Shown here piece after piece: positions 1-64,000 of a DNA stretch of 64,000 bases (position 1 is its first letter; each line of letters starts with the position of its first letter). The notes beneath the pieces were generated by a model that saw nothing but the letters and a program-made list of their open reading frames with translations, was not told the DNA's origin and did not search any database. Origin of the DNA: an uncultured Prevotellaceae bacterium (lineage in GTDB: Bacteria > Bacteroidota > Bacteroidia > Bacteroidales > Muribaculaceae). The translations under genes and the position numbers were made by a program. Where the stretch lies: positions 31,026 to 95,025 of the forward strand of contig ONKF01000013.1 of NCBI GenBank assembly GCA_900318335.1. Reading direction: 5' to 3'.

Positions 1-629
1 CCTTCAACAAGCTCTATAACGAGTACTATTACCACCGCAACAACGACTTCTGGTACCACGAGGCGATGAAGAAGCTGCCCAAACTGGTGCAGGCTACCCG
101 CATGCTCGTGTGTGCCGAGGACTTGGGCATGGTGCCCGACTGCGTGGCATGGGTAATGAACGAATTGCGCATCCTGAGCCTCGAGATCCAATCGATGCCC
201 AAGGACAACCACATCAAGTTCGGCAACCTGAACACCAACCCCTACCGCAGCGTCGCCACCATCTCGACCCACGACATGCCCACACTGAGGCAATGGTGGG
301 AAGAGGACTGGGACCGCACCCAGGAATACTACAACACCGCCCTGTGGCATGGCGATGCCGCACCCCATCCGCTGCCCGGCTGGCTGGCCGATGACATCGT
401 GCGCGCCCACCTGGCATGCCCGTCGATGCTGTGCCTGCTATCGTTGCAGGACTGGCTGGCTATCGACGAGAAGATGCGGCTCGAGGATGCCGATGCCGAG
501 CGCATCAACATCCCCGCTAATCCCCGCCACTACTGGCGCTACCGCATGCACATGACCATCGAGCAGTTGATAAAGGCCGGTGAGTTCAACAGTCACGTGA
601 AAGATCTGATTGCTCAAAACGGACGCTGA
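1..629 (+). CDS. malQ: 4-alpha-glucanotransferase (GH77), 3' part
   Basis: This is the C-terminal part of a cytoplasmic amylomaltase that transfers glucan segments between maltodextrins; the gene starts before the window and reads in the frame beginning at base 3. The motif AEDLGMVP carries the GH77 acid/base glutamate, and STHDMPTLRQWWEED carries the conserved HD pair and the family-typical tail. Its stop shares one base (TGATG) with the start of the pullulanase gene, which indicates translational coupling in one maltodextrin operon. Because the N-terminus is missing, CBM20-like starch-binding domains, common in the Bacteroidetes form, cannot be assessed. Confidence 0.93.
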   Translation, partial: FNKLYNEYYYHRNNDFWYHEAMKKLPKLVQATRMLVCAEDLGMVPDCVAWVMNELRILSLEIQSMPKDNHIKFGNLNTNPYRSVATISTHDMPTLRQWWEEDWDRTQEYYNTALWHGDAAPHPLPGWLADDIVRAHLACPSMLCLLSLQDWLAIDEKMRLEDADAERINIPANPRHYWRYRMHMTIEQLIKAGEFNSHVKDLIAQNGR

Positions 630-2557
630 TGAAACGTATCACTTCATTACTGGTAGCGATAATCATGGCATTACTCGTACCGCTATCCATCAATGCACGC
701 ACCGGGGTCAACTATGGCCCCAGTGCGAGTGCTTTTTCTGTTGAGACCAACACCGACGCCCAGCAGGTGAAACTGCGCATCTATAAGGACGGGCTAGGTG
801 GCAAACCCGTCAAGACCGTCAACATGAAGCGCGCCCTGAAGGGCGGCACGTTGTGGCAAGCTTCGGTCAAGGGCGACCTGAAGGGCATGTTCTACACGTT
901 CGACGTGAAATACGGCGGCAAATTCCGCGGCGAATGCGCTGGCGTGTGGGCCACCGCTGTTGGCGTGAACGGCAAGCGCGGTGCCATTGTCAACATGGCC
1001 GAGACCGACCCGCAGGGCTGGAGCGCCGACAAGCGCCCCTCAATTCCTGCCAAGGACCTCATCCTCTATGAGATGCACCACCGTGATTTCTCGATTGACG
1101 AATCGGGCGACTTTACTCACAGGGGCAAGTTCCTGGCCTTAACCGAGCCACGTGCCATCGGGCATCTGAAGGCGCTGGGAGTGAATGCAGTTCACATCCT
1201 GCCATCGTTTGACTACGCGTCGGTTGATGAGACCCGCCTCGATGAACCGCAATACAACTGGGGTTATGATCCCGTGAACTACAACGTGCCCGAGGGAGGC
1301 TACTCTACCGACCCTTACAAACCTGAAGTGCGCATCAACGAGTTCAAGCAGATGGTCCAGGCCTTGCACCGTGCGGGTATCAAGGTGATTCTCGACGTGG
1401 TGTATAACCACACTTGGGACATTGACGGCAGCAACTTCCAGCGCACGCGTCCCGACTACTACTACCGCAAGAATGCCGACGGCACCTACAGCAACGGCAG
1501 CGGTTGCGGCAACGAGACAGCAAGCGATCGCGAAGGCATGCGCCAGTTCATGGTCGAGAGCGTGAAATATTGGGTTGATGAGTACCATATCGACGGTTTC
1601 CGCTTCGACCTGATGGGTGTGCACGATATCGAGACAATGAATGCCATTCGTGCCGCTGTGCCCCAGGACATCTTCATCTATGGTGAAGGCTGGAGTGCCG
1701 GCAGTTGCGCCTATCCTGGCGAGAAGCTGGCCATGAAGGCCAACATCCAGCAGATGCCGGGCATCGCCGCCTTCAGCGACTGCATGCGCGACGGACTGCG
1801 AGGCCCGTGGGACAGCAATAGCAAGGCCGCCTTCCTGGGCGGAGTCAAGGGCTACGAGGAAAGCATCAAGTTTGGCATCGCGGGAGCTATCCAGCACCCC
1901 GGAGTGGACTACAGTAAGGTGAACTACAGCAAGGCACCCTACGCCACTGAACCCACCCAGATGATTGCCTACGTGAGCTGCCACGACGACATGTGCCTGG
2001 TGGACCGCCTCAAAGCCAGCGTCAAGGGCATTACCATCGACGAACTCATCCGCCTCGACCTGTTGGCTCAGACCGTGGTGATGACGTCCCAGGGTGTGCC
2101 GTTCATGCTTAGCGGTGAGGAGATGCTGCGCGACAAGAAGGGCGTGCACAACAGCTACGAGAGTCCCGACAGCATCAACCACCTGGATTGGACCAACCTG
2201 GAGCGTTATCCCCAGGTGATGGACTACTATAAGAACCTGATTGCCATGCGCAAGGCACATCCCGCCTTCCATATGGGCAGTGCCGACATGGTGCGCCGCA
2301 ATCTGGACTTCTTGCCCACCGAGAACTGCCTCGTGGCCTTCCACATCAACGGCCGCAACGTGCCGGGCGAGAGCTGGGGTGACATCTATGTTGCCTTCAA
2401 TGCCCACAAGCGCGCCCGCACCATCGAGGTCCCCGAGGGCACCTACACCGTCGTCTGCCGCAATATCAAGTGTGACCAAGCCGGCCTCACCACCGTCAAA
2501 ACCAAAGGCGGCAAAGTCACCATCCCCGCCCAATCAGCGTTGATTATCCACAACTAA
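629..2557 (+). CDS. pulA: Secreted type I pullulanase (GH13_14)
   Basis: Predicted debranching enzyme that hydrolyses alpha-1,6 bonds in pullulan and branched dextrins. A signal peptide (about residues 1-23) is followed by an N-terminal beta domain of CBM48 type and then the barrel. YNWGYDP at residues 209-215 is the signature of type I pullulanases. The GH13 regions are present: DVVYNH (256-261), nucleophile D327 in GFRFDLMG, acid/base E353 in YGEGWS and H452-D453 in YVSCHDD. The 642 residues fit the single-module Bacteroidetes form. It overlaps malQ by one base and is followed by a strong hairpin. No lipobox is seen, so periplasm or extracellular space is the likely location. Confidence 0.93.
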   Translation: MKRITSLLVAIIMALLVPLSINARTGVNYGPSASAFSVETNTDAQQVKLRIYKDGLGGKPVKTVNMKRALKGGTLWQASVKGDLKGMFYTFDVKYGGKFRGECAGVWATAVGVNGKRGAIVNMAETDPQGWSADKRPSIPAKDLILYEMHHRDFSIDESGDFTHRGKFLALTEPRAIGHLKALGVNAVHILPSFDYASVDETRLDEPQYNWGYDPVNYNVPEGGYSTDPYKPEVRINEFKQMVQALHRAGIKVILDVVYNHTWDIDGSNFQRTRPDYYYRKNADGTYSNGSGCGNETASDREGMRQFMVESVKYWVDEYHIDGFRFDLMGVHDIETMNAIRAAVPQDIFIYGEGWSAGSCAYPGEKLAMKANIQQMPGIAAFSDCMRDGLRGPWDSNSKAAFLGGVKGYEESIKFGIAGAIQHPGVDYSKVNYSKAPYATEPTQMIAYVSCHDDMCLVDRLKASVKGITIDELIRLDLLAQTVVMTSQGVPFMLSGEEMLRDKKGVHNSYESPDSINHLDWTNLERYPQVMDYYKNLIAMRKAHPAFHMGSADMVRRNLDFLPTENCLVAFHINGRNVPGESWGDIYVAFNAHKRARTIEVPEGTYTVVCRNIKCDQAGLTTVKTKGGKVTIPAQSALIIHN

Positions 2558-2583
2558 GCCTCACGCTAAGGCACAAAGTTAAT

Positions 2584-2647
2584 AAACTACGAATTACGCT
2601 AACTGAACTAATTTATGAGTTCGTGAAATTAGCGTAATTCGTAGTTT
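2584..2647. repeat. Long inverted repeat between pullulanase and LRR gene
   Basis: Two perfectly complementary 19-base arms (2584-2602 and 2629-2647) enclose a 26-base loop that itself has a 5-bp stem (GAACT/AGTTC). The right arm runs into TTTTTA, so it can terminate pulA transcription. The sequence is AT-rich. Just before it lies the 14-mer CCTCACGCTAAGGC (2559-2572), repeated at 56064-56077. I infer a member of a dispersed intergenic palindrome family that also serves as a terminator. Confidence 0.7.
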
Positions 2648-2704
2648 TTATGCTTATTTAATTGCCCTCTAACAGAAGGTCTATTTTTATTTAGTTGACT
2701 GAAT

Positions 2705-2735
2705 TTTGTTGGATGAGAAATAGTCGTTACCTTTG
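2705..2735 (+). promoter_or_regulatory. Bacteroidetes-type promoter for LRR protein
   Basis: TTTG at 2705-2708 and TACCTTTG at 2728-2735 are separated by 19 bases, matching the Bacteroidetes sigma-ABfr consensus. The leader to the ATG at 2831 is about 90 bases. Confidence 0.7.
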
Positions 2736-2830
2736 TCGATAGGTTTTATGTATACTTATACTTGTTTTTGAGCCTAAAAACCTAATGATCAACATTATAC
2801 AACCAACCATAAACCTAATTATTACACATC

Positions 2831-5188
2831 ATGAACCAACTATTGAAAGCCATCCCGGTGTTGATGGCCATTCTGCTGCCTGCTATTGCGACAGCCCACG
2901 ACATTGAAGTCGATGGCATCTACTACAAAATCAACGGCAATGAGGCTTCAGTTACCTATCGTGGGACATCCGCAGGCTCCTACGCCGATGAGTATTCAGG
3001 CGATATTGTCATTCCAGCCACAGTGACCGCTAATGGCATGACCTATCCTGTCACAGCCATTGGCGAAAGGGCATTTGCCGATTGTAGTGGCTTGACAGGC
3101 ATCACAATCCCCAATTCCGTTACCAGCATCAGCTATTATGCGTTTTCGCACTGCACCAGCCTGGATAATGTCGTCATTCCCAACTCAATCACTAAAATCA
3201 ACGATCATACGTTCTATTGCTGCAGTAGCTTGACCAATGTCACTATCGGCAACTCTGTCACCATGATCGACTGGGGAGCGTTCTACCAATGCAGCAACCT
3301 CAAGAGCATTGACATCCCCAACTCAGTAACAGATATCGGCAACGATGCATTCAATGGCTGTAGCAGTTTGGCCAACGTCACCATCGGCAACTCTGTCAAA
3401 TCTATAGGTAAGTGGGCATTTGCAAAATGCTCCAGCCTTGAAAACATTACAGTGGCAGGCGGCAATGCGGTCTATGATTCACACGACAATTGCAACGCAA
3501 TCATCAAGACAGCCACCAATGAATTAACCGTCGGTTGCAACAATACTATTATCCCTGGTTCCGTCACCTCAATCGACGACTACGCCTTTATCGGCAGCGG
3601 CTTGACCAGCATCAATATTCCCAATAGTGTCAGCAAAATCGGCTATGAGGCCTTCCATGGATGCGCCAACCTTACCAGTGTCAACATTGGCACCAAGGTA
3701 AAGACCATCAGCGACAGGGCCTTCAGTTTTTGTCCAAACCTGACGAGCATCACAGTGGCCAGCGGGAATACGGTTCTGGATTCCCGCGACAACTGCAATG
3801 CTGTGTTCAACACATCGTCCAATACCCTAATTGCTGGCTGCAAGAACACAGTCATTCCCAGTTCCACCAGCGCCATCGGCAATTGGGCATTTGAGGGCTG
3901 TACGGGTTTGACCGACATCACCCTCCCCACTGGAGTCATAACGCTTGGCGACTATGCCTTTTCTAATTGCGAGAACCTGACCAACATCGAACTCCCAAAC
4001 ACCCTAACGGAAATCAACAGTCATGCCTTCGGCAGCTGTTCAAGTCTGGCCTGCATCATCATTCCCGCAAGTGTTAATCACATCGGTTTTGCCGCATTTC
4101 AAGGTTGCAGCAACCTGACCAGCATCAATCTCCCGGATGCTATCACTGCTATCGATGACGCCATTTTCCAATATTGCAGCAGCCTTGAGGACATTGTCAT
4201 TCCCGAGACCGTCACATATATCGGTGAGGAAGCTTTCGCTAATTGCTTAGGGTTAACGGAGATTGAAATCCCCAGCGCCACCACATTCATCGGTTCAGGA
4301 GCATTCCGCGACTGCACCAATCTGACCAGCATTGTCATGAACAACACCGACGGTTACAGTCTCAGTTCTGGTGTTTTCGGTTCCGTCAGCCCGAATATGA
4401 AATTCTATAGCTACATCTCGGATCCCGCTCTGGTGAATCTGCACGAAACCGCTTTTGGCTTTGTGAATGGAGAGGGAAATTATTCCGGTCGCACACTCTA
4501 TGTTCCCGGAGGTTCTCTTGACAAATATCAAACCGACAACCGATGGAGCCCATTTTTTGGCCAAATTGTGGAAATGGGCAATTACCTCTCAATCAATGAT
4601 ACCACTGCACAACAGGGCAAGACAATCCGCACCCCAGTGAAAATCAAAGCCAAAGCCAGTATCAAGTCATTGCAGACATATATCAAGTTGCCCGATGGGC
4701 TGAGAATGGTGATGGCTAATGGCACATACCTCATCGAGCCATCGGAGCACTTGGCGCTCACACACAGCATCTTCAGTCTTGAGATGGCAAATGGTGACAT
4801 CTGTACGCTGTGCTATCCCATCAACGGCATGCCTTACAGTAGCGAGGTGGACGAGGTACTGTTCTACATCACCGTCAAGGTGGACGACAATGCCAGCGGC
4901 GACTACACTATCTGGCTGAATCAATCGCAATACACCACTCCAGACAATGAGGAAATCCTGATGGACAATGGTCACGGTACAGTAACTGTAATCAACCATT
5001 CAGACTTGCCTGGCGACGTGAACGGCGACGGTGTGGTGAATGTCATTGATGTCACCACATTAATTGATATGCTGCTGGGGGATGGCACCACCTATAGCGA
5101 CAGCAATGCCGATGCCAACAATGATGGCGTTATCAACATTGTCGACGTCACCGCTCTGATTGATGCCCTGTTGGGAGGAAAACAATAG
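2831..5188 (+). CDS. BspA-like leucine-rich-repeat surface protein with dockerin-like tail
   Basis: Secreted 785-residue protein. After a signal peptide (about residues 1-22, ending ATAHD) come roughly fourteen LRR_5/BspA-type repeats, recognisable by the recurring I-P-N-S-V-T-x-I-G-x-x-A-F pattern, to about residue 560. A beta-rich segment follows (about 580-720), then a C-terminal pair of EF-hand-like repeats with GDVNGDG and DANNDG calcium loops (about 728-783). BspA-type LRR proteins are known in adhesion and host binding; no enzyme motif is seen. It has its own promoter and a shared terminator with ddl. The target and the role of the dockerin-like tail are unknown. Confidence 0.85.
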   Translation: MNQLLKAIPVLMAILLPAIATAHDIEVDGIYYKINGNEASVTYRGTSAGSYADEYSGDIVIPATVTANGMTYPVTAIGERAFADCSGLTGITIPNSVTSISYYAFSHCTSLDNVVIPNSITKINDHTFYCCSSLTNVTIGNSVTMIDWGAFYQCSNLKSIDIPNSVTDIGNDAFNGCSSLANVTIGNSVKSIGKWAFAKCSSLENITVAGGNAVYDSHDNCNAIIKTATNELTVGCNNTIIPGSVTSIDDYAFIGSGLTSINIPNSVSKIGYEAFHGCANLTSVNIGTKVKTISDRAFSFCPNLTSITVASGNTVLDSRDNCNAVFNTSSNTLIAGCKNTVIPSSTSAIGNWAFEGCTGLTDITLPTGVITLGDYAFSNCENLTNIELPNTLTEINSHAFGSCSSLACIIIPASVNHIGFAAFQGCSNLTSINLPDAITAIDDAIFQYCSSLEDIVIPETVTYIGEEAFANCLGLTEIEIPSATTFIGSGAFRDCTNLTSIVMNNTDGYSLSSGVFGSVSPNMKFYSYISDPALVNLHETAFGFVNGEGNYSGRTLYVPGGSLDKYQTDNRWSPFFGQIVEMGNYLSINDTTAQQGKTIRTPVKIKAKASIKSLQTYIKLPDGLRMVMANGTYLIEPSEHLALTHSIFSLEMANGDICTLCYPINGMPYSSEVDEVLFYITVKVDDNASGDYTIWLNQSQYTTPDNEEILMDNGHGTVTVINHSDLPGDVNGDGVVNVIDVTTLIDMLLGDGTTYSDSNADANNDGVINIVDVTALIDALLGGKQ

Positions 5189-5247
5189 TGACCAATACTG
5201 ATCTTGCCCGATCAGCAAGGAAACCGATAACCGACTCTACTGAAAAG

Positions 5248-5283
5248 AAACGGAGTGAACAGGATAACCCATTCACTCCGTTT
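5248..5283. terminator. Bidirectional terminator between LRR gene and ddl
   Basis: The arms AAACGGAGTGAA (5248-5259) and TTCACTCCGTTT (5272-5283) form a perfect 12-bp stem with a T run after it and an A-rich stretch before it, placed between two converging genes. Confidence 0.85.
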
Positions 5284-5312
5284 TATTATTTAATCAATTA
5301 TTACCGCTGATG

Positions 5313-6314
5313 TCAGAACTGGTTCTCGACGATGTCGGTGAGGACGTCGGTGAGCGAGAGACCGGCCGCACGCACTTGCTGGGGGATGAAGCTGGTGGCT
5401 GTCATACCGGGGGTGGTGTTGATCTCCAGCAGATTGATGTGGTCGGTGCCATCGGGGTTCTTGGTGATGATGAAGTCGATGCGGATAATACCGTTGCAAT
5501 GCAGGATGTCATAGATGCGCGATGTCTCAGCTTGCAGGGCTGCGGTCAACTTGTCGCTGATGCGGGCAGGGGTGATTTCCTCGACTTGGCCGTTGTACTT
5601 GGCGTCATAGTCAAAGAACTCGTTGTCGGTAACCACCTCGGTAACGGGGAAGACAACTGATTTATCCTTGGTCTTGTAGCAACCCACGGTCACCTCGGTA
5701 CCATCCAAGAAACGCTCTATCATCACATTGTCGCACTGCTTGAAGGCAAACTCCATAGCCTCATCCAACTGGTCACAGCTTTTTACCTTGGTCACGCCGA
5801 AACTGGAACCATCGGCAGTGGGTTTAACAAAGCAGGGCATACCCAGATAGTCCTTGACTTTCTCGGCTGTCCAGCCGTGAGGCACGCCGCGGCGCACCTG
5901 GATGCTGTCAGGGACCGAGCAGCCAAAAGCCTTCAGATAATTGTTCAGGGCAAACTTGTGGAACGTGAGCGCCTCGACCAGCACGTTGCAGGTCGAGTAA
6001 GGCAGGTCTATCATGTCAAAATAGCCCTGAAGCACACCGTTCTCACCAGGTGTGCCATGGATGGTGATATAAGCATAGTCAAAACGGATTTTCTCGCCGT
6101 CTTTCATAAACGAGAAGTCGTTTTTGTCGATGACCGGCTGCTGTCCGTCAGGCAAGTTAACATGCCAGTCATTCTTCCTGATCATGACGATATAGACGTT
6201 GTAACGCTCATGGTCAAAGGCCGAGTCAATACCCTGTGCCGAACGCAGGGAAACTTCATACTCTGAGGAGTCGCCACCACAAACGATGGCTATGGTTCTT
6301 TTGGTAGTATTCAT
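5313..6314 (-). CDS. ddl: D-alanine--D-alanine ligase
   Basis: Cytoplasmic ATP-grasp enzyme that joins two D-alanines for peptidoglycan. Visible are the N-terminal VCGGDSSEYEVSL segment, the IHGTPGENG motif, the central ATP-grasp FVKPTADGSSFGV and the C-terminal metal/ATP site LEINTTPGMT; 333 residues is the usual length. The start is taken at 6314 (MNTTKRTIAIV) because an upstream in-frame ATG at 6329 adds only MCDNT. It is divergent from murF, whose product uses this dipeptide, and both genes share a compact control region centred on a palindrome. Confidence 0.95.
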   Translation of the reverse strand: MNTTKRTIAIVCGGDSSEYEVSLRSAQGIDSAFDHERYNVYIVMIRKNDWHVNLPDGQQPVIDKNDFSFMKDGEKIRFDYAYITIHGTPGENGVLQGYFDMIDLPYSTCNVLVEALTFHKFALNNYLKAFGCSVPDSIQVRRGVPHGWTAEKVKDYLGMPCFVKPTADGSSFGVTKVKSCDQLDEAMEFAFKQCDNVMIERFLDGTEVTVGCYKTKDKSVVFPVTEVVTDNEFFDYDAKYNGQVEEITPARISDKLTAALQAETSRIYDILHCNGIIRIDFIITKNPDGTDHINLLEINTTPGMTATSFIPQQVRAAGLSLTDVLTDIVENQF

Positions 6315-6346
6315 TGTATTATCGCACACACATTAAAAATCGAGTG

Positions 6347-6384
6347 CAAAAGTACACAAAAAATCCGCTTTTTGTGTATTTTTG
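6347..6384. promoter_or_regulatory. Back-to-back ddl/murF promoters joined by a palindrome
   Basis: TACTTTTG on the minus strand (complement of 6347-6354) serves ddl and TATTTTTG (6377-6384) serves murF. Between them TACACAAAAA (6353-6362) and TTTTTGTGTA (6369-6378) are perfect inverted repeats around 6 bases, and each arm ends in the TA of one -7 box. No clear -33 TTTG lies at 19-21 bases on either side. The symmetry suggests one operator for both genes. Confidence 0.6.
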
Positions 6385-6405
6385 CAGCAAATAAACGTAT
6401 AGAAT

Positions 6406-7719
6406 ATGAACAGCAAGGAACTTTACGCAATCTATGAGCAGCATCCCGTGATCACCACCGACAGCCGCGACTGTCCCGCGGGCAGTATTTTCATTGCCCT
6501 GAAGGGTGAAACATTTGACGGAAACCAGTTTGCCAGCCAGGCACTGGAAAAGGGCTGTGCCGTCGCCATCGTCAGCGACGAGCAGGTATATAACAACTAT
6601 CACGGCGAGAAGCAAATGATTCTCGTGCCCGACACCTTGCAGGCCTATAAAGACCTGGCGCGCGAACACCGCCGCCGGTTTGACATCCCCGTCATCGGCA
6701 TCACCGGCACCAACGGCAAGACAACCACCAAGGAACTCGTGAACGCCGTCCTCACCGAGCGCTATGACGGAATGGCCACCGAGGGCAACTTCAATAACGA
6801 TGTGGGCGTTCCCAAGACGTTGCTCCGCTTGAGCGTCATGGACGAAATCGCCGTTATCGAGATGGGCGCCAGCCACCCAGGCGACATCAAGACGCTGGTC
6901 GAGACCGCCGAGCCCACCTGTGGCCTGATCACCAATGTGGGCAAGGCTCACCTGCAGGGCTTTGGCTCGCTCGAGGGTGTCATCCACACCAAGGGTGAAC
7001 TCTATGATTTCCTGGCCACCCGCGAGGATAGTGTCATCTTTATCAACGCCGACAACGAGCACCTGATGGGCATCCTGCCCAAGAACGTCAAGGCCGAGTA
7101 CTATACCCGCGATGAAAGCAAGGCCGGAGCCAGTGTTTACGGCCAGATTATCGCCTGCGACCCGTTCCTGCGGCTCAAGTGGCGACAAGGTGACGGCGAG
7201 TGGCATGAGGTGACCACACACCTTATCGGCAGCTATAACCTGGACAACGCGCTTGCAGCCGTGACTGTGGGTCTGCACTTTGACGTGTCGGCCGAGCAGA
7301 TTTGCCATGCGCTGGAGAACTATGTGCCTTCCAATAACCGTTCCCAACTCACCGAAACAGAGCATAACCACCTGATCGTGGACGCCTATAACGCTAACCC
7401 CACCTCGATGGCAGCAGCCCTGGACAACTTCAGCCTGATGGAAGTGAGCCCCAAGATGGCCATCCTGGGTGAGATGCGTGAGCTGGGTGCCAGCAGCCGC
7501 GAAGAGCACGAGCGCATCATCGGGAAGCTGAAAGACTGCCCGTTTGACGAGATTTGGCTCGTGGGACAGGAGTTCAAGGACATTGATTGCCCATACCGCA
7601 AGTTTGATGACGTGGAACAGGTCAAAGCCGCCATCGCAGCCGACCGTCCCGAAGGCCGTTACATCCTCATCAAGGGCTCCAACGGCACCCGCCTGTTCCA
7701 ATTGCCTCCCCTGCTTTAA
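6406..7719 (+). CDS. murF: UDP-MurNAc-tripeptide--D-Ala-D-Ala ligase
   Basis: Cytoplasmic Mur ligase that adds D-Ala-D-Ala to the UDP-MurNAc-tripeptide, the last soluble step of peptidoglycan precursor synthesis. An N-terminal MurF domain (TTDSRD, GETFDGNQF) precedes the ATP-binding loop GITGTNGKTT (about 98-107, K105). NNDVGVPKTLL and YNANPTSM are typical of MurF, and the C-terminal domain is complete at 437 residues. Start ATG 6406 lies about 20 bases after its -7 box. A GT2 gene follows after 24 bases and may be cotranscribed. Confidence 0.95.
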   Translation: MNSKELYAIYEQHPVITTDSRDCPAGSIFIALKGETFDGNQFASQALEKGCAVAIVSDEQVYNNYHGEKQMILVPDTLQAYKDLAREHRRRFDIPVIGITGTNGKTTTKELVNAVLTERYDGMATEGNFNNDVGVPKTLLRLSVMDEIAVIEMGASHPGDIKTLVETAEPTCGLITNVGKAHLQGFGSLEGVIHTKGELYDFLATREDSVIFINADNEHLMGILPKNVKAEYYTRDESKAGASVYGQIIACDPFLRLKWRQGDGEWHEVTTHLIGSYNLDNALAAVTVGLHFDVSAEQICHALENYVPSNNRSQLTETEHNHLIVDAYNANPTSMAAALDNFSLMEVSPKMAILGEMRELGASSREEHERIIGKLKDCPFDEIWLVGQEFKDIDCPYRKFDDVEQVKAAIAADRPEGRYILIKGSNGTRLFQLPPLL

Positions 7720-7743
7720 ATCAACCATCGAACAAACCAAGCG

Positions 7744-8688
7744 ATGAAGAAAATATCCATTTTAATTCCTTGTTATAACGAGGAGCAATCATTGCCGCTA
7801 TTGTATCCAGAGTTAAAAAAACTCATGGGTTCAAACGGTGACTATGATTGGGAACTCATGTTTGTCAATGACGGCAGCAAGGATAACACCCTTGAGGAAC
7901 TGAAGCGATTAAGAGCGGCAGACCCCAGGGTAAACTATATCGATCTGTCACGAAACTTCGGCAAGGAGACGGCTATGCTTGCCGGATTTGACTATGTGAC
8001 AGGAGATTGCACAGTAATCATCGACGCCGATCTGCAACACCCCCCAACATTGATTCCCGATATGATCAAGCTGTGGGAAGAGGGATATGAAGATGTCTAT
8101 GCCAAGCGTAAGTCACGAGGCAAGGAGAGCTGGCTGCGTAAACGGCTGTCTCTACAGTTCTACAAGCTACTGCAGAGTTCTTCCCGATTTGACGTGCTGC
8201 AGAACGTGGGTGATTTCCGGCTCCTGGACCGCAAGTGCATCAAAGCCCTAAAGAAACTGCGCGAAAGTGAGCGGTACACCAAGGGCATGTATTGCTGGAT
8301 CGGATTCAAGAAGAAAGAGATTGAATTTGAACAAGGCGACCGTATTGCAGGAGAATCATCCTGGAATTACCACCAGCTGTTCTCGTTGGCGATTGATGGC
8401 ATCACATCGTTCACCAATGTCCCGCTGCGCATATCGACCATCACGGGAATTATAGTCTCCATGCTGGCCTTCATTTACATGGTGTGGGTATTCGTCAATG
8501 CCCTCATCTGGGGTGATCCCGTGCAAGGCTACCCCACCCTGGTGACACTCATCCTGTTCCTGGGTGGAGTTCAACTGCTGTCGTTAGGCATTATCGGCGA
8601 ATACATTGGCCGCATCTATAACGAGACCAAGAACCGACCCAATTACTTCGTCCGTGATTTCAACGGCAACACCGATATCGATCCGTAA
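7744..8688 (+). CDS. GT2 glycosyltransferase, polyprenyl-phosphate type
   Basis: Membrane glycosyltransferase of the DPM1/GtrB group, which moves a sugar from a nucleotide donor to undecaprenyl phosphate at the inner face of the inner membrane. The N-terminal GT-A domain has SILIPCYNEE and VNDGSKDNT, and the metal-binding DAD is at residues 94-96 (IIDADLQHP). Two C-terminal membrane helices lie near 233-257 and 268-290, as in GtrB. It stands 24 bases after murF and 25 before the SusA-like gene. The acceptor pathway (O-antigen or glycan modification) is not visible here. Confidence 0.85.
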   Translation: MKKISILIPCYNEEQSLPLLYPELKKLMGSNGDYDWELMFVNDGSKDNTLEELKRLRAADPRVNYIDLSRNFGKETAMLAGFDYVTGDCTVIIDADLQHPPTLIPDMIKLWEEGYEDVYAKRKSRGKESWLRKRLSLQFYKLLQSSSRFDVLQNVGDFRLLDRKCIKALKKLRESERYTKGMYCWIGFKKKEIEFEQGDRIAGESSWNYHQLFSLAIDGITSFTNVPLRISTITGIIVSMLAFIYMVWVFVNALIWGDPVQGYPTLVTLILFLGGVQLLSLGIIGEYIGRIYNETKNRPNYFVRDFNGNTDIDP

Positions 8689-8713
8689 TATTACTTTATA
8701 AGAATAACCAAAA

Positions 8714-10573
8714 ATGAAGAGATTATTGTTGTTGATGGCTGTGGCATTGGGAATGCTGATCGGCCATGCAGCGGTCAAGGTGGACCGCATCGAGCCCACC
8801 AACTGGTATGTGGGCATGAAGGATCCCAGTGTTCAACTCATGGTCTATGGCGAGGGCATCCGTGATGCCGAGGTGGCCATCGACTATGCCGGGGTGACCA
8901 TCGACAGCCTGGTGCGCATGGATTCACCCAACTACCTGCTCATCTATCTCAACACCCGCGGTGCCCAGCCCGGGACGATGGACATCACCTTTAAGCAGGG
9001 ACGCAGCAAGAAGAAAGTGAAATACCAGCTGCTCGCCCGCGAGATGAGCGGTGACAAGCGCAAGGGCTTCACCAATGCCGACGTTCTCTACATGCTGATG
9101 CCTGACCGCTTTGCCGACGGTAATCCCGCCAACAACCAGATTGCAGGCATGGAGGCCTACAAGAACGACAGGACGCAGCCCAGCCTGCGCCATGGCGGTG
9201 ATATCGAGGGCATCAGGCAGCATCTGGATTACTTCACCCAACTTGGTGTGACCGCCTTGTGGTTCACCCCCGTACTGGAAAACAATTCACCCGACGGTCA
9301 CAATCACTCGACCTACCACGGCTATGCCACGACCAACTACTACCGTGTGGATCCACGTTTTGGCACCAACGAGGAGTACCGTCGCCTATGCGACGAGGCC
9401 CACAGCCGTGGCCTCAAGGTGGTGATGGACATGATCTTCAACCACTGCGGTGACTACCATCCCTGGCTCAAGGATATGCCCAACCACGACTGGTTCAACC
9501 AGCCCGACTACAAGAACAACTACCTGCAGACGAGCTACAAGCTCACCCCCGTGATGGACCCCTATGCCAGCGAAATTGACCTCAAGGAGACCGTCGAGGG
9601 CTGGTTTGTGCGCTCGATGCCCGACTTGAACCACCACAACGTCCATGTGATGAATTACCTCATCCAGAACAGCATCTGGTGGATTGAGACCGTGGGCATC
9701 GATGGCATCAGGATGGACACCTACCCCTATGCCTACGCCGATGCAATGGCCCGCTGGATGAAACGCCTCGACACCGAGTACCCCAACTTCAATACCGTGG
9801 GCGAGACCTGGGTCGAGAATCCAGCCTATACCGCAGCCTGGCAGAAGGGCAACAAGATGGGCAAACCCGAGAGTTACCTCAAGACGGTGATGGACTTCTC
9901 CTTCTACGAGAAAGTTGACAGCGCGCGGCACGAGGAGACCGATGGCTGGTGGCGTGGCTACAACCGCGTGTATAACAGCCTGTGCCTCGACTACCTCTAT
10001 CCCAAGCCCGAAAACGTGATGGCCTTTATCGAAAATCACGATACCGACCGCTACCTGCACGACGGCCAAGACGTTGATGCGCTGAAACAGGCGTTAGCCC
10101 TCCTGCTCACCATCAAGCGCATCCCGCAATTATACTACGGCACCGAAGTGCTCATGAACGGCACCAAGCGAATCACCGACGGCAACGTGCGTAAAGACTT
10201 CCCCGGCGGTTTCCCTGGTGACCAGCAGAACGCTTTTACCGCCGAGGGCCGCACCCCTGCCCAGAACGACATGTTCAACTGGCTGAGTGCCTTGCTGCAC
10301 TGGCGCCAGGGCAATGAGGTCATCACCAAGGGCAAGATGGTACAATTCATCCCTTACAACGGCATCTACGTTATCGACCGCAGTTATCAGGGCCGCCATG
10401 CCGTGACCATCATCAACGGCACGACCCAGCAGCGCGAGATGAAGCTGGACCGCTACAAGGAGACCTTCGGTAATGCCAGCGTAGCCCGCGACGTTCCCAC
10501 CGGCAAGTGCGTGAACCTTGCCAACGGCGTGCTCACCCTGCCCGCACGAGGTACCCTTGTCCTCGAGTTCTAA
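8714..10573 (+). CDS. susA: SusA-like periplasmic neopullulanase (GH13)
   Basis: Predicted periplasmic alpha-glucan hydrolase that cleaves imported maltooligosaccharides, by analogy with SusA. A signal peptide (1-19, ending GHAAVK) is followed by an N-terminal beta domain and the barrel. D335 in GIRMDTYP is the nucleophile, E364 in VGETWVE is the acid/base, and H442-D443 in ENHDTDR is the transition-state pair. The length (619) matches Bacteroides SusA. It is detached from the susCDEF operon by 11 kb and lies after a GT2 gene. Cyclomaltodextrinase activity is an alternative within the same subfamily. Confidence 0.9.
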   Translation: MKRLLLLMAVALGMLIGHAAVKVDRIEPTNWYVGMKDPSVQLMVYGEGIRDAEVAIDYAGVTIDSLVRMDSPNYLLIYLNTRGAQPGTMDITFKQGRSKKKVKYQLLAREMSGDKRKGFTNADVLYMLMPDRFADGNPANNQIAGMEAYKNDRTQPSLRHGGDIEGIRQHLDYFTQLGVTALWFTPVLENNSPDGHNHSTYHGYATTNYYRVDPRFGTNEEYRRLCDEAHSRGLKVVMDMIFNHCGDYHPWLKDMPNHDWFNQPDYKNNYLQTSYKLTPVMDPYASEIDLKETVEGWFVRSMPDLNHHNVHVMNYLIQNSIWWIETVGIDGIRMDTYPYAYADAMARWMKRLDTEYPNFNTVGETWVENPAYTAAWQKGNKMGKPESYLKTVMDFSFYEKVDSARHEETDGWWRGYNRVYNSLCLDYLYPKPENVMAFIENHDTDRYLHDGQDVDALKQALALLLTIKRIPQLYYGTEVLMNGTKRITDGNVRKDFPGGFPGDQQNAFTAEGRTPAQNDMFNWLSALLHWRQGNEVITKGKMVQFIPYNGIYVIDRSYQGRHAVTIINGTTQQREMKLDRYKETFGNASVARDVPTGKCVNLANGVLTLPARGTLVLEF

Positions 10574-10616
10574 AATCAGAAATCGATATAAGGGTTCGAT
10601 TTACTGAATTCACCTA

Positions 10617-10647
10617 TTGCCAATTCAAGCAAAATGACGTAATTTTG
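10617..10647 (+). promoter_or_regulatory. Promoter for methyltransferase gene
   Basis: TTG (10617-10619) and TAATTTTG (10640-10647) are 20 bases apart; the ATG at 10674 follows about 22 bases after the expected start site. Confidence 0.6.
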
Positions 10648-10673
10648 TGGTTTGATAACAAGATTCATCCAAG

Positions 10674-11300
10674 ATGGGCAAGATACACAGGTACTATAGA
10701 CGCGGAAGGCATCCCAGAGGATTCTGGGGCAGGCGTGCGCTCATTGCCATGAACGGCAAGCGGCACAAGGCCCTGCCCGATTGGGTTTTTGACCAACTGA
10801 GCCTGCAGGATAACCTCCGCATTTTGGACATGGGATGCGGTGGTGGCGGCAACATCAAGCGCCTGCTGGAAATGTGCCCCAATGGCCATGTGACGGGACT
10901 TGACATCTCAAAACTTGCCGTCGAGATGACCACCGACACCAATTACCCGGCCGTCAAGGACGGCTTTTGCCTGGTGGTGGGAGGCAATGCTGTACAGATG
11001 CCGCTGGCCAAGGAGATTTTTGACCTGGTGACCGCCTTTGAAACCGTTTATTACTGGTCCACGCTGGAAGGAGGATTTACCGAAGCCCATCGAGTGCTCA
11101 AACCTGGCGGCATGCTTGTCATTGCCAACGAGCTTGACGGGCTTGATCCCGATGACGAGATTCTGGCCCGGAGGGTGGGTCCCATGCGTGTATATACTCC
11201 CGATGAAATAGAATTCAGTCTTAAAGAGGCCGGTTTTACAGATATCAGCGTCAACCGTGACGAGCAGCGGCACTTCTTGTGCATCACTGCCAAGAAATAA
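10674..11300 (+). CDS. Class I SAM-dependent methyltransferase
   Basis: Soluble methyltransferase of unknown substrate, 208 residues. Motif I for SAM binding is ILDMGCGGGG (residues 50-59), followed by VTGLDIS (motif II) and a DLVTAFETVYYW segment, then HRVLKPGGMLVIANE. This pattern is Methyltransf_11-like, as in UbiE-related or small-molecule methyltransferases. The N-terminal 30 residues are rich in arginine and may bind a membrane or nucleic acid. It has its own promoter and terminator, so it is probably monocistronic. Confidence 0.8.
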   Translation: MGKIHRYYRRGRHPRGFWGRRALIAMNGKRHKALPDWVFDQLSLQDNLRILDMGCGGGGNIKRLLEMCPNGHVTGLDISKLAVEMTTDTNYPAVKDGFCLVVGGNAVQMPLAKEIFDLVTAFETVYYWSTLEGGFTEAHRVLKPGGMLVIANELDGLDPDDEILARRVGPMRVYTPDEIEFSLKEAGFTDISVNRDEQRHFLCITAKK

Positions 11301-11347
11301 GTCAGCCTCTTTATCAATTACTGTCACATCCTATCTTCTCACAAAAA

Positions 11348-11370
11348 ACTGACTCCCATTTAGAGTCAGT
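11348..11370 (+). terminator. Terminator after methyltransferase gene
   Basis: ACTGACTC (11348-11355) and GAGTCAGT (11363-11370) form a stem followed by seven T. The T run also supplies the TTTG of the next promoter. Confidence 0.85.
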
Positions 11371-11373
11371 TTT

Positions 11374-11406
11374 TTTGTGCCACCTCCATATTTCTTCGTA
11401 ATTTTG
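11374..11406 (+). promoter_or_regulatory. Promoter overlapping the preceding terminator
   Basis: TTTG (11374-11377) lies in the terminator tail, and TAATTTTG is at 11399-11406 with 21 bases between. The expected transcript start is only about 5 bases before the ATG at 11416. Confidence 0.65.
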
Positions 11407-11415
11407 CGCCTTGTT

Positions 11416-12234
11416 ATGAATGAAGCTAATTTGATATTATTGAGTTTTGACACCGAAGAGTTTGACCTGCCCCGGGAGCAGGGAGTGGACATCGAGTTTG
11501 AAAAAAGCATCGAGGTCTCGGCTACCGGCACCAATCTCATCCTGGATACGCTGAAGCAAAACCAGGTGAAGGCCACCTTCTTCTGCACCGCAAACTTCGC
11601 CCAGCATGCATCCGACATCATGCAGCGCATCATCAACGAGGGGCATGAGGTCGCATGTCACGGCGTGGATCACTTCAGCCCCAAGGACAGTGACCCCAGG
11701 CAATCCAAGGAGATTATCGAACGTCTTACCCAAACCACGGTCAACGGCTACCGCCAGCCTCGCATGTTTGCCGTCGATGACGAGGAACTGGAGCGCATCG
11801 GCTACCTCTACAACTCATCCTTACATCCCGCCTTCATTCCTGGCAGATACATGCACCTGGATGTGCCACGGACACCATTCTATAAAGGCAAGGTATTGCA
11901 GATTCCCGCATCGGTGACACCATGGCTGCGCCTACCGGTATTCTGGCTGGCCTGCCACAACTACCCGATGTGGCTCTACAAGAAGTTAATACTCTGGACC
12001 CTGCGTCACGACGGTCAGTTTGTCATCTATTTCCATCCCTGGGAATACTACCCACTGAAGGAGCATGCCGAATGGAAGATTCCTTATATCATCAAGCGCA
12101 ACTCAGGAACCGATGCCGTCAAGCGTCTGGACAGCATCATCAAGACTTTCAAAAAGCACGGGGCACAATTTGCCACGTACACTGAATTCACACAGCATTT
12201 CAACAAAACGACCCACTCATCCACAGCAAAATGA
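11416..12234 (+). CDS. Polysaccharide deacetylase family protein (CE4-like)
   Basis: NodB-type carbohydrate deacetylase candidate of 272 residues. FDTEEFD (D12 region) gives the catalytic/metal aspartates and CHGVDH (H82, H86) the two metal histidines. The C-terminal half (YFHPWEYYPL) resembles the DUF3473-type extension seen in exopolysaccharide-linked deacetylases. Start 11416 is chosen because an upstream in-frame ATG at 11377 would place the -7 box inside the gene. It overlaps the next gene by ATGA, so the two are coupled and probably act on the same glycan. No signal peptide is seen. Confidence 0.8.
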   Translation: MNEANLILLSFDTEEFDLPREQGVDIEFEKSIEVSATGTNLILDTLKQNQVKATFFCTANFAQHASDIMQRIINEGHEVACHGVDHFSPKDSDPRQSKEIIERLTQTTVNGYRQPRMFAVDDEELERIGYLYNSSLHPAFIPGRYMHLDVPRTPFYKGKVLQIPASVTPWLRLPVFWLACHNYPMWLYKKLILWTLRHDGQFVIYFHPWEYYPLKEHAEWKIPYIIKRNSGTDAVKRLDSIIKTFKKHGAQFATYTEFTQHFNKTTHSSTAK

Positions 12235-13370
12235 CCCTTAAACTGAACGACAGCATCAAGCGAAACCCTAAGACCTCGGTTTACATCCTGGGCCTCATCG
12301 TCGCCATCATCGCTACAGCGATCGAGACCATCAGGCTGAGGTATGCCAACTACCTTGTATATACCGACTCGACCCTGAGCTTCTGGACAGGAGTTAATCC
12401 CTACACGATGGACTTTGTGGAGGCTCACGGACGTTATTTCCTCTACACACCGGTCTTCTCGGTGCTCTACTGGCCCATTGCCATGTTGCCCAATTGGCTG
12501 GGACCGTTTGTCTGGAATCTGGGTAACTACTCATTGTTTGCCTTGTCGATATTCACCCTGCCCAAGCGCTATGATGCCTACAAGGTGAAGATCTTCCTAT
12601 TCCTGCTGCTGGTGCTCGAGCAGAGCGTTTTCCCGTTCCAGTATAACATTGTCGTGGCCTACATCTTCCTGTTCTCGTTCAGCCTGCTGGAACGTGGCAA
12701 GGGGTTATGGGCCGTGTTGCTGATTATGATATCGGCTACTACCAAGGTGTATGGTATCGTGGAGTTACTGATCCTGTTTTGCTATCCCAAGCCTTTCCGA
12801 CGCCTCGGTCTTGCGGCACTCATTGGTATCCTGTTGCTCCTCTCACCGGCAATCAAGGTAGGCATCGACGGTCTCATCCCCTGCTATATGAACTGGTGGA
12901 ACATGCTGTCACAACACCAGAGCAGCGACACCTTTGCGTCACTGCTCTATGCCTATCCGTTAAGATACATCCTTGACCAATACCGCATTGTGCAGATTGT
13001 GACTATAGGCCTGATCATCGCCTTGTTCTTTGTGAAACGCAACCGTTGGCACGAGTTTGAATTCCGCGCCACAACTCTCGGTGTCCTCATGGGTTGGATC
13101 ATCGTGTTTGGCGACTCATCTGAGGTTCACACCTATCTCATTGCCCTGTCGGGTTACATGCTGTGGTACTATCTGCAAGAGCATCACACCGTGTTGGACA
13201 AAGTATTGTTCTGGGCTCTGATCGTATTCTTCGGCATCATACCCACCGATGTACTGGTGCCGTCCAGAGTTCACAACTTCCTGAACGGCACCTTATACAT
13301 AAATGTATATCTCTACACCATCGTGTGGTGCAAGATGGTATGGTCAATGATTAGCGGACGAAATTCTTAA
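12231..13370 (+). CDS. GT87-like polytopic membrane mannosyltransferase
   Basis: Integral membrane protein of 379 residues with about nine hydrophobic segments. An acidic residue sits early in an external loop (LVYTDSTLSFWTGVNPYT); the NPY motif is characteristic of GT87/DUF2029 polyprenyl-phosphate-sugar-dependent transferases. It overlaps the deacetylase by 4 bases, which suggests joint synthesis or modification of an envelope glycan. Its 3' end overlaps the convergent galactanase gene by 20 bases. Family assignment rests on topology and short motifs. Confidence 0.7.
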   Translation: MTLKLNDSIKRNPKTSVYILGLIVAIIATAIETIRLRYANYLVYTDSTLSFWTGVNPYTMDFVEAHGRYFLYTPVFSVLYWPIAMLPNWLGPFVWNLGNYSLFALSIFTLPKRYDAYKVKIFLFLLLVLEQSVFPFQYNIVVAYIFLFSFSLLERGKGLWAVLLIMISATTKVYGIVELLILFCYPKPFRRLGLAALIGILLLLSPAIKVGIDGLIPCYMNWWNMLSQHQSSDTFASLLYAYPLRYILDQYRIVQIVTIGLIIALFFVKRNRWHEFEFRATTLGVLMGWIIVFGDSSEVHTYLIALSGYMLWYYLQEHHTVLDKVLFWALIVFFGIIPTDVLVPSRVHNFLNGTLYINVYLYTIVWCKMVWSMISGRNS

Positions 13371-14709
13371 GCTCGTAGAGGGCGGGGGTTGCCTTGCCCG
13401 TCTCGTGGTCCCACAATCCGGCGTTGTACCAAGCATCGTTGACGTGCAGGGTGCTCCACATCGAGCCACCCAGGCCATACTCATTGGCCTCGGGGAACCA
13501 CCAGAACAATCCCTTGACCTTAACATAAGACTTGAGGCGCCCAACCAGGTCGGCAGTGAACTGCCGTTGTCCCTCATAGGTAAGGGGCCAGGTTGACGAG
13601 AAGTCCATGTCTCCCACCTTGTAGTGATAGCTGTAGCCCGTCTCAACAATCATGATGTCCTTGTCCTGATAGTAATTGGTCAGGTTGTTGAGTGCATTGG
13701 CCAGCACCGACAAGGCCCCATGGTAGTAGGGATAATAGCTCAAACCAATAATGTCATAGTCCACCTGCTTGTCACGCATCTGGTTGTAGAAGTTGAGCAT
13801 GATGCTTACCTTGGCGGCACGCTCGGTGTGCAGGATAATCTTGGCACGCGGGCACTGCTCACGGCAAGCACGGCCTGCTGCTTTAAGCAGATTGGTGAAG
13901 CGTTCCCAATTGGCCTCGTCACCGCTGTAGCACTTCTTGAGTTGGGCTGTCGGGGTACCCACGGGTCCCCACAACATGCCGTAACTGATCTCGTTACCAG
14001 TCTGGATATAGTCGGGCGTTGCGCCAGCTGCCTTGAGTTCAATCAGGCAGTCACGGGTGTACTCATAGATGCGCTGGGTCAATGCATCATCATCCAGGTC
14101 AGCCCATGCCGCAGGCGTGTACTGCTTGACAGGGTCGGCCCAACTGTCACTGTAGTGGAAATCGAGCATGAATTTCATGCCGGCGGCCTTGATGCGGCGT
14201 CCCAGCACCTTGACGGTGTCCAGGTTCTGAATCACGCCCTGACCCTTGTCGGCGGTCGAGGCATTCTCGGGATTGACAAACAGGCGCACGCGCGCTGCGT
14301 TCCAGCCCTGCTGCTTGAGCCAAGGGATCACATCAGGTATTACCTGTCCATTGATGTCATAGTAATGGGCATTGGTGATATTGTAGCGCAGGGCCATCTG
14401 CTGGTGAGCCTCATACTTGGTCAACATCGAGATGTCTCCACCCACGACAAACTGTACTTCGGGCTCTACCCCGCCATTAAGGATAATGTCGATGAGGGCA
14501 TTCACATCACTGATGCCCACCTCACCGTCACCGTTGACGTCACCGATCTCCTGGACGTTATCGGTAAGAATCATGTCGATAACGGCATTCACGTCACTGA
14601 TGGTCACCTCGCCATCACCATTCACGTCGCCCTTGATAGCAGCATTGGCGCTGACGAAACCAAGCGCCAGTGCCAATACCAAAAAGATACTTCTATACTG
14701 CCTTTTCAT
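13351..14709 (-). CDS. Endo-beta-1,4-galactanase (GH53) with N-terminal dockerin-like pair
   Basis: Secreted enzyme predicted to cut beta-1,4-galactan, the side chain of type I arabinogalactan or pectin. After a signal peptide (1-24) come two EF-hand-like repeats, GDVNGDG at 27-33 and 56-62, ending near 77. The GH53 barrel follows, with acid/base E240 in TGNEIS and nucleophile E356 in IVETGYS. A dockerin-like pair placed N-terminally is unusual, since it is normally C-terminal. The last 20 bases overlap the 3' end of the GT87-like gene. Substrate preference for galactan over other beta-linked glycans is a family inference. Confidence 0.9.
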   Translation of the reverse strand: MKRQYRSIFLVLALALGFVSANAAIKGDVNGDGEVTISDVNAVIDMILTDNVQEIGDVNGDGEVGISDVNALIDIILNGGVEPEVQFVVGGDISMLTKYEAHQQMALRYNITNAHYYDINGQVIPDVIPWLKQQGWNAARVRLFVNPENASTADKGQGVIQNLDTVKVLGRRIKAAGMKFMLDFHYSDSWADPVKQYTPAAWADLDDDALTQRIYEYTRDCLIELKAAGATPDYIQTGNEISYGMLWGPVGTPTAQLKKCYSGDEANWERFTNLLKAAGRACREQCPRAKIILHTERAAKVSIMLNFYNQMRDKQVDYDIIGLSYYPYYHGALSVLANALNNLTNYYQDKDIMIVETGYSYHYKVGDMDFSSTWPLTYEGQRQFTADLVGRLKSYVKVKGLFWWFPEANEYGLGGSMWSTLHVNDAWYNAGLWDHETGKATPALYELKNFVR

Positions 14710-14732
14710 GGAAGTTGTCTATTCTATAGGAT

Positions 14733-16793
14733 TTAAACAGCATTCAAGATAATGTCGATGACGGCATTCACGTCGGCGATGCCAACCTCTCCGTCACCAT
14801 CCACATCACCAGCAAGATCAATCCTACCCGTCAGGACCATGTCGATAATCGCATTCACATCGGCAATATTGACCTCGCTATCACCATTCACGTCACCATG
14901 GACACCATCGAGGTATGGCAGATACTGGTCGGTAACATCCTTCACCTGATACTTGTTGGTCTGGGTGGTCACCTCAAAGAAAGAGGTCTTGTTGACAAAG
15001 GTCACATCCTCGGTCTGGACGTTACTCGGTCCCTGGTTGAAGACGAAGTTCATGTAATAATCCTTGCTCGTAATCATGTAAGTCCTGTAATAGAACTTCA
15101 CGCCGTTAACCACCTTGGTGTCGGTGGTTGCCTGACCGGGCCAATTACCGTTGAACTGCTGGTTAGAGCTGTCCCAAGTGTAATAGTTGACAACGCTCCA
15201 GTTGTTGGGTGCGACTGTCGGGTCCTTGAGGAAGACGGTAATCTCGTAGGGCTCAAACACAGCGTTGTCGATGGTGTACTTGCGGGTAATCACGCCACTC
15301 ACGGCACCATTGATGAGAAGACCTGCCTTGAGAACCGCACTCTGGCTGATGGTCACGCTCGCGCCATCGGCCACCTTGGTGCCATTGGTGGCGGTGGGCT
15401 CGCTACCGTCGAGGGTATAGACGAGCTGGGCGCCGTTGGTCTGGCTCACTGCGGTGAGCGTCACATCGAAGGCGGCATCATACTCGCCACTGGGCTTGCT
15501 GGCCCAAGCGGTCTCGGTGGTCTTGCTCAATGCTAAGCGGTAGTTGGGGCCGCTGGCTACCACCACAAAGGTGGAAGGAATATTATAGGACGTGCTACCC
15601 ATAGCTGCGACAAGTGTACCACGTGTACCAATTGTGCGCTGAGCGTAATAGTTAGGCGAAGTGCCGGAGCTCAAGTTGCTCGTCTGGCTCGTGTTGGTGA
15701 CGCCAGCCAGCTGTCGGGCATAAATCATCTGCTTGATGCTCTCCTTGTATTCAATCCAGTGCTTGAGGAAGATACAGGGTGTACCAGGCATGGCGAGGAT
15801 GTAGGCATTACCGGCCTCGATGTTGTTGCGGATGGGATCCTGCTGCTCGCTGGCACTGCGGTACTCGGTATCGTGATTCTCGATAAAGGTGACTGCATAG
15901 CGGCGGTAGTTGGTCTCCATGCACAAGCCCTTGTTAGTGCCACCCAGGTTGGTCCAGTTGTTATAGTTGACCGCGTCGCGGATGGTGTAGCGGAAGGGGA
16001 AGTCGAATGCTGCGCTTTGTACCACGCCATCGACCTTGGTGCCATCAATCCAAGCCTTCACGATGCCCAGGTTGCCATCCCAGTACTCGCCCACCGAAAA
16101 CTCAGGAGCGGCATAGGCATTGTACATGCCCGTGTACTGAGAAGCATAGCCCTTGACCATATCATAGCGGAAACCAGCATAACCCAGGTCGTTGAGCAAC
16201 ATCTTGACATAGGCCTTGACGGTCTCCTGCACATTGGTGCTGCGGTGATCCAGGTCACGCATACCGCCCCAGTCCTCACCGGTGTCATAGTTATTGCTCA
16301 GGCTCTTGCCGTTCTGGTTTGCCCAGGTCAGGGTAGCACCACCGTCATCGTCCTTGCAGATGTCGGTGGACTTGAGCTGATAGGTCACGCCCTTATAGAC
16401 CTCGGTGGGGAAAGTCACCCAGTCGTTGATGGTCGCGCGGTGGTTGATCACGACATCGGCAATGGTGCCGATGCCCTTGCTCTTGAAGGTATTGATCATC
16501 GAGCGCAGCTGCGACTCGTTACCGAACGAGGAATTATAGTTGGTGAACCAGTACAGGTCATCATAGCCCATCGAAGTGCTGTTGCTGCACTGGGCGCTTT
16601 GGGGCACCCACACGAGTTTGAAGAACTCGGCCAATTCATCGGCCTGAGCCTCGAGTTTGGGCCAGCGGGATTCATTGTAGGAATTCCAGTAAAAGCCCTG
16701 CAACATCACGCCGTCATACCTTGACGGCCATCCCTGTGCCATCATCATCAATGGCAACAATGCAACCAGTGCTGTAGTAAAAAACTTTTTCAT
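14733..16793 (-). CDS. Secreted alpha-amylase with CBM26-like module and dockerin-like tail
   Basis: GH13 alpha-amylase of 686 residues that would attack starch outside the cell. Order: signal peptide (1-19, ending MMAQ); barrel with D211 (GFRYDMVK), E236 (SVGEYWDG) and H307-D308 (ENHDTE); a chitobiase/HEX-type beta domain (YTLDGSEPT, about 440-520); a CBM26-like starch-binding module (about 535-625, with NWPGQ); and two EF-hand-like repeats (about 631-684, GDVNGD and GDVDGDG). It is separated from susF by a terminator and has its own promoter. A LacI-type operator about 105 bases upstream of that promoter links it to the sus regulator. Confidence 0.92.
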   Translation of the reverse strand: MKKFFTTALVALLPLMMMAQGWPSRYDGVMLQGFYWNSYNESRWPKLEAQADELAEFFKLVWVPQSAQCSNSTSMGYDDLYWFTNYNSSFGNESQLRSMINTFKSKGIGTIADVVINHRATINDWVTFPTEVYKGVTYQLKSTDICKDDDGGATLTWANQNGKSLSNNYDTGEDWGGMRDLDHRSTNVQETVKAYVKMLLNDLGYAGFRYDMVKGYASQYTGMYNAYAAPEFSVGEYWDGNLGIVKAWIDGTKVDGVVQSAAFDFPFRYTIRDAVNYNNWTNLGGTNKGLCMETNYRRYAVTFIENHDTEYRSASEQQDPIRNNIEAGNAYILAMPGTPCIFLKHWIEYKESIKQMIYARQLAGVTNTSQTSNLSSGTSPNYYAQRTIGTRGTLVAAMGSTSYNIPSTFVVVASGPNYRLALSKTTETAWASKPSGEYDAAFDVTLTAVSQTNGAQLVYTLDGSEPTATNGTKVADGASVTISQSAVLKAGLLINGAVSGVITRKYTIDNAVFEPYEITVFLKDPTVAPNNWSVVNYYTWDSSNQQFNGNWPGQATTDTKVVNGVKFYYRTYMITSKDYYMNFVFNQGPSNVQTEDVTFVNKTSFFEVTTQTNKYQVKDVTDQYLPYLDGVHGDVNGDSEVNIADVNAIIDMVLTGRIDLAGDVDGDGEVGIADVNAVIDIILNAV

Positions 16794-16826
16794 AGTCAGT
16801 ATAGTTTTATATGGTTATATTTTCTA

Positions 16827-16858
16827 CAAAATTAGTGCAAGTCGAGCACAAAAACAAA
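16827..16858 (-). promoter_or_regulatory. Promoter of the alpha-amylase gene
   Basis: On the minus strand TTTG (complement of 16855-16858) and TAATTTTG (complement of 16827-16834) are 20 bases apart. The surrounding 16827-16900 stretch resembles the duplicated promoter element at 55784-55905 (shared TAGTGCAAG-CGAGC and CCGAG parts). Confidence 0.7.
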
Positions 16859-16963
16859 TAAACGTTTTTGATTTTGCCGAGACGAAACCTAATTTATGCA
16901 AAAATAGCAAATTATCCTCAATTCCAAACTATTGACAGAAAAATCTCAAGAGAAAATCAATAT

Positions 16964-16975
16964 GCAATCGTTTAC
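16964..16975. promoter_or_regulatory. Predicted LacI-type operator upstream of amylase
   Basis: GCAATCGTTTAC matches 11 of 12 bases of the operator in front of the LacI-type gene (24793-24804), and the flanks extend the exact match to ATGCAATCGTTT. It lies upstream of the amylase -33 box, a position that fits activation or looping better than simple blocking. Confidence 0.6.
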
Positions 16976-17010
16976 AGGAGTAAAACAGGCTGGCCGTCAA
17001 GCAAAAATCA

Positions 17011-17041
17011 GCGGGGACACGCCCTGATGGCATGTCCCCGC
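17011..17041 (-). terminator. Terminator of the sus operon after susF
   Basis: GCGGGGACA (17011-17019) pairs with TGTCCCCGC (17033-17041), with an inner GCC/GGC extension. Read leftwards the stem is followed by TGATTTTTGC. It separates susCDEF from the amylase unit. Confidence 0.8.
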
Positions 17042-17068
17042 CGGGATAGTTATCGCTGTGGCAAGTGT

Positions 17069-18532
17069 TTACTTGGCAATGAAGTAGTACTCGCCCAGGA
17101 TGTCGTTGAAGATGACGTCATAGGTACCAGCCTCAACAGGAATGTTGTCACCATTCTGCACACCAATGCCCAAGGGGAAGGTGGCAGCACCCCAGTTGAT
17201 GTCCCAGCTACCGTTAGCAGCGAACTTCAACTCGGTGGCGTCATAGGTAGCACCCTTCATGATCCAGTCATGGTTCTCGTGAGTGGTACTCATGCCGCTC
17301 ATCAGCGTAGCCTCGGGGCTCCAGCCCTGGTAACCGCCAGGCATACCGATCATGTCGTAGATATTCACTGTGCCAGTGTACTTCATGATGGTCAGCACAT
17401 CCTTCTCCATGTCGTAGGTGATCTGGTAGTAACCATCCTCGGGCACGGTGATGTCGCTGCTACCGCCGTCGTTCTTGACAAATATGCCATCCTTCTGACC
17501 CCACTGCTCGTCCCAGTTGCCGGGAGTGTGGATGAGCTTGAAGCCCTGTCCGGCGGGGAAGTAGCCAACGTAGGTGTTGATGGAGTAGTTGTCTACCTGA
17601 GGATACATGGGAATCAGAGCCACGCCGACATTGCCGGCAGCATTGCCCCACGAACCGTCACCGATGCAGCTACCCACGAGATACCACAGGTCGGGAGTAC
17701 CGAGATCCTTGAGGGGCTCGATTGTGAAGGTACGCTCCATCATGTCGAAAGTCAGACGATACTTATCAGCCTCGATGTCAGCGGGAATCTTGAACGAGAA
17801 TGCCACCTGATCATTGACACCCTCAACAAAGTCACCGCTCATTCCGTTCTCACCATTAACGGCGTAACCGATGAAGTTGGATGACCAGAAGTCAGCCTCG
17901 GCAACGTCCATGGTCTCCTGGGGATAGATCTTGAACCAGTTATCCTCACCAGTAGCGGGAATAATCACGGTGAACACGGGGTTAGCGTAAACGTCGCCAC
18001 CACCATTGTCCAGCTTGTAAGTGGGATCAAACGGAGTCCAGCCATTGCTGGTACCGATGTAGTAATAAGCGCTCGAGATCACGGGTGCATCGGGGATGAC
18101 ACTAACAGTGAACTCTTCACTCCAGATGGTTGTAGCGGTCGTGCCGTCGTCCATGACACTCTTCACCTTAGCGGTGAGGTGACGCACCTCAGGTGCCTGA
18201 CCATAAGCTGAAATGACATAAGCCAACAGATCATCGGCATTAATCTTACCCTCCTCATCCATAGCAAAGGGGTAACCATTCAGATAGATGGTGTACACGG
18301 GAGTATAAGCAGGATCGGTGGTTGAAGGTGCAGTGATGTCACACACCTTAACCATCTCAACGGTGTCAGCAATCTCGGCAAAGTCAATCACGCCAACAGA
18401 AGCCACAGAGCCGGAACCGAAGGAAACCACCTCGCCCTGAGGATTGCTCTGGGGCTCAGCCCAGTTCTTGAAATCCTCGGTACAGCTTGTCAGCATCAAA
18501 GCAGCTGCTGCAAAATATAAAAACTTCTTCAT
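17069..18532 (-). CDS. susF: SusF-like outer-membrane starch-binding lipoprotein
   Basis: Predicted surface lipoprotein (487 residues) that binds starch without cutting it. The signal peptide ends in LTSC, with lipidated C17. An immunoglobulin-like N-terminal part (about 20-150) is followed by tandem beta-sandwich modules of the SusE/F type, with recurring W-Y-L-V-G and Y-Y-I-T-Y motifs. The last module ends in an IPVEAGTYDVIFND block nearly the same as the SusE one, so the two share a recent C-terminal origin. It is last in susCDEF. Exact module number and binding residues cannot be set without structure. Confidence 0.88.
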   Translation of the reverse strand: MKKFLYFAAAALMLTSCTEDFKNWAEPQSNPQGEVVSFGSGSVASVGVIDFAEIADTVEMVKVCDITAPSTTDPAYTPVYTIYLNGYPFAMDEEGKINADDLLAYVISAYGQAPEVRHLTAKVKSVMDDGTTATTIWSEEFTVSVIPDAPVISSAYYYIGTSNGWTPFDPTYKLDNGGGDVYANPVFTVIIPATGEDNWFKIYPQETMDVAEADFWSSNFIGYAVNGENGMSGDFVEGVNDQVAFSFKIPADIEADKYRLTFDMMERTFTIEPLKDLGTPDLWYLVGSCIGDGSWGNAAGNVGVALIPMYPQVDNYSINTYVGYFPAGQGFKLIHTPGNWDEQWGQKDGIFVKNDGGSSDITVPEDGYYQITYDMEKDVLTIMKYTGTVNIYDMIGMPGGYQGWSPEATLMSGMSTTHENHDWIMKGATYDATELKFAANGSWDINWGAATFPLGIGVQNGDNIPVEAGTYDVIFNDILGEYYFIAK

Positions 18533-18566
18533 TTTTTTATTCTTATGGTTTTCAGTCCTCAGCCCT

Positions 18567-18609
18567 CAGTTTTCAGTTGCCAGTGGAATCCACATTCAAC
18601 TGAAAACTG
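18567..18609. repeat. Hairpin between susE and susF
   Basis: CAGTTTTCAGTTG (18567-18579) and CAACTGAAAACTG (18597-18609) are perfect inverted arms around 17 bases, embedded in a CAGT-rich stretch. No T run follows on the minus strand, so it is more likely an RNA-stability or processing element than a full terminator. Confidence 0.65.
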
Positions 18610-18637
18610 ATGACTGAAAACTCGATGATTAATTACT

Positions 18638-19831
18638 CTACTGCAACACAAAGTTGTAGGTGCCAAGGATGTCGTTGAAGTAAACATTGTAGGTACCAGC
18701 GGCAACGGGGATATTGGAGCCGTTCTGAGTGCCGACGCCATAGGGGAAGTCGGTAGCACCCCAGTTCACATCCCAAGCATTGTCGGCAGCAAACTTGAGT
18801 TCGGTGCCCTCATAGGTCACGCTCATCAAGTACCAGTCGTGGTTCTCGACACTGGTGCTCATCGGGTTCATCACGTTATCACCAGTGCTCCAACCCTGAT
18901 ACTCACCAGGCATCGAAATCATCGTGTAAACACCCACAGCGCCCTCGATGCGCTCGATAACGAGCTCGTCGGTTGCGGTGTTGAGGCGGATGCGATAGTA
19001 GCCATCCTCAACGATACCGATGTTGTGGTTGTCACCATCCAGGTCGGCAAGGAAGCTGCCGGGATCCTTCACATTGGTGAAGTTGAGCTGCTCGTCCCAG
19101 CTACCAGGAGTCTTGATGAGCTTGAACTGAACACTGCTGGAGAAGAAGCCAGCGTACTCAATCTCGCCCTGACCAGTGCGGGAATCATACTCGTTACCCA
19201 TGATAGGATACATGGGCAACAGACCGCCAACAGCAACGCTACCTGCACCATTGTCCCAATCCTTGGAACCGATGCCTGCACCAACGAGGTACCAGATCTC
19301 AATGGGAGCGTCAGAAAGCTCGATATAGTAGGGATTCACCTCGAGGCTAACCACATTAGAGTAAACCTTCTTGGCACCGGGAGTGACAGCCGAGCAGCGA
19401 ACGTAAACGGTCTGCTTCTCGGGCACTTCGTCCTCACTCCACTGGTAGATCTTCAACAGAGCCTTGTCAAGTTCTTCGGCAGCGATCTCTCCCTTGCATA
19501 CCGAGAAAGTCGAACTCATGATAGCATAGTCTGCAGCAGTAAAACCTTCCTCATCAGCATCAGCCTCATCGGTCGATACATTCCACTCATTGGTGGGTGA
19601 CACCTCCAGCTGATACTCCACAGCAGCGGGCCAGCCACCGTAATCGGGCTGTGACCACTCAAAGGGGATGGCTGTGGACTCAAACAGGTCAACCAGCTTG
19701 TTCACGGGATTGTTGAGCGCGAACGTCGTGGGCTGTACCAGCGTGGGATTAGAACCATTGTCATCCTCGCAAGCAGTGAACATGAGAGCCATGCTCAACA
19801 GCATCAGTGATGATAAAAATATCTTTTTCAT
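18638..19831 (-). CDS. susE: SusE-like outer-membrane starch-binding lipoprotein
   Basis: Predicted surface starch-binding lipoprotein of 397 residues. The start at 19831 (MKKIFLSSLM) gives a proper signal peptide with lipobox FTAC (C21); an upstream in-frame ATG at 19876 would overlap the susD end and spoil the signal. A SusE-type N-terminal domain (NPTLVQPTTFALNNP) is followed by two starch-binding modules (WYLVGAGIG and YTMISMPGEYQGW). The C-terminal module closely resembles that of the neighbouring SusF. It lies 41 bases after susD in the same operon. Confidence 0.88.
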   Translation of the reverse strand: MKKIFLSSLMLLSMALMFTACEDDNGSNPTLVQPTTFALNNPVNKLVDLFESTAIPFEWSQPDYGGWPAAVEYQLEVSPTNEWNVSTDEADADEEGFTAADYAIMSSTFSVCKGEIAAEELDKALLKIYQWSEDEVPEKQTVYVRCSAVTPGAKKVYSNVVSLEVNPYYIELSDAPIEIWYLVGAGIGSKDWDNGAGSVAVGGLLPMYPIMGNEYDSRTGQGEIEYAGFFSSSVQFKLIKTPGSWDEQLNFTNVKDPGSFLADLDGDNHNIGIVEDGYYRIRLNTATDELVIERIEGAVGVYTMISMPGEYQGWSTGDNVMNPMSTSVENHDWYLMSVTYEGTELKFAADNAWDVNWGATDFPYGVGTQNGSNIPVAAGTYNVYFNDILGTYNFVLQ

Positions 19832-19872
19832 ATTCTTATTGTCAATTATATATAATGTTAGACATTGCTGAA

Positions 19873-21519
19873 TCAATAACCGGGATTCTGGACAAGGTTG
19901 GTGTTCACAACCAGGTCATTGGTCGGGATAGCAAACAAGTTGCGGTACTCGTCGAAGTTGCGACCGGCATAGGTACCACCCTTCCAGCTCCAAACGTAAT
20001 CGGTATTGCCACCGAAGCGGTTGAAGCGGATCAGGTCGATGCGGCGACGGCCCTCGAAGAAGAACTCACGGCCCCACTCATCCAGAATCTGGTTGAGGGT
20101 GTAGGTCGAACGCTGGTCGGCGTTGGCACGGCCACGGATGGCGTTGATGGCTGCAACGGCCTCGGCAGGTGCGGTACCACCAGCCTGGCGGGTCAATGCC
20201 TCGGCATAGGTCAGATAGGCCTCGGCCGAACGCATGAAGAAGAAGTCACCATCGGGGAAGGTGGCATCCTTACCTGCGCTGCCATCGGTCTTGAAGTTGT
20301 TGTACTTGGCAACGGCATAACCGTTCTTGAACACACCGGGATCCAAGTTCTCGAGGATGCGGTCACCAGCGGTGTTGAACAACGCGCGGTCGTCACCTGC
20401 CGACTGAGCCACCTCATAGCCAGCGCCGATGGGAGCATCGTCGTTGGGGAAGAACAGACGGACAAGTTCGCGACGGGCACGGTTACCACCCCACTGCTGA
20501 CTGGCAACGCCATTGGTAGCATCGCTGTTGAAGGGATCCTCGTGCATGTCGGCATCAAAGGTCGATGCCATCATGAACAACGAGGTACCCCAGCTGGTGG
20601 TGCGGATACCATCCTGAAGAACGGGGAAGATAGCCTCGGTAGCTGCGCTGGTCGAACCATTGTCGCCCATGAACAGCATCTGATAAGGAGTATAGTACCA
20701 GTCAAAGTCGGCACCCGAGCGGTTCACACCAGTGGTGTTGAGCTTGTGGGGGCCATCCATGACCATCTTGGCATACTTGGCGGCATCGGCCCAACGGGGA
20801 GTACCGGAATAAACCTCAGCATTGAGGTAGAGGCGAGCCAGCAACAGGTCGGCGGCATCGCGGTCAACACGGCCATAACCTTCCTGACCCTTCTTGAGGG
20901 CACGGGGAGCGCTCAAGCCTTCACGCAGGTCGAGAAGCTCCTTCTCCAACCACTCAAACAGGGCGGCACGGCTCACCTGCTCGGGATTCTCGGCAGTGGG
21001 TGAAGTCACCAGAGCGACATTGCCCCAACCATCGAGCAGATAGTAATAATCCAGTGCACGGATGAAGCGGATCTCGGCAGTCATCGTGTCATCATACTCT
21101 CCAAAGCTTGCCAAGTAATCATTGCAGAAAACGATACTGGTGTACAGACGATAGTACAGACCCGTCAACATCGGGTGGCTGGCATCGTAGGCATTGTAGC
21201 AGAACTCGGGGATACCGGGGTCACCCCAGCCACAGATGGCCTCATCGGTGGTCAGCTCGTTAGCATTCCACACCTGACGCACGTAGCCCGAGGTACCGCC
21301 ATCGATACCGTCAACGTCGCTATCACCATTGGCACCACCGTTACCAGCGACACCGATGCAGGCGTAGCACTTGTTGAACAACTGCTCGGCATCAATAGAG
21401 TCGGCCGTAACCAGATTGGGGTTGATAGGCTTGACGTCCAAGTCGTTCACACAAGACGTGGTTCCTGCAGCAAGCAGCAGCAAAGCAGCGGGAACAATAT
21501 GTTTGAAAAACTTATTCAT
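19873..21519 (-). CDS. susD: SusD, starch-binding outer-membrane lipoprotein
   Basis: Lid lipoprotein of the SusCD importer (548 residues). The lipobox ends in TTSC with C23. The TPR-like helical start (DSIDAEQLFNKCYACIG), FIRALDYYYLLDGWGN and the C-terminal WGREFFFEGRRRIDLIRFNRF segment are RagB/SusD family marks. It sits 27 bases after susC. Linkage with SusE/F and alpha-amylase supports starch as ligand. Confidence 0.93.
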   Translation of the reverse strand: MNKFFKHIVPAALLLLAAGTTSCVNDLDVKPINPNLVTADSIDAEQLFNKCYACIGVAGNGGANGDSDVDGIDGGTSGYVRQVWNANELTTDEAICGWGDPGIPEFCYNAYDASHPMLTGLYYRLYTSIVFCNDYLASFGEYDDTMTAEIRFIRALDYYYLLDGWGNVALVTSPTAENPEQVSRAALFEWLEKELLDLREGLSAPRALKKGQEGYGRVDRDAADLLLARLYLNAEVYSGTPRWADAAKYAKMVMDGPHKLNTTGVNRSGADFDWYYTPYQMLFMGDNGSTSAATEAIFPVLQDGIRTTSWGTSLFMMASTFDADMHEDPFNSDATNGVASQQWGGNRARRELVRLFFPNDDAPIGAGYEVAQSAGDDRALFNTAGDRILENLDPGVFKNGYAVAKYNNFKTDGSAGKDATFPDGDFFFMRSAEAYLTYAEALTRQAGGTAPAEAVAAINAIRGRANADQRSTYTLNQILDEWGREFFFEGRRRIDLIRFNRFGGNTDYVWSWKGGTYAGRNFDEYRNLFAIPTNDLVVNTNLVQNPGY

Positions 21520-21546
21520 TGTCGTTATTATTATTTTAATGTGTGA

Positions 21547-24500
21547 TTAGAAATTGAGGCTAAGACCAAAGATGAACGAGATGGGACGCGGATACATCGA
21601 GTTGTCGATACCACTGAACACCTCGGGATCAATACCTTCATACTTAGTGATGCAGAACACGTTGCTCACGGTACCATAGACACGGCCACTGATGCCGTCC
21701 CAGCTGTTCTTGCGGGCGATACCTGCAAAGCTGTAACCCAGGGTGATGTTGTCACACTTGAGGAACGAGGCGTTCTGTACCCAACGGTCGGTAAGGATAG
21801 CATGGTTGCTATAGGTCTGATAGTTGTAGGGCAACACGTAGATGGGACGGTTGCTCAGATAGTTGGTCGATGTCAGGATTTCGCTGGCGTTCAAGTTGCT
21901 GGCACCTGCCATCAGGTCATTGAACACATAGTTACCCAGACTGGCACGGAACGACATGCCCAGGTCCCAGTTCTTCCACTCCAGGCGAGAGGCGAGACCC
22001 ATGGTCACGTCGGGAGCCGGATTCTTGTAGAAGTACATATCGTCGGGGCTGATCTGGCCATCACCGTTGCGGTCAACAACCTGACCCTCGATGGGCATAC
22101 CATTCTGGTCGTAAACCTGCTGATATACGCGGAACGAGCTTGCAGGGTAGCCAACGGCATGACCCTGAATGTTGTTACCGGTACCTGACGAGATACCACC
22201 AGTGGGAACATAGTAGTCCTCATCATCGCCACCAATCAGCTCAATAATCTTATTGCTGTTCCAGGTGGCGTTGTAATCGATGGTCCAGTTCCAGTCGGTA
22301 ACCTGAATGGCCTTCCAGCTGATGGCGAACTCGAGACCAGTATTGCGCAGTGAACCGATGTTCTTGTTCATCATGTTGCGGGGCTGAGTACCTGCTGAGT
22401 TGTAGGCATAGTTGATCAGGTCGGTGGTCTTGCGGTAATACCAATCGATGCTACCGCTGATGCGCTGGTTCATGAAACCATAGTCCAAGCCGACGTTGGT
22501 CGTCGTGGTGGTCTCCCACCTCAGATCTTCGTTGCGGGTGTCGGGGCGAACCATCGAACCGTCACCAATCACGTCATAGAAACTACCCTGGTTGCCAGAG
22601 CTCTTGGAATAGGTGGCAATCCAACCATAATCCCAACCGATATCCTGCTGACCAGTCTTACCCCAACCGAGGCGGAGCTTCAGGTCGCTCAATGCAGTAA
22701 CGTTGCGCAGGAAGGGCTCGTCGTTGATGCGCCATGCAAAGGCGAATGAGGGGAATAATGCCCAGTGTTTCATAAAGCGCGAGCTACCATCATCACGCAC
22801 GGTGGCGGTCAGGTAGTAACGGCCCTTGAAGATGTAGTTGGCACGGCCGAAGAACGATATAAGATAATTCTCGCTCGCGTCCCTGGAATCGCTATAGTTG
22901 TGAAGCCTGCCGCTCACGCCCTTATCCTTGTTAGAGAGGTTTTCGGGATAATTGTCCCAATAGTGATTGGTCGTGCGATGCCAGAAGTGCTGCCACTCGT
23001 AACCACCCATGATGTCGAAGTGGTTGTCGTCGTTGAAGTCCTTGTAGTACTGGGCATAGGTGCTCAAGGTATAGGCGCGCTTGATTATCTGCTCCCAGCC
23101 GTGGCTGCCATAATAAGTGGCCTGGGGCGCGGCGGGATCAACATCGGTCCACTGCTTACCCTTGGCCAGATCGGCACCCAGGGTCAAGTGGAGTCGTAAA
23201 TCCTCAAAACCGTGAACCTGATAGTCGATATCGGCATTACCGATGAAGTCGCGGCTGATGGCACGGTCATTTCTCAGGTTGAGCATGGCAACGGGGTTGG
23301 AGGTTGCCAGCGAGTTGCGGGTATAGGGCCATGCGCTGTCGTGGAGGGCAGAGCCGTCGCCCAGCCACTCGAAGTAACCACCGAAGTTGTCATACAGCGG
23401 GTCGGTGGACGTAACGGGCTGGGTGGGATCCATCCAGACTGCTGCGCTGATGGCGCCACCGTCGGCATAGCGGTTCTTACCCCACATGAACTTACCGTTC
23501 AAGTTCAGGCGCAGGTGGTCGTTAAAGAACGAGGGATTCAGGTTTAACGCGGTGGTGAAACGCTTGAAGTCACTCGTCTTCAAAATACCCTGCTGGTCGG
23601 TATAACCTAACGATATACGGTAGGGCAGCCAGTCGCCGGCCGAACCCGTCAGTGTCACGTTATGGTCATGAGAGAGGGCGGTACGGTAGATCTGATCCTG
23701 CCAGTTGGTGTTCTCCTTGCCCAGGGCTTTCATGGCAGCGTCGTAGCGGTCATTACCCTTGTACAGATTGCCCACGAACTCGCGGAACTGGTCACCATCC
23801 ATGACGTCGACAGACTTCTTCTTCATGCTCACAGTCACGTTACCATTATAGGCAACACTGGGGCGCTGACCGCGACGGCCTTTCTTGGTGGTGATGATGA
23901 TGACACCATTGCTACCACGGCTACCATAGATAGCGGTGGCCGAAGCGTCCTTCAGCACGTTGAAGCTCTCGATGTCCTGGGGGTTGATGATAGCCAAGCC
24001 ATTTGGGAAACCCTTCACACCGCTGTTGTCCATGGGGACACCATCGATAACGATCAGGGGGTCGTTGCTGGCGTTCAGTGACGAACCACCACGGATACGG
24101 ATGGTAGCGCCACCACCAGGAGTACCGCCACCACTGGTGACGTTCACACCGGCGATTTTACCACCGAGCATGTCCTGTGCACTAACGACAACACCTTTGT
24201 TCTTGGAATCGGGCTTGAGAGCCGTTACCGAACCGGTCAAGTCGTTTTTCTTAACTACACCATAACCGATGACCACCAGATTCTGGAGCATCTGGCTGCC
24301 CTCGCTCAAGGTGACTACTACATTGCTGGCTGCGGTGACCTCTTGCGGGTCGTAGCCAACAGACGTGATTTGGAGCTTGGCGCCCTGGGGCACACCCTCA
24401 AGAATAAAGTTACCGTCAAAGTCGGTAGCTGTACCCATCTGTGTGCCAACGACGCGAACACTCGCGCCGATAACAGGCTCGCCGGTAGCATCCTTAACAA

Positions 24501-24600
24501 GGCCATTCACAGTAATCTGTGCATAGGCACCCAGTGACAGGAACAGTCCCATCACGAGGGTAAGAATCCTAAACGGAATTCTGATGTTTACCTGCTTCAT
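21547..24600 (-). CDS. susC: SusC, TonB-dependent starch oligosaccharide transporter
   Basis: Outer-membrane barrel of 1017 residues that imports maltooligosaccharides using TonB energy. Order: signal peptide (about 1-27), carboxypeptidase-regulatory-like domain (about 30-105), TonB-box-like LVVIGYG, plug with IRIRGGSSLNASNDPLIVIDGVP-type block and NVLKDASATAIYGSRG, then the barrel ending in LSLNF. First gene of susCDEF; a leader of about 125 bases precedes the ATG. The gene is divergent from a LacI-type regulator. Confidence 0.95.
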   Translation of the reverse strand: MKQVNIRIPFRILTLVMGLFLSLGAYAQITVNGLVKDATGEPVIGASVRVVGTQMGTATDFDGNFILEGVPQGAKLQITSVGYDPQEVTAASNVVVTLSEGSQMLQNLVVIGYGVVKKNDLTGSVTALKPDSKNKGVVVSAQDMLGGKIAGVNVTSGGGTPGGGATIRIRGGSSLNASNDPLIVIDGVPMDNSGVKGFPNGLAIINPQDIESFNVLKDASATAIYGSRGSNGVIIITTKKGRRGQRPSVAYNGNVTVSMKKKSVDVMDGDQFREFVGNLYKGNDRYDAAMKALGKENTNWQDQIYRTALSHDHNVTLTGSAGDWLPYRISLGYTDQQGILKTSDFKRFTTALNLNPSFFNDHLRLNLNGKFMWGKNRYADGGAISAAVWMDPTQPVTSTDPLYDNFGGYFEWLGDGSALHDSAWPYTRNSLATSNPVAMLNLRNDRAISRDFIGNADIDYQVHGFEDLRLHLTLGADLAKGKQWTDVDPAAPQATYYGSHGWEQIIKRAYTLSTYAQYYKDFNDDNHFDIMGGYEWQHFWHRTTNHYWDNYPENLSNKDKGVSGRLHNYSDSRDASENYLISFFGRANYIFKGRYYLTATVRDDGSSRFMKHWALFPSFAFAWRINDEPFLRNVTALSDLKLRLGWGKTGQQDIGWDYGWIATYSKSSGNQGSFYDVIGDGSMVRPDTRNEDLRWETTTTTNVGLDYGFMNQRISGSIDWYYRKTTDLINYAYNSAGTQPRNMMNKNIGSLRNTGLEFAISWKAIQVTDWNWTIDYNATWNSNKIIELIGGDDEDYYVPTGGISSGTGNNIQGHAVGYPASSFRVYQQVYDQNGMPIEGQVVDRNGDGQISPDDMYFYKNPAPDVTMGLASRLEWKNWDLGMSFRASLGNYVFNDLMAGASNLNASEILTSTNYLSNRPIYVLPYNYQTYSNHAILTDRWVQNASFLKCDNITLGYSFAGIARKNSWDGISGRVYGTVSNVFCITKYEGIDPEVFSGIDNSMYPRPISFIFGLSLNF

Positions 24601-24728
24601 TTTTAAATTTTTAAAGTTAATATTATGTTGGTAATCAATTATATAAACTCAACAACAGTAGTGGTTATGTCTAATGCGACACGGGTCGCTGGGTTTTAAA
24701 TGGCCGCTTTAAGGCAATTAAAACAAGG

Positions 24729-24736
24729 CAAAAATA
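24729..24736 (-). promoter_or_regulatory. Probable -7 box of the susC operon
   Basis: TATTTTTG on the minus strand, in an AT-rich stretch 129-136 bases before the susC ATG. No clear TTTG is found 19-21 bases upstream. The LacI-type operator lies about 57 bases further upstream. Confidence 0.5.
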
Positions 24737-24792
24737 GAAATTTTAAAGTAATTTTTCTTTTTTTATAATGTTAAATTTTCCACTAAATAAAT

Positions 24793-24831
24793 GCAATCGT
24801 TTGCGCAATCCGTTTTTTTGTTCTATCTTCG
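24793..24831 (+). promoter_or_regulatory. LacI-type operator overlapping the regulator's own promoter
   Basis: GCAATCGTTTGC (24793-24804) is a near-perfect palindrome around a central CG, as in LacI-family operators. Its TTTG (24800-24803) is also the -33 box for TATCTTCG (24824-24831), spaced by 20 bases. Binding would block the regulator's own promoter while sitting upstream of the susC promoter. Confidence 0.65.
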
Positions 24832-24896
24832 CAGCCAAACGCAAGACACCGTTTTGCTGTAAATCATTAACCAACGCAAGTTAACCACGACTACCA

Positions 24897-25928
24897 ATGG
24901 ATGATAAAAGACACCTGACAATGAAGGATATCGCCCGCGAACTGGGCGTATCGGTTGCGACCGTATCGAGGGCGCTGAGCGACAGCCCGAGCATTTCCCG
25001 CGAACGTCGCCAGGCCATTCAGCAATATGCCCGCGAACACAATTATTTTCCTAATGTCATTGCCGAGCAGCTGCGCCACAGCCGCCGTAACCCCTCCCGT
25101 GCCATCGGTGTGATCGTTCCCGAGCTGGTGCATTACTATTTCTCGTCGATTCTTGACGGTATCGAGGGCGAAGCCTCGGCGCGCGGTTATCAGATCATGG
25201 TAGCCAAGAGCAACGAGAGCTACGAGCGCGAGGTAGAAATCTGTGAGGCGATGCTCAAGAATAAGGTGTGCGGCATCATTGTGTCCCAGGCCAAGGACAC
25301 CGAGAAATATGACCACTTCCTGCATCTGGATGCTGCCGGCGTGCCGTTGGTCTTCTTTGACCGCATCTGCCCGGCCCTGAACGCCAGCCGCGTGGTCGTT
25401 GACGATTACATGGGGACTCTCAATGCAGTTTCCTATCTCATCAGCACAGGCTGCAAGCGCATCGCCTTCTATGGCGCGCCCATGAACATGGTGATAGCCA
25501 AGAACCGCTATAACGGTTACCGCGACGCCCTGTACAAGCACGGCCTGACGGTCGATGAGAAACTGGTGCGAATCTGCGACAACCGCGCCGACGCCGAGCG
25601 CATCACCCCCGCCATGATGCACATGGAGGACAGGCCCGACGCCTTCTTTGCCGTCAACGACGAGACGGCAATCGGCATCCTTTCGGTGGTGAAGCGCATG
25701 GGGTTCACTGTACCCGACGACGTGAGCATCTGCGGCTTCACTAACGGTTTCCGCGCCACCGTGTGCGACCCGATGCTGACTACAGTGGAGCAGCGGGGCA
25801 GCCAGGTGGGCAAGGAGGCGGCCGATATCCTCATCGGCCTGGTCGAGGGCACCCTCCCCACCGACCATGCCGAGAAACGCATCGTCAAGACCCGCCTAGT
25901 CGTCCGCGGCACCACCCGCCACCCCTAA
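24897..25928 (+). CDS. LacI/GalR-family regulator of the starch locus
   Basis: Soluble transcription factor of 343 residues. The helix-turn-helix (residues 10-31, MKDIARELGVSVATVSRAL) and hinge helix (about 50-62, YFPNVIAEQL) precede a periplasmic-binding-protein-like sensor domain (IGVIVPELVHYYF, VDDYMG, DAFFAVNDETAIGIL, VSICGFTN). It is divergent from susC. Bacteroides thetaiotaomicron uses membrane-bound SusR instead, so starch control here follows another design. The inducer, presumably a maltooligosaccharide, is inferred from context. Confidence 0.92.
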   Translation: MDDKRHLTMKDIARELGVSVATVSRALSDSPSISRERRQAIQQYAREHNYFPNVIAEQLRHSRRNPSRAIGVIVPELVHYYFSSILDGIEGEASARGYQIMVAKSNESYEREVEICEAMLKNKVCGIIVSQAKDTEKYDHFLHLDAAGVPLVFFDRICPALNASRVVVDDYMGTLNAVSYLISTGCKRIAFYGAPMNMVIAKNRYNGYRDALYKHGLTVDEKLVRICDNRADAERITPAMMHMEDRPDAFFAVNDETAIGILSVVKRMGFTVPDDVSICGFTNGFRATVCDPMLTTVEQRGSQVGKEAADILIGLVEGTLPTDHAEKRIVKTRLVVRGTTRHP

Positions 25929-25970
25929 CCCCCCACCAACCCAAAAACAAAAAACAAAGAAAGATAAAAA

Positions 25971-26481
25971 GAAAACAATAAATACAATAAATACAAATTA
26001 TAAACGGCTAATAATGATAAATTTAGAAAATCTAAAGAATCATCTATTTGATATAGTAGGCGCTTTATATGAAGTTCATACTGAACTAGGACCTGGTCTA
26101 AACGAATACTGTTATCAAGAAGGGTTACGTTTACAATTTGAAGAACAAGGAATCTCTTATCAAAAGGAGCTAACTTTTCATCCTTCTTACCATGGAAAAC
26201 AAATGAATGCTGTGTATCGCGTTGATTTTCTGTGTAAGGGGGATATTATTGTTGAATGTAAGTCAGTTGATGCTCTTAATGCAGACATGAGGGCACAACT
26301 TTACAACTATATGCGCCTGCTTAAATGCCCGTGTGGCATCATTGTGAACTTTGCTGGAAAGAAAGCTGAAGTCGAGAGATATTTCTATGATGACCAATCG
26401 CGCAACATTTTGACGGTTGATGGACGCAGTGTTCATAAATATCGCCAATAAAATATTGTATTTATTGTACTTATTGTTTTC
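25971..26481. mobile_element. Putative 0.5-kb insert bounded by 26-base inverted repeats
   Basis: The left arm (25971-25996, GAAAACAATAAATACAATAA start) and right arm (26456-26481) are complementary at 25 of 26 positions. Each arm also holds direct AATACAATA-like repeats. Together they enclose only the GxxExxY gene, whose stop is 4 bases before the right arm. The interior is much more AT-rich than the genes on both sides. I see no transposase, so movement would depend on other functions. A terminator-like structure is an alternative for the arms. Confidence 0.5.
26014..26451 (+). CDS. GxxExxY family protein (PD-(D/E)XK-like)
   Basis: Small protein of 145 residues. The name-giving motif is G28-LN-E31-YC-Y34, and the nuclease-like core shows D71 with E81-C-K83 in an IIVECKSV strand, as in PD-(D/E)XK folds. 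The biological role of this family is not established. Codon use is AT-rich (many AAT, TTT, GAA codons), unlike the GC-rich neighbours, and the gene is bracketed by inverted repeats, which suggests acquisition. It reads in the same direction as its neighbours, but the preceding AT-rich spacer carries no clear TAnnTTTG box. Confidence 0.85.
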   Translation: MINLENLKNHLFDIVGALYEVHTELGPGLNEYCYQEGLRLQFEEQGISYQKELTFHPSYHGKQMNAVYRVDFLCKGDIIVECKSVDALNADMRAQLYNYMRLLKCPCGIIVNFAGKKAEVERYFYDDQSRNILTVDGRSVHKYRQ

Positions 26482-26535
26482 CTTTTTTAACAAGTATTGA
26501 ACAAACAGATTTATAGTTTTTTACGTATGGAGAGA

Positions 26536-27990
26536 ATGAAGAGATTATTAGTTGTATTGATGGCTGTGGTGGCGTTGTGTGCCAGCGCACAGCCTGAGAG
26601 GCCCAAACTGATTGTGGGACTGGTTGTGGACCAGATGAGATGGGACTACCTTTATAACTACGAGTGGGGCGAGGGCGGCTTCAAGACCTTGCTCCAGGAT
26701 GGTTACCGCTGCAACAACACCATCATCGACTATGTGCCCACTGTCACCGCCATCGGCCACTCCTCGATCTACACGGGCACGACACCCGCATTTCACGGCA
26801 TCGCCGGCAATAACTTCATGCTCAACGGAAAGAACGTGACGAGCGTGCAGGATGACACCGAGCGTGGCGTGGGTGGCAACGACAAGACCCGCGGCAAATC
26901 GCCTCGCAACCTTATCACCACCACCATCGCCGACCAGTTGCAACTGGCCACTGGCTTCAAGAGCCGCACCGTGGGCATCGCCCTCAAAGACCGCGCCGCC
27001 ATCCTGCCAGCGGGCCATCACCCCATTGGCGCCTATTGGTTTGATAAGGACTGCTCATCGTTTGTCACCAGCACCTATTACATGGACAAGTTGCCCAAGT
27101 GGGTCAGCGACTTCAACAAGAAGCATCGCGCGGAACTCTCGTTGGAACTAAATTACGTGCCCATGGGCACCATCATGACCTTTGCCATGGCCGAGCAGGC
27201 CCTGATCAACGAGAACCTGGGCATGGGCGAGGCGACCGACATGCTCGCCATCAGCGTCTCTAACACCGACATGTGCAGCCACTACTATGGGACCCACTCG
27301 CCTAAGGTCGATTCCATCTACATGCAGCTGGACAAGGAAATCGCCCATTTCATCGAGGTTTTGGACCAGCGCATCGGCCGCGGCAACTACCTGTTGTTCC
27401 TCTCGGCCGACCATGGCGGAACCCACAACTATCACCGCATGAAGTCCCACGGCCTGCCCAGCGGCTGCTGGAACAGTCCCGACGCCCTCATTGCCGCAAA
27501 TGAATTGCTGGAGAAGCGATTTGGCGTGAAAGACCTGATCAAGGCCGAGATGGAATACACCTTCTACCTGAACCACGAAGTCATTGACGCCGCACATCTC
27601 GACTACGATGAGGTGATGCGTGCCGCTTGTCAGGCGCTGGAAACTCCTGAGGAAATACAATGGGCCATCGACGTAGCGCATATCGACTCCTACCCCATCC
27701 CCAGCATCCTCAAGGAGCGCATCAAGCTGGGCTATTTCCCCGGACGCAGCGGCGAAATCTACATCGTGCCGCGCACGGGCGTGTATGCCGGCAAAACCGA
27801 GTGGGCGGGTTCCAATCACGGCACGTGGAGCCAGAGCGACTCCCACATCCCCCTGATCTTCATGGGATGGCACATCACGCCTGGCGAGACTAACCGCTTG
27901 ACCCACATGACCGACATCGCCGCTACAGTGTGCGCCATGCTCCACATCCAGACTCCTAACGGCTGCATCGGCACATCGGTGTTCGAGTAA
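26536..27990 (+). CDS. PafA-like secreted alkaline phosphatase
   Basis: Predicted periplasmic phosphatase of the alkaline phosphatase/nucleotide pyrophosphatase superfamily, 484 residues. The start at 26536 (MKRLLVVLMAVVALCASAQ) gives a clean signal peptide; in-frame ATGs at 26497 and 26527 only add hydrophilic residues. Metal and nucleophile motifs are visible: LVVDQMRWDYL, VPTVTAIGHSSIYTG (threonine nucleophile region), SNTDMCSHYYG and SADHGG. PafA enzymes release phosphate from monoesters in Bacteroidetes. It is followed by a terminator and is probably monocistronic. Confidence 0.88.
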   Translation: MKRLLVVLMAVVALCASAQPERPKLIVGLVVDQMRWDYLYNYEWGEGGFKTLLQDGYRCNNTIIDYVPTVTAIGHSSIYTGTTPAFHGIAGNNFMLNGKNVTSVQDDTERGVGGNDKTRGKSPRNLITTTIADQLQLATGFKSRTVGIALKDRAAILPAGHHPIGAYWFDKDCSSFVTSTYYMDKLPKWVSDFNKKHRAELSLELNYVPMGTIMTFAMAEQALINENLGMGEATDMLAISVSNTDMCSHYYGTHSPKVDSIYMQLDKEIAHFIEVLDQRIGRGNYLLFLSADHGGTHNYHRMKSHGLPSGCWNSPDALIAANELLEKRFGVKDLIKAEMEYTFYLNHEVIDAAHLDYDEVMRAACQALETPEEIQWAIDVAHIDSYPIPSILKERIKLGYFPGRSGEIYIVPRTGVYAGKTEWAGSNHGTWSQSDSHIPLIFMGWHITPGETNRLTHMTDIAATVCAMLHIQTPNGCIGTSVFE

Positions 27991-28025
27991 CGGCCGCCTC
28001 TCACAACATTTGTTAAAGAAGAGCT

Positions 28026-28058
28026 AAACTGGTCTTAGTCTGCGACTAAGGCCAGTTT
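28026..28058 (+). terminator. Terminator after PafA-like phosphatase gene
   Basis: AAACTGGTCTTAGTC (28026-28040) pairs with GACTAAGGCCAGTTT (28044-28058) at 14 of 15 positions around TGC, followed by TTGTTT. Confidence 0.85.
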
Positions 28059-28128
28059 TGTTTCGCCATCAGATTGAAATGTGATAACATTTTTTCGTAA
28101 TTTTTTCAACTATTTTAAAAATTTGTTG

Positions 28129-28136
28129 TAATTTTG
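28129..28136 (+). promoter_or_regulatory. Probable -7 box of the second susC-type operon
   Basis: TAATTTTG in an AT-rich stretch about 118 bases before the ATG at 28254. No convincing TTTG at the right distance. Confidence 0.4.
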
Positions 28137-28253
28137 TAACATTCTTACCGAATGACACATTAATATTGTTCCAATCACATGCGGTTTTCACTTGATTAAC
28201 GCAACTTAACAGTCGCAGAATTATTATTTTTATAACTATAAAATTAAACGTGT

Positions 28254-31200
28254 ATGAAAAGATTCTATTCATTGCTTGCGAGCCTGCTGCTTGTAACCAC
28301 GGCAGCGCTTGCACAGGTTTCAATCACCGGCACTGTAGTGTCGGCGCATGACAACGAACCTGTCATCGGTGCGACAGTCACCGTTGTAGGCACCAAGACG
28401 GGCACAGCCACCGACCTGGATGGCCGTTTCACCGTCAATGTGCCTAATGCCAACAGTCAACTGAACATTTCGTATATCGGCATGACGCCTATCACCGTCA
28501 AGGCCGAGAACGGCATGATCGTTGAACTCCACAGCAACTCCCAGGACCTTGACGAGGTGGTGGTAGTTGCCTATGGTACCGCCAAGAAGAGTGAGCTCAC
28601 CGGTGCCGTGTCCCAGGTGACCTCCCAGCAGATTGAAGCCCGCCCCGTGACCAGTGTCACCTCGGCACTGGAGGGCACCACGACCGGTCTGGTAGTCAAC
28701 TCGACCTATGGCCAGCCCGGTAGCGACGCTTCGGTCCGCATCCGCGGTTTCGCTTCGATCACCGGTAGCAACGAGCCGCTGTATGTCGTCGACGGTGTCC
28801 CCTACACTGCCAACATCAGTGACTTGAACAGCGCCGACATCGAGAGCATTACCGTGCTGAAAGACGCGACTTCGGCCGCCCTGTATGGTAACCGCGCCGG
28901 TAACGGTGTCATCCTGATTAACACCAAGAAGGGCCGCAACGACAAGACCCGCATCAACGCATCAGTCATGCTGGGTACCTACAACCGCGGTATTCCCGAG
29001 TATGACCGCATGAATCCCCGTCAGTGGATGAACGCCATGATGCAGAGCTACGTGCGCCAGATCTACGTTAACGGCAATAATGGCGAGAACCCCGACGGCA
29101 CACCCAAGGTCATGAGTTGGAGTGAAGCAATGGGTGTAGCCAATAAGGAAATCATCGATTCATATCTGAAATACAACATCTTCAACCAGCCCAACGACCA
29201 GTTGTTCAATGGTTTCAAGTTGAGGGATGATGCCCAGATCAAGAGCGGCATCGCCGACGACCTCGACTGGTTCAAGGCCGCTATCCGCAGCGGTTTCCGC
29301 CAGGAGTACAACATCAGTGGTGATGGTGGCACCAAGAACGCTAACTATTACCTGGGTGTAGGTTACACCAAGGAGGAAGGCTACACCAAGGAGTCGGGCT
29401 TTGAGCGCATCAATGGTCGCGCTCGCGTCAACCTGGAGCCCAAATCCTGGTTCAAGACCGGCTTGAACATCTCCGGTTCTCACCAGGTCATCAATTTCCA
29501 CAGCGAAAATGAGAGCAGTTACAAGAACGCCTTCAGCTACTGCCGCAACATTGCGCCCATCTATCCCGTCTATCAGCATGACCTGTCTTCTCCTAACGGC
29601 GATTACATCCTGGACGAGCAGGGTAACAAGATGTATGACAGCGGTGAAGCCAACGGCCGTCCCCAGTATTCGGGCCGCCACTATCTGTGGGAGATCGGAC
29701 TTGACATGGACAGGACCTACCGCAACACCCTGGCCGGCCAGGGCAATGTCACCTTTGTTCTGCCTTATGGATTTGACATCACCTTGAATGCCGACTTGAA
29801 TTTGCGCAATACCGAGAACCGCGAGTATGACAACGCCATCATCGGTGACGGTATGGGTAACAATGCCCGCACCAAGCGCCTCATCTACCGCTATAAGAAC
29901 TACACGTTCCAGCAATTGTTGAACTGGAACCGCACCTATGCCGACCGCCACACATTTGAGGTGCTGCTGGGTCATGAGAGCTACTACTACAAGTACAACT
30001 ACCTGTATGGTTTCAAGGCTGTCGAAACCCTTGCCGGCCACGTCGACATGATTAACTTCTCGGACATCCAGAACCTGTATGATTACGAGGAGAATGACCG
30101 CAAGGAGAGCTATCTGGGCCGCGTGCGCTACGTCCTCGATGACAAGTATGCGTTTGAGGGTTCATTCCGCCGTGACGGTAGCTCGCGCTTCCATCCCGAC
30201 CATCGCTGGGGTAACTTCTACAGCGTCGGTGCCAGTTGGATCCTGAGCCGTGAGGACTTTATCCGCAAGTATGAGTGGATCAACAACCTGAAACTGCGTG
30301 CAGCTTATGGTGAGGTAGGTAACGACCGTGGAGCCTCCTACTACAGCTACATGGCCCTGTATGACATCACCGTTAATGGTGGCATGGGTGCTCTGGTCAA
30401 GAGCCAGCTCACCAACGAGCTCCTGAGCTGGGAGTCGGTAAGGAACCTGAGTGTGGGTCTCGAAGGCCGCCTGTTCAACCGCCTGAACTTCAGCCTCGAG
30501 TTCTTTAACAAGGTATCCCACGACCTGATCTTCAAACTCAACCAGCCGCTGTCGGCCGGTGCCACCAGCACCAGTACTGCTGCATCACAGGTACTGATCA
30601 ACCTGGGTAACATGGCTAACCGCGGTATTGAGTTCTCGATCGACGCCGACATCGTTAAGGCCAAGGACTTCCGTTTCAACATGGGCCTGAACATGACCTA
30701 CCTGCACAACGTGATCACCAAGATGCCCGACATCTACAATGTGGGCGGCGAGAAGGATGAGTACGATGCAGGTTTGCAGGACGGCCAGTACAACTACCGC
30801 AAGGGCCACTCGATGTACGAGTTCTATACTTTCACCTTCAAGGGTATCGACGACATGACCGGTAGATCGCTCTATGCCTTTAACGATCATGACTGCTATA
30901 TTCCCGGCATGGTGAAAGACGGTGAGGACGTCACTAATCGCAAAGCTTTAACCGCTGATGAGTATGTTGTCATCGACGGTGTGCCCTATGTTTACAACCC
31001 CGGCTCCTATGGCAAGCGCGAGTGGCACGGCTCTGCAGTGCCCAAGTTCTATGGTAGCCTCAATCCCACGATTGAGTACAAGAACTTCACGCTGGGTGCC
31101 ATCTTCTCATACCAATTGGGCGGCAAGTGTATCGACTGGACCTACCAGAGCCTGACCTCGATGGGCGGCACCCCCAGTGCCCTCCACACCGACATGGAGA

Positions 31201-31619
31201 ATGCTTGGGTCAAGGACCTCGATGGCACCGTAACCACCTATACCGATGAGCAGATCAAGGCAATGACCGTGGGTGAGGGCGAGAACAGCTATGTGAACTA
31301 TCCCGCCAGCCGCCTGGATCCCAATGGAACCCCCGCGGTTTACGCGACCGACAATAGCTTCAACTCCGCTACCAGCAATCGCTACATCACCTCGTCTAAC
31401 TACTTTATTGTTAAGAATATCGGCCTGACTTACCGCTTGCCCAACAGCCTGCTGAAGAAGATTGGCTTTACCAACATCGCGCTCAACGCCACAGTTGAGA
31501 ACCTGTACACCAAGACTGCCCGCAAGGGTATGAACGCTCAGCAGAACTTCAGCGGTTACGTGGGTGACTACCTGGTAACTCCGCGCGTGTTCTCGTTCGG
31601 TGTGAAGTTTGGTTTCTAA
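28254..31619 (+). CDS. SusC/RagA-family TonB-dependent receptor
   Basis: Outer-membrane nutrient importer of 1121 residues. It has a signal peptide (about 1-21), a carboxypeptidase-regulatory-like domain (about 24-105, VIGATVTVVGTKTGTATD), the TonB-box-like DEVVVVAYG, and a plug with SVRIRGFASITGSNEPLYVVDG and VLKDATSAALYGNRAG. The barrel ends in FSFGVKFGF. It is paired with a SusD-type gene 34 bases downstream. No glycoside hydrolase, sulfatase or peptidase is linked, apart from an upstream phosphatase in a separate unit, so the substrate cannot be named. Confidence 0.93.
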   Translation: MKRFYSLLASLLLVTTAALAQVSITGTVVSAHDNEPVIGATVTVVGTKTGTATDLDGRFTVNVPNANSQLNISYIGMTPITVKAENGMIVELHSNSQDLDEVVVVAYGTAKKSELTGAVSQVTSQQIEARPVTSVTSALEGTTTGLVVNSTYGQPGSDASVRIRGFASITGSNEPLYVVDGVPYTANISDLNSADIESITVLKDATSAALYGNRAGNGVILINTKKGRNDKTRINASVMLGTYNRGIPEYDRMNPRQWMNAMMQSYVRQIYVNGNNGENPDGTPKVMSWSEAMGVANKEIIDSYLKYNIFNQPNDQLFNGFKLRDDAQIKSGIADDLDWFKAAIRSGFRQEYNISGDGGTKNANYYLGVGYTKEEGYTKESGFERINGRARVNLEPKSWFKTGLNISGSHQVINFHSENESSYKNAFSYCRNIAPIYPVYQHDLSSPNGDYILDEQGNKMYDSGEANGRPQYSGRHYLWEIGLDMDRTYRNTLAGQGNVTFVLPYGFDITLNADLNLRNTENREYDNAIIGDGMGNNARTKRLIYRYKNYTFQQLLNWNRTYADRHTFEVLLGHESYYYKYNYLYGFKAVETLAGHVDMINFSDIQNLYDYEENDRKESYLGRVRYVLDDKYAFEGSFRRDGSSRFHPDHRWGNFYSVGASWILSREDFIRKYEWINNLKLRAAYGEVGNDRGASYYSYMALYDITVNGGMGALVKSQLTNELLSWESVRNLSVGLEGRLFNRLNFSLEFFNKVSHDLIFKLNQPLSAGATSTSTAASQVLINLGNMANRGIEFSIDADIVKAKDFRFNMGLNMTYLHNVITKMPDIYNVGGEKDEYDAGLQDGQYNYRKGHSMYEFYTFTFKGIDDMTGRSLYAFNDHDCYIPGMVKDGEDVTNRKALTADEYVVIDGVPYVYNPGSYGKREWHGSAVPKFYGSLNPTIEYKNFTLGAIFSYQLGGKCIDWTYQSLTSMGGTPSALHTDMENAWVKDLDGTVTTYTDEQIKAMTVGEGENSYVNYPASRLDPNGTPAVYATDNSFNSATSNRYITSSNYFIVKNIGLTYRLPNSLLKKIGFTNIALNATVENLYTKTARKGMNAQQNFSGYVGDYLVTPRVFSFGVKFGF

Positions 31620-31653
31620 TCATCAATCATTACATTTATAAATAGAATACATT

Positions 31654-33219
31654 ATGAAAAAATTCAAATATATACTGATTGCAGGTATTGCAGCACTGGG
31701 TATGTCATCATGTTCAAGTGACTTCCTTGAAACTGCGCCGACCGCCGAAACCGGTGCGGCTACCGCTTTCGAAACGACCGAGAATGTAGAGTTGGCCATC
31801 AATGGCTGCGCCCGTGTGATGATGAACCAGTACCTGAGTACACAGGGTATGTGTGGCGAGGGTTGCATCAAGATGTGGTACGGCAACTATCCTGGCCAGG
31901 ACTTCTTTGTGAACCTTCCTGGATGGGCATCGCTGATCAACCAAGAGATACACGACACACCCACTAGTCTGTACACTTACTATCCCTGGTTCTACTACTA
32001 CAAGCTGATCAGCAACGCCAATAGTATCGTCCAGAACGTTGACGGTGCCCAAGGCCCCGAGGATGACAAGAAGTTCCTCAAAGCCCAGGCTTTGACCTTC
32101 CGCGCCTATGCCTACATGATGCTGGCACAAATCTATTGCAAGCGCTGGGTTGATTCAGATAACGGCAACTGCCCGGGTCTCGTTCTGCGTCTGGACGAGA
32201 GTGTGGGTGACCTGCCCTTGACTTCACTGGCCGACGCCTACGAACAGATTTACGCCGACCTTGACGAGGCCATCAATCTCTATGAGGAGTCTGGCCGTCG
32301 TCGTGCGGAAATAGATTTCTTCCTGCCCGACATCGAGGTGGCTTACGCAACCTATGCCCGCGCTGCCCTGAACCGCTGTGACTGGAACAACGCATCTAAG
32401 TATGCCAAGCTGGCCCGCGCCGACCACCCGCTCATGAGCAATACCGAACTGATGAGTAACGGTTTCTGCACCCACAACAGCGAGTGGATCTGGGGTGGCT
32501 ACAGCGCTAGCGACCAGACACTGTATTACTACAGCTACCATGCTTACATTGCCTACAACAGCAATGCCGGTAACGTGCGCAACTATCCCAAGTGCATCAG
32601 CAGGGAGCTGTTCAATCAGATTCCCGAAACCGACATTCGCCGCCAGTGGTGGCTTGACCCCACAGGTTACACTTACACCACCTCGACCGGTGAAGCCGCC
32701 AACAGCACCCAGCTGGCTAAAGATACCCGTGCCAAATATCCCGACCTGCTGAGCAACGCCAAGGTATTTGCCTACATGCAGTTCAAGGTGCGTTGTAATG
32801 ACACCCCGGGTGTGGGTGAGCTGAACAACTTCCGCTCCAGTGAGATGCTGCTCATCGAGGCCGAGGCCGAGTACATGCTGAACAACCCCAGTGGAGCACA
32901 GGCTGCCCTGATTGCCCTGAACAAGACTTCGGGCCGCGATCCCGAGTACAGCTGCAACAAGACGGGTGCCGACCTGCTCAACGAGATCAAGCTGTATCGC
33001 CGCATCGAGCTGTGGGGCGAAGGCTTTGACTGGTTTGACATGAAGCGCTGGAAAGACACCCTCGTTCGCCACACCTATGAGGACGGCGGCAACTTCCTGA
33101 CCACGCTGGCAGTAACCATCAGGCCCGATGAAAAGAACGAGTGGCGCTATATGATCCCCACCCGCGAGACCGACTACAACAAGGCCGTTCGCGACGGTGT
33201 CATCACCCCCGCCGAGTAA
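31654..33219 (+). CDS. SusD/RagB-family nutrient-binding lipoprotein
   Basis: Outer-membrane lipoprotein lid for the preceding SusC-type channel, 521 residues with lipobox MSSC (C20). SSDFLETAPTAE, the TPR-like KAQALTFRAYAYMMLAQIY and the C-terminal IELWGEGFDWFDMKRW segment mark the family. It differs strongly from the starch SusD in this window. A terminator follows, so the locus is a bare SusCD pair. Confidence 0.92.
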   Translation: MKKFKYILIAGIAALGMSSCSSDFLETAPTAETGAATAFETTENVELAINGCARVMMNQYLSTQGMCGEGCIKMWYGNYPGQDFFVNLPGWASLINQEIHDTPTSLYTYYPWFYYYKLISNANSIVQNVDGAQGPEDDKKFLKAQALTFRAYAYMMLAQIYCKRWVDSDNGNCPGLVLRLDESVGDLPLTSLADAYEQIYADLDEAINLYEESGRRRAEIDFFLPDIEVAYATYARAALNRCDWNNASKYAKLARADHPLMSNTELMSNGFCTHNSEWIWGGYSASDQTLYYYSYHAYIAYNSNAGNVRNYPKCISRELFNQIPETDIRRQWWLDPTGYTYTTSTGEAANSTQLAKDTRAKYPDLLSNAKVFAYMQFKVRCNDTPGVGELNNFRSSEMLLIEAEAEYMLNNPSGAQAALIALNKTSGRDPEYSCNKTGADLLNEIKLYRRIELWGEGFDWFDMKRWKDTLVRHTYEDGGNFLTTLAVTIRPDEKNEWRYMIPTRETDYNKAVRDGVITPAE

Positions 33220-33251
33220 TCCTCAAGCAACCGCTTGACAGACCATAGCAC

Positions 33252-33287
33252 AATTAGTGCCGACGCTTCACCGCGCCGGCACTAATT
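33252..33287 (+). terminator. Terminator after second susD-type gene
   Basis: AATTAGTGCCG (33252-33262) and CGGCACTAATT (33277-33287) form a perfect 11-bp stem followed by TGTTTTAT. Confidence 0.85.
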
Positions 33288-33359
33288 TGTTTTATAAGTC
33301 CCCAAAGCAATCCCCAGGACTCAACAAGCCAGGTGACGATAGTCCCCAGCCAACTTCAT

Positions 33360-33956
33360 CTACTGCTCAAATTCTATCTTGTTAACAGTGAGTTTCTGCT
33401 TGCTGATGGTGTAGAAACCTACCCCGCAATAGGCAAGAGGCATATAACGGATACGGATGATTTCCTGTCCATCCACCAGAAAAGCCAACTCATCAGCATC
33501 CTTGACCAAGGTCCACTCCTGCTCAAGTTTTTTCTTCTTTTTCCACTTGATGCCCTGATGGAAACTACCCACTTCCCTATTGTTCTCAAAACGCAAGAAG
33601 CTCACTGCATACTCATTGAACGAGAAGCAATAGAAGTTACCGTCATCACGATAATTGAAGATCAGACCCACCTGCTTGTCATCCTTGAGTTTGTCAATGA
33701 CAACATGGGCTGTGATTCTAAAATCACGTTCCACATTGATAGGTGCATAGCAATGGGTCTTGAGAGCCACTTCGTCATGCTTGGACTGGATACTCAATTG
33801 TCCATTGATAATCTGGATTGTACCGATATTATCACCGATCTCTCCTTCATTCCAAGAGTACAAGTTAGCGCTAAAATCATCTACAATCACATTGGCCATA
33901 GCACCTAAGGCCATAGCCGCCATCAGCAGCAAGGTTATAACATTCTTTTTCCTCAT
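33360..33956 (-). CDS. Secreted protein with LamG/DUF1080-like beta-sandwich
   Basis: Exported 198-residue protein of unknown function. The signal peptide covers about residues 1-21 (ending GAMANV). The rest alternates strands typical of concanavalin-like sandwiches: VDDFSANLYSWNEGEIG, GQLSIQSKH, VGLIFNYRDDGNFYCFSF and a final GVGFYTISKQKLTVNKIEF. This resembles LamG or 3-keto-disaccharide hydrolase folds, but no catalytic motif is evident. Last gene of a four-gene operon of small envelope proteins with 18-19 base spacers. Confidence 0.75.
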   Translation of the reverse strand: MRKKNVITLLLMAAMALGAMANVIVDDFSANLYSWNEGEIGDNIGTIQIINGQLSIQSKHDEVALKTHCYAPINVERDFRITAHVVIDKLKDDKQVGLIFNYRDDGNFYCFSFNEYAVSFLRFENNREVGSFHQGIKWKKKKKLEQEWTLVKDADELAFLVDGQEIIRIRYMPLAYCGVGFYTISKQKLTVNKIEFEQ

Positions 33957-33975
33957 CTTTAATTAAGTTTATTGA

Positions 33976-34689
33976 TTAGAAGCTATGTAATTTACCAATA
34001 CGTGTCTGTAACTCTTGAATGAGAGTCGTCAGCTCACGGGGGATTCGGTCTATCTCTACAAACTCGCCATGCTTGCCCAGTTTGGTAGCGGCAACTTCGC
34101 TCAGCACTTTGATCTGGAAAGCCACAAGTTCCGGATTAGAGATATCTCTAATAACCACCCTGTTGCGCAACTGCTTGTCACTCATGGTGAACTCGGTATA
34201 ATGCCATGGTGTTTGCACATATCCGCTATAGAAATCGGTGGTCTCAATTTCGTCAAAATAATTCAGGAGGACCTGATGCAGCAACTTCCATGCAGTCTTA
34301 GTATCATAGGTCCCGTCGGCCTTTTTAGTATAATACTTCTGATCGACTTCAATCGTGAAGAACTTGTTCACTGCGCCTGAAGGCTCGGTACCATTCATGA
34401 ACCCATCGGGCTGCATCACCAGGTGCAGACTCTCGCGCTTGTCTCCACCATAAAACTTAGTGTTGATAGTAAGGTAGCCGTCGCATTCAACGCGGATAAC
34501 CGCAACGGCGTTTTTCTTCTTCGGGCAAGGGAATTCGCCATAGCCGTTCCCGACAAACGTATTGTCCACATAGATGGCTGCTTCACGCGGCTCCACCGAG
34601 ATTTTAACAATCTTGGTCCTGCCGAATGCTGATACTTGAACGATGGAACACAGCATCAGCAGCATGGTCAAAAATAATTTCTGTTTCAT
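33976..34689 (-). CDS. Exported protein with PEGA-like N-terminal domain
   Basis: Protein of 237 residues with signal peptide (1-21, ending VSAFG). Residues about 28-90 form a PEGA-like beta domain (VEPREAAIYVDNTFVGNGYGEFPC), a fold common in surface proteins. The C-terminal half is mixed alpha/beta without a recognised motif. Third in the operon 35593-33360; the next gene upstream encodes another short PEGA-like lipoprotein. Confidence 0.7.
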   Translation of the reverse strand: MKQKLFLTMLLMLCSIVQVSAFGRTKIVKISVEPREAAIYVDNTFVGNGYGEFPCPKKKNAVAVIRVECDGYLTINTKFYGGDKRESLHLVMQPDGFMNGTEPSGAVNKFFTIEVDQKYYTKKADGTYDTKTAWKLLHQVLLNYFDEIETTDFYSGYVQTPWHYTEFTMSDKQLRNRVVIRDISNPELVAFQIKVLSEVAATKLGKHGEFVEIDRIPRELTTLIQELQTRIGKLHSF

Positions 34690-34707
34690 GTCAATTTACA
34701 TTTATTA

Positions 34708-35031
34708 TTAGTACGTTTTTGATTTTCTTCCTCCTGACGAGTATCGCAGATCATGCACAATCGGCAATTCAATCAACTCATTGTTTATATGACCCTCTTT
34801 GCTGAAGGTGCGACGGTAGACTTCTTTTCCTCCGTCATAGCAAGTTACGACAACGTCCTGTTTGGAGTTTGGGAACACATAGTTCACCAGCGCTTTGCCC
34901 GCATACTCTCCATCTATATAAATATCAATGGTGGGGTCATCACAGGAGAAATTAAGCCGCGTGGGCGAGACACAGGCAGCCAACAACGCGAGAGCGCTAA
35001 CTACAAACAGCTTTTTAATCTTGTTTTTCAT
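34708..35031 (-). CDS. Small lipoprotein, PEGA-like
   Basis: Lipoprotein of 107 residues with lipobox LAAC (C20). The short mature part (DPTIDIYIDGEYAGKALVNYVFP) resembles a single PEGA-like repeat, and the tail is basic (GGRKSKTY). Second gene of the four-gene operon. Function unknown. Confidence 0.7.
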   Translation of the reverse strand: MKNKIKKLFVVSALALLAACVSPTRLNFSCDDPTIDIYIDGEYAGKALVNYVFPNSKQDVVVTCYDGGKEVYRRTFSKEGHINNELIELPIVHDLRYSSGGRKSKTY

Positions 35032-35050
35032 ATATCAGTGTATTTTATGT

Positions 35051-35593
35051 CTAAAAATCGATACCCACCCTAAAGTCGATGCCACCACAGTTCTTCTTTA
35101 CCCTATAGTAGTCAAAATCATAGTCAATAATGAAAAACTCTGATTGCTGCATGGTGTAGCCAATGCCAACGTTGAGGCCAATGTCATCGGAAAGCTCAAA
35201 CCTGCAACCGACCGACGGATTGATGTACACGCCTTTCACGTCAATCAACGAGTAGCCCACCCTGAGGTCGACGTATGGCGTAATTTCATTGTTGATGAGA
35301 TCACTGCGGAAATGAGCGAACAGCGGAAGACTGCACAACTCATCATTGCCATCAAAATAGTAATTGAAACCCACACCCAACCCAGCGAAAAATTGCGGTG
35401 CGATCTGGTATCCATGAGATGTCATGATACCAATGCGGTCATGGTTCTTACCCCAGTCGCCCACACCAAGTGTGTAGGAGAAATCGGCAAAACCACGATA
35501 CCCTTCAGGGATTCCATCATCGTCAAAGTAGATTGCGCTTGCAGTCAAGCATGACAGCACAACAAGCGCACAAAGCAACATCACTTTTTTCAT
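35051..35593 (-). CDS. Small outer-membrane beta-barrel protein
   Basis: Exported 180-residue protein, signal peptide 1-20 (ending TASAI). Alternating amphipathic strands (FADFSYTLGVGDW, FFAGLGVGFNYYF, ITPYVDLRVGYSL, GLNVGIGYTM) and an aromatic end (IDFRVGIDF) fit an OmpW/OmpX-like 8-strand barrel. First gene of the operon; its -7 box TAATTTTG lies at the complement of 35663-35670. Function unknown. Confidence 0.75.
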   Translation of the reverse strand: MKKVMLLCALVVLSCLTASAIYFDDDGIPEGYRGFADFSYTLGVGDWGKNHDRIGIMTSHGYQIAPQFFAGLGVGFNYYFDGNDELCSLPLFAHFRSDLINNEITPYVDLRVGYSLIDVKGVYINPSVGCRFELSDDIGLNVGIGYTMQQSEFFIIDYDFDYYRVKKNCGGIDFRVGIDF

Positions 35594-35662
35594 AATAATT
35601 TTATTTTTAATGATTTAACGATTTTTGAGGCAATAGTTATCCTCTACAACAGTTCCAAGACA

Positions 35663-35670
35663 CAAAATTA
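35663..35670 (-). promoter_or_regulatory. -7 box of the four-gene envelope operon
   Basis: TAATTTTG on the minus strand about 70 bases before the ATG at 35593. It lies in the T-rich tail of the upstream gene's terminator. Confidence 0.45.
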
Positions 35671-35681
35671 TTCATTATAAA

Positions 35682-35706
35682 CAACACGCTTAGGAAAAGC
35701 GTGTTG
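35682..35706 (-). terminator. Terminator of HTH gene A
   Basis: CAACACGCTT (35682-35691) and AAGCGTGTTG (35697-35706) form a perfect 10-bp stem with loop AGGAA. Read leftwards it is followed by TTTATAATG. Confidence 0.75.
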
Positions 35707-35715
35707 CGCATAGTT

Positions 35716-35952
35716 CTACGATTCTGTAGAATCTTTTTCCACATCCATACTATCCTCCTGGCAATAGAGGGCGAAGAAATTGCGATTTAAGATGATGCTG
35801 ATTCGTTCCAGCAGACGGGTATCGATGCCCTGTCGCTTGAAGATATTATACACATTGGTGCGGTCGCAGTGCAATTTCTCTGCGAGCCACGATGCACCCC
35901 GTTCCTGGCGATGCAATTCTGCTTTTATTTCTCTTCCAATATGTATTTTCAT
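35716..35952 (-). CDS. Mini helix-turn-helix protein A
   Basis: Predicted DNA-binding protein of 78 residues. The start at 35952 (MKIHIGREIKAEL) matches the two paralogues; an upstream in-frame ATG at 35991 has no counterpart there. The core GASWLAEKLHCDRTNVYNIFKRQGIDTRLLERISIIL is an XRE-like four-helix HTH, followed by NRNFFALYCQ and an acidic tail. It has its own terminator and a long upstream leader. The family occurs widely in Bacteroidetes as small stand-alone genes of unknown role. It is the most diverged of the three copies. Confidence 0.8.
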   Translation of the reverse strand: MKIHIGREIKAELHRQERGASWLAEKLHCDRTNVYNIFKRQGIDTRLLERISIILNRNFFALYCQEDSMDVEKDSTES

Positions 35953-35996
35953 TGTTTTGTATCCGCACCCGATGGCGCGTCGTCCTATCATTTAAT

Positions 35997-36032
35997 AACC
36001 CCCTCTTGGTTCAGTCTTGGCAAGAGGGGGTT
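35997..36032 (-). other. Hairpin in the leader of HTH gene A
   Basis: AACCCCCTCTTG (35997-36008) and CAAGAGGGGGTT (36021-36032) form a perfect 12-bp stem around 12 bases, 45 bases upstream of the gene. A weaker CCCCC/GGGGG pair lies at 36089-36110. The stretch 35953-36342 has no other gene. Confidence 0.7.
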
Positions 36033-36289
36033 CTTGCACTTACCGAAGCGACGTTGTCATGACTCTCTATAAATCTCGCGGCCCCGGTCCCCCAATACAT
36101 TTAGTGGGGGTTAAAATCTCAAAAAAAAAATCCGCAATGTAACGTTTGTCGACGTTCATCGAAAACACGGAGGATTTCGAGGCGCTTTCCCTAGGGCTTG
36201 GTTTCTTTTTAATGTATTCATCATCGTTTATTAATAAAGTATTACGATAGACCGATCAAGCCATGACAGGCACGGCCCACTCGGGATTG

Positions 36290-36297
36290 CAAAATTA
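36290..36297 (-). promoter_or_regulatory. Possible -7 box for HTH gene A
   Basis: TAATTTTG on the minus strand about 340 bases before the gene. No matching -33 TTTG was found, so this is weaker than the promoters of copies B and C. Confidence 0.35.
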
Positions 36298-36342
36298 CTG
36301 CTTATTGTAGCTGCATGTTACTCACGCGTATTGCAGAAAATA

Positions 36343-36585
36343 CTACACATCCGTTGAATTTTTTTCACCGCCATCACAGTTCCCCAGGCCTTGGCAAAAG
36401 AGCATGAAGAAGTTACGGTTCAACACGGCACAGATGCGTTGCAACAGTATCGTGTCAATCCCCTCGCGCTTAAAGATGTTATAAACGTTGGTACGATCAC
36501 AGTGGAGGCGATGGGCCAACCACGTAGCGCCATGCCCTTGCCGGCGCAGCTCAGCTTCAATTTCTTTCCCGATGTGAATCGACAT
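36343..36585 (-). CDS. Mini helix-turn-helix protein B
   Basis: Paralogue of A and C, 80 residues from MSIHIGKEIEAELRRQ at 36585. The HTH core (GATWLAHRLHCDRTNVYNIFKREGIDTILLQRICAVL) and NRNFFMLFCQ are nearly the same as in copy C, also at DNA level, which points to recent duplication. An in-frame ATG at 36657 would extend into the unrelated leader and is not used. The acidic C-terminus (NCDGGEKNSTDV) is variable among copies. Confidence 0.8.
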   Translation of the reverse strand: MSIHIGKEIEAELRRQGHGATWLAHRLHCDRTNVYNIFKREGIDTILLQRICAVLNRNFFMLFCQGLGNCDGGEKNSTDV

Positions 36586-36679
36586 TGCAGTATAAACAAC
36601 GATCGCAACGGCTCCCTTGTAGCGACCATCCAGATTACACAAGAGCATGGGAGCCAAGTGGGCATTCTACAATCCACCC

Positions 36680-36711
36680 CTATTCCTAATGCTGCACGGC
36701 ATTAGGAATAG
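36680..36711 (-). other. Hairpin in the leader of HTH gene B
   Basis: CTATTCCTAATGC (36680-36692) and GCATTAGGAATAG (36699-36711) form a perfect 13-bp stem with a 6-base loop, 94 bases upstream of gene B. The rest of 36586-36890 holds no gene. Confidence 0.75.
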
Positions 36712-36890
36712 ACTTTCATGTATGGGCACATTTCGCCCACCCACTACGCTTTAATTGAAAGATACATTATGATTATTTTGATGTCACAACTGTGTCTCTC
36801 GACATCGTTAGGACATCATCATTCATACTATAACAATATTTTTCCTTGAGGAAATTCATTTTGCTTATATACCGCTATTCTTAAGCGTTG

Positions 36891-36922
36891 CAAAAATACT
36901 CATTTCTCCCAAAATTTACAAA
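36891..36922 (-). promoter_or_regulatory. Promoter for HTH gene B
   Basis: TTTG (complement of 36919-36922) and TATTTTTG (complement of 36891-36898) are 20 bases apart on the minus strand. The transcript would carry a leader of about 300 bases. Confidence 0.6.
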
Positions 36923-36928
36923 CACATC

Positions 36929-36951
36929 AGTGTGGAATATTTTTCCACACT
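36929..36951 (-). terminator. Hairpin after HTH gene C
   Basis: AGTGTGGAA (36929-36937) and TTCCACACT (36943-36951) form a perfect 9-bp stem with loop TATTT, 20 bases after gene C and directly in front of the gene B promoter. The tail is only moderately T-rich. Confidence 0.55.
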
Positions 36952-36971
36952 ATTCTATGTTGTCGCATCCG

Positions 36972-37202
36972 TTAATCTTTTTCACCGCCGTCACAGTCTC
37001 CCATGCCCTGGCAAAAGAGCGTAAAAAAGTTACGGTTCAACACGGCACCGATGCGTTGCAGCAGTATCGTGTCGATTCCCTCGCGCTTGAAGATGTTATA
37101 AACGTTGGTACGATCACAGTGGAGGCGATTGGCCAACCACGTAGCGCCACGCCCTTGCCGGCGCAGCTCAACTTCAATTTCTTTCCCGATGTGAATCATC
37201 AT
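36972..37202 (-). CDS. Mini helix-turn-helix protein C
   Basis: Third paralogue, 76 residues (MMIHIGKEIEVELRRQ; the second ATG at 37199 is equally possible). The core GATWLANRLHCDRTNVYNIFKREGIDTILLQRIGAVL differs from copy B by only a few residues. Its leader of about 410 bases with two strong hairpins is the longest of the three. Confidence 0.8.
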   Translation of the reverse strand: MMIHIGKEIEVELRRQGRGATWLANRLHCDRTNVYNIFKREGIDTILLQRIGAVLNRNFFTLFCQGMGDCDGGEKD

Positions 37203-37217
37203 ACTCGTCCGAATCTC

Positions 37218-37239
37218 TTGCAGCAGTTTCCTGCTGCAA
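37218..37239 (-). other. Leader hairpin 1 of HTH gene C
   Basis: TTGCAGCAG (37218-37226) and CTGCTGCAA (37231-37239) form a perfect 9-bp stem with a 4-base loop only 15 bases before the gene C start, close enough to affect ribosome access. Confidence 0.65.
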
Positions 37240-37305
37240 CTTGGTTAATATTTCATCAGTATGAGAACAAAAAAAGTTCTCTCCAGCCAGTCTTGACTCT
37301 CAATA

Positions 37306-37343
37306 TGAATGTCCGGAACCTCGTGCGAGGTTCCGAACATTCA
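37306..37343 (-). other. Leader hairpin 2 of HTH gene C
   Basis: Arms 37306-37323 and 37326-37343 pair at 17 of 18 positions with almost no loop (CG-TG-CG). Downstream TTCATCGAAAA (37340-37350) recurs in the leader of gene A (near 36155). The remaining 37344-37618 shows no gene. Confidence 0.7.
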
Positions 37344-37618
37344 TCGAAAATCTCGACACGAGAGGGCATAGTTATCCCTTGCTCCTTATTCCATAATTAC
37401 TATAATTTGAGAATCAAGCCCTTAAAAAGAACTCTGATTCCATACCAATAAAACATATCATCCAAGACTTAGCTTGGCGGACGATAGATGATATTCATTT
37501 TCTTCGAGTATTAAAATGAAGTTAATAATGCTAATTAATCAATGCCAGAGCAACTGGCGCCCGTGTACTGTCTGCCCCCTTGGCATCCAGTCCAAATGGC
37601 CTCATTTGCCCGGCACTA

Positions 37619-37650
37619 CAAAGATACTTCTATCTTTCCAGAATCACAAA
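37619..37650 (-). promoter_or_regulatory. Promoter for HTH gene C
   Basis: TTTG (complement of 37647-37650) and TATCTTTG (complement of 37619-37626) are 20 bases apart on the minus strand, more than 400 bases from the gene. Confidence 0.6.
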
Positions 37651-37733
37651 CAATAAGCGTAGAAAAAATTTCTACAATCGCGACATCGCCGCGAAAAAAT
37701 GACATCCATGACTTTACTTTTATGAGAAAATTG

Positions 37734-37741
37734 TAACTTTG
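37734..37741 (+). promoter_or_regulatory. -7 box for aminopeptidase P gene
   Basis: TAACTTTG, 46 bases before the ATG at 37787; it decides against a TTG start at 37739. Confidence 0.5.
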
Positions 37742-37786
37742 CGGGTTAGTTCATCAAACGAGAAACAATACAAACCTAATATTACA

Positions 37787-39568
37787 ATGAGTAGAGAGAC
37801 TTTTCCTCATCTTGAGGCGTTGCGCGAGGAGATGCGCCGCATGAACATCGATGCCGTCATCATTCCCGGCACCGACCCGCATCAGAGTGAATACATCTGT
37901 GACCACTGGAAATTCCGCGATTGGATAAGCGGCTTCACGGGCAGCAACGGCACCGCTGTGGTGACCCTGGACCAGGCCGCCCTGTGGACCGATTCCCGCT
38001 ATTTCCTGCAAGCCGGCATCGAGCTTGAGGACAGCGGATTTGTAATGATGAAGGAGAACATGGGCAACGACCCGACCATCCACGAGTGGCTGCGACAAGT
38101 TCTCGAGGAGGACTCGGTTATCGCCATCGACGGCCGTCTGTACAATGCCCAGGAGGCCAACCAGCTGGAACGCTTCTGTGGCGAGAACGGCTTCATGCTC
38201 GTCACCGAGTTCTACCCCGCCGACCGCATCTGGGAAGACCGCCCTGCACGCCCCAGCGAGCCAGCCTATGTCCACGATGTACAATATGCCGGCGAGGAGG
38301 CTACCGACAAGATTGAGCGCTTGCTCAATGTGCTGGAGGACATCGACGCCACAGCGATGTTGGTCACCGCACTCGACGACATTGCCTGGCTGCTGAACCT
38401 GCGCGGCAACGATGTTGCGTTCACTCCCGTGGCCATCGCGTTTGCCTATATTTCCAATAAGGACAAATCCCTCTTTATCGACGAGAACAAGTTGACCGAC
38501 GAGGTGCGCCAGCACCTCAAGGCCTGTGGCATCAGGGTGCGCGAATATGACGATGTGGTGCGCTACCTGGAGCGCGTGAGCGAGCACGAAGTGGTCCTCA
38601 TCGACCCCAACCGCGTGAGCGACACCCTCGCCAACGCCCTGCCCTGCCAGAAGGTTTACTACCGTTCACCTATCACCGACCTCAAGTGCATCAAGAACGA
38701 AGTGCAAATCGAGGGTTTCCGCCACGCCATGGAACGCGATGGCGCTGCCCTGGTCCGCTTGTTCAAGTGGATTGAGGAGATGGCTCCCACGGATACCATC
38801 AACGAGGTGGACGTATGGAACAAGGGAATGGAATTCCGCGCCCAGCAAGAGCTGTACCGTGAGGACAGCTTCGCCATGATCTGCGGCTACAAGGAGCACG
38901 GCGCCATCGTCCACTATGAAGCGACCGACGAGAGCGCAGCCACCCTGCACGGCGAGGGTATCCTGCTCGTGGACAGCGGCGCCCAATATCTGGACGGCAC
39001 CACCGACATCACCCGCACCATCACCTTAGGAAATCCGACGCCACAAGAGAAGCACGATTTCACCCTCGTGCTCAAGGGACACCTGGCCCTGCAACGCGCC
39101 AAATTCCCCGTGGGCACCACTGGCTGCCAGCTCGACGTGCTCGCCCGCATGCCGCTGTGGCAAGAGGCCATGACCTATGGTCACGGGACGGGTCACGGCG
39201 TGGGTCACTTCCTGGGCTGCCACGAGGGACCGCAGAGCATACGCACAAACCTGGCCGACGTGAAACTGGTTCCCGGCATGGTCACCAGCAACGAGCCTGG
39301 CCTGTACAAGACGGGCGAATATGGCATCCGCACCGAGAACCTGCTGCTCACCATCGAGGCCGAAAAGACCGATGAGTTCGGCAACTTCCTCACATTTGAG
39401 CCGCTGACGCTCTACCCCTACGACCTGGAACTTATCGACCGCTCGATGCTCACCGACGAGGAGGTAGCTCAGATCAACGACTATCACCGCATGGTGCGCG
39501 AGCGTATCACTCCACTTCTCAATGCCGACGAAGCCGCCTGGCTCGCCAACAAAACCCGCGAGATTTAA
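37787..39568 (+). CDS. Xaa-Pro aminopeptidase (M24B)
   Basis: Cytoplasmic aminopeptidase P that removes N-terminal residues before proline, 593 residues. Two creatinase-like N-terminal domains (PGTDPHQSEY, FTGSNGTAVV, LWTDSRYF) precede the pita-bread domain. All five metal ligands are present: D396 (VDSGAQY), D407 (TTDITRT), H470 (GTGHGVGH), E503 (SNEPGLY) and E517 (RTENLL). The start at 37787 is favoured because the promoter box lies at the longer alternative. Eukaryote-like three-domain form, as in other Bacteroidetes. Confidence 0.93.
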   Translation: MSRETFPHLEALREEMRRMNIDAVIIPGTDPHQSEYICDHWKFRDWISGFTGSNGTAVVTLDQAALWTDSRYFLQAGIELEDSGFVMMKENMGNDPTIHEWLRQVLEEDSVIAIDGRLYNAQEANQLERFCGENGFMLVTEFYPADRIWEDRPARPSEPAYVHDVQYAGEEATDKIERLLNVLEDIDATAMLVTALDDIAWLLNLRGNDVAFTPVAIAFAYISNKDKSLFIDENKLTDEVRQHLKACGIRVREYDDVVRYLERVSEHEVVLIDPNRVSDTLANALPCQKVYYRSPITDLKCIKNEVQIEGFRHAMERDGAALVRLFKWIEEMAPTDTINEVDVWNKGMEFRAQQELYREDSFAMICGYKEHGAIVHYEATDESAATLHGEGILLVDSGAQYLDGTTDITRTITLGNPTPQEKHDFTLVLKGHLALQRAKFPVGTTGCQLDVLARMPLWQEAMTYGHGTGHGVGHFLGCHEGPQSIRTNLADVKLVPGMVTSNEPGLYKTGEYGIRTENLLLTIEAEKTDEFGNFLTFEPLTLYPYDLELIDRSMLTDEEVAQINDYHRMVRERITPLLNADEAAWLANKTREI

Positions 39569-39607
39569 TACCCTCTAAACTAAATAATCAAAACTTTATA
39601 CTGAATA

Positions 39608-40126
39608 ATGGCTATCATCAAGAAAGTTAGGGGCTACGAGCCCGTGATTGGAAAAAACTGTTTCCTGGCCGACAACGCAGTCGTTGTGGGCGACGTGACA
39701 ATGGGTAAAGACTGCAGCATCTGGTTCAACGCAGTGCTGCGCGGTGATGTGAACACCATCACCATCGGCAACCGTGTCAACATTCAAGATAACAGCGTGA
39801 TACACACGCTATATGAGAAATCGGTCACCGAAATCGGCAACGACGTTTCCATCGGCCACAACGTGGTCGTGCATGGTGCCAAGATTGGCGATATGGCGCT
39901 CATCGGCATGGGAAGCATCATTCTCGACCATGCTGAAATCGGCGAGGGTGCTATCATCGCCGCCGGCAGTGTCGTGCTGGGCGGAACCAAGGTGGGTCCT
40001 CACGAGTTGTGGGCAGGCTCTCCGGCCAAGTTCAAGAAAATGGTTGATCCCAAGCAGGCAAGCGAAATCAACGTGAAAATCGCCAAGAACTACCTGATGT
40101 ACTCCACCTGGTATGATCAGGAGTAA
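39608..40126 (+). CDS. Gamma-carbonic-anhydrase-like hexapeptide protein
   Basis: Left-handed beta-helix trimer-type protein of 172 residues with I-G-x-x-V hexapeptide repeats. H66, H84 and H89 (VIHT, GHNVVVHG) correspond to the three zinc ligands of the gamma-carbonic anhydrase family, so CO2 hydration or a related metal function is possible; many family members (YrdA, PaaY, CaiE) have other or unknown roles. It lies 39 bases after the aminopeptidase gene and may be cotranscribed. Confidence 0.85.
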   Translation: MAIIKKVRGYEPVIGKNCFLADNAVVVGDVTMGKDCSIWFNAVLRGDVNTITIGNRVNIQDNSVIHTLYEKSVTEIGNDVSIGHNVVVHGAKIGDMALIGMGSIILDHAEIGEGAIIAAGSVVLGGTKVGPHELWAGSPAKFKKMVDPKQASEINVKIAKNYLMYSTWYDQE

Positions 40127-40181
40127 GAACAGGCCCAAACCATAGTCCAAGAGACTGATTAACAAGAAACCAAAATTCAAG

Positions 40182-42116
40182 ATGAAAAAGTATTACTATA
40201 GCATGTTGACTATGATGGCACTCGTGCTGACGTTCTCGCCAGCACGGGCAGCCATCTATATGGTAGGCAACACGCCATTTGGCAACTGGAACCCGGGAAA
40301 TGGCGTCGAGATGGCCAATCAGGGCAACGGCACCTACACCTTTACAACCAGCATTAGCGGGACGGTATGGTTTGTCTTTGCCGACGGCCAGGACAGCGAC
40401 TGGAGTGTCTTTAACTCAACCTACCGTTACGGTCCGGCCAACGGCACCGAAGAAGTCGGTGTCGGGAACACCTATACAACCCAGAAGAGCAATAATAACC
40501 ACTCCTACAAATTCACAGGCAGCGGCAAGGATTACACCTTCACGTTCAACTTGTCGAACCTCACCTTCAGCATTGCCGAGTATCAAGAGCCACCGATGCC
40601 AGACCCCTTCAGCCTGAGTGTTGGCGACGTGAACGCTGATGGCGAAGTCACCATCGGTGATATCTCGGCCCTGCTCGACATCGTCTTGGGCGGGTTTGCC
40701 AACTATGACACCAAGAAACGCGCCGACGTCAACTATGACAACGAAATAACCATTGGTGACGTGTCCACGCTCATTGATATCCTGCTGGGCGGAGAATGGC
40801 CCGAGCCTGTCAAGGAGGGTTACGATTACGTGTGGGACGATGCCGCCATTCCCGAGGTTCACATCGATGTGAGACTGGGAGAATGGAACAGGCTGCTGGC
40901 CCTGTATGACGCCAACGCCTTCACTACCCAGTATGTCATGGCCACCCTCTCGTTTGTCAAGGACGGTGAGACCACAGTTATCGACAGTGTGGGCTTGCGT
41001 CTCAAGGGCAACACGTCACGCCGCCGCCCCGAGGGCCGCAACGGTGAAATCCACGTGCGCAACAATACCGACTGGCACCATGCCCACTTCGGCGTGAACC
41101 TGCGCAAGTATGTAGATGATGATGCCCACACCATCCAGGACGTGCGTAAACTGCACCTCAAGTGGTTCAAGGACGACCCCGCCTACGTGCGAGAGATGTT
41201 CTGCTATGAGTTGTTCAAACGCGCGGGCGTGTGGACTGCTGTGCGAGACAATTACTGCCGCCTGTGGATCCATGTCGAGGGCGACAGCAAGGAAGCCTAC
41301 TATGGTGTATATGAACTGATGGAGCCCATCGATAAGCGTTACCTCAAGGACCGCAAGACCCGATTCGGCGCCAGCAACGGATACCTGTGGAAATGCCGCA
41401 ACTCTGCAGCCGGACTTAACAACCCCAACGGGGACATCTGGTATGACGATGACAGCGACGACCGCCATGCCTACACCCTCGAGACCCAAACCGAGGAGTT
41501 TGACAGCGCACGCATCCAGCTCGTGGATTTCATGAACAAGTTGAGCAACCTCAACGACAACGACTTCTACACCTGGATTCAAGAGGTCACCGACATCGAC
41601 TTGTTGCTTAAGACCTATGCCGTCAACGTGGCCGTGGGCATGTGGGATGACTACTGGAACAATGCCAACAACTACTACATCTACTTTAACGCCAGGGGCT
41701 TGACCGGTTATAAGTTCTTCTTCATCCCTTACGACTATGACAACACGTTGGGCACCAGTTTGAGGTGTGGTGTGCAGGATGATTCAGGACGGCAAAACCC
41801 TCTCAACTGGGGCAATGACAACAACCGCCTGATAGCGCGTATCCTCAAGTTCAACGACTTCAGGGCCAAGTATATCGCTTATCTCAAGGAATTGATCGAC
41901 GCCAAGAACGCCCTGATGGACCGCGCATCGTCCCAAGCCCGCATCCGCTCGTGGCAGAGCATGATTGAGCCCTATGTTGACAACGACACGGGCGAAGACA
42001 CCGTCATCGAGGACAAGCCGGCCCCATGGGGTAACCACAGCGAGTACACGTTGTTGAAGAACGGCAGTGACAACTTCTTTACTGTCAAGGCCGCCGCAAT
42101 CAACGCCCTGCAATAA
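40182..42116 (+). CDS. Secreted CotH-kinase-family protein with internal dockerin-like pair
   Basis: Exported protein of 644 residues. A signal peptide (1-22, ending ARAAI) is followed by a small beta module (about 24-130, MVGNTPFGNWNPG) like the starch-binding or CBM-type domains of Sus proteins. Two EF-hand-like repeats follow (about 147-206, GDVNADGEVTIGD and ADVNYDNEITIGD), then a CotH domain (about 220-640) with VYELMEPIDKRYL and IPYDYDNTLG. CotH proteins can be protein kinases, and CotH-dockerin combinations are known in cellulosome-type systems. The substrate here is unknown. The same dockerin-like pair occurs in four other proteins of this window. Confidence 0.85.
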   Translation: MKKYYYSMLTMMALVLTFSPARAAIYMVGNTPFGNWNPGNGVEMANQGNGTYTFTTSISGTVWFVFADGQDSDWSVFNSTYRYGPANGTEEVGVGNTYTTQKSNNNHSYKFTGSGKDYTFTFNLSNLTFSIAEYQEPPMPDPFSLSVGDVNADGEVTIGDISALLDIVLGGFANYDTKKRADVNYDNEITIGDVSTLIDILLGGEWPEPVKEGYDYVWDDAAIPEVHIDVRLGEWNRLLALYDANAFTTQYVMATLSFVKDGETTVIDSVGLRLKGNTSRRRPEGRNGEIHVRNNTDWHHAHFGVNLRKYVDDDAHTIQDVRKLHLKWFKDDPAYVREMFCYELFKRAGVWTAVRDNYCRLWIHVEGDSKEAYYGVYELMEPIDKRYLKDRKTRFGASNGYLWKCRNSAAGLNNPNGDIWYDDDSDDRHAYTLETQTEEFDSARIQLVDFMNKLSNLNDNDFYTWIQEVTDIDLLLKTYAVNVAVGMWDDYWNNANNYYIYFNARGLTGYKFFFIPYDYDNTLGTSLRCGVQDDSGRQNPLNWGNDNNRLIARILKFNDFRAKYIAYLKELIDAKNALMDRASSQARIRSWQSMIEPYVDNDTGEDTVIEDKPAPWGNHSEYTLLKNGSDNFFTVKAAAINALQ

Positions 42117-42214
42117 CGCGCTGGCGCCACAAGGCAGTGAAGGGGCCATGTGTATTCCGTCTCCCGGTGGCGAGAAATTCAGCGATTCTGTTCATGAAAT
42201 CGGGAAATAATGAG

Positions 42215-42222
42215 TAAGTTTG
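42215..42222 (+). promoter_or_regulatory. -7 box for the O-acyltransferase pair
   Basis: TAAGTTTG, 36 bases before the MBOAT start codon; no matching -33 seen. Confidence 0.4.
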
Positions 42223-42257
42223 CACCCGCATTATCATGAGTCGCCAACCCAAGCTAT

Positions 42258-43700
42258 ATGCTTTTTAATTCTTTAGAGTTCCTGGTATTCCTGCCGATAG
42301 TATTCCTGCTCTATTGGTTCGTCTTCCGCAAGCATCAGTGGCAAAATCTGCTTGTGGTGGTGGCGAGCTATGTGTTCTATGGATGGTGGGACTGGCGTTT
42401 CTTGATACTTATTGCCATCACGTCGCTCAGCAGCTTTGCGAGCGGATTGCTGATTGAACGCTTTGAGAGCCAGCGCAATAGACAACGCTGGGTGAGTGCC
42501 GCTAATATCGTGTTGAACGTGGCCATACTCGGCGCATTCAAGTATTTCAACTTTTTTGTCGAGAATTTTGAGCGCCTGGTCGGTTCATGGGGATGGCAGC
42601 TGGATTGCGTGACCATGCAGATCATACTTCCTGTCGGCATCAGTTTCTACACATTCCAGGCACTGAGCTACTCCATCGACGTTTACCAGAAGAGGTTACC
42701 AGCCACCCACAATGCCGTGGAGTTTTTTGCCTACATCAGCTTTTTCCCTCAACTGGTGGCGGGTCCCATTGAGCGGGCCACCAACCTCTTGCCGCAATTC
42801 CAGCGTCAACGGCAATTTGACTACGGCATGGCGGTGGATGGATGCCGACAGATGCTGTGGGGTTTTTTCAAGAAGCTGGTGATTGCCGATAATTGCGCCG
42901 TAGTGGTGAACGAGTACTGGAACGACTATGCACAACTTCCCGGCACAGCACTAATCCTGCTTGCTGTGCTGTTCACCATTCAAATCTATTGCGACTTCTC
43001 GGGTTACTCGGACATCGCTATCGGGTGCGCACGCCTGTTTGGCTTCAATCTGATGCGGAACTTCGACAACCCCTATTTCTCCCGCAGCATGCCTGAATTC
43101 TGGAGGCGGTGGCACATCTCGTTAATCAGCTGGTTCCGCGACTACATCTACATCCCGCTTGGCGGCAACCGCGGCAAGCAGTGGAAAACCATCCGCAACA
43201 TCTACATCGTCTGGGCCATCAGCGGCCTGTGGCACGGGGCGAATTGGACATTTATCTGCTGGGGACTGTATCACGGCACATTATTGGCCATTTACAACCT
43301 GCTTGGCATCAAGGGCAAGGCACAGGACAGCTTGTCCTCCCAGCGCCTTTTTCCTGGTTTTAAGGCCCTGGGGCAGATGACACTTACATTTGCCCTTGCC
43401 ACCATCGGCTGGGTGATCTTCCGTGCCGAGTCGATGACCCAAGCCGCAGATTTCTTCTCGGCCCTCATGACCAACCGTTTTTATGACCCGTCAATGACCC
43501 GTGGCATCACCATTGCTGCAGCAGGATTTGTGCTGCTGTTTATCGAGTGGCTGCAACGCAACAAACAACACGCCCTACAGTTCACGGGCAGAAAGCCCTT
43601 TAACCACGCTATCGTCCGCTGGGGCATCTATTATCTGCTCCTCTTGCTGATCAACAAATACTCGAGTGAAGGTCAAACGTTTATTTATTTCCAGTTCTGA
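42258..43700 (+). CDS. MBOAT O-acyltransferase (AlgI/DltB-like)
   Basis: Inner-membrane acyltransferase of 480 residues with about ten membrane helices that moves an acyl group from a cytoplasmic donor towards an exported glycan. Characteristic blocks are VVASYVFYGWWDWRF, LPVGISFYTFQALSYSIDVY, FFPQLVAGPIERA and the catalytic H326 in GLWHGANWTF. A partner gene follows after 4 bases, the typical AlgI/AlgJ or DltB/DltD arrangement. Acetyl transfer to an extracellular polysaccharide or peptidoglycan is most likely; the target is not visible. Confidence 0.92.
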   Translation: MLFNSLEFLVFLPIVFLLYWFVFRKHQWQNLLVVVASYVFYGWWDWRFLILIAITSLSSFASGLLIERFESQRNRQRWVSAANIVLNVAILGAFKYFNFFVENFERLVGSWGWQLDCVTMQIILPVGISFYTFQALSYSIDVYQKRLPATHNAVEFFAYISFFPQLVAGPIERATNLLPQFQRQRQFDYGMAVDGCRQMLWGFFKKLVIADNCAVVVNEYWNDYAQLPGTALILLAVLFTIQIYCDFSGYSDIAIGCARLFGFNLMRNFDNPYFSRSMPEFWRRWHISLISWFRDYIYIPLGGNRGKQWKTIRNIYIVWAISGLWHGANWTFICWGLYHGTLLAIYNLLGIKGKAQDSLSSQRLFPGFKALGQMTLTFALATIGWVIFRAESMTQAADFFSALMTNRFYDPSMTRGITIAAAGFVLLFIEWLQRNKQHALQFTGRKPFNHAIVRWGIYYLLLLLINKYSSEGQTFIYFQF

Positions 43701-43704
43701 CACG

Positions 43705-44706
43705 ATGAGACGATTCCTGAGAAAAATAGCGTTATTCTTCCTGCCACTGGTGGTTCTGCTGATTTGTTATGTCATCTTGGACCCCTTCAAGGTGATATGG
43801 CATTATGACAACTACCGTGCCCACCCCGACGGGGTATCGCTGAACAGGGGTTTTGTCTCGGCCATGACCTATAAACAACAGTACCCGACCTACCATTATG
43901 ACTCCTTTATCTTCGGCAATTCGCGCAGCCTGTTTTATCAGGTCGCCGAATGGAAGAAGCATCTCCCCGATTCGGCAACCTGTTATCATTTCTCGACTGC
44001 GGGTGGTTCAATCAGGGGCTTGTATGACGAAATAAAGTATATCGATGATTGTGGAGAAAAACTCAACAACGTGCTCATCGTGCTTGACCATCAGATCCTG
44101 AACAAAATGGATTCACGTGGTCCATATCACGCCACCCCACCTCTACTGACTGGATACCGCAACTGGTTCACTTTTCATGCCAATTTCATCAAGACCTGGT
44201 GCAATATCGACTTCCTGCGCTATTGGGCAGAATACAAGGCGACTGGCGTTTTCAAGGGCTACATGAACAAACACCTTGAGAATAGTGACGGATATGGCTA
44301 CGACCCCATCACCAACGAGGAATCCCTAGATCGCAATGACAGCCTGATTGCAGCGGGCTCGTATTACGACGCGAAGAAAATCAAGGAATTTGCCCATTAT
44401 CAGCACCCAGCGGTATCCCCCATCCTGCTGACCGCCGAGGCCAAGAAAGTGCTGACAGACATCCGTGAGATTTTCACAAGGCACAACACGTCGTACAGAA
44501 TTGTGATCAGCCCGCTGTATGACCAATTCCAACTGAATCCCGAAGACGAGAAGGCGCTCAGAGCCATCTTTGGTGACGACTGCGTTTTCAATTTCTCGGG
44601 AATTAACAAGTGGACCACCGATTACCACAATTATTACGAAGTATCACACTACAGGCCCCATGTAGCCAGCGAAATCATGGACAGCATCTATTCAGGAAAA
44701 CGATAG
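43705..44706 (+). CDS. SGNH/DltD-like partner of the MBOAT acyltransferase
   Basis: Membrane-anchored protein of 333 residues. An N-terminal helix (about 6-26) is followed by a periplasmic domain with FIFGNSRSLFY, similar to the GDSR/GNSR block of DltD and AlgJ-like proteins, and a C-terminal HYRPHVASEI that can supply the catalytic histidine. Start 43705 is chosen just after the MBOAT stop; an earlier ATG at 43666 lies inside that gene. It would pass the acyl group from the MBOAT protein to the final acceptor. Confidence 0.75.
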   Translation: MRRFLRKIALFFLPLVVLLICYVILDPFKVIWHYDNYRAHPDGVSLNRGFVSAMTYKQQYPTYHYDSFIFGNSRSLFYQVAEWKKHLPDSATCYHFSTAGGSIRGLYDEIKYIDDCGEKLNNVLIVLDHQILNKMDSRGPYHATPPLLTGYRNWFTFHANFIKTWCNIDFLRYWAEYKATGVFKGYMNKHLENSDGYGYDPITNEESLDRNDSLIAAGSYYDAKKIKEFAHYQHPAVSPILLTAEAKKVLTDIREIFTRHNTSYRIVISPLYDQFQLNPEDEKALRAIFGDDCVFNFSGINKWTTDYHNYYEVSHYRPHVASEIMDSIYSGKR

Positions 44707-44737
44707 GTGACTCATAGCACACGCATGAATCACCTAT
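44703..44737. terminator. Hairpin between the acylation pair and dnaX
   Basis: ATAGGTGA (44703-44710) pairs with TCACCTAT (44730-44737), with an inner TCAT/ATGA extension. The TAG stop lies in the left arm. Placed between convergent genes; the T run is weak. Confidence 0.5.
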
Positions 44738-44763
44738 TGTCTAAATCTCAATAAAGCGCCACC

Positions 44764-46569
44764 TCAAGCGAGACCCAGGTCGAAATCCTTAAGGAACTGG
44801 GTGAAATTGGGGTTGTGTTCCTTGATCTGCTCGACGACCTCTCGGGGCGACAGGATTTTGGGGGTGTCGATGGGCACCTCACTCACCTTGATGTCGAGCG
44901 TGAAGCGGTCGTTCTTGATAGCGTCACACAAGTAGGCCATCAAGGCTTCCTTGTGCTCCTCAACATTCTTCTGCTCGGTGGGACTGCCCACTGTCATCAC
45001 ATAGTGCTCAGCATCACCGGCCTGTTGCGGCAAGGCATAGGACATGGTCGTGCACAGGGCGCGTTCTTGGGGATGATTGTCGATGTATCCCTGCCATGCG
45101 GTTTGCAGCTGCTCGGCGGTGAATGGCTGCGTACGTTGGGGCACACTCGAGGCACTTGCCGCAGTGGCCTGTTGCGCGGCATTAGTATTAGGCACGTTCA
45201 CCATGATGCGGGGCGCATTGCCCATCGTGCGGGGCATAGGTTGACTGGCCGTTGCTGCTGGAGCGGCCGTTGCGGGCCGCACAGGTTGCGGAGCAGCATG
45301 GGCGGGATGAGGCGGCTGCTCAACAGGACGAGACGCTTGAGGCCGTGCCTGCTGTACCGCAGGAGGGGCTGCCTGAGACGGAGCTGCTGCGGGCTGCTGC
45401 TGAGGCGCCGGTTGGGCAGTCTGGGTAGCGGCAATCTTCTGGATGGGCGGTTGTGCTGCCTGTTGAGGCTGCGGAGCCACAAGTTGACACAATTTGACAA
45501 GCGTCAGTTCCACCAGCAACTGCTTGCTGCTGGCATTGCGGTAATTCAGGTCACAACTGTTGCACAGGTCAAGGGCACGGTAGTAGAAACCGGGAGCCAA
45601 CTTGGCACTCTGCTCGCCATAGCGCTGAGCCACCTCGTCATTCATCTCGAGCAGTTTGCGCGTTTGGGGAGTGCTGGCAACCATCAGGTCGCGCAGGTGC
45701 TGCGCCAAGCCGTTGATGAAGAACTGCGAGTCAAAACCCTTGTCACGTATCTCCTTGTAAATCAACAATGCCTGCATGACATCTCCAGCAAGGAATGTCT
45801 CCACGAGCCTGAAGTAGTAGTCATAGTCAAGCACGTTAAGATTGTCGAGGGCACTCTGATAGGTGATGTGCCCCTCGGTCGAAGCGGCCACCTGATCAAA
45901 GATCGACAAGGCGTCACGCATAGCGCCGTCGGCCTTCTGGGCAATCACGTTGAGTGCTGCGGGCTCGGCCTCGATGCTCTCCTGCTCGCACACATACTGC
46001 AGCTGCTGGACGATGTCAGGCACAGTGATGCGGGCGAAGTCATAGATCTGGCAACGCGACAGGATAGTGGGAATGACCTTCTGCTTCTCGGTGGTGGCAA
46101 GGATAAAGATGGCATATTCAGGCGGTTCCTCAAGGGTCTTGAGGAACGCGTTGAAGGCGGCCTGGGACAGCATGTGCACCTCATCGATGATGAACACACG
46201 GTAGCGGCCCGTCTGGGGCGGGATGCGCACCTGTTCGGTCAGGTCACGGATGTTGTCCACACTGTTGTTGGATGCGGCATCCAGCTCATTGATGTTATAG
46301 GAACGCTGCTCGTTAAACGCCTTGCACGACGGGCACTCGTTGCAAGCCTCGCCCTCGGGCGTGGGGTGCTCACAGTTGATGGTCTTGGCAAAGATGCGGG
46401 CACATGTCGTTTTGCCCACACCGCGCGGGCCGCAGAAGAGATAGGCATGGGCCAGCCTGCCGCTTGCGATGGCCGTCTTCAGGGTATGAGTCAACGACTG
46501 CTGACCCACCACGCTGCGAAACGTCGAGGGCCTGTACTTACGCGCCGATACGATATACTTGTCACTCAT
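44764..46569 (-). CDS. dnaX: DNA polymerase III subunit gamma/tau
   Basis: Clamp-loader ATPase of 601 residues. AAA+ domain with Walker A GPRGVGKT (47-54), zinc-binding C66, C76, C79 and C82, Walker B DEVHMLS and sensor-1 LATTEKQK. A middle domain (to about 365) is followed by a proline/glutamine/alanine-rich linker (about 370-480) and a C-terminal domain (about 490-600) for polymerase contact. No sign of programmed frameshifting was checked. Its -7 box TATCTTTG is the complement of 46602-46609, giving a leader of about 30 bases. Confidence 0.95.
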   Translation of the reverse strand: MSDKYIVSARKYRPSTFRSVVGQQSLTHTLKTAIASGRLAHAYLFCGPRGVGKTTCARIFAKTINCEHPTPEGEACNECPSCKAFNEQRSYNINELDAASNNSVDNIRDLTEQVRIPPQTGRYRVFIIDEVHMLSQAAFNAFLKTLEEPPEYAIFILATTEKQKVIPTILSRCQIYDFARITVPDIVQQLQYVCEQESIEAEPAALNVIAQKADGAMRDALSIFDQVAASTEGHITYQSALDNLNVLDYDYYFRLVETFLAGDVMQALLIYKEIRDKGFDSQFFINGLAQHLRDLMVASTPQTRKLLEMNDEVAQRYGEQSAKLAPGFYYRALDLCNSCDLNYRNASSKQLLVELTLVKLCQLVAPQPQQAAQPPIQKIAATQTAQPAPQQQPAAAPSQAAPPAVQQARPQASRPVEQPPHPAHAAPQPVRPATAAPAATASQPMPRTMGNAPRIMVNVPNTNAAQQATAASASSVPQRTQPFTAEQLQTAWQGYIDNHPQERALCTTMSYALPQQAGDAEHYVMTVGSPTEQKNVEEHKEALMAYLCDAIKNDRFTLDIKVSEVPIDTPKILSPREVVEQIKEHNPNFTQFLKDFDLGLA

Positions 46570-46676
46570 CGGATTACAATATGGTCTGATTCTCTAACTT
46601 GCAAAGATAATAAAATTCCTGCAACCCCACCCTACCCTGGCGAGATATTTTTCTTGCGTCTTCCCTCAAAAGTGAA

Positions 46677-47879
46677 TTAAAAGCGGATGCCGACCAGGGC
46701 GGTGAAGTCAAGCAGGGAACCGATGAAATGGTGCTTCTCGGACTTGTAGCGGTGGAAGTCCCCATAGTTCTGGAGCCCCACATAAAACTGCTTGTGGTTA
46801 TAGACTACGCCCATGCGGGCACGCAGGTTGATTGACCAGGCACTGGCGCGGTCCTCGTGATTGGTGGCCAGCAGATGGCGATAACCCACATAGGGGGTAA
46901 TGGTCAGGTTGAGCAGCCACTTGCGCCCCAACACCCAGTTGTAGCCATAGCCCAGCAACACGCAATAGTCGTTATAGAGGAAACGCGGCATCTCCTCACC
47001 TGGAGGAATCTGCTCCTGAACGGCCGGTGGCAGTTCGTCAAGCTCAATGCCCATGTCGCGGTGCTGCAAACAGATTCCCGCTATCAATGAGCCCGCGTTG
47101 CGTTTCTGGTACTTGGAGAAACAGTATGCGGCGGCTTGGGCATAACGGTAGTTATTGAAGAAATAGTAGACACTCAAGCCATAAGCCTTGCGGTGAAGGC
47201 CACCAAACTCGTTGAATTTGTATTTGTGCTTCTCACCATTCTCTTTCCACTTGAACCACGCCGTGGTTGTGCCGCGGTTCTCCATATAGTAGGCATCGGC
47301 GGCAAATCGGGCACAAGTAAACGAGAAATCCAGCTTAGTGGATACCTTCTCATGGTTGATCAGGTTAGTGATACCCACCGTGTAACCGACACTCACAGCC
47401 ATGAACGACAGCTGGAAACCCATGTTGGCCGTCAGCTTGCTGCGCATGTCAAAATTCACATCATCCATCGGCTCACCAGTGTAGGTGTCGCTCCAGTTGT
47501 TGGACTTGAACATGAACTTCCAGTTCTTTCCCGTTCCCACTACATAAGCAGTGTCATAACTGTTGAACGCCTTGTCGCCCCACTTATAGACTTTCCAGCA
47601 GAAATCGATAAACGCCGGATAATCAATCGTGCCGCCATCCAAATCGATCTTGCCGTGCTTGAGGGCACGCCACCAGTAGCCACGATCGCGGATGGTATCC
47701 CATGGCTCATTCATTTTCTGCTCGATGCGGTCCCTTGCCCGGGCTTTCATCCTCTGGAACTTGTTTAACCGCACCGTCGTGTCGGCCTGCACGACCGTAT
47801 CGACAGGCGAGTCCTGCCCCCATCCAGCCAATGCCAGCAACGAGAACAACACAATCGATATGTAACGAAGCCATTTCAT
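46677..47879 (-). CDS. DUF4421-like outer-membrane protein
   Basis: Exported protein of 400 residues. The start at 47879 (MKWLRYISIVLFSLLALAGWGQ) gives a normal signal peptide, whereas an in-frame ATG at 47951 would enclose the promoter TACCTTTG (complement of 47888-47895). YDTAYVVGTGKNWKFMFKSNNW and the many aromatic strands ending in FTALVGIRF resemble DUF4421 proteins, probable outer-membrane barrels of unknown function found in Bacteroidetes. Monocistronic. Confidence 0.7.
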   Translation of the reverse strand: MKWLRYISIVLFSLLALAGWGQDSPVDTVVQADTTVRLNKFQRMKARARDRIEQKMNEPWDTIRDRGYWWRALKHGKIDLDGGTIDYPAFIDFCWKVYKWGDKAFNSYDTAYVVGTGKNWKFMFKSNNWSDTYTGEPMDDVNFDMRSKLTANMGFQLSFMAVSVGYTVGITNLINHEKVSTKLDFSFTCARFAADAYYMENRGTTTAWFKWKENGEKHKYKFNEFGGLHRKAYGLSVYYFFNNYRYAQAAAYCFSKYQKRNAGSLIAGICLQHRDMGIELDELPPAVQEQIPPGEEMPRFLYNDYCVLLGYGYNWVLGRKWLLNLTITPYVGYRHLLATNHEDRASAWSINLRARMGVVYNHKQFYVGLQNYGDFHRYKSEKHHFIGSLLDFTALVGIRF

Positions 47880-47887
47880 CTCGCCTA

Positions 47888-47895
47888 CAAAGGTA
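47888..47895 (-). promoter_or_regulatory. -7 box deciding the DUF4421-like start
   Basis: TACCTTTG on the minus strand, then GTAGGCGAG and the ATG: the leader is only about 5 bases. The same arrangement occurs at the AraC-type gene (57190). Confidence 0.55.
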
Positions 47896-48014
47896 ATACA
47901 TTTTCCCAAAACAAGAACTAACAGAAGGGACGATACAACAACTATATTCATACCAAAATGCCATCAATAGAGCTACCACGATTCATGACATTTTTGAAAA
48001 AATCAGGGCCAGTG

Positions 48015-48045
48015 TTGCACATTAATTGGAAATGGTGTATTTTTG
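48015..48045 (+). promoter_or_regulatory. Promoter for threonine dehydrogenase gene
   Basis: TTG (48015-48017) and TATTTTTG (48038-48045) with 20 bases between; leader about 48 bases. Confidence 0.6.
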
Positions 48046-48096
48046 TGGCATAATTAACGGACATAAACCTGAACATAATTTTTAAGAGATACTGCA

Positions 48097-49053
48097 ATGA
48101 AAAATATCCTTATCATCGGCTCGACAGGACAAATCGGTTCGGAGCTGACAATGAAGTTGAGAGGCATCTACACAGGCAATGTGGTGGCTGGCTACATTCC
48201 TGGTGCCGAGCCCAAGGGCGAACTCGCCGAGAGCGGCCCTTCGGAAATCGTTGACATCACTAACGCCGCCCAGATTGGCGCCGTTGTTGACAAGTACAAC
48301 ATTGACACAATTTATAACCTTGCTGCCCTGCTGAGCGCTGTTGCCGAGAACAAGCCTCAGTTGGCATGGCACATCGGTATCGATGGCCTGATGAACGTGC
48401 TGGAAGTGTCACGCGAGAAGAAATGCGCGGTTTTCACCCCCAGCAGCATCGGCTCGTTCGGTCCCAACGCTCCCAAGGACGGCACCCCGCAGGACACCAT
48501 CCAGCAGCCGCGCACCATGTACGGCGTGACCAAGGTGACCGGCGAGTTGCTGAGCAACTACTATGCGCTCAAGTTCGGCGTTGACACCCGCTCGGTGCGC
48601 TTCCCCGGCCTGATCAGCTACGTCACCCCTCCGGGTGGCGGCACGACCGACTATGCCGTGGATATCTATTACAGTGCTGTTCAGGGCAAAAAATTCATCT
48701 GCCCCATCGCCCCCGGAACGCTGATGGACATGATGTACATGCCCGATGCACTGCGCGCCGCCATCGAGATCATGGAGGCCGATCCTTCACGCCTGGTTCA
48801 CCGCAACTCGTTTAACATCGCGTCGATGAGCTTCGACCCCGAGGTCATCTATCACAAAATCCAGGAGTACATCCCCGAGTTTGAGATGGAATATCAAGTT
48901 GACCCGCTGCGCCAGAGTATCGCCGACAGCTGGCCAAACAAGCTGGATGACACCTGCGCCCGCGTCGAATGGGACTGGAAGCCTGAATACAACCTCGACG
49001 CCATGACCAAGGACATGATTGAAAAGCTGCGCATCAAGTTCGGCTTGAAATAA
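48097..49053 (+). CDS. tdh: L-threonine 3-dehydrogenase, SDR (epimerase-like) type
   Basis: Cytoplasmic enzyme that oxidises L-threonine to 2-amino-3-ketobutyrate with NAD. It is the short-chain-dehydrogenase form: GSTGQIG (residues 8-14) binds NAD, and the catalytic pair is Y142/K146 in MYGVTKVTGE. TPSSIGSFGP and FPGLISYVTPPGGGTTDY are typical of this form, not of zinc-dependent Tdh; 318 residues is normal. The next enzyme of the pathway, Kbl, is encoded at 62954. A small lipoprotein gene follows after 20 bases. Confidence 0.92.
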   Translation: MKNILIIGSTGQIGSELTMKLRGIYTGNVVAGYIPGAEPKGELAESGPSEIVDITNAAQIGAVVDKYNIDTIYNLAALLSAVAENKPQLAWHIGIDGLMNVLEVSREKKCAVFTPSSIGSFGPNAPKDGTPQDTIQQPRTMYGVTKVTGELLSNYYALKFGVDTRSVRFPGLISYVTPPGGGTTDYAVDIYYSAVQGKKFICPIAPGTLMDMMYMPDALRAAIEIMEADPSRLVHRNSFNIASMSFDPEVIYHKIQEYIPEFEMEYQVDPLRQSIADSWPNKLDDTCARVEWDWKPEYNLDAMTKDMIEKLRIKFGLK

Positions 49054-49073
49054 CAAGATAAATTCATTTATTG

Positions 49074-49430
49074 ATGAGAAGGGTCCTTTACGCTACATGC
49101 TGCCTGATATGCCTGTTACTGAGTTCCTGCTCGGGTAACAGCTACAAGTTGGCGAAGGATTACCGGACGCGCGACACCTTCGGTTATCTGATATTCGTCA
49201 GCGAGTCGGGGCGCCAGTATGACGACTTGTGGGTCAACATCTCTGGACTGGACAAAACCTTCCTGGCCTCGACCGCCCAGATTGTTGACGGCGAGGTCAA
49301 GGGCATGAGATATGGAGCCCAACAAGGTACCCGGCAAGTGATGATACGGCAAAAGAACGAACGCATGTTCTATCAGGACATCGTCACCATCGAAGCCGGC
49401 AAGGACACAATCATCAAGTTTAAGGATTGA
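49074..49430 (+). CDS. Small lipoprotein of unknown function
   Basis: Lipoprotein of 118 residues with lipobox LSSC (C19). The mature part (DTFGYLIFVSESGRQYDDLWVNISG, VMIRQKNERMFYQDIVTIEAGKDTIIKF) is beta-rich, like a single carbohydrate-binding or PEGA-type domain. It follows tdh closely and precedes a terminator, so the two may be cotranscribed, but no functional link is evident. Confidence 0.7.
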   Translation: MRRVLYATCCLICLLLSSCSGNSYKLAKDYRTRDTFGYLIFVSESGRQYDDLWVNISGLDKTFLASTAQIVDGEVKGMRYGAQQGTRQVMIRQKNERMFYQDIVTIEAGKDTIIKFKD

Positions 49431-49435
49431 TATTT

Positions 49436-49481
49436 AACGGGGATGTGCCATAATAGACGAGATTTATGACACATCCCCGTT
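49436..49481. terminator. Bidirectional terminator between lipoprotein and sirtuin genes
   Basis: AACGGGGATGTG (49436-49447) pairs with CACATCCCCGTT (49470-49481); after one mismatch CATAA/TTATG extends the stem. It is followed by the AT-rich direct repeat AGTTTAGAGTTTAGAG (49484-49499). Confidence 0.8.
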
Positions 49482-49516
49482 AAAGTTTAGAGTTTAGAGG
49501 GAGCCTGCAGGCGCCC

Positions 49517-50227
49517 TTATTTGCGCAGGATGTCGATGAGCTCGGCCACGCCCTGGGTCGCGGGTTTGGGGATGACATTCACCCAGCTGGGCACTGCTGC
49601 GGGCCTGGGGTCAATGTAGAAGATGGGCACGCCTCGTTTCACATACTGGATGAGTGCAGCGGCAGGATATACCACCAGCGAGGTACCGATAACGACAAAG
49701 ATGTCGGCATCATGGGCCAACTGTGCTGCAGCCTCCATATTGGGCACACCTTCACCGAAGAACACGATGTGGGGTCTCACAGGATCGTCATAGGGGTCGC
49801 GCGTGTCCACACTGGTCACCAGCCCCTTGTCGGACAGCTGGTCGCAGGGTAAGGTATAGACGCGCTCCTCGTGACGTACCGAACGCACCTTCATCAGTTC
49901 ACCGTGCAGGTGCAGCACACTGCTGCTGCCGGCCCTCTCGTGCAGGTTGTCCACATTCTGGGTAATGACGCGCACGTCAAAGTCCTTCTCCAGTTCCACC
50001 AGGCCAAGGTGGGCGGCATTGGGTTCAGCATCTTGCAGCTGCAGGCGCCGCTCATTGTAGAACTTGTGGATCAGCGCCGGATTGCGCAGGTATCCCTCAT
50101 GACTTGCCACGTCCATCACAGGATAGTTTTCCCACAGGCCATCGGCATCACGGAAAGTCTTGATACCACTCTCGGCACTGATGCCGGCGCCAGACGAAAT
50201 CACTAATTTTTTCTTGCTCATAGTCAT
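49517..50227 (-). CDS. Sirtuin NAD-dependent protein deacylase
   Basis: Cytoplasmic Sir2-family enzyme of 236 residues that removes acyl groups from lysines using NAD. GAGISAESGI (13-22), FRDADGLW, TQNVDNLHERAG and catalytic H108 (HLHGE) are present. Y57 and R60 (FYNERR) match the Tyr-x-x-Arg pair that favours succinyl/malonyl groups in SIRT5-like enzymes. The usual four zinc cysteines are missing (one Cys only after H108), as in related Bacteroidetes proteins. Start may be 50227 or 50221. Monocistronic. Confidence 0.9.
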   Translation of the reverse strand: MTMSKKKLVISSGAGISAESGIKTFRDADGLWENYPVMDVASHEGYLRNPALIHKFYNERRLQLQDAEPNAAHLGLVELEKDFDVRVITQNVDNLHERAGSSSVLHLHGELMKVRSVRHEERVYTLPCDQLSDKGLVTSVDTRDPYDDPVRPHIVFFGEGVPNMEAAAQLAHDADIFVVIGTSLVVYPAAALIQYVKRGVPIFYIDPRPAAVPSWVNVIPKPATQGVAELIDILRK

Positions 50228-50362
50228 CGGTTTATTGGATTGATAATTGGATTTTTTATATAATGTGAAAGCAAAAATAGTAAAAATTCTCTAAAAACGT
50301 ACACCCCAATCGAGGAAATGACTATCTTTGCACCGTTTTTTACAAAAAAAGAAGATTTTCTA

Positions 50363-50950
50363 ATGGACAAACTGAGTTATGCATTAGGCTTGAGCATGGG
50401 TGGAAACTTCATTGGCTCGGGCATCAAGAAACTGGATATCAATGACTTTGCTGACGGCCTGAGAGCTATTTATGAAGGCGCGGAACAGAAGATGACCTTT
50501 GACGAGGCCAAGCAGATTGTCACCGAGTTTTTCACTAACCTCGAGAAGCAGGGAGCTGAGCAGAACGAGCGCCTGGGTCGCGAGTTCCTGGAGCAGAACA
50601 AAAACGCCGAGGGCGTCAAGGTGACGGCCAGCGGTCTGCAGTATCAGGTGGTAAAAGAGGGCGACGGCCTTCAGCCTGGTCCCAACGACGTGGTTACCGT
50701 TCACTATACCGGCAAGCTGATCGACGGTACTGTGTTTGACAGCAGTGTCGAGCGCGGCGAGCCCGCCACCTTTGCTGTCGGCCAGGTTATCCCTGGTTGG
50801 GTAGAAGGTCTGCAACTGATGCGCGAGGGTGCAGCCTACAGGCTGTTCATCCCCTCCAACCTCGCCTATGGCCCCCACGGCACTGGTCCCATCCAGCCCA
50901 ACTCAACGCTCATCTTTGACGTTCAGTTGCTCAAGGTCGAGAAGAAATAA
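50363..50950 (+). CDS. FKBP-type peptidyl-prolyl isomerase 1 (no signal peptide)
   Basis: Cytoplasmic isomerase/chaperone of 195 residues. The start at 50363 (MDKLSYALGLSMGGN) is favoured because the -7 box TATCTTTG (50323-50330) would lie inside the frame from ATG 50318. A helical N-terminal dimerisation part (about 1-85) precedes the FKBP domain with VTVHYTGKLIDGTVFDSS, VIPGWVEGLQLM and YGPHGTGPIQPNSTLIFDVQLL. First of three consecutive FKBP genes, with the next ones exported. Confidence 0.9.
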   Translation: MDKLSYALGLSMGGNFIGSGIKKLDINDFADGLRAIYEGAEQKMTFDEAKQIVTEFFTNLEKQGAEQNERLGREFLEQNKNAEGVKVTASGLQYQVVKEGDGLQPGPNDVVTVHYTGKLIDGTVFDSSVERGEPATFAVGQVIPGWVEGLQLMREGAAYRLFIPSNLAYGPHGTGPIQPNSTLIFDVQLLKVEKK

Positions 50951-50996
50951 GCGATTCAAACAAAGGAAAAAGTCTTTTCTATTTCATTTCATGACG

Positions 50997-51518
50997 ATGA
51001 AAAAGGTATTGGCAATAGCAATGGCCACCCTGCTCATGGCAGGCATGGCAAGCTGCAGTGGCAACACCGAAAGCAGCGAGAACACCGAGGCCACCATTCC
51101 CGATTACGGCCAACAGATCAAGGACAACAAGACCATCGGCCGCGAATTCATGGAGCAGAACGCCAAGAACGACAGCGTCGTTCAAACCAAGAGCGGCCTG
51201 CAGTACATGGTATTAAAAGAAGGCACCGGCGCTAAGCCCGGAGCCGAGGATACCGTGACCGTGAACTACGTCGGCACGTTGCTCGACGGTACCGAGTTTG
51301 ACAGCAGTGCCAAGCACGGTGGAACCGCCAAATTACCACTCAACTCCGTAATCCCCGGTTGGGCCGAGGGCTTGCAGCTCATGAGCGAGGGTTCAAAGTA
51401 CCGCCTGTTCGTCCCCAGCGAGCTGGCTTATGGCTCCAGGGGTGCCGGCAAAGATATCTTGCCTAACTCAACGCTCATCTTTGACGTGGAGCTGGTAAAG
51501 GTCATAAAGAAGCAATAA
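50997..51518 (+). CDS. FKBP-type isomerase 2, lipoprotein
   Basis: Envelope lipoprotein isomerase of 173 residues, lipobox MASC (C20). The FKBP domain shows VTVNYVGTLLDGTEFDSS, VIPGWAEGLQLM and YGSRGAGKDILPNSTLIFDVELV, very close to the preceding gene, so it arose by duplication with gain of a signal. An ATG at 50991 two codons upstream is an equal alternative. It starts 46 bases after the first copy. Confidence 0.9.
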   Translation: MKKVLAIAMATLLMAGMASCSGNTESSENTEATIPDYGQQIKDNKTIGREFMEQNAKNDSVVQTKSGLQYMVLKEGTGAKPGAEDTVTVNYVGTLLDGTEFDSSAKHGGTAKLPLNSVIPGWAEGLQLMSEGSKYRLFVPSELAYGSRGAGKDILPNSTLIFDVELVKVIKKQ

Positions 51519-51573
51519 AAAACTTTTTATAACAACATTAAAAATTCAATTTTAAAAAACCAGTTTTATTATT

Positions 51574-52452
51574 ATGAAGAAGATTTTAGCAATTGCAGCA
51601 GCTGGTCTGTTGACCGTTGGTTTTGTAGGTTGCAACAGCAAAGGTGCTGCTGGCAGCAGCGAGGCTATGGACTCGTTGAGCATGGCATTTGGTGACCTCT
51701 ACGGTTCCGGTATGGGCCAGCAGTTGCGCAGCATGGACTCCACCATCAACATTGAGCAGGCGCTCAAGGGTATGGAATTCATCGCTAACGCTGACACCAG
51801 CAAGAACTTCCAGATGGGTTTGCAGATGGGTATGCAGATTGCCCAGCTTTATCAGGGTATCGAGCAGCAGTGCGGTATGCCCATCAACAAGAGCCTGTTC
51901 ATGAAGCACCTGCGTGAGGCTATCATGAAGACCACTCCCATGGGTCAGGAAGAGATGATGGCTCTCCAGAGCAAGATTGAGCCCCTGCTGAACAAGGCTA
52001 TGGAGCAGTCTCCCAAGGCTATCGCCAACAAGAAGGCTGGTGAGGAGTACATGGCTAAGCTGAAAAACGACAAGAGCTACACCTTTACCAAGAGCGGTAT
52101 CGCTTACAAGGTGCTCGCAGCCGGTGAGGGCAAGAACTTCAGCGACAGCGACGTCGTTAAGGTGAACTATGTAGGCCGTCACATCAACGGTGAGGAGTTT
52201 GACAAGAGCGGTGAGAACCCCGTGCCCTTCAACCTGAAGCAAGTCATCCCCGGTTTCGCCGAGATGATCCAGCTCATGAAGCCCGGCAGCAAGGTAACCG
52301 TTGTCATCCCCGGTGAACTCGCTTACGGTCCCCAGGGCAATCGCGGCATTGAGCCCAACGAGACCCTGATTTTTGACATCGAGACCCTTGGCATCGACGA
52401 CAGCAAGCCCGCTGGTCCCAGGATCCAGATGCCCGTAACCAAGAAGAAGTAA
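51574..52452 (+). CDS. FKBP-type isomerase 3, lipoprotein with helical domain
   Basis: Envelope lipoprotein of 292 residues, lipobox VGC preceded by GF (C20). A helical N-terminal dimerisation domain (about 30-160) like FkpA/Mip precedes the FKBP domain (about 180-275; VKVNYVGRHINGEEFDKS, VIPGFAEMIQLM, YGPQGNRGIEPNETLIFDIETL). Third in the row; a strong terminator follows. Confidence 0.9.
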   Translation: MKKILAIAAAGLLTVGFVGCNSKGAAGSSEAMDSLSMAFGDLYGSGMGQQLRSMDSTINIEQALKGMEFIANADTSKNFQMGLQMGMQIAQLYQGIEQQCGMPINKSLFMKHLREAIMKTTPMGQEEMMALQSKIEPLLNKAMEQSPKAIANKKAGEEYMAKLKNDKSYTFTKSGIAYKVLAAGEGKNFSDSDVVKVNYVGRHINGEEFDKSGENPVPFNLKQVIPGFAEMIQLMKPGSKVTVVIPGELAYGPQGNRGIEPNETLIFDIETLGIDDSKPAGPRIQMPVTKKK

Positions 52453-52476
52453 TCCATAACGGATAACCCACAACCA

Positions 52477-52513
52477 TGAGGGTGAGCCATAATTCAGTTA
52501 TGGCTCACCCTCA
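52477..52513. terminator. Bidirectional terminator after FKBP cluster
   Basis: TGAGGGTGAGCCATAA (52477-52492) and its exact complement (52498-52513) form a 16-bp stem with loop TTCAG, between converging genes. Confidence 0.85.
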
Positions 52514-52517
52514 CTAT

Positions 52518-53213
52518 TTATAGCCAGAGGAGGAAGTCCTCGCGCTGGAGTTTGGGGTTGGGATTGAGGATGGCGATTTTGTTATTGGTATAGGTTTGCC
52601 CCATGGGCATGTACCCGCAACATGCATCAAACAGACGGGCCATTTCCTGATTGCGGTTGAGGTTGCGCAGCACGAGGACGCATTTTTCATCCAGCAAACG
52701 GAATAATGTGTTTTTATCGACTGGTATATTGGCCAGGGCCATCTTGGGGGCATCACCGTCTTCCAAGAACTCATTGACTGCCACATCCACGTCATTATAG
52801 AATTCCACCCTATCCTGCTGGCTTTGCAACACGCGCACAGCAACAGGCTTCTGCTCCAACGACGGTTCATAAAGGAACAGGTCGCTTGCACTGTTCACAG
52901 CCAGCATGGCGACACTCTCGATGCCCGTGGCGGCTCCTATCTGCAAGAATTGGCCAGGATTAAAGAAATTGGCCACACGGAACAGCAGCCTCGCCTCACG
53001 CTCGCTGATGAGATCCATCTCGCGACGCTGCTGGCGATTGGTCCCAGCCTTGATTGTCCCGACCAACTGGTGGATGCCGCCATAGGCATAATAGGGCAAA
53101 GGCTGGCGCCACACATTGCGCACAAACTGGTAGGCATAGGGCGAATGTATGCCGAAGCCGCCACTGCTATGGTGACGGCTCCAAGCATTAAGATATTGTT
53201 TCAGTTGAAACAA
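52518..53213 (-). CDS. Rossmann-like, degenerate SAM-methyltransferase-type protein
   Basis: Soluble protein of 231 residues seen in Bacteroidetes. HSPYAYQFV near the start, FLQIGAATGIESVAML (a motif-I-like loop) and DLFLYEP suggest a class I methyltransferase fold, but the glycine-rich loop is imperfect and no substrate motif is seen. It begins 11 bases after the yfhO-family gene on the same strand, so it shares that transcript. Confidence 0.6.
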   Translation of the reverse strand: MFQLKQYLNAWSRHHSSGGFGIHSPYAYQFVRNVWRQPLPYYAYGGIHQLVGTIKAGTNRQQRREMDLISEREARLLFRVANFFNPGQFLQIGAATGIESVAMLAVNSASDLFLYEPSLEQKPVAVRVLQSQQDRVEFYNDVDVAVNEFLEDGDAPKMALANIPVDKNTLFRLLDEKCVLVLRNLNRNQEMARLFDACCGYMPMGQTYTNNKIAILNPNPKLQREDFLLWL

Positions 53214-53224
53214 GGTGTTGGATT

Positions 53225-55750
53225 TTACTCGTTAGGTGCTTCTTCCCTCTTGCGCAACTTGTTGCCGAAGAGGGCATAGTTCAACGCCAGCAGCAGCAAC
53301 ACGTAGATGGCGATGACGGCAATCTTGGCCCACGTTTGGGTCTTATTCACCTCGTCGGGGGCAAACTTGAAGTCAATCTCGTGGTCACCGGCAGGCAACT
53401 GCAGGGCACGCAGGACGTAATTCACGCGACCCATCTCTACAGGCTTTCCGTCCACGTTCACTTTCCAGCCCCAGGGGAAATACACCTCGCTAAAGACGGC
53501 CAGACCGCCGTTGGCACTGTGGCTCTTGTAGGTCAAGTGGTTAGGCGCATAGCTGGTCTCATAGATGGTGTCACCGGGCTGAACAGCCTTGGCCTCACCC
53601 AACTGCTGACGGAACTTGGCATCGGCGACAGCACTCACGGCAGGATTGAAGTTATCCAAGAATGCCATCTCCTCGTCGGCATTGTTCACATAGGTAAGCG
53701 AGTCAACAAACCAAGCATTGCCCAGAGCATCGGGGTTGCGCTGAACCGTCTGATCATCGATGATGAAATAACGGGCGTTGAGCATGTTGAGCACCTGCAT
53801 ATTGTTATTGGCAATCTGGTTGCCGATCAGGTCGTTGTAGCGGGTGAGTTTAGCAGCATGATAACCGCCCACAGTCTTGTGGAAGTAACTCGGCATGGCT
53901 TCGCTGAAGTGCTGCACGTCCATGACGCGGTAATTCATGTCCTTATCCTGCAGAATCTGGGCATCGGCAGGACGCTGGGCAAAGGACTGCTCAGGCACAT
54001 CAAAGCGAGAGGTGAATGTCGCCGAATCCATATAGCGCTTGTTCACCGCATACATGTCCACGAGCACGATACCTGCCACGATGAGCGTGGCCACCATCTC
54101 ATTGAGTTTGCCCTTGAGGTAGGCGAAGATGACGCCGAATCCCAGCACGATGACAATGAGGCTGCGCCAAGCGTCACCGCTCACCAACGCACCGCGCACG
54201 GCGGCGATGGCAGCGTCAAGGCTCGGATACTGCTGAATCTGTCCCGACTCGACAAGCTGCTCGTGCTCCATGGCCGAGAAGTGACCGAAGATGCCCGGGA
54301 AAAGTGCCGTAAACAGGCAAATGACGGCACACAGGCCGAACGAGATGAACAGCGGCATGCGGTAGCGCTTCCAGCCGTCCTTTTCCTTGAAGAGCTCACG
54401 CAGGCCCAATACTGCGAGGATGGGCATCGCAATCTCGGCAATGACCAGTATCGATGCCACAGTGCGGAACTTGTTGTACATGGGGAAGTGGTCAATCATC
54501 AGGTCGGTGAGCCACATCATATTGTGACCCCACGAGAGCAGGATGCTGATGATGGTAGCGATGAGCAACGCCCATTTCACAGGACCCTTAACTATCAAGC
54601 AGCCCAACAGGAACAGGGCACAGATGAGGGCACCGACATAAACGGGACCGTTGGTCATCGGCTGGTCGCCGAAGTATTGCGGGAACTGGCTCAGGATCTG
54701 GACATCCTGCTGGTTCATTTCACCATTATTGGCCATTTTCTCAGCCTTTTTAGTGTCACTCAAGGCCAGCATGCGGTTGTCGCCATGCTCAGGCTTGATG
54801 GTGGCGCCACCCTTCACATTGGGGATGAGCAGGGTGAAGGTCTCACCCTTGCCATAGCTCCACTGGGTGATGTAATCCTTGTCCAGGCCGCCCTTGGTAG
54901 GCTGGGCAGTAGCGGCTTCCTCACCCTTAGGCGTGAGCTCACTGTGGCCGCCACGCATGGTCTCCTGGGAATACTTGTAGGTGAGGTAAAGATTGGGTGA
55001 ATTGGCAGCCAGTGCCAGGCCTGCGGCAATAATCAATGCCACGGTGGCGATGCACCAGCGACCCACCTGCTTATCCATAATGGCTTTAACCAGATAGGCG
55101 ATAACCAGCAGGGCGATGAGGAACATCGAGTAATAGGTCATCTGCACGTGGTTGCTTGCCAACTGCAAGGCCGCGAACAGGGCAGCGACAGCAGCACCAC
55201 CCAGATACTTGCCACGGTAGCACCACACGATACCAGCGATGGTGGGCGGGATATAGGCCAGCACCATGAGTTTCCAGATGTGGCCAGCGCCCATCAGGAT
55301 GAAGAAGTAACTCGAGAAGGCATAGCCGATGGCACCCAGCACAGCATAGTACCACTTTACCTTGAAGGCGAGCATCAGCAAGAAGAAACCGAGCATGAGC
55401 AAGAACAGCCAGCTCACAGGTGTCGGGAAATAGAGACGGTAGAGCGCCGAGATGGGATTCAGGTAGGTGGTACCCTCGTAGGATGGAGCAATCTGGAACG
55501 TGGGCATACCACCAAACAGGGCGTCGGTCCACCAGGATTTTTCACCCGTCTTGGCCTCAAAGGAATTGATCTCCTGGCTATTGGCAGCACCCTGCATCAC
55601 GTCATGCTGTTGCAGGACATCACCATTCACGTCATTGGGATAGAAATAAATCCACGAGATAGCGGCAAACACAATCACCGCAATCACAAAATGGATCACG
55701 TCGCCTAACGACACTGACCCAATCAGTTTCTTGTCTAAACTATTCTTCAT
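53225..55750 (-). CDS. YfhO-family polytopic membrane protein
   Basis: Inner-membrane protein of 841 residues with about 12-13 helices and a large C-terminal soluble domain (VFSEVYFPWGWKVNVDGKPVEMGRVNYVLRALQLPAG), characteristic of YfhO proteins, which are implicated in lipid- or teichoic-acid glycosylation in Gram-positives. GT-C-like acidic residues occur early (NSFEAKTGEKSWWTDALFGGMP). Function in Bacteroidetes is not established. Two copies of the same promoter stand in front of it. Confidence 0.85.
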   Translation of the reverse strand: MKNSLDKKLIGSVSLGDVIHFVIAVIVFAAISWIYFYPNDVNGDVLQQHDVMQGAANSQEINSFEAKTGEKSWWTDALFGGMPTFQIAPSYEGTTYLNPISALYRLYFPTPVSWLFLLMLGFFLLMLAFKVKWYYAVLGAIGYAFSSYFFILMGAGHIWKLMVLAYIPPTIAGIVWCYRGKYLGGAAVAALFAALQLASNHVQMTYYSMFLIALLVIAYLVKAIMDKQVGRWCIATVALIIAAGLALAANSPNLYLTYKYSQETMRGGHSELTPKGEEAATAQPTKGGLDKDYITQWSYGKGETFTLLIPNVKGGATIKPEHGDNRMLALSDTKKAEKMANNGEMNQQDVQILSQFPQYFGDQPMTNGPVYVGALICALFLLGCLIVKGPVKWALLIATIISILLSWGHNMMWLTDLMIDHFPMYNKFRTVASILVIAEIAMPILAVLGLRELFKEKDGWKRYRMPLFISFGLCAVICLFTALFPGIFGHFSAMEHEQLVESGQIQQYPSLDAAIAAVRGALVSGDAWRSLIVIVLGFGVIFAYLKGKLNEMVATLIVAGIVLVDMYAVNKRYMDSATFTSRFDVPEQSFAQRPADAQILQDKDMNYRVMDVQHFSEAMPSYFHKTVGGYHAAKLTRYNDLIGNQIANNNMQVLNMLNARYFIIDDQTVQRNPDALGNAWFVDSLTYVNNADEEMAFLDNFNPAVSAVADAKFRQQLGEAKAVQPGDTIYETSYAPNHLTYKSHSANGGLAVFSEVYFPWGWKVNVDGKPVEMGRVNYVLRALQLPAGDHEIDFKFAPDEVNKTQTWAKIAVIAIYVLLLLALNYALFGNKLRKREEAPNE

Positions 55751-55783
55751 TATCTTGATTGTTGGTTTTCTTGATTACAACCT

Positions 55784-55905
55784 GCAAAGGTAGTGCAAGC
55801 CGAGCGGAAAACAAAATTTATTTTGATTTTCCCGAGGCGCAGCCTACTTTCGCCGCAAGGCAAAGGTAGTGCAAGCCGAGCGGAAAACAAAATTTATTTT
55901 GATTT
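55784..55905 (-). repeat. Tandem 46-base direct repeat carrying two promoters
   Basis: Bases 55784-55829 and 55860-55905 are identical over 46 bases, 30 bases apart. Each contains, on the minus strand, TTTG (complement of 55812-55815 and 55888-55891), a 19-base spacer and TACCTTTG (complement of 55785-55792 and 55861-55868). The yfhO-family gene thus has two equal promoters. A diverged copy lies before the amylase gene (16827-16900). Confidence 0.75.
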
Positions 55906-56092
55906 AGTTACTAGTCCTAAGTTTTTTCAAATATGCTCGCGGGGCGAGCAGTTTAAAGTTTAGAGTTTAGAGTTTAAAGGGGCTGTCGCGTTCTTTTTTC
56001 AAACAACATGGACAACTATGAACAACATTAACAACACATTGGGGGGCATCCGCGCTCCCTTGACCTCACGCTAAGGCGCTAAGTTTTTCGAT
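55906..56092. repeat. Gene-free spacer with low-complexity repeats
   Basis: This holds a small GCTCGC/GCGAGC hairpin (55935-55949), the TTTAAAGT/TTTAGAGT run at 55951-55980 and the 14-mer CCTCACGCTAAGGC (56064-56077) also found at 2559-2572. I see no gene in it. Confidence 0.6.
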
Positions 56093-57190
56093 TTAGGTTT
56101 TTGAGGGGTAGTTGGTTGGGGAGTGGCCTGTGGCACGCTTGAAGACGGTGTGGAAGTGGGTGCGGCTGATGCCGCAGTGGTCGGCGATGGCTTCGACGGT
56201 AAAGTCGGGGTGCTCTCGCAGCATCCGCTTGGCTTCGTTGATGCGCAGGGTGGTCATCCACTGCGTGAACGACTCATAGCCTGATGCCTTGACCCATGCC
56301 AGGAGGTGGGTGCGCGGGATGCCAAGTTCACGGGCGACATCGGCACTCTTGAGGTCGTGGCGCAGGTACTTGCCCTGGGCGACCCAGTGCTCAATGGCGA
56401 CGTTCTCGCCTTCCTTCAATTCAGGGCTCTTCACGGCATCATTGCTTGTTGTTGCCGGTTCGGCGGTTTGGGTTTTCATTTCTTGCTGCTCTTCCTCCTC
56501 GGCCTCACGGACGCGGCGCGAGGCACTGCTGATGACATATCGCACAAAGCAGAACCACAGATAGAAGATGGCGGTGATGAAAAATACGGCATAAACCGCC
56601 AACGGCCAGCCCGACGAAAAGATGGCAACGGGCAGTATCAGTGCCAGCGCCAATAGTGCGACGATGCTGATGCTCATCCAGTTGACCAGACTGTCGGGGT
56701 CGCGGTCATAGTAATTGGCAAGCATTGCCCTCAAGCGCCTGAGTTCGCGGCTGATGAGCACGGCATAATAAGCCTGCAAGAGGGCAAAAACGGAACTGGC
56801 TACCATGTCACACTCCATCAGACGATGGGGCTGGAACCAGCCCACGGCAAGAATGACGGCGTTCAACAGACAGGCAATGCCGCCGAATATCCATTCACGG
56901 CGACGGATGCGGCCCTGGCGTTGAAGGTTCAGGACACACGTCGAGAACAAGACGGTACAAGGTGTGAATATCAGCAGGTTAAGGGCCACAGCTCGTGACA
57001 CACTTGAGGCACGCAGCCCGGTGGTGAACTGCAAGAAGAATTGTAAGCCCGTCAAGATGAAGGCCAATGCCATGAGCCAGCGTGAACGGTTGGTCACGCG
57101 GTCATCAGTAACACGTCCTGGAAGCAGAAACACCAATACTCCAGTCATCAGTACTGTCAATACAATGGCTGTAAACTGCATCTCTTTCAT
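56093..57190 (-). CDS. AraC-type regulator with N-terminal membrane domain
   Basis: Protein of 365 residues with about seven hydrophobic segments in residues 1-205 and an AraC-type double helix-turn-helix at the C-terminus (about 265-360; SADVARELGIPRTHLLAWV and FTVEAIADHCGISRTHFHTVFKRATG). It is likely a membrane-bound transcription factor. The start at 57190 (MKEMQFTAIVL) is chosen because the in-frame ATG at 57223 would enclose the -7 box TATCTTTG (complement of 57199-57206). Divergent from a mini membrane peptide and a BspA-like gene, with iterons between. Confidence 0.8.
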   Translation of the reverse strand: MKEMQFTAIVLTVLMTGVLVFLLPGRVTDDRVTNRSRWLMALAFILTGLQFFLQFTTGLRASSVSRAVALNLLIFTPCTVLFSTCVLNLQRQGRIRRREWIFGGIACLLNAVILAVGWFQPHRLMECDMVASSVFALLQAYYAVLISRELRRLRAMLANYYDRDPDSLVNWMSISIVALLALALILPVAIFSSGWPLAVYAVFFITAIFYLWFCFVRYVISSASRRVREAEEEEQQEMKTQTAEPATTSNDAVKSPELKEGENVAIEHWVAQGKYLRHDLKSADVARELGIPRTHLLAWVKASGYESFTQWMTTLRINEAKRMLREHPDFTVEAIADHCGISRTHFHTVFKRATGHSPTNYPSKT

Positions 57191-57198
57191 CTCGACTG

Positions 57199-57206
57199 CA
57201 AAGATA
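57199..57206 (-). promoter_or_regulatory. -7 box of the AraC-type gene
   Basis: TATCTTTG on the minus strand followed by CAGTCGAG and the ATG at 57190; the expected leader is about 5 bases. Confidence 0.55.
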
Positions 57207-57328
57207 ATGCAAGTCGAAAACATAAAAAAGCAATCAAACTTTTTTATGAGATGAGATATCTCAAGTGAGGTGCGCGATGCTGAAAATATGTATTTGATTA
57301 TTAACAGCCGTTAAAATATTGTCTTATT

Positions 57329-57384
57329 TTGCGAATTAAGACAGGTAAAATCGCGAATTGAGACATCAAATTGCGAATTAAGAC
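57329..57384. promoter_or_regulatory. Three 14-base iterons
   Basis: TTGCGAATTAAGAC at 57329-57342 and 57371-57384 are identical, and TCGCGAATTGAGAC (57351-57364) differs at two positions. Starts are 22 and 20 bases apart, about two DNA turns, so all lie on one face. GTCTTA at 57321-57326 mirrors the first TAAGAC. A likely binding array for the divergently encoded AraC-type regulator. Confidence 0.65.
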
Positions 57385-57405
57385 TGCACTTTGCCCTTGC
57401 CCAGC

Positions 57406-57413
57406 GTAAATTT
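57406..57413 (+). promoter_or_regulatory. -7 box for the mini membrane peptide
   Basis: TAAATTTG 31 bases before the ATG at 57444 and 22 bases after the last iteron. Confidence 0.45.
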
Positions 57414-57443
57414 GTAAAGAAAAAATTGAAGACTTTGTGTGAG

Positions 57444-57575
57444 ATGGATTTCCTCAATTACCTCGACGATGTGCCCTTGTGGCTCGCCATACCCCTCGTG
57501 ATCATCAACCTGGTGCTGTGGGGCCTGCTCATTTACCTCATCTGGAAAATCTGGTCGCGGCACCACAACGATTAG
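57444..57575 (+). CDS. 43-residue single-span membrane peptide
   Basis: Short gene starting MDFLNYLDDVPLW and ending in WSRHHND before TAG. Residues about 12-36 are one strongly hydrophobic helix (AIPLVIINLVLWGLLIYLIW) with a positive tail, so a small inner-membrane protein. It has a promoter-like box upstream and lies between the iterons and the BspA-like gene 86 bases downstream. It could regulate the membrane-bound AraC-type protein, but this is only inference. Confidence 0.55.
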   Translation: MDFLNYLDDVPLWLAIPLVIINLVLWGLLIYLIWKIWSRHHND

Positions 57576-57661
57576 CAAGCAGTCACCCCAATGAATGAAC
57601 AAGTATCTATCGCTCCGCATAATTAATTACACATTATATTAACAATTAAAATTTCTGAGTT

Positions 57662-60600
57662 ATGAGACGATTTAAAACCCAATCCAATTTGACAAGAGCG
57701 GCACTGACGCTGCTCATCGCTCTGCTCTCGACCGCCACGGCGTGGGCATACAATATCCCCGACACGGGCTCGTGCGGCCCTAATGCCACCTATACCATCA
57801 ATGACTCCACGATGACCATCAGTGGTACTGGCGAGATCAGCAATTATGTTTTTACAAGTAAGGATTTCAGCGGTATCAAAAGCATCGTCATCAACGAAGG
57901 CCTTACCGATATTGGAAATAATGCTTTCTCTACAAACATGAGCCCGGACCTTACTTTGGTCAACCTGCCAGCCTCGCTAATAAATATCAATCGATATGCT
58001 TTTGAACAATGCGCTGCACTGACTACGGTGAACATTGCCCCCAACTCGCAGTTACAGACAATCGGTTGGTGTGCATTCGGTGACACTGGACTCACTTCCA
58101 TTGACCTCAGCGGATGTCACGGCCTGACGAGCATTGCATATGGTGCCTTCTATGAGTCGCCACTGGGCGGTGCTGTTGATTTGAGCGGCTGTACCAGCCT
58201 GTCGAGTATAGGCGAATTTGCTTTTTTTAAAACCTCTATCACCAGCATGAGCCTCCCCGCCTCGCTGATTAGCCTCGGCCAATCTGCTTTTGACGAATGT
58301 ACAGCTCTCTCCACAGTGACTATAGCTGACGGTTCTCTACTGACAACTATCGGTACTCAGGCTTTTCAACAATGCAATTTCGAGAGCATCGTTCTGCCCT
58401 GCGCTGGACTAACCCGTATTGACAATTATGCGTTTAACCGATATTCTGGCCTGCAGAACCTCACTGAGATTATCTGTCTCACTGAAGATTCACTTTCAGT
58501 AGATGGAGCATTCTACAACAATTGTAATCAGGTGACAGTATATATGTATACCTCCAAAAAAGTGGATTGGCAAGATGCTAAAGCCGTGAAAGGTCTCTTT
58601 ACCATCACTCCTGATGAAAGCATTACCGACATTAATGGCAAAATCTATGGCGACTACTACGCTGAAGGCTCCGAAATCACCATCTCGACCAATCAGACCG
58701 CTTATGGTTTTGAGGTCAATGGTGTTAGCGTTGATGCAGTCAGCCTGGGAAATAACCAATATCAACTGACCTTACCCAATAATATCACTACCGACAATGT
58801 GACGCTTAGAATCGCCTCCATTTACAGCATTACGGTGCCCAACTTTGCCCACGGCAGCGTGGCAAGTGACATGGCGACAGCCCTTGAAGGAACAACCGTA
58901 ACACTCACCGCCACGCCCGACGATGGCTATGAACTTGAGTCCTTCACCGTGATGAACGGCGACACGCCTGTGGAGACCACCGCAGGAGCTAACGGCACCT
59001 ACACCTTTGTGATGCCCGCCGGCGATGTGACTGTGAATGCCATCTTTACTTCACTCCTGGGTGAAGGCGATGGTTCAGAGGGAAATCCCTACATCATCAG
59101 CAGTGCTGAAGGTTGGGACTACTTCTGCGACTGCTTGCAGGACAACGACACATGGAACCGCTTCAGCGGCAAAACTGTGAAGCTGGGTGCTGACATCAGC
59201 ATCACCCGCTCGGCGGGCAGCAGTGGCCATGAGTTTATGGGCACCTTTGACGGAGACTACCACACGCTGACCGTCAATATCACCGCCACCACGACACAGG
59301 GCACTGCGCCCTTCCGCGAAATCCGTGGCGCTACGATCAGGAAACTCATCACAACAGGTAGCGTCAATGGCACGTTGCATGCTGCCGGCCTTGTGGGCTT
59401 TGCCCGTGGCGATTCCAGTGTGATCAACACCATCGAGCACTGCAAGGTGGCCGCCAATGTCACCGTCACCACAGCCATCAACGGCAATTACCATTGCGGT
59501 GGTGTAGTGGGCCACGCCCTGAATTCTACGCTTAACATCAGGAACACCGTCTATTGCGGTGCCATCAGCAACAGCGGCAATTACGTCGGCGGCATCCAGG
59601 GCTGGAGCGACGGCAACACCGTCAATCTGAGCAACTGCCTCTTCACGGGAAGCTACGAGGGCTATGGGGTGTTCCACCCCATAGCTGTCCGCTACATGAA
59701 CACTGCCACCACAGCCACTGTCAACAACACATTCTATAGCGCAACACCCACTCTGACCGACGCGCAATACATCGCTGCTAACGGCACGAAGACCGTTGGT
59801 GTGACCGACATACCCGCCACGCTGGGCAGCGAGGTAGATACCACAAACTTCATGACCGTATATGAGGGCGGTATATTCTTTGACGGCCTCTACTATGCCT
59901 CACCCGTCCTCTCCACCGACAGCGACGGTGCTTTTGTCATCAACAACGCAAGCGAGTGGGAGTATTTCTGCGAAAACCTGCAGGACAACGACACGTGGAA
60001 CCGCTTTAGCGGCAAGACGGTGAAACTGGGAGCTGACATCAGCGTGACACGCATGGCCGGTTCGGCCACCCATGATTTTTGCGGTACCTTTGACGGCAAT
60101 CACAAGACCATCACGTTCAACTATGGTAGTGAGGCCGAGCCCGAATCGGGCATTTCTGCCCTGTTCAGCCACACCAGCAGCACCAAGCCCTTCGGCGTGG
60201 ACACCATCAGCCCTGCCACAATCAAGGACCTGACGGTTGGTGGCACCATTTGGACCTCCAGCAGCGACGCTGCAGGCTTTGTGGGCCGTATCTACGGCAC
60301 GCTCAACCTGACGGGCTGCACCAGCAACATCGCCATCAACTCCACCGCCGATTTCCCCGCCGGATTCATCAATTATAGCGATCAAACCTCGACGGTGAAC
60401 ATCAGCGGCTGTACCAGTAACGCCACCATCAACACCACAGCAAGCTATGCCGCTGGACACGTTGGCCACCTCTACGGCTCGGTTAACATTGAGCACAGCA
60501 TCAGTAATGCCGAGATTACAGCAGCAGGCGGCGCAGGCGGCTTCGTGGGCCTCTGTGAGCACACTGTCAACTTCAGCGACTGCCTCAGCGACGCCGTCAT

Positions 60601-61369
60601 TCACAGCTCAAGCGGTAACAATAGCGGCTTCGTGGGCTGGAGCCGAGCCAGTGGACATGCCATCAGCTTTACGGGATGCGTCTTCAACGGCAAACTGTTA
60701 CAGATAGACAGTATCGGCAACAGCAACGGCGGTTTCATCGGATGGACGGGCAGCAACAAGACCGTCACCATCACTGACTGCCTCGTTGATCCCGCTGCCC
60801 TTGCTCAAGGCGAGACCATGGCCAGCGGCAACAGTGCTACCTTCGCCCGTGGTTGGAATGCCACCACCACTGCCACCAACTGCTACTTCACCGATACGCT
60901 TGGTGTCGTTCAGGGCAAGCAGGCCCACAGCATCATCGCTGGCCAGGGTGTGACCGTTGAGATGGCCAATAGCGCTACTGAATACGAGACGAGCGGTATC
61001 ACCGCCTATGGCACAGGCATCATGTATAAAGGCGTGCTCTATGCTGGAGTTAACGACGAGGTGAGCCTCAACCTGGACGGTTCGGACGATGGCTACAGCG
61101 TCAATGCGGGCACCTTGACGGGAGAGGAGAATCCCTTCACCCTGCTCATGCCCGACGAGCGCGTGACCATCACGGCAGCTGCCCAGTTCCAGCGTGGTGA
61201 CGTGAACCATGATGGCCACATCACCATTTCGGACATGACCGCCCTTATCGACTATCTGCTGAGCAACGACAGCGCGATACCTGCCGAAGCCGACGTTAAT
61301 GCCGACAGCACCGCCAGCATTGCGGACGTCACCGCCCTGATCGACTATCTGTTAGGTGGTGCTATTTAA
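57662..61369 (+). CDS. Large BspA-like LRR surface protein with duplicated GLUG-like modules
   Basis: Secreted protein of 1235 residues. Signal peptide (about 1-29, ending AWAY); LRR_5/BspA repeats to about residue 310; a beta domain typical of bacterial surface repeats (about 370-465, DDGYELESFTVMNG); and two related modules starting SAEGWDYFCDCLQDNDTWNRF and NASEWEYFCENLQDNDTWNRF (about 480 and 760). Each module is followed by GLUG-like repeats. The tail has two EF-hand-like repeats (GDVNHDGHITISD, ADVNADSTASIAD). Probably an adhesin or glycan-binding protein under the nearby AraC-type regulator. Confidence 0.85.
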   Translation: MRRFKTQSNLTRAALTLLIALLSTATAWAYNIPDTGSCGPNATYTINDSTMTISGTGEISNYVFTSKDFSGIKSIVINEGLTDIGNNAFSTNMSPDLTLVNLPASLININRYAFEQCAALTTVNIAPNSQLQTIGWCAFGDTGLTSIDLSGCHGLTSIAYGAFYESPLGGAVDLSGCTSLSSIGEFAFFKTSITSMSLPASLISLGQSAFDECTALSTVTIADGSLLTTIGTQAFQQCNFESIVLPCAGLTRIDNYAFNRYSGLQNLTEIICLTEDSLSVDGAFYNNCNQVTVYMYTSKKVDWQDAKAVKGLFTITPDESITDINGKIYGDYYAEGSEITISTNQTAYGFEVNGVSVDAVSLGNNQYQLTLPNNITTDNVTLRIASIYSITVPNFAHGSVASDMATALEGTTVTLTATPDDGYELESFTVMNGDTPVETTAGANGTYTFVMPAGDVTVNAIFTSLLGEGDGSEGNPYIISSAEGWDYFCDCLQDNDTWNRFSGKTVKLGADISITRSAGSSGHEFMGTFDGDYHTLTVNITATTTQGTAPFREIRGATIRKLITTGSVNGTLHAAGLVGFARGDSSVINTIEHCKVAANVTVTTAINGNYHCGGVVGHALNSTLNIRNTVYCGAISNSGNYVGGIQGWSDGNTVNLSNCLFTGSYEGYGVFHPIAVRYMNTATTATVNNTFYSATPTLTDAQYIAANGTKTVGVTDIPATLGSEVDTTNFMTVYEGGIFFDGLYYASPVLSTDSDGAFVINNASEWEYFCENLQDNDTWNRFSGKTVKLGADISVTRMAGSATHDFCGTFDGNHKTITFNYGSEAEPESGISALFSHTSSTKPFGVDTISPATIKDLTVGGTIWTSSSDAAGFVGRIYGTLNLTGCTSNIAINSTADFPAGFINYSDQTSTVNISGCTSNATINTTASYAAGHVGHLYGSVNIEHSISNAEITAAGGAGGFVGLCEHTVNFSDCLSDAVIHSSSGNNSGFVGWSRASGHAISFTGCVFNGKLLQIDSIGNSNGGFIGWTGSNKTVTITDCLVDPAALAQGETMASGNSATFARGWNATTTATNCYFTDTLGVVQGKQAHSIIAGQGVTVEMANSATEYETSGITAYGTGIMYKGVLYAGVNDEVSLNLDGSDDGYSVNAGTLTGEENPFTLLMPDERVTITAAAQFQRGDVNHDGHITISDMTALIDYLLSNDSAIPAEADVNADSTASIADVTALIDYLLGGAI

Positions 61370-61396
61370 GCATTAAACTCTGAGTTTTGAGTATTA

Positions 61397-61429
61397 TAAC
61401 GAGGGTGACGCGATGCGCCACCCTCGTTA
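61397..61429. terminator. Terminator after the large LRR gene
   Basis: TAACGAGGGTG (61397-61407) pairs with CACCCTCGTTA (61419-61429), with an inner CGC/GCG extension around GAT. Convergent with cytidine deaminase. Confidence 0.8.
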
Positions 61430-61447
61430 CATTTGACATAGGACAAG

Positions 61448-61483
61448 ACAATTAGAGACGCAAACCCTTGCGTCTCTAATTGT
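61448..61483. repeat. Perfect 16-bp palindrome with 4-base loop
   Basis: ACAATTAGAGACGCAA (61448-61463), loop ACCC, and the exact complement (61468-61483). It can serve as second terminator for the cdd transcript, and its shape is that of a dispersed REP-like element. Confidence 0.7.
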
Positions 61484-61516
61484 TTAATGACTTGGCGTGA
61501 AGTCCAAAGAAAAATC

Positions 61517-61981
61517 TTAGAATTCGGTGAACGACAGGGGCATGGTGGACTGGAAGCTGTCGAGGATGTAGATTTTCTCCTTGCCAGCGAGGATGAGTTC
61601 GATGGGATGGCCGTTTTTCTCAAACTCGAGGAAAGCCTGGCGGCAGACACCGCAGGGCGCCGTGGGCTCTACAACAAATTCACCTCGGGTGAAAGAAGTG
61701 ATGGCAACCGACTTGACGGGCACACCTGGGTATTTAGCGCCTGCAGCATAGAGTGCGGCACGCTCGCCACAAATGCCGGCAAAGGCCGCATTCTCCTGAT
61801 TAGCACCGATAAAGACCTCGCCATTGTCAAGCATTAATGCTGCGCCGACCTTGAAGTTACTATATGGAGAATAGGAGTGTGTCGTGGCCTCTCGAGCCAT
61901 GTCCACTAATTTTTTTTGCTCCTCGGTGAGTTCATTATAAGAATAAACCCTTACCTTTGTGGTGATTTTCTTTTCTGTCAT
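61517..61981 (-). CDS. cdd: Cytidine deaminase
   Basis: Cytoplasmic zinc enzyme that deaminates cytidine and deoxycytidine, 154 residues. The zinc/catalytic motif is ICGERAAL (Cys-x-Glu, proton-shuttling glutamate) plus PCGVCRQ with two cysteines. The start at 61981 (MTEKKITTKVRVY) follows promoter boxes at the complement of 62011-62018; an in-frame ATG at 62044 would overlap the divergent gene. Tetrameric type by length. Confidence 0.93.
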   Translation of the reverse strand: MTEKKITTKVRVYSYNELTEEQKKLVDMAREATTHSYSPYSNFKVGAALMLDNGEVFIGANQENAAFAGICGERAALYAAGAKYPGVPVKSVAITSFTRGEFVVEPTAPCGVCRQAFLEFEKNGHPIELILAGKEKIYILDSFQSTMPLSFTEF

Positions 61982-62018
61982 AACAAAATTATGAGTTTTT
62001 ACTTTGAACGCAAAATTA
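61952..62018. promoter_or_regulatory. Interlocked divergent promoters of cdd and the glucosaminidase
   Basis: TACCTTTG (61952-61959, plus strand) lies within the cdd gene and serves the glucosaminidase. TAATTTTG (complement of 62011-62018) lies within the glucosaminidase gene and serves cdd. The two ATGs are only 9 bases apart. Confidence 0.55.
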
Positions 62019-62743
62019 TAGAAATTTTCCCGATAAACAAGCAAATATTAGTTTTTTGCTTGATTTTTGTGCTGTTTTCGGCCTTTTGTGCACCCGCTCA
62101 GACCAAACACCAACGATATTTAGACTATATCGAGCGCTACAAGCAAGTGGCGCTGCAATCTGAGCATGACTACGGCATCCCCGCCAGCATCACGCTGGCC
62201 CAGGGGTTGCTCGAGAGTTACGTGGGCCAAAGCAAGATGGCCCTTGAGGCCAACAACCACTTCGGCATCAAGGCCTATCACTGGAAAGGGGAGGTCTATG
62301 GTGCTTGTGATTCCCTCAAACAGGTGGGCTACCGCAAGTATGGCGCCCCTGAGGACTCCTTTATCGACCACGCTAAGTTCTTGAAAGGGCCGCGCTACAG
62401 CATCCTGTACCAGCTCGACGTGACCGATTACCGCAGTTGGGCCCAGGGGCTCAGGGACTGCGGATATGCCGAGGACGAGGCCTACCCCGCCAAACTCATC
62501 GCCATCATCGAGCAATATGAGCTGTACACACTCAACGGCGGCAAGCGGCTCGACGGCACCGTTATCAAGGAGGAAATCGAGGAAATCGAGGTGGCTCCCG
62601 ACAATGACCGCTGGCACCACCGCAAGCGCCGTAACCGTACAGAACAACCCATGGCACAGCAATCGGTGACCAGCGAGGAGCATCAGCAGCCCTTCACACC
62701 CTTGCGCCAAGGCGGTGTCGCGTCCAGTGCCGATAACGACTAA
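61991..62743 (+). CDS. Exported glucosaminidase (GH73-like)
   Basis: Peptidoglycan N-acetylglucosaminidase candidate of 250 residues. A hydrophobic signal or anchor (about 18-36, ending APAQ) precedes the domain with the catalytic glutamate E75 in AQGLLESYVGQ and the NNHFGIKAYHW motif. The C-terminal tail (about 200-250) is basic, then polar (RWHHRKRRNR), with no LysM domain, unlike many relatives. The start at 61991 (MSFYFERKII) is used because an earlier ATG at 61916 lies deep in cdd. Confidence 0.85.
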   Translation: MSFYFERKIIEIFPINKQILVFCLIFVLFSAFCAPAQTKHQRYLDYIERYKQVALQSEHDYGIPASITLAQGLLESYVGQSKMALEANNHFGIKAYHWKGEVYGACDSLKQVGYRKYGAPEDSFIDHAKFLKGPRYSILYQLDVTDYRSWAQGLRDCGYAEDEAYPAKLIAIIEQYELYTLNGGKRLDGTVIKEEIEEIEVAPDNDRWHHRKRRNRTEQPMAQQSVTSEEHQQPFTPLRQGGVASSADND

Positions 62744-62827
62744 GTTGTTTGCTATGTCTCTGGCGAGGAGTTGAAAGATAAAAAAAACTATTATCTCTTA
62801 ACTATTCACTATTAACTAAAAAAGCAC

Positions 62828-62835
62828 TATCTTTG
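62828..62835 (+). promoter_or_regulatory. -7 box for kbl
   Basis: TATCTTTG 119 bases before the kbl ATG. The leader then contains the ACTAAGGA-type tandem run (62863-62916). Confidence 0.45.
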
Positions 62836-62862
62836 TGGGCTGATAGCCGTTTTCGGTCCCCC

Positions 62863-62916
62863 AAAAAACTAAGGACCAAAAACTAAGGACTAAGGACTAA
62901 CAACTAAAGACTAAAA
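62863..62916. repeat. Degenerate ACTAAGGA tandem run
   Basis: Five to six imperfect units of the form (A)ACTAAGGAC/ACTAAAGAC between the kbl promoter and gene. Low-complexity spacer DNA. Confidence 0.6.
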
Positions 62917-62953
62917 TACATTAATGTCAAACCTTTTAAAATAGTTTTTTATC

Positions 62954-64000
62954 ATGTTCGGAAAATTTCAGGAACATCTCCAGAAGGAGCTCGCCGACAT
63001 CCAGGCTGCCGGTTTGTACAAGAATGAACGTATCATCACCACGCCGCAGCGCGCCGACATCAAGGTGAAGCCCAATGACGAGGTGCTGAACTTCTGCGCT
63101 AACAACTATCTCGGCCTCAGCGACAACAGCCGCTTGATTAAGGCTGCTACCGAGACCATGTCCCACCATGGCTACGGTATGTCATCGGTTCGCTTCATCT
63201 GCGGTACCAGTGATATCCACAAGGAGCTTGAGGCCGCTATCGCCGACTATTTCCACACCGAGGACGCTATCCTCTACGGCTCATGCTTCGATGCCAACGG
63301 CGGTCTGTTTGAGGCCCTGTTGACCGAGGAGGACGCCATCATCAGCGACTCGTTGAACCACGCATCAATTATCGACGGCGTGCGCCTGTGCAAAGCAAAA
63401 CGCTACCGCTATGCCAACGCCGACATGGGCGAACTCGAAGAGTGCCTCAAGCAGGCCCAGGAGCAGCGCTTCCGCATCATCGCAACGGACGGCGTCTTCT
63501 CGATGGACGGCAACGTGGCTCCCATGGACAAGATCTGTGACCTGGCCGAGAAATATGACGCCATGGTGATGGTCGATGAGTCACACTCGGCAGGTGTCGT
63601 TGGCCCGACCGGTCACGGTGTAGCCGAGCAGTACAACATCTACGGCCGCATCGACGTCTTCACCGGCACGCTGGGCAAGGCCTTCGGCGGTGCTATGGGC
63701 GGTTTCACCACTGGCCGCAAGGAGATTATCGACATGCTGCGTCAGCGCTCACGTCCCTACCTGTTCAGCAACAGCATCGCTCCCGGCATCGTGGGTGCCA
63801 GCATCGAGATGTTCAAGATGTTGAAGGAGAGCAATGCCCTGCACGACAAGCTCGTGGACAACGTGAACTACTTCCGCGACAAGATGATTGAGGCTGGCTT
63901 TGACATCAAGCCCACCCAGAGCGCTATCTGCGCCGTGATGCTCTACGACGCCAAGCTGTCGCAGGACTTCGCTGCCGAGCTGCAGAAGGAAGGCATCTAC
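62954..64000 (+). CDS. kbl: 2-amino-3-ketobutyrate CoA ligase (glycine C-acetyltransferase), 5' part
   Basis: PLP enzyme of the alpha-oxoamine synthase family that splits 2-amino-3-ketobutyrate with CoA into glycine and acetyl-CoA. The gene runs off the window after 349 codons, with about 45 missing. FCANNYLGLS, VDESHSAGVVGPTGHG and the PLP lysine K242 in GTLGKAFGG are visible. It completes the pathway begun by the threonine dehydrogenase at 48097, which is 14 kb away instead of adjacent. Confidence 0.95.
   Translation, partial: MFGKFQEHLQKELADIQAAGLYKNERIITTPQRADIKVKPNDEVLNFCANNYLGLSDNSRLIKAATETMSHHGYGMSSVRFICGTSDIHKELEAAIADYFHTEDAILYGSCFDANGGLFEALLTEEDAIISDSLNHASIIDGVRLCKAKRYRYANADMGELEECLKQAQEQRFRIIATDGVFSMDGNVAPMDKICDLAEKYDAMVMVDESHSAGVVGPTGHGVAEQYNIYGRIDVFTGTLGKAFGGAMGGFTTGRKEIIDMLRQRSRPYLFSNSIAPGIVGASIEMFKMLKESNALHDKLVDNVNYFRDKMIEAGFDIKPTQSAICAVMLYDAKLSQDFAAELQKEGIY

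Follow-up and report, generated by a model that had tools for sequence, protein, structure and literature searches.

The window, a stretch of 64,000 nucleotides from an uncultured Prevotellaceae bacterium, carried three paralogous mini-HTH genes (C, B and A), all on the minus strand as the preliminary description had claimed, each with a promoter element and a structured leader. An outer-membrane gene lay behind the array. The features were as follows:

37658..37676, no strand: palindrome TGTAGAA-N5-TTCTACG, 7 nt upstream of the TTTG in the C promoter
37619..37650, minus: promoter of C, TTTG-N20-TATCTTTG (pattern TTTG-N20-TAnnTTTG)
37203..37618, minus: gamma-type leader RNA of C
37479..37484, minus: closing helix of leader C, 5' strand TCGTCC
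37363..37379, minus: hairpin AGGG-ATAACTATG-CCCT in leader C
37305..37344, minus: variable hairpin of leader C, perfect or near-perfect
37205..37210, minus: closing helix of leader C, 3' strand GGACGA, 2 nt before the ATG
36972..37202, minus: mini-HTH gene C, 76 aa
36931..36949, no strand: palindrome TGTGGAA-N5-TTCCACA, 8 nt upstream of the TTTG in the B promoter
36891..36922, minus: promoter of B, TTTG-N20-TATTTTTG (same pattern)
36586..36890, minus: alpha-type leader RNA of B
36680..36711, minus: variable hairpin of leader B, perfect or near-perfect
36343..36585, minus: mini-HTH gene B, 80 aa
36290..36297, minus: -7 box of A, TAATTTTG, 345 nt before the ATG of A
35953..36289, minus: beta-type leader RNA of A
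35997..36037, minus: beta segments 1 (GCAAGA), 2 (CCCCCTCTTGC) and 3 (CAAGAGGGGGTT), forming overlapping hairpins 1:2 and 2:3
35994..36035, minus: hairpin of leader A, perfect or near-perfect
35716..35952, minus: mini-HTH gene A, 78 aa, ATG at 35952, member of a separate beta clade
35725..35743, no strand: palindrome in the 3'-terminal part of gene A, ahead of the outer-membrane gene's promoter
35627..35644, minus: similar hairpin GAGG-ATAACTATTG-CCTC, lying in the outer-membrane gene's 5' UTR
35051..35593, minus: outer-membrane beta-barrel-like gene (domain match below cut-off), a possible target of the array

Genes B and C, described beforehand as nearly the same in DNA, were 92% identical over 229 nt. 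This likeness began at the ATG, and the leaders of the two genes were unrelated; the near-identical coding parts are compatible with gene conversion. Tandem mini-HTH arrays were found in 13 related loci besides the window. A fourth mini-HTH copy in the same genome (L004) had its -7 box near the gene and no long leader was seen, as was also the case in L020, L022 and L023. An AF2 model of the protein (pLDDT 86.2; helices 5-15, 20-27, 31-38, 45-55 and 61-70), searched with Foldseek, had the five-helix HTH fold of the Cro/CI type (XRE). Its nearest structures were C.BclI (TM 0.66) and SinR (TM up to 0.78), at E values of 0.014-0.015, with none below 0.001. At curated family cut-offs, protein B scored 13.8 bits against HTH_26 (cut-off 22), A and C matched no HTH family, and NCBIfam returned no match.

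The promoters proposed for B and C were both present, and the -7 box of A, which lacked a matching TTTG, stood at the similar distance claimed for it. TTTG-N19-21-TAnnTTTG occurred eight times in the window, compared to 0.33 expected from shuffles. All 32 cassettes examined had an upstream TAnnTTTG box, including four A-type copies whose leader measures only ~100 nt. A scan for sigma-70-type promoters found nothing beyond chance. Of 17 alpha, gamma and delta units, 16 had the palindrome at a fixed place, its end 31-32 nt upstream of the -7 box, whereas all 15 A-type units checked lacked it; no clear palindrome was seen in homologues of classes II-IV. Across the genome, sites with one mismatch were as frequent as those of a reversed control (17 each), and two of the five exact sites lay inside unrelated coding genes. 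From its position we infer that the palindrome at B- and C-type promoters is a candidate operator for the mini-HTH protein.

Leaders in the window were 300-415 nt long, and each contained the perfect or near-perfect hairpin that the preliminary description had noted. Folding z-scores of the 240 nt upstream were -8.2 for C, -2.7 for B and -2.4 for A. In beta leaders, pairing 1:2 was present in 11/11 and pairing 2:3 was the best hairpin in 7/11, and the two overlap, so that competition between hairpins is predicted from sequence. The beta leader was the only terminator-like type in the window, with a weak U-run; the alpha leader had no U-run, and that of gamma sits within a conserved readthrough structure. 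A consensus terminator scan found four terminators against 2.6 expected, no clear excess, and all three delta leaders had a terminator 51-55 nt before the ATG. Leader C and the UTR of the outer-membrane gene had in common a hairpin with the loop AUAACUAU, a pattern absent from the same stretch in the other 15 loci. Rfam covariance models (E limits 0.1 to 1) matched no leader in the window stretch or 52 loci. A leader peptide considered for alpha was dropped since its frame is broken in L016 and in L011, L013 and L014. Possible leader peptides were seen by eye in beta and gamma, at bases that also lie in predicted helices.

Leader types alpha, beta, gamma and delta were common to different species and conserved as whole structures. 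Pairs changed on both sides numbered 16 in gamma (4.0 in shuffled alignments, at most 8 in slid ones), eight in alpha (4.6 and at most 4) and seven in beta (2.8 and at most 2). Counts of further pair types did not rise above shuffles, which were as high in 340 of 500 cases for alpha, 34 of 500 for beta and 460 of 500 for class I, an RNA described below. Over 17 tips, leader type changed eight times on the coding tree, compared to 7.6 when shuffled, and was thus independent of it; the leaders therefore behave as exchangeable modules. Near-identical proteins with unrelated leaders were B and C of the window and copies 1 and 2 of L009, bearing out the picture of a variable RNA before a constant protein. 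Four of 15 A-type copies had a leader of only ~100 nt, so the RNA is dispensable there. Across 101 genomes of the genus, alpha and gamma were found beside the HTH gene only, one short 32-nt match in G198 aside; an apparent orphan gamma copy (the G234 match) ran to the contig end and thus provided no evidence.

A folded leader is a trait of the mini-HTH family. The upstream folding z-score was -3.22 for 153 homologues compared to -0.80 for the 150 ORFs used as controls (p 9e-22), and reached -4.74 for 23 regions from other families of Bacteroidales; the 44 of 153 homologues lacking a distant -7 box folded weakly (z -1.59). Outside the window clade, 62 of 151 leaders contained a covarying core, with two covarying helices around an AA/RCC internal loop and 23 distinct inner stems, whereas none of 151 reversed controls did at the same score; in window-clade leaders it was found in 0/32 at a score of at least 12. 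Many leaders outside the window clade end in a terminator, which would compete with an internal hairpin, and class III leaders also have one before the ATG. In class II, the terminator arm is common to two pairing partners and paired more strongly with its own leader (-17.75 kcal/mol) than with others (-11.15; 19/23 leaders usable; p 8e-10), and the order-wide set gave -17.0 compared to -11.4 (20/23 leaders; p 2.5e-5). Structured RNA with its own promoter ahead of a mini-HTH gene was also found in the same bacterial family as class I, a pseudoknotted, covarying RNA unlike the alpha to delta leaders in sequence. Of 30 fetched loci, 11 had it in front of a mini-HTH gene; in 15 others no mini-HTH was seen behind it, and it lay before other genes or alone. 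Its model, R1, had no match in the window genome (G000). The preliminary description had named homologues without conserved structured leaders among the results that would count against it; the comparison instead returned covariation in alpha, beta, gamma, class I and the core of the 62 other leaders, together with many leader-specific terminator arms.

Flank clustering identified pepP and envelope genes as recurring neighbours of the mini-HTH gene. Bacteroides finegoldii provides an example: downstream of a homologue with a folded leader come first a hypothetical gene and then one for an outer-membrane beta-barrel protein. A word search of the accessible parts of PMC11109978, PMC8632094, PMC7366714 and PMC10994844 returned no passage on this family, and the outline, abstract and word-searched text of PMC13370916 do not mention HTH; the accessible part of PMC7366714 remarks in general terms on long 5' UTRs that may contain leader ORFs. 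Nothing on the family was recognised in a wider literature search, whose coverage took in few subscription papers.

We consider the best reading, at roughly even chances, to be that the leaders act as RNA attenuators and gate small autoregulators encoded beside envelope genes, and comparison lends partial support to the RNA-regulated switch suggested beforehand. The locus would then be a self-contained regulatory array, each unit comprising a promoter (with an operator in some), a long structured leader RNA and a mini-HTH gene. The product would be a small Cro/CI-type DNA-binding protein recognising TGTRGAA-N5-TTYYACR palindromes before B- and C-type promoters, and by acting there it would exert feedback on its own units; through the palindrome in the last part of gene A, it may also act on the envelope gene that follows the array. 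The leader RNA would set the amount of HTH protein. Alpha and gamma are predicted to form one large closed fold, its final helix stopping just short of the start codon; competing hairpins ending in an intrinsic terminator would form in delta, in many leaders elsewhere and likewise, with its weak U-run, in beta. A signal, possibly a ligand, that shifted the fold would in the direction we infer let transcription or translation pass, and different leaders on near-identical proteins would link different inputs to one output.

Alternatively, the RNA itself might be the product: each promoter would make a regulatory small RNA with its own terminator, and HTH protein from readthrough would repress the promoter and hold the RNA in check. 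Consistent with this are the terminators that precede the ATG in leaders of delta, class II and class III, palindromes at promoters, the occurrence of class I RNA before other genes or alone, and a leader type independent of the protein. However, the finding of alpha and gamma only beside the HTH gene in the 101 genus genomes, the short G198 match aside, argues against it, as do conserved closing helices that extend to the start codon, needless for a terminated RNA, and we regard it as somewhat unlikely. Another possibility is that the HTH protein recognises both its operator and the leader RNA of its own gene and so represses its own translation, as reported for Aca2. The presence of leaders on HTH genes across Bacteroidales and the Aca2 precedent, cited in PMC12456014, favour such binding, but near-identical proteins with unrelated leaders (B and C; the two L009 copies) are hard to reconcile with one RNA-binding surface, making it improbable.

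Equally improbable in our judgement is that the folded leaders merely stabilise the mRNA or hold translation low, with neither a signal nor a switch involved. The diversity of the leaders, and the copies that do without them (the short type and L004), would fit this, but an AA/RCC loop that stays invariant while the helices on either side covary freely, together with leader-specific terminator arms, suggests more. The addiction-like pair or self-copying cassette raised in the preliminary description found no support and is very improbable, despite the tandem repetition and the near-identical coding parts of B and C. No small partner gene recurred beside the HTH gene (flank clustering, ORFs of at least 90 codons), where the neighbours were those named above; phage records held no mini-HTH homologue at E 1e-3, two leader patterns had no exact hit in viral contigs, and none of the neighbours scanned was a mobile gene.

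Returning to leaders that gate an autoregulator, we tentatively postulate, with rather less confidence than in the gating itself, that Bacteroidales possess undescribed RNA-gated autoregulators, a single mini-HTH family in which interchangeable structured RNA sensors plug different signals into control of neighbouring envelope genes. The AA/RCC family, with a built-in attenuator, would be new and order-wide, and alpha to delta and class I lineage-specific. One small regulator family is preceded by many leaders with strong covariation and no Rfam entry, also in named gut species (carriers include Bacteroides finegoldii, Phocaeicola massiliensis and Parabacteroides distasonis), and the leader RNAs are swapped as modules ahead of nearly the same protein. 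Such leaders may give direct access to new RNA sensors of a dominant gut order and to the signals they respond to.

Among known systems, the controller (C) proteins of restriction-modification systems regulate their own expression and that of a neighbouring gene. Together with SinR, they have the Cro/CI-type fold and similar size of the mini-HTH protein; unlike C proteins, the mini-HTH gene has a long structured leader, and neither a restriction nor a methylase gene was among the window neighbours scanned. Aca2, an HTH protein reported to bind both DNA and RNA, is likewise a small HTH autoregulator tied to a structured RNA, if mini-HTH proteins autoregulate as proposed. However, mini-HTH leaders vary independently of the protein. 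Transcription attenuators (trp, T-box, riboswitch expression platforms) use competing terminator and antiterminator hairpins. The leaders studied here differ in that their target is a tiny HTH regulator, they have no Rfam match, and alpha and gamma are without a plain terminator platform, yet they resemble attenuators in the long 5' leader, the terminator that delta and class II-type leaders have ahead of the start codon, the overlapping pairing options of beta and class II, and the leader-specific terminator arms.

The genome that carries the window is a Bacteroidales genome (3.15 Mb in 70 contigs), whose closest relatives in contig scans were MAGs of animal guts and rumen. Its mini-HTH array was flanked by pepP (M24 peptidase) on one side and on the other by an outer-membrane beta-barrel-like gene, assigned below the Pfam cut-off. 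The genes of the array were:

36972-37202, minus strand, mini-HTH gene C
36343-36585, minus strand, mini-HTH gene B
35716-35952, minus strand, mini-HTH gene A

The preliminary description of three mini-HTH genes with promoters upstream was right, gene A encoding 78 aa. Bacteroides-type promoters lay about 310 nt upstream of B and 420 nt upstream of C, a rare pattern (8 in the window vs 0.33 expected), and a -7 box preceded gene A by 345 nt. Elsewhere on the minus strand of the window, a single gene was preceded by two copies of one promoter sequence and its flanks, 76 bases apart (55785-55815 and 55861-55891). Leader C (37363-37379) and the outer-membrane gene's 5' UTR (35627-35644) both contained a hairpin with the loop AUAACUAU, with no further occurrence in the genome by the pattern used.

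Scanning genome contigs gave 36 loci. In thirteen loci (L005-L017) these genes stood in tandem, as pairs or a triple, L018 had one copy, and L019 had one copy plus a broken first copy; some related loci were near-identical (L011, L013 and L014). All 32 cassettes possessed an upstream TAnnTTTG box, and leader types recurred across species: alpha in window B and 8 others (the broken L019 copy included), beta in window A and 10 others, gamma in window C and 5 others, delta in three, and a short type of ~100 nt in four A-type copies. The match between genes B and C began at the start codon and ran to about codon 73, upstream identity being at chance level; copies 1 and 2 of L009 repeated this pattern, with their final 20-40 nt ahead of the ATG somewhat alike. 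Among 17 alpha, gamma and delta copies placed on a tree, leader type changed 8 times vs 7.6 in shuffles (p 0.82); leaders and coding parts have therefore been exchanged, or coding parts homogenised by gene conversion. Beta-type and short-type HTH genes formed one clade (0.996).

Consensus folds paired 94.8% (alpha), 95.5% (beta) and 92.9% (gamma) of cells, with 8, 7 and 16 pairs changed on both sides vs 4.6, 2.8 and 4.0 in shuffled alignments (3, 1 and 0 of 500 shuffles as high), counts that are favoured because the structures were derived from the same alignments, whose 6 to 11 related rows make the statistics modest. The covariation score of each exceeded all 500 shuffles, slid controls being far lower, and the count of further pair types was not above shuffles in alpha or beta. 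The gamma closing helix (UCGUCC/GGACGA), which ends 2 nt before the ATG, was invariant and so cannot itself be supported by covariation; alpha had a similar long-range helix. In the variable hairpins, arms diverged between leaders while pairing was kept within each leader. Own-arm scores, raised because hairpins were picked as the best of each sequence, were 14, 16, 8, 10, 10, 8, 8 and 11 in alpha (cross mean 6.0), 16, 10, 12, 10, 10 and 8 in gamma (cross mean 6.5; a different hairpin was picked in L006 and L018), and 13, 16 and 16 in delta (cross mean 7.3).

Within the bacterial family, 88 of 149 genomes had a homologue (E 0.001), as did 30 of 198 drawn from the order (E 1e-8). In the 240 nt upstream, folding z averaged -3.22 for 153 of the 155 homologues (47% below -3) and -0.80 for control ORFs (150 drawn from 159; 6% below -3). 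Homologues with a distant -7 box averaged -3.87 (n=109) vs -1.59 without (n=44). In other families of the order, 23 regions averaged -4.74, with 19 below -3 (taken from 20 stretches at best-scoring places, one being a doubtful second start). Since close relatives are among all these sequences, the regions do not count as independent events. One genome of another family (G293; L208, L212, L215 and L224) held eight mini-HTH copies, several with strongly folded leaders. Plasmid-collection records contained homologues from Phocaeicola massiliensis, Bacteroides finegoldii and Parabacteroides distasonis, whose leaders, judged by eye, resembled class II or III; in B. finegoldii the leader had a folding z of -3.7 and the second gene downstream encoded an outer-membrane beta-barrel.

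Outside the window clade, 62 of 151 leaders shared a core of outer helix, AA and inner helix, returning through the inner helix, (A/G)CC and the outer helix; the inner stem took 23 distinct forms. At the same score none of 151 reversed leaders qualified, and at a lower score 3 did, as did 1 of 183 shuffled leaders; window-clade leaders gave 0 of 32 at the main score and 2 at the lower. Class II leaders ended in a terminator whose 3' arm paired with a hairpin arm of its own leader (-17.75 kcal/mol own vs -11.15 cross, p 8e-10; 19 of 23 usable, 4 lacking a U-run by the rule used), and the order set behaved likewise (-17.0 vs -11.4, p 2.5e-5; 20 of 23 usable). By eye, an upstream arm was a second partner of the class II hairpin arm, so the two pairings would compete. 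The anatomy, as read from sequence, fits RNA attenuators placed before small autoregulators, with the outer-membrane gene as a possible target.

The strongest rival to attenuation is that the leader RNA is itself the product. Leader classes differed in how tightly they were linked to the HTH gene. Across 149 genomes of the family, class I had 66 matches, spread over 45 genomes (L160-L189 and others); among 30 loci fetched, a mini-HTH gene followed in 11 and a broken-looking one in one, and none followed in 15 others inspected. Among 101 genus genomes, alpha (9 long matches) was found solely with a mini-HTH gene, as was gamma, apart from a match truncated where its contig ends and a short one left aside. 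The class I fold (10 sequences) paired 96.7% of cells, with 9 pairs changed on both sides vs 5.1 shuffled and a covarying pseudoknot. Class I is an unnamed structured RNA, about 120 nt long and transcribed from a promoter of its own; several loci have it 300-520 nt ahead of a lipoprotein, outer-membrane or repeat-protein gene, and it had no Rfam match in the 17 loci searched.

An exact copy of a putative operator, TGTRGAA-N5-TTYYACR, was present in 16 of the 17 alpha, gamma and delta units (8/8, 6/6 and 2/3), where its end lay 31-32 nt from the -7 box on the upstream side, and was absent from all 15 beta or short units. With up to two mismatches the window held 12 vs 3.9 expected (palindromes count twice). 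Genome-wide there were five exact sites: three belonged to the array, and the other two fell within unrelated coding genes; allowing one mismatch, there was no excess (17 vs 17 in the reversed control). The perfect operator-type palindromes TGTAGAAATWATTTCTACA and TGTAGAAATATTTTCTACA lay inside unrelated coding genes at L197 and L198 (C46:25807 and C48:24436 of the window's genome). In all 16 loci the last HTH gene had a TTCWACR half-site at its 3' end, and in 12 of 16 a TGTAG followed; these sites precede the promoter of the next gene. HTH C-termini were similar (e.g. STDV; window 35716-35743), and DNA half-sites in the codons, not the protein, may keep them so. Class I units had another palindrome, GTGTGAAA...TTTCACAC, and a different recognition helix (CDRRNVY), and inspection gave no clear palindrome in classes II-IV.

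The mini-HTH protein was hardly detected by profile libraries. AF2 confidently predicted an HTH fold of five helices, the tail being disordered, and this predicted fold was closest to C.BclI and SinR.
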